A stretch of 6,967 nucleotides of DNA from Erythrobacter sp. (GTDB taxonomy: Bacteria > Pseudomonadota > Alphaproteobacteria > Sphingomonadales > Sphingomonadaceae). The DNA lies in the NCBI GenBank assembly GCA_002695185.1, contig NZOF01000191.1:13958-20924 (forward strand), given 5' to 3'. The notes below the pieces were generated by a model. That model did not search any database, was not told the origin of the DNA, and saw only the letters and a list, made by a program, of their open reading frames with translations. Made by a program: the position numbers and the translations under genes. Below, one piece after another: positions 1 to 6,967 of the stretch (positions are counted from its first letter, which is position 1; each line of letters opens with the position of its first letter).

Positions 1-250
1 CCAGATCCTCGGCCGGTTCGGCGGCTTCCATCGCAAGCCCCGGCACCAGTGCCTGGGCCTTGCTGACGGCCATGCCCGGGCGCAGGCCAAGGCCATGCGC
101 CGCAGCATCCACCGCCGTGACGATCCGACGGCTGCCGTCGCGCCCGGCAAGGATCAGCGGCCCCTCAGCCGAGGGCGCGTCGGGACCCGCCCGCCGCCGC
201 AGCCGATCCGTCGGCCACATCGGCAGGAAGACCGAGATGACCCGTGCCAT
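1..250 (-). CDS. imuB: ImuB, Y-family-like polymerase homologue, N-terminal part only
   Basis: The gene runs off the left edge, so only its first 83 codons are present. The start is ATG at 250-248. The protein opens MARVISVFLPMW, then PTDRL, and continues through ILAGRDGSRRIVTAVDAAA and GLRPGMAVSKAQAL. This is the N-terminal pattern of ImuB, a Y-family polymerase relative thought to lack its own catalytic activity. In the known system ImuB binds the beta clamp and links ImuA and the error-prone polymerase DnaE2 (ImuC) during SOS mutagenesis. The VFLPMWPTDRLRR opening and the phrase 'D.AA...GL.PGM....A.AL.P' are the diagnostic parts. It overlaps the imuA 3' end by 86 bases in another frame, so it is almost certainly co-transcribed and translationally linked with imuA. 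A dnaE2 gene would be expected further left, outside the window. Confidence 0.9.
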   Translation of the reverse strand, partial: MARVISVFLPMWPTDRLRRRAGPDAPSAEGPLILAGRDGSRRIVTAVDAAAHGLGLRPGMAVSKAQALVPGLAMEAAEPAEDL

Positions 251-920
251 CGCATGCCTCCAGTTCGATATCTAGGGACTCGCCGGCCCGCGCCCGGATC
301 AGCTCGATCAGCCAGCGCGGCCGCCCGACACCCGGCACCGGCAGCGGCGCCGGGGGCAGGACCGAGATCCGCCAGCGCGTCATCGCCGCCGTCGGCTGCC
401 CGAAATCGCTGGCCTCGGCCTGCCGGCGCCAGCGGCGCAGCGCGATGCCGATGGTGCCCGATCCGCGTGCGGCCAGATGCAGCCGCCGCGAGGCGGTCAT
501 CGGAAGCCGCGCCACATCCGCGACCACCGCCGCCAGCCCGCCATGGCGCAGCCCTTCCTCCATCGAGGCCAGAACCGAGCGATCATCGCCCGCCTCGACA
601 TAGATCACCCGATCCGGCGGTAGACCTGCCTGCTCCAGTCCCGGCGGGAAGAGATCGGCCTGCGTTACGCACCAGAGCACCTGTCCCGTCAGTCGCGCCG
701 AGATGCCCGCCGCGAAACAGGACGCCGCCGCCCCGTCCACCGCGCCATTGCCGCCGCCGGCCACCTCGTGCAGGCAGCCAAGCGCCAGCCCGCCCTGCGG
801 CAACCGCCTGTCCAGCGCGGGAATGCCGAAAGGCAGCACGTGCCCTGCACGCCCGTTCCCGGCCTCCAAGGCCGAGATCTGGTCGCGAAGCGCGGTAATG
901 GCTGATGGCGCGGCGGACAT
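165..920 (-). CDS. imuA: ImuA, RecA-like SOS mutagenesis protein
   Basis: A 251-aa protein of the ImuA (RecA-like) family, first gene of the imuA-imuB(-dnaE2) translesion mutagenesis cassette. In studied bacteria ImuA works with ImuB and DnaE2 in damage-induced, error-prone lesion bypass. Visible features are the typical opening LRDQISALE (residues 11-19), FGIPALDRRLPQGGLALGCLHE (31-52), a degenerate P-loop region GGGNGA (55-60), VLWCVTQADLFPPGLEQAGL (81-100), the acidic RVIYVEAGDDRSVLASMEEGL (104-124), and a C-terminal WLIELIRAR (203-211). The start ATG at 920 has GGGGAG about 11 bases upstream, and an SOS box lies 31 bases upstream. The last 86 bases overlap imuB in another frame. The family-typical C-terminus (residues 217-240) is encoded there, so the overlap looks genuine. 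Length matches the family. Confidence 0.93.
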   Translation of the reverse strand: MSAAPSAITALRDQISALEAGNGRAGHVLPFGIPALDRRLPQGGLALGCLHEVAGGGNGAVDGAAASCFAAGISARLTGQVLWCVTQADLFPPGLEQAGLPPDRVIYVEAGDDRSVLASMEEGLRHGGLAAVVADVARLPMTASRRLHLAARGSGTIGIALRRWRRQAEASDFGQPTAAMTRWRISVLPPAPLPVPGVGRPRWLIELIRARAGESLDIELEACDGTGHLGLPADVADGSAAAAGGSRRALG

Positions 921-950
921 GCGGCGCGATGCTCCCCGAGTCGGAATTGA

Positions 951-965
951 GTTCCTGTTTTGTTC
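951..965. promoter_or_regulatory. LexA (SOS) box upstream of imuA
   Basis: GTTC at 951-954 and GTTC at 962-965 are separated by exactly 7 bases, an exact match to the alphaproteobacterial LexA operator GTTC-N7-GTTC (GAAC-N7-GAAC read in the imuA direction). It ends 31 bases from the imuA start codon. A TATAGG hexamer lies just upstream on the minus strand (972-967), so LexA bound here would cover the region between a -10 element and the transcription start. The -35 is not clear. The expected result is damage-induced transcription of imuA-imuB. Confidence 0.9.
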
Positions 966-1038
966 CTATAGTTGTCGTGAGTCAATCGCATCAGTTGAGA
1001 GCAAGTCTAATGGGACGTCTTTTGCCTTTTACCGCCTT

Positions 1039-1122
1039 TCAGCGACGGTGGACGCGCTTTCGCGCCGAGAACGCCGCAAACTGCTGATCACAATATCGGG
1101 CCAGCTGGATCGGCGTGAGCAT
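1039..1122 (-). CDS. Possible 27-aa small ORF upstream of imuA
   Basis: ATG at 1122 is preceded by AGGAG (1136-1132) with a 9-base spacer, an unusually good ribosome-binding site for random intergenic sequence. The peptide begins MLTPIQLARYCDQQF and ends with a basic tail KRVHRR before TGA. I do not recognise it. It could be a leader peptide of the imuA transcript, a small protein, or the remaining start of a truncated gene. It contains a GCGC-GAAA-GCGC hairpin (minus strand, near 1053-1064). The evidence is the Shine-Dalgarno match only, and chance is a serious alternative. Confidence 0.28.
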   Translation of the reverse strand: MLTPIQLARYCDQQFAAFSARKRVHRR

Positions 1123-1353
1123 CGTCCCGTTCTCCTATCAAATAAGGCTACCAAGGCGGTCTTGAGCGATAAAAACATTTCATGGACGAGGCACGCTTAT
1201 TCCCAAGGGGCCTTGGCGTGAAAACCGCTTCCCACCGAAGTTATCCGACAGTGTCGCCAAAATTGCTGTGCCGATGGACTGCTGAACCCACCCCGGCAAG
1301 GGCTGGCAGCGAGACGAATTGGATCGAGCGCCAGCTTTTGCTCACGGGTATTT

Positions 1354-1671
1354 TCACTCCGAATCGGCATCGGGGGCAGCCTCTTTCGTCAGTCCCATCG
1401 CATCGGCCCGTGCCCAGAACGCATCGTGTTGGGCGGAGATTGCTCGGACACGGGTAAACGCTTCCTGCCGGGCCGCATCAAGACAGGCGATATAGGGGGT
1501 GAACTCAGAGAAATACCGCTCGAAATCCTCGGCCACCAGATCCGCATATTCACTGAAAGCTGGGTCGTCGGCCGGGATGAACGGCTCCTGCGGAGGAATG
1601 CACACCGTGTCCTGCGCGAGGGCAGGGCGAGCGAGCGTGAGGAACATCATTGCGGCCGCAATCGCCCTCAT
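1354..1671 (-). CDS. Small exported protein, translationally coupled to repC
   Basis: A 105-aa protein of unknown function. Residues 1-19 are a clear Sec signal peptide: basic start, hydrophobic core AAAMMFLTLA, cleavage after ALA-19. The mature part starts QDTVCIPP and is acidic, helical in character, rich in Tyr/Phe/Glu (SEYADLVAEDFERYFSEFTPY), with two cysteines (24 and 63) that could form a disulfide in the periplasm. The start ATG overlaps the repC stop as ATGA (1668-1671), so it should be translated by ribosomes finishing repC. An exported protein in the same operon as a replication initiator is unusual. Its function is not inferable, though a role in the envelope during transfer or maintenance is possible. 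Confidence 0.8.
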   Translation of the reverse strand: MRAIAAAMMFLTLARPALAQDTVCIPPQEPFIPADDPAFSEYADLVAEDFERYFSEFTPYIACLDAARQEAFTRVRAISAQHDAFWARADAMGLTKEAAPDADSE

Positions 1672-2924
1672 GACTGCGCCCCTGATTTACGCCGTTCATT
1701 AAGCCCGATCAGGCTACGGATCAGGTAAAGCTCGCCCCGCCGGTATCGTTCGGTCATGGCCCGCAAGTAGCCGCCGGGCTTGAAGATGGTATGACCCGGC
1801 TCGGATTTGCGGGCATCGAGGATCAGGATGGACAGCATGGCGCTATCCTCGCCCATAACCTCGCGCGCCGTGTTCCAGGCATCGGGGCTGATCCCGAGTT
1901 CCGGAACCCGCCGCTCGGCTGCCCAGACGAAGTCGTGGAATCGCAGATATTCCGGCTCTGCCCGTCCGCTGAGGTAGAGCTGCATGTCCGGCGAGGCGAG
2001 ATCGAAGAGCCTCTGTGGTCCAAGCCGGGCGATAAATTCGCTCTTGAGCGCTCCGCTGGCCTCCCCATCATCTTTTTCTCGGCAATTCGGGCCGCCGTCA
2101 GGCGGCACGACTTGGGACTTATCGTGCGCGGGCTTGCCCGCGCTCCGCATATTCACGGTCTCGTTACAGCATACTAAGGATTCTTGAGTTGTATCTTGTA
2201 TATAGGGTCGCTTGTTTTCGAGCGGTCCACCGCTTGTTTTTTCCCTGTTTCCGAGAAGATCCAGTGCGCTTCTGCAGAGCTCGTCCGCCTCTTCCAAATG
2301 CGCTGCAAGGTCCGCGAGGTTCATGCCATGAAGCCGATCGGCAGAAGGCCACGCTTCCGACTCGTGCCGCATTGCCTCGGCCTCCGGGCAGTGCGGGCTG
2401 ATCTCGAATAGGCGATCAAGCGCGCGCGCCAGATGGCGCTTGTGGGTACTGCGCTGACCGCGCAGGAAGATCGCCTGCTGCCGCTCCGCTGTGATCTGGT
2501 CATCCATCGTCATCAATTCGTCGGCACGGGCAATCGCCGCGCTGAAGTAAAGCCCAGTCCCGGCCGCCCGCGACCGGCTGCCATTCGCCCCTGTTCGGCG
2601 CTCTATCAGACCGGCGCGTTCCAGCTCGCCAGAGATTGCGCGGGTTCGCGACTGCGACAGGCCGAGCATCTTCGCGACTTCGCCGGCCTCCGCATAGATG
2701 AACGGGCTTCGGTCCGGGCTTGTCCAGTCGCTCGGTCGCGTCATAGTCGCTAGGCGCAAGAAGGCGTGCGCAGCGGCCGGCCCGACGCCAAGCCGCGGTG
2801 CCACGCGCTCGACCAGGGCCGCAAAGCTATCACGCTGCATGTTTCCCGGCAGAATTGGGTGCTCGTCTTCGGGGTCGCGGTAGACCCGCGTTGCGGCGGG
2901 ATGCACCGCCCTTTGAAATGCCAT
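1668..2924 (-). CDS. repC: RepC-type plasmid replication initiator
   Basis: A 418-aa protein of the RepC family, the initiator of repABC and solo-repC replicons. The N-terminal domain (about 30-175) includes the family phrase TMTRPSDWTSPDRSPFIYA (60-78) and a winged-helix region AGEVAKMLGLSQSRTRAIS (80-98) followed by ELERAGLIERR (100-110). A low-complexity polar linker (about 225-290) leads to a C-terminal domain (about 293-411) with LGPQRLFDLASPDMQLYL, PDAWNTAREVMG and FKPGGYLRAMTERYRRGEL, typical of the RepC C-terminal region. ATG 2924 is chosen over GTG 2936 because GAGGA sits 5 bases before the ATG and includes the end of that GTG codon. No repA or repB lies upstream in this window; the preceding gene encodes an exported protein. 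The leader contains a candidate antisense RNA gene, the usual RepC copy-number control, and the origin is expected inside the coding sequence. Confidence 0.87.
   Translation of the reverse strand: MAFQRAVHPAATRVYRDPEDEHPILPGNMQRDSFAALVERVAPRLGVGPAAAHAFLRLATMTRPSDWTSPDRSPFIYAEAGEVAKMLGLSQSRTRAISGELERAGLIERRTGANGSRSRAAGTGLYFSAAIARADELMTMDDQITAERQQAIFLRGQRSTHKRHLARALDRLFEISPHCPEAEAMRHESEAWPSADRLHGMNLADLAAHLEEADELCRSALDLLGNREKTSGGPLENKRPYIQDTTQESLVCCNETVNMRSAGKPAHDKSQVVPPDGGPNCREKDDGEASGALKSEFIARLGPQRLFDLASPDMQLYLSGRAEPEYLRFHDFVWAAERRVPELGISPDAWNTAREVMGEDSAMLSILILDARKSEPGHTIFKPGGYLRAMTERYRRGELYLIRSLIGLNERRKSGAQS
2160..2260. other. Putative replication origin (oriV) inside repC
   Basis: The middle of repC, encoding the linker between its two domains, is distinctly AT-rich against its surroundings: 2169-2205 is about two-thirds A+T by hand count. 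It is followed by short phased repeats (2209-2255). In characterised repABC plasmids the origin lies within repC, in an AT-rich part of the central coding sequence, and RepC binds there. The position and composition match, while origin activity is inferred. Confidence 0.5.
2209..2255. repeat. Helically phased short direct repeats in the repC AT-rich region
   Basis: CGCTTGTTTT occurs at 2209-2218 and again at 2231-2240, exactly 22 bases apart. A third, imperfect copy follows: CCTGTTTCCGAG (2244-2255) matches CTTGTTTTCGAG (2211-2222) at 10 of 12 positions. The three copies start 22 and then 11 bases apart, i.e. on the same face of the helix, as expected for iterons or initiator-binding sites. 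Only two copies are exact, so chance is not excluded. Confidence 0.5.
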
Positions 2925-2929
2925 ATCTG

Positions 2930-2934
2930 TCCTC
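2930..2934 (-). promoter_or_regulatory. Ribosome-binding site that fixes the repC start
   Basis: GAGGA on the minus strand with a 5-base spacer to ATG 2924. The competing in-frame GTG at 2936 overlaps this site and has no purine-rich element in front of it, so the ATG start, four codons shorter, is preferred. Confidence 0.65.
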
Positions 2935-2970
2935 ACATTCGCCGAGGCACAGGTTCCGCGGGCATGCCGG

Positions 2971-2986
2971 ATCTGTTCACACAGAT
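2971..2986 (-). repeat. Hairpin with GNRA loop in the repC leader
   Basis: ATCTGT (2971-2976) and ACAGAT (2981-2986) form a perfect 6-bp stem around 4 bases. In the repC-sense transcript the loop reads GUGA, a stable GNRA tetraloop; on the other strand it reads UCAC. The hairpin lies about 47 bases upstream of the repC start, between the antisense-RNA target and the ribosome-binding site. That is where repABC leaders carry the structure that decides whether repC is expressed. Its regulatory role is inferred. Confidence 0.4.
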
Positions 2987-3024
2987 GCGTTTTTGTTCTT
3001 GATTTTCGACTTTGGGAAGGTGAC

Positions 3025-3030
3025 TATGCT
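3025..3030 (+). promoter_or_regulatory. Possible -10 element for the antisense RNA
   Basis: TATGCT (4 of 6 to the sigma-70 consensus) lies about 7 bases before the predicted RNA start. No -35 hexamer has ideal spacing: TTGATT at 2999-3004 is 20 bases away and TCGACT at 3006-3011 only 13. The promoter call is therefore weak. Confidence 0.3.
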
Positions 3031-3036
3031 CGTAGC

Positions 3037-3112
3037 CTAGTGAGCAATGCAGGTCGCCAAACCTGTGTTACACCCAAAGCCCCCTCGTGCGGACCCCGTG
3101 CGGGGGGTTTTG
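3037..3112 (+). ncRNA. Candidate counter-transcribed RNA controlling repC
   Basis: On the strand opposite repC and ending near 3112, a short RNA of about 75 nt is predicted with two structures. Hairpin 1 pairs AATGCAGGT (3046-3054) with ACCTGTGTT (3061-3069) as a 9-bp stem including two G-U pairs, with loop CGCCAA. On the repC-sense strand those two pairs become C-A mismatches, so the fold favours the plus-strand RNA. Hairpin 2 is a strong terminator (3079-3108) followed by T's. A hairpin plus terminator of this size, antisense to the repC leader, is the known layout of repABC ctRNA (inc) genes, which lower RepC expression. The sense-strand loop contains UUGG, fitting the YUNR U-turn motif common at antisense contact sites. 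The 5' end is an estimate. Confidence 0.55.
3079..3111 (+). terminator. Rho-independent terminator of the candidate ctRNA
   Basis: GCCCCC (3079-3084) pairs with the G-run at 3103-3107, extended inward by GTGCGG (3087-3092) with CCGTGC (3096-3101) around the loop ACC, and outward by AAA/TTT. TTTT then GATTTT follows at 3108-3117. Stem strength and T-run are good for plus-strand termination. On the minus strand the structure is followed by only three T's, so it should terminate repC-sense transcription less well. Confidence 0.7.
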
Positions 3113-3176
3113 ATTTTCTGGTAATCTGTTTGCTTCTGCTCGTTTTCCTCCTTGGACGTGCGTTCCCGAATGCCAT

Positions 3177-3210
3177 GCGACAATTGTGTCGCGATGGTCA
3201 GACACATCGC
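3177..3210. repeat. Overlapping inverted repeats just after the 188-aa gene
   Basis: Three inverted repeats interlock in 34 bases: GCGACA/TGTCGC (3177-3182, 3187-3192), TGTGTC/GACACA (3185-3190, 3201-3206), and GCGATG/CATCGC (3191-3196, 3205-3210). They begin 12 bases past the stop of the 188-aa gene and lie far upstream of repC. No T-run follows on either strand, so this is not an ordinary terminator. It could be an operator for the repC promoter or alternative RNA folds. Confidence 0.4.
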
Positions 3211-3221
3211 AGGCTGTTGAT

Positions 3222-3788
3222 TCAGTAGTTCGCCCATTCATATGAGGGCTGGCCCCGGTAATCGTGGTGTCGCATCAGGATCGCGTCAAAGTTTCCGAAA
3301 TCGCCTGCAAGGGTCGTGCCGGCATGGATCCGGATCTGATCATCGACCCAAGGTGGAGCGGCCAAAGGCGCCACCGACACACGCTGGAAATTGCCCGCAG
3401 CGTCGTAGAAACTACGCACGGCACGAGTCTCGGACGCGCGTCCCCCGCTGCTGTTCATTGACCGTTTCGACAGTTGCCAGACCTCGATGCTCTCCCGATA
3501 GAAACGGATTTCGCGAGAAGTCTCACCGGTTTCGGGCAACAGCTTATCAGCCCCCCCCATCGGACAGCGCCGGAACTGTAAGGGCGGCTCAATCGGCCAA
3601 GGGGTGATGCGCCGGATCATCTCCGCATGTGCCGCTGAGCATTCGACAGATGCAGGGAACCCACCAGCGATGCAGAGTAAGATCGCGCAATCGATTGAGT
3701 AGGCCCCGACCGGCTGAGCCATAGAGACAGGGAGGCCCATGAGAAGCAGACCCAAGATTGAACAGCGTGAGGTGCGTCGATAAATCAT
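3222..3788 (-). CDS. Exported protein with four conserved-looking cysteines
   Basis: A 188-aa protein of unknown function. Residues 1-29 are a signal peptide: RR near the start, core ILGLLLMGLPV, cleavage after SMA-24 or VGA-29. The mature N-terminus carries SIDCAILLCIAGGFPASVEC (31-50), then ITPWPIEPPL (61-70) and RRCP (73-76), giving Cys34, 39, 50 and 75. This block resembles, from memory, small exported proteins that recur in alphaproteobacterial plasmid and conjugative-element regions. The C-terminal third (120-188) is aromatic and Gly-rich. The start ATG 3788 is preceded by a weak AGG (3794-3796) and is buried in an 11-bp inverted repeat shared with the upstream stop codon. It is probably co-transcribed with the 70-aa gene 33 bases upstream. 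A role in transfer or the envelope is a guess from context. Confidence 0.75.
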   Translation of the reverse strand: MIYRRTSRCSILGLLLMGLPVSMAQPVGAYSIDCAILLCIAGGFPASVECSAAHAEMIRRITPWPIEPPLQFRRCPMGGADKLLPETGETSREIRFYRESIEVWQLSKRSMNSSGGRASETRAVRSFYDAAGNFQRVSVAPLAAPPWVDDQIRIHAGTTLAGDFGNFDAILMRHHDYRGQPSYEWANY

Positions 3789-3823
3789 AATACCTATTCG
3801 CCAAGCGATTACGTATTATGATT
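3783..3823 (-). repeat. 11-bp inverted repeat spanning a stop/start junction
   Basis: AATCATAATAC at 3783-3793 is the exact reverse complement of GTATTATGATT at 3813-3823, with 19 bases between. On the minus-strand mRNA the first arm begins inside the TAA stop (3824-3822) of the 70-aa gene and the second arm contains the ATG (3788) of the 188-aa gene, with its weak AGG in the loop. The fold would hide the downstream start, and a ribosome finishing the upstream gene would open it. This suggests translational coupling. It could also be a protein-binding site. Confidence 0.6.
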
Positions 3824-4034
3824 ACTCCACTTTGCCCGACGAGGCAACGCCCGACTGGGCGTAGACCTGAGTTCGAACCGCGGCCGCAGGATCAAAGCTG
3901 AAGTTCTCGGGAACAGAAATCTGCGAAATCTCTCCGGTGTTCCATCGGTAAACCGCTCGGACGCCAGCGCCCTCACGAGACGCTTGGGTCAGAACGGCTT
4001 CGCGTCTTATCGTATGATCACTGTGCTTCATCAT
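3822..4034 (-). CDS. Small unknown protein, first gene of the minus-strand block
   Basis: A 70-aa protein I do not recognise, with no signal peptide or membrane segment. It starts MMKHSDHTIRREAVLTQ and has a central stretch VRAVYRWNTGEISQISVPEN followed by AAAVRTQVYAQSGVAS. ATG 4034 is chosen because GGGA (4043-4040) lies 5 bases before it; ATG 4031 next to it, and ATG 4046 or TTG 4049 upstream, are alternatives with poorer sites. It lies 33 bases upstream of the 188-aa exported protein, to which it seems coupled by an inverted repeat. Its middle resembles the C-terminal part of that neighbour (VRxxY, then Gly, then [VI]SV), which may be a shared small domain or chance. Confidence 0.6.
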   Translation of the reverse strand: MMKHSDHTIRREAVLTQASREGAGVRAVYRWNTGEISQISVPENFSFDPAAAVRTQVYAQSGVASSGKVE

Positions 4035-4069
4035 GCTATATCCCATCAAACTTAAGCGTCCAGAACCAG

Positions 4070-4080
4070 TCAGAATCTGA
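4070..4080. repeat. 11-bp palindrome in the divergent promoter region
   Basis: TCAGA-A-TCTGA lies between the start of the minus-strand block (4034) and the plus-strand promoter (4130). Its position suits an operator shared by two divergent units, but a palindrome this short may be accidental. Confidence 0.25.
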
Positions 4081-4129
4081 GTTGGAGAAGCTGAGCCGTA
4101 TTCTGCCCATCTCTACACGTGCTGTGACT

Positions 4130-4157
4130 TTGCCAACGAGCGATGTCACGATAAGAT
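4130..4157 (+). promoter_or_regulatory. Sigma-70-type promoter for the membrane protein/hydrolase pair
   Basis: TTGCCA at 4130-4135 (5 of 6 to TTGACA) and TAAGAT at 4152-4157 (4 of 6 to TATAAT) are separated by 16 bases. Transcription would start near 4164, about 37 bases before the TTG start at 4201. No better promoter is seen in the 4050-4200 gap. Confidence 0.5.
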
Positions 4158-4200
4158 ACGAAGAGAGACGAAGCATTACGAAATCCGGACCACTATACCA

Positions 4201-5778
4201 TTGATCAAGAACGGAAAATATTTTTCCTTGCCGGATGATAGCGACGATGACTTCAAGTCGCTTTTCGTGCGTGTCGCAGCAACTGGCATCGGTCGCCCCG
4301 TCGACCGCGACGGCTGTCCGCAGGGGCCGTGGACACCCGAGTTGCTTGCCGAGGCTATTTCACAAATCGACGCCAATCGCACCGGGATCGAACTGAGGAC
4401 GGTTCAGCTCTGGTTTAACGATAACGAGAAAGGGATCAGCACCAGCAACATCAGGTGGCTCGCCAAAGTTCTGGGCTGCAACGATCCAGAAGGATCGAGT
4501 GCGTGGCAAGTTGCATTGATGAAGTCTCAGGCTCGCCTAGCGGCCCGCCGGCATTCGCGCAATCGGATCTCGGACAAAACAGAAGTGGGGGCCGTTGGCC
4601 CGGAAGAGCGCATCGCACCCGAGCAGTTTCGGGGCGATGTTTCTAGACCAAGGTTCGACCTCGCTCGCGTCTCGGAGGCAATCTTCAGTCGCGGGTCACC
4701 GCTGAACTTGCCTGCCTCGGTCTTCGCTGGCGCCGTCGCGCTGCAGTTCGTCTCGTACTTTCTGTCGATCCACAGCGTCACTTATGTCCGCGGTGACGGT
4801 GTCAGCAAGCAAATCGGGTTCCTCTGGGCGCCAAACTGGACTGTCGTTTTCCTGATCCTGATGCCCATCTTCTGCGCATTCGTTATCGATCAAGTGACAA
4901 CCTGGAAGAAGGAGAACCGCCCGGCACTCCTATCCTATCTCGGTGGGCATGACCGATCAGATCAATGGATTCGGAGGGTCGAGGCATCTTCCTACACCTA
5001 TTGGGCCGCGTTCTTGCTCTGTCTGGGTTTCGCGGGTGTCTTTCAGTGGGTGAGTGTCCGCCTAATTCCGCCGCTGCATGGCGACGGTACTTTCGCAGTA
5101 GACTGGGGATCTCTGGCCTTTGTGCTGCCTGGCGAGTTCGGGATCTTCCAGCAAGCCGCGTTTACCGGAGCCGCATATTTCTACATGAGCCTGTGCTTCT
5201 ACCTCTTCATCGCGGGCCTTGTCCTGCTATCTAATCTGGTGGATGACTTCGCGCATATCAGTAAGGCTTTGGTTCAGCAGAAAGGGCTCACGCCCCTGGA
5301 CATAGCACGGTCGACGGGATCGCGAATCATGCGAGGCATAGTACGCGCGTCGATCGCCGGACTTCTGACCGCAATGTGCATGAAGCTGCAAAGTCTGTAT
5401 GTCGTCACCGATGCGCCGAATATCGCTCAATGGCTCCTCTCCGACCTGAAATCAATCCTGACAAGCTTCGGCAGTGCGGTCGATTGGGGGGACTACAGTA
5501 TGCCAACCCATTTCACGAGCCTGCTTGTGGCGCTCATGGTGGCCACGGTCTACCTCTACGGCGCCATTCGCGTCTGTATCACCACTCCCTTTCACGTGCC
5601 ATTGGCAAGACCGACGATTGCGGTTTTGTTCCTTATCCTCGCCTACTTGCTGATCGGTCTCGTGACTGGCTTCTCGATCTTGCTAGCGATTGCGGTCTTC
5701 GTTGCCATCTATGGTCTCTTCGATCCCAATTTTGGCGATCGCTATCAGATGCAGGTGGATCCTCTGCATGTACCATAG
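4201..5778 (+). CDS. rcgA: RcgA family polytopic membrane protein (putative transporter)
   Basis: A 525-aa inner-membrane protein. Residues 1-165 are soluble. They include FVRVAATGIGRPVDRDGCPQ (22-41) and a helix-rich segment TPELLAEAIS...RTVQLWFNDNEKGIS...IRWLAKVLGC (45-93), which reads like a helix-turn-helix-type domain. About eight hydrophobic segments follow: near 171-190, 212-231, 265-289, 320-346, 378-397, 438-460, 472-490 and 491-507, with the charged loops KKENR (236-240) and QQKGLTPLDIARSTGSR (359-375). I recognise it from memory as the family called RcgA, 'putative transporter'; no transport motif or substrate site is visible. The start is TTG 4201: the frame is open back to 4081 but holds no other start codon, and no strong ribosome-binding site is seen. 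It overlaps the hydrolase start by 11 bases. A membrane-anchored regulator is an alternative reading. Confidence 0.75.
   Translation: MIKNGKYFSLPDDSDDDFKSLFVRVAATGIGRPVDRDGCPQGPWTPELLAEAISQIDANRTGIELRTVQLWFNDNEKGISTSNIRWLAKVLGCNDPEGSSAWQVALMKSQARLAARRHSRNRISDKTEVGAVGPEERIAPEQFRGDVSRPRFDLARVSEAIFSRGSPLNLPASVFAGAVALQFVSYFLSIHSVTYVRGDGVSKQIGFLWAPNWTVVFLILMPIFCAFVIDQVTTWKKENRPALLSYLGGHDRSDQWIRRVEASSYTYWAAFLLCLGFAGVFQWVSVRLIPPLHGDGTFAVDWGSLAFVLPGEFGIFQQAAFTGAAYFYMSLCFYLFIAGLVLLSNLVDDFAHISKALVQQKGLTPLDIARSTGSRIMRGIVRASIAGLLTAMCMKLQSLYVVTDAPNIAQWLLSDLKSILTSFGSAVDWGDYSMPTHFTSLLVALMVATVYLYGAIRVCITTPFHVPLARPTIAVLFLILAYLLIGLVTGFSILLAIAVFVAIYGLFDPNFGDRYQMQVDPLHVP
5753..5759 (+). promoter_or_regulatory. 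Ribosome-binding site that fixes the hydrolase start
   Basis: AGGTGGA lies 8 bases before ATG 5768. It supports that ATG over the in-frame TTG at 5690, which would extend the hydrolase 78 bases deeper into rcgA. Confidence 0.6.
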
Positions 5779-6775
5779 ATGGCTGGATCGCTGGGATGTG
5801 CGCCGCGGGCTGCGCAGTGATGATGCGAAGCGCACTACGAAGCTCGACCTCCGCGCAGACCTTGCGTTCCAAAAAGCGGGGTCTGCGGCCACTCTGGCTG
5901 AGTTTGCGGCGCTCGCAACTGCAGCCGTCGAAGATTCGCCCTCCTTTTATGAAGTGGAACCTCAAGCCTCGGTGGCGTGCTGGAAAGGCGGCTGGATCAG
6001 TTTTCCATCATGTGTTCGCACCGAAACTCCCGAGAACAACACGGTTTATGCCAAGGTTACAGAAGCCGAGTCATCCGATCATGCCCTGATTGTCTTCCAC
6101 CACTGGAACGCAACCTCGCGCAACGTGCAGCTTGCTCGCTTTTTCGCGTGGAGCGGTCTTACAGTTGTCGAGATGGCATTGCCATATCACCTTGAACGCC
6201 GCAGGCTAGGCTCAACGCACTCCGACTACATGCTAAGCCCGAATCTCGGCCGCACAATCCAGTCCATGCGCCAGGCTGTGCTAGACGGAAGGCAGCTTAC
6301 CGCCATCTTGCAGCGGAGTGGATACAGGAGAGTTTCCGTTCTCGGCATTAGCTTGGGGTCGTGGGTGGCGGGCCTTATCGCGGCTCACGAGCCCAAGATC
6401 ACGAAGGCGGCCTTGTTCCTCACGGGCGGCAGTCTCGCCGATATGGTGTGGACTGGAAGCGCCACGCGCCACATTCGCGCAAGCCTTGAAGGCGAGATCA
6501 AGCTTTGCGGGCTCCGGCGCGCTTGGGCGCCGCTCGACCTTGAGCGCTACGCCAACCGACTGGCACGTGCTGATCTAGAGATCCAAATGGTATTGGCCGA
6601 GCGAGACACAGTTGTGCTGCCTGCACTATCTGAGCGCCTGGTAGACGAGCTGGCTCAGTCGGGCACGCAGTCGCAGGTGATGAGGTTGAACTGCGGACAC
6701 TACTCCCTCAGCTTGCCACCCTACATTGTCAGGGCTGGCGTAAGCGCCAAGCGATTTTTCAACCGATCGGTCTGA
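5768..6775 (+). CDS. rcgR: RcgR family alpha/beta-hydrolase (putative quorum-lactone hydrolase)
   Basis: A 335-aa alpha/beta-hydrolase-fold protein with no signal peptide, so cytosolic. The nucleophile elbow GISLG (193-197) gives Ser195. The likely acid is Asp280 in VLAERD (275-280) and the base His311 in NCGHYS (308-313), in the usual order and spacing. HALIVFHHWNATSRN (105-119) fits the first strand and oxyanion-hole region, with HH at 111-112. A 60-residue N-terminal extension (WLDRWDVRRGLR and onward) precedes the fold. I recall this family as RcgR, annotated as a putative quorum-lactone hydrolase and found with RcgA; the lactone substrate is predicted, not visible in the sequence. It overlaps rcgA by 11 bases and is surely co-translated with it. 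Other hydrolase activities (esterase, lipase) remain possible. Confidence 0.77.
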   Translation: MYHRWLDRWDVRRGLRSDDAKRTTKLDLRADLAFQKAGSAATLAEFAALATAAVEDSPSFYEVEPQASVACWKGGWISFPSCVRTETPENNTVYAKVTEAESSDHALIVFHHWNATSRNVQLARFFAWSGLTVVEMALPYHLERRRLGSTHSDYMLSPNLGRTIQSMRQAVLDGRQLTAILQRSGYRRVSVLGISLGSWVAGLIAAHEPKITKAALFLTGGSLADMVWTGSATRHIRASLEGEIKLCGLRRAWAPLDLERYANRLARADLEIQMVLAERDTVVLPALSERLVDELAQSGTQSQVMRLNCGHYSLSLPPYIVRAGVSAKRFFNRSV

Positions 6776-6784
6776 TGCCGATCG
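6764..6784. repeat. Inverted repeat across the hydrolase stop codon
   Basis: CGATCGG (6764-6770) and CCGATCG (6778-6784) pair perfectly around TCTGATG, which contains the TGA stop. No T-run follows, so it is not a standard terminator, though it may act as an mRNA 3' stem. Confidence 0.4.
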
Positions 6785-6914
6785 AAAGGACGATCGCGGT
6801 TCGCATTGATACAGCGATTTTGCCGTGGAAGACCCTTAGTGCGATACTGCCATAGAGGCGCGTTCGACCGTAACGCTCCGGCGGGGGCCGTCTGACGAGG
6901 CGCATTGGGTGATG

Positions 6915-6942
6915 GTAAGTCCGACCTTATGGTCGACCTTAC
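6915..6942. repeat. Imperfect inverted repeat with embedded direct repeat
   Basis: GTAAGTCCGACC (6915-6926) and GGTCGACCTTAC (6931-6942) pair at 10 of 12 positions around TTAT. CGACCTTA also occurs twice directly (6922-6929, 6934-6941), 12 bases apart. It could be an operator or the end of another element beginning beyond the window. No gene is supported between 6776 and 6967. Confidence 0.4.
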
Positions 6943-6967
6943 GTTCACACCGCACATCGAGATCCTG

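Follow-up and report, generated by a model that had tools for sequence, protein, structure and literature searches.

A putative antisense RNA gene upstream of a solo repC, with relatives before other, probable replication genes of Paracoccus

The window, i.e. the whole stretch of 6,967 nucleotides of Erythrobacter sp. DNA that was analysed, carries a repC gene on its minus strand (Table 1), the product of which matches Pfam RP-C (5.4e-14) and RP-C_C (4e-16) and scores 96 bits against NCBIfam RepABC_RepC, below that model's 150-bit cut-off. RepC proteins of 73-87% identity occur in ten Paracoccus records and contigs. ATG 2924 is favoured over GTG 2936 as the start because of conservation and the GAGGA box. 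Neither domain searches nor tblastn (three queries each for RepA and RepB) recognised a repA or repB in the window, and 76 of the 80 related loci, window included, have none in the upstream DNA examined (at least 1.1 kb, usually 1.5-3.8 kb), in agreement with an earlier note on this DNA, which had described repC as lacking an upstream repB. The leader thus lacks the repABC setting, with repB on one side and repC on the other, that characterises RF00489. A RepC replicase gene without adjoining repAB, as in RepC_soli replicons, is what is present over the 7 kb to which the known extent of the replicon is limited, and the predicted antisense gene within a solo repC leader would place the locus with the repC-family ctRNAs of the pRmeGR4a type. 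The product of the gene upstream of the leader has no match in Pfam or NCBIfam.

Table 1. Genes and RNA features at the repC locus (positions of the window)
Feature	Position	Strand	Remarks
repC	1668..2924	-	418 aa from ATG 2924; GTG 2936 an alternative, less likely start
mRNA hairpin S, predicted	2927..2952	-	2943-2952 with 2927-2935; covers the SD box
Shine-Dalgarno (SD) box GAGGA of repC	2930..2934	-	5 nt ahead of ATG 2924; position kept in relatives
Strand D, downstream half of long-range mRNA helix	2947..2960	-	pairs with 3088-3101
Putative ctRNA promoter	2999..3027	+	TTGATT (2999-3004), 17 nt, GACTAT (3022-3027)
mRNA hairpin H0	3028..3045	-	3028-3031 with 3042-3045; loop displays the patch
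ctRNA gene, putative	3034..3112	+	start inferred from the -10 box, +/-2 nt; end in T tract 3111-3117; about 78 nt
Hypervariable patch	3037..3041		CTAGT here; mRNA loop and inferred ctRNA 5' tail; 5-8 nt in the family
ctRNA hairpin H1	3046..3069	+	9 bp, 3046-3054/3061-3069, two G-U pairs
ctRNA terminator hairpin and T tract	3075..3112	+	stem ending in a T run
Strand T, upstream half of long-range mRNA helix	3088..3101	-	same bases, on the plus strand, form the ctRNA terminator hairpin
Upstream gene, no assigned function	3222..3788	-	accompanies the control module in 70 of 80 loci, window included

The repC leader is organised like a ctRNA control region, having boxes that resemble a promoter, then a hairpin of 9 bp and a strong terminator. 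The earlier note had described a plus-strand hairpin and terminator of about 75 nt, and the fold is as described: plus-strand positions 3037-3115 fold at -39.9 kcal/mol, whereas 200 dinucleotide shuffles give -24.2 (sd 3.3) and none of them reaches the observed value (z -4.84). Nine of the 12 pairs of the terminator stem are G-C; terminator-like sites in the window as a whole are not above chance (4 observed, 5.2 expected, sd 2.5). The ctRNA gene has no sigma-70 consensus site in the promoter scan, and GACTAT agrees with the -10 consensus at three of six bases. The distance from CTTGA to the -10 box is 19 nt in 45 of 46 leaders, as collected with a pattern permitting 17-23 nt, and the intervening bases vary. 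The claim that the RNA lies opposite repC, 110-190 bases before its start, holds for the distance if ATG 2924 is used, but the RNA would be antisense to the leader, not to the coding sequence. The YUNR-like UUGG is present in the sense loop, as had been noticed, but by eye it is lost in some relatives (e.g. L021); a motif of this kind would frequently arise by chance in a loop of 8 nt.

Alignment of 22 leaders (the window and 21 relatives) reveals that the G-U polarity favouring the plus strand is real and conserved. Of the 22 leaders, 20, 15, 22 and 20 can form the pairs 3048-3067, 3049-3066, 3088-3100 and 3089-3099, respectively, on the plus strand, and 0, 2, 2 and 11 can do so on the minus strand, in line with the strand polarity that the earlier note had read from the G-U pairs. 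The two hairpins that it had expected to be conserved in homologous leaders are both kept, with compensatory changes. Over all pairs compared, nine are changed on both sides in relatives, and 95.1% of pair cells are kept versus 89.7% in shuffles, with none of 500 shuffles as high.

A third hairpin, H0, is provisionally assigned to the mRNA because its outer arm lies upstream of the predicted ctRNA start; all four of its pairs are changed on both sides in relatives, and 88.6% of its cells are paired. The patch displayed by its loop has a pairwise difference per nucleotide of 0.56 in leader group A and 0.50 in group B, the corresponding values being 0.24 and 0.22 for the promoter spacer and 0.03 and 0.06 for H1. 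In 93 of 105 group A pairs and 434 of 465 group B pairs the patch exceeds the promoter spacer in variability (it falls below it in 10 and 22 pairs, respectively), and it is likely, judging from these comparisons, to be the determinant of incompatibility specificity. Two or fewer H0-loop differences occur in 0 of 14 same-group pairs of coexisting plasmids versus 47 of 587 between-genome pairs, a result that has the anticipated direction but is not significant, as only about one such pair is expected; this comparison covered 47 sequences of the two leader groups recognised by the pattern, with L032, L035 and L100 dropped. Compared with the window, the H0 loop is different at two bases in a P. 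maritimus contig (L006/L028) and at no fewer than three in the other 14 group A leaders compared.

In the repC mRNA leader, the long-range helix formed by strands T and D and hairpin S would be mutually exclusive because both use 2947-2952, and the sharing of a strand between this helix and an SD-covering hairpin suggests a regulatory switch. The helix has 98.6% of its cells paired, the outermost pair, 3088-2960, being an A-C mismatch in the window, and one A-U/G-C double change is present in 9 of 20 leaders. In the close alignment just one pair is changed on both sides, and 219 of 500 shuffles do as well, so that the pair count is a weak test there; the covariation score of 0.139 is higher, at 0.161, when the helix is slid by -2. 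Own T-D duplexes average -24.2 kcal/mol versus -19.9 (sd 1.0) for permuted partners; of 20000 permutations each, those reaching the own value numbered 0 with 13 clusters, 0 with 25, 36 with 8 and 28 with 6, and with 13 clusters, which share ancestry, the own partner was best in only 5 of 13 rows. Hairpin S pairs at least two of the five SD bases in all 23 representatives compared (from 25 cluster representatives, L092 and L095 being dropped as having no SD pattern), and where the SD has changed, the complementary arm has changed with it (GAGG/CCUC, CAGG/CCUG). Its stability is modest compared with plain shuffles, and often no better than these (z +0.6 to -3.0; window +0.3).

Equilibrium folding of 70 leaders (L054, L092 and L095, with no SD pattern, were dropped) revealed no general switch, the mean SD accessibility being 0.23 in the free leader and 0.20 when the entire ctRNA region is blocked (0.24 if this is done for the H0/H1 part alone, 0.21 for the terminator part alone); a change of more than 0.2 on blocking is a fall in 8 of the 70 and a rise in 3. 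The value for the window is 0.32, becoming 0.06 with the whole ctRNA region blocked and 0.40 with the terminator part alone blocked. Taken as a whole, the leader has no greater stability than its shuffles (z +0.40). The SD-arm, folding, T-D, hairpin S, spacing and patch comparisons were made without the duplicates L032, L035 and L088 (the replicons of L016, L019 and L021), L085 and L087 (contig ends), L098 and L100.

The RNA appears, from its sequence matches, to be a new and distinct family that is common in Paracoccus. Model R1, built from 22 sequences that match by construction and the replicons of several of which are among the 60 Paracoccus matches, has matches in 41 of 125 Paracoccus genomes. 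The plasmid records compared do not include the matches H64, which is near H63, and H75, which equals contig C11 of G045 (L081) in length. Outside the genus, where 10 candidates were scored per genome, stricter filters left 18 of 394 genomes, one being the centre genome G001 and the other 17 giving weak matches of 28-35 bits. Six of the loci concerned (L056, L057, L058, L064, L065 and L070, from L056-L073) adjoin RepC, the HTH311 protein described below, or the upstream gene; the other 12 have no tblastn hit and look like plain terminators. L098, on a 3.3-Mb contig of G045, was dismissed as a chance terminator match, and L100, on a 3.6-Mb contig of G122 and without a terminator, was treated as a remnant.

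The covariance models of repABC ctRNAs, which the earlier note had put forward as a check, were negative in the window: Rfam, ctRNA_p42d included, has no match there up to E 1. On pTAV1, R1 matches the solo-repC leader, where ctRNA_p42d has no match up to E 0.1, and ctRNA_p42d weakly matches the repABC operon (29.4 bits, gathering 50). Neither does ctRNA_p42d match the R1-site loci L012, L014 and L104 up to 0.1. R1 has no match on the five repB loci L106-L110; ctRNA_p42d is an insensitive test because it matches only two of these five (L107 and L108, 29.4 bits, again under the gathering value of 50).

Judging from the genes that follow it, the ctRNA family seems to have moved from one replication gene to other, unrelated ones. 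This sharing of the leader had escaped the earlier note, as had the third hairpin, the patch and the long-range mRNA helix. At 77 loci, duplicates kept, the leader is followed by RepC in 40, by a protein of about 260 residues (HTH260) in 31, by one of about 311 residues (HTH311) in 2 and by none in 4; the 74 loci without duplicates give 39, 29, 2 and 4, respectively. Neither HTH260 nor HTH311 has BLAST similarity to RepC when proteins of less than 150 aa and alignments of less than 100 aa are ignored, HTH311 having been compared by BLAST only. Homology of RepC and HTH260 was rejected, their profiles also being unrelated (hhalign probability 0.1 on the percent scale). L042 has an HTH-group leader in front of a RepC. 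In four loci (L040, L047, L103 and L104) repA-repB lies directly upstream of the leader, and these carry the HTH protein, not RepC. One control region thus precedes non-homologous proteins, as in an exchangeable control module, if the HTH proteins are initiators.

The protein of about 260 residues is probably a replication initiator. Three of four copies tested have a weak HTH_36-type domain, below the Pfam cut-off, and a sequence search for a solved structure found none. In a fold search with a relative (model pLDDT 70), none of 872 matches had an E value of 0.001 or better; among the best 50 of the 872, winged-helix regulators and transcription factors predominate, while a 'Rep-DNA complex' chain ranks 33rd and an 'initiator' 50th.

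Our preferred reading, to which we give a probability of about two in three, is that this leader controls the replication of a Paracoccus-type solo-repC plasmid, and that an antisense RNA switches access to the SD via alternative folds. Sequence comparison shows the conserved RNA elements, their covariation, the variability of the patch and the sharing of the leader; from these we infer that the RNA is transcribed, contacts the mRNA, inhibits and sets incompatibility, and we infer the order of steps in the structural switch, as follows. The plus-strand RNA of about 78 nt, transcribed from its own promoter, would pair with the minus-strand repC mRNA leader, with first contact made between its single-stranded 5' tail and the H0 loop of the mRNA, such that the 5-8 variable bases would set which plasmids inhibit each other. 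When ctRNA is absent, 3088-3101 would pair with 2947-2960, the SD would be uncovered and RepC would be made; when ctRNA occupies the upstream strand, 2943-2952 would be freed to pair with the SD region (2927-2935), and RepC synthesis would stop. A rise in plasmid copies would thus raise ctRNA, lower RepC and so lower replication. As one and the same DNA provides both the inhibitor and its target, the unit could work before any initiator gene, which would accommodate its being joined to RepC and to the HTH proteins of about 260 and about 311 residues. A two-state model of this type is described for repABC leaders in passages of PMC3155836 and PMC6090056.

The same ctRNA might instead act by ending transcription of the repC leader early, rather than by occluding the SD. 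Such attenuation is the published mechanism of repABC leaders, having been proposed for p42d and pTiR10 in the same passages (PMC3155836, PMC6090056), and would fit with equilibrium folds that lack SD release in most leaders. However, no minus-strand terminator emerged from the terminator scan of the window. Moreover, hairpin S has only AUGGCAUUUC-like sequence after it and extends over part of the SD region, and the SD changes are mirrored in the complementary arm. We regard attenuation as a rather unlikely, if serious, alternative to SD occlusion.

That the ctRNA is what remains of a repABC ctRNA after loss of repA and repB has in its favour the relationship of this RepC to repABC RepC and the repA-repB genes directly upstream of the same leader in four loci. 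Those four loci, however, carry the HTH protein, the window has no Rfam match up to E 1, and on pTAV1 the weak ctRNA_p42d match is at repABC with none at the solo leader, where R1 does match; R1 also has no match on the five repB loci L106-L110, of which the insensitive ctRNA_p42d model itself recovers only two. We set this improbable origin aside. Less probable still is that the conservation reflects a DNA-level feature (an origin or initiator-binding site) or mRNA structure, with no functional antisense RNA. High DNA identity and a promoter that is weak by consensus are compatible with this, but the compensatory changes and G-U pairs call for pairing of a plus-strand RNA, unrelated initiators behind the same leader are not expected to share binding sites, and the origin of p42d, a repABC replicon, is located inside repC (PMC3155836). 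Beyond the window, we lean slightly towards the view that a self-contained antisense copy-control unit of Alphaproteobacteria has moved among at least three unrelated initiators, and that the single 5-8-nt patch, present in both the mRNA loop and the free antisense 5' tail, recodes its specificity, letting one Paracoccus cell hold two or three plasmids with near-identical control units.

The ctRNA of pRmeGR4a reportedly has 67 nt and one stem-loop, whereas here, comparing descriptions, there are two predicted ctRNA hairpins (about 78 nt) and a third, mRNA-side hairpin with the patch. Both place an antisense RNA, predicted here, within a repC leader whose operon has no repA or repB, and the existence of a ctRNA outside repABC, which the earlier note had proposed, is already on record for pRmeGR4a, a repC-family plasmid of Sinorhizobium (Izquierdo 2005 as cited in PMC10194956). 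According to the passages concerned, that ctRNA is a negative regulator of repC and an incompatibility factor, and one is also predicted on pSmeLPU88b (PMC10194956). The repABC ctRNAs (RF00489 ctRNA_p42d, IncA, RepE) are likewise antisense to the repC leader, with two alternative mRNA folds and a terminator hairpin, but sit between repB and repC, and the window lacks an Rfam match. RepC_soli plasmids of Rhodobacteraceae are a recognised type of solo RepC replicon without repAB (PMC4148982, PMC9025767), and the word 'antisense' is absent from both papers. The HTH_36 modules of Paracoccus plasmids (pAES7, pMARC3, pMOS2; pYEE7, pYEE8), likened by description, share HTH_36-type initiators, a domain weak in the protein of about 260 residues, but have iteron-like origins and no antisense leader in Section 12 of PMC3832669. 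The REx-C/REx-R modules of Pseudomonas also combine a small control region, a putative antisense RNA and non-homologous initiators, but are from Gammaproteobacteria and differ in RNA structure and in initiators (RepA-PFP, RepJ and others); according to PMC5304414, exchange was tested by experiment and a few stem-loop base changes overcome incompatibility.

If these interpretations are correct, the RNA would be, within the literature searched (mostly without subscription papers), the first described family controlling the solo-repC and HTH-type plasmids of Paracoccus. Forecasts of plasmid compatibility may become possible from a few bases, e.g. those of the H0 loops of the window and P. maritimus, and the principle of portable control modules, tested in Pseudomonas, would be extended to Alphaproteobacteria.

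Judged from its sequence, the leader of the solo repC is a real and well-conserved control unit of the antisense type. The hairpin (H1) and terminator that the earlier note had placed in a plus-strand antisense RNA (ctRNA) opposite repC are both present, fold far better than shuffled sequences and are kept in the aligned leaders (n=20, including that of the window). The proposed strand polarity also held, the G-U pairs being conserved in leaders and favouring the plus strand, although at one of the four G-U sites 11 of 22 leaders also form the minus-strand pair. Across the 25-pair structure 95.1% of cells are kept, with nine doubly changed pairs, and none of 500 shuffles was as good. A leader DNA search returned 17 plasmid records, from Paracoccus only, whose alignments cover 43-71% of the query with 69-82% identity; at three of the related loci (L010, L014, L015) RepC is just 29-33% identical although the leader DNA matches. 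What did not stand is the novelty of a ctRNA on a repC plasmid, which was already known (Izquierdo 2005 through PMC10194956; PMC2783167, as far as the accessible parts go). Our search of mainly open-access literature turned up no ctRNA described on solo-repC or HTH-type plasmids of Paracoccus.

A sigma-70 promoter scan gave no site at the position of the putative ctRNA promoter. However, of 46 leaders caught by a pattern permitting 17-23 nt between CTTGA and an (A/G)ACT(A/G)T box, 45 have a spacing of 19 nt, with varying bases in the gap; judged from this spacing, the ctRNA would start at 3034 +/- 2 nt. The outer arm of a further hairpin, H0, precedes that putative start, and H0 is therefore provisionally assigned to the mRNA. 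Comparison of relatives shows two-sided changes at each of its four pairs, the arms reading GCTC/GAGC in one group and AGCA/TGCT in another.

Coordinates and annotation of features in and around the repC leader
Feature	Position	Strand	Remarks
ImuA-like gene	165-920	-	scores 61 bits (NCBIfam cut-off 150)
Small gene	1354-1671	-	overlaps the repC stop
repC	1668-2924	-	Pfam RP-C and RP-C_C
Hairpin H0	3028-3031 with 3042-3045	- (mRNA strand, by assignment)	between -10 box and H1
Patch	3037-3041		CTAGT in the window
Hairpin H1	3046-3069	+	putative ctRNA
Terminator	3075-3112	+	putative ctRNA
Gene of unknown function	3222-3788	-	signal peptide and conserved IDCAILLC motif, by eye
rcgA-rcgR pair	4201-6775	+	names from NCBIfam families, 628 and 532 bits

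On the mRNA strand, RNAalifold pairs 3088-3101 with 2947-2960 in a predicted helix whose strands lie ~130-150 bases apart. In the close alignment 98.6% of its cells are paired, but just a single pair is doubly changed, and shifting the register by two gives a slightly higher covariation score. With 13 more distant clusters, own helix partners fitted better than permuted ones (-24.2 versus -19.9 kcal/mol, sd 1.0; 0/20000, and 36/20000 with eight clusters and 28/20000 with six), the own partner being best in only 5 of the 13 cluster rows. The Shine-Dalgarno box is predicted to pair with the downstream helix strand in 23/23 representatives, and a change of the box from GAGG to CAGG is accompanied by one of the arm from CCUC to CCUG. 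As modelled, the long-range helix and the Shine-Dalgarno hairpin would be mutually exclusive; such a logic of two alternative mRNA folds is described for repABC leaders in the accessible parts of PMC3155836 and PMC6090056. Partition-function folding of 70 leaders, which treats equilibrium rather than co-transcriptional folding, gave no switch in most (mean Shine-Dalgarno accessibility 0.23 to 0.20), with 8/70 falling by >0.2 and three rising. For the window, blocking the entire ctRNA region lowers the value from 0.32 to 0.06, but blocking the terminator part alone does not (0.40).

The nearest relatives of the window RepC are Paracoccus RepC proteins (73-87% identity), and it scores 96 bits with NCBIfam RepABC_RepC, under the 150-bit cut-off. 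Among 80 loci, the gene at 3222-3788 has counterparts upstream of the module in 70, relatives of the small gene (no Pfam or NCBIfam match) lie downstream in 31, and an RcgA relative occurs in 23, within the DNA examined around each locus. In rhizobial plasmids, an rcgA-rcgR pair is described in connection with conjugation (PMC9601222, seen in part).

A covariance model built from 22 leaders (R1) gave 60 matches, some of them its own training sequences, in 41 of 125 Paracoccus genomes. Within the family, 394 sampled genomes gave a single strong match, the centre genome itself, and 6 of 18 weak family-wide loci adjoin RepC, the ~311-aa HTH protein or the upstream gene. The scores of three distant leaders of solo repC genes (L022-L024) are only 20-21 bits, but the long-range pairing is predicted to be kept in them. 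One locus on a 3.6 Mb contig (L100; G122:C1) has the ctRNA promoter, H0 and H1 without the terminator or a recognised rep gene, and is probably a chromosomal remnant. With respect to repABC, the Rfam search of the window gave no match. In Paracoccus plasmid pTAV1, the repABC family ctRNA_p42d has a weak match (L108, 29.4 bits) in the stretch from repB to the following ORF and none in the solo repC leader (L014), which R1 does match. R1 has no match at five repB loci (L106-L110), of which ctRNA_p42d matches just two. By these covariance models, the window-type ctRNA therefore appears to be a family separate from the repABC ctRNA.

At the end of the H0 loop, 5-8 bases form a patch in which most plasmids differ from one another. 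Its mean difference per base in the two leader groups is 0.56 and 0.50. The promoter spacer (0.24 and 0.22) and the linker (0.27 and 0.23) are less variable, as are H1 (0.03 and 0.06) and the terminator (0.05 and 0.005). Rivera-Urbalejo, in 2015, reportedly mapped repABC incompatibility to the ctRNA 5' end, and the patch variability would be a natural pattern matching this. Two or three R1 matches occur in 16 of the 41 positive genomes (one of the three in G045 is a chance terminator). No coexisting same-group pair (0/14) has <=2 H0-loop differences, versus 47/587 other pairs, a result not significant alone. A single 114-kb contig (G036, C5) carries two module copies, L034 and L078, with different patches.

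The protein downstream of the leader, at 77 loci, is RepC in 40, a ~260-aa HTH protein in 31 (two recognised by tblastn, the first reading being in the wrong frame) and a ~311-aa HTH protein in two, with none in four that are contig ends, remnant or chance; without three duplicates the counts are 39, 29, 2 and 4 of 74. Neither BLAST nor profile comparison (hhalign) gives any similarity between RepC and the ~260-aa protein; for the ~311-aa protein the comparison was by BLAST alone. L095, L092 and L064 have a leader of the same type followed by the ~311-aa protein, a third initiator candidate. The ~260-aa protein weakly resembles phage O-like replication proteins (PHROG E 1e-4 to 2e-3); among its 120 relatives listed, two are named 'replication protein A' and the remaining named ones are helix-turn-helix or hypothetical proteins. 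For a 60-kb plasmid with this gene, the gene table, which is incomplete, lists no further replication initiator over the 57 kb examined. HTH_36 proteins are reported initiators on other Paracoccus plasmids (PMC3832669; PMC6209633, both seen in part). At L040, L047, L103 and L104, repA and repB precede the leader and the ~260-aa protein, an arrangement that reads as a repABC-like operon whose candidate initiator is not RepC. L042, alone among 34 group-B leaders, pairs an HTH-group leader with RepC, a direct sign of leader exchange. Antisense control modules are known to be exchanged between non-homologous initiators in Pseudomonas (PMC5304414, in the part available). The interest of the control unit lies in its apparent portability, together with the patch.
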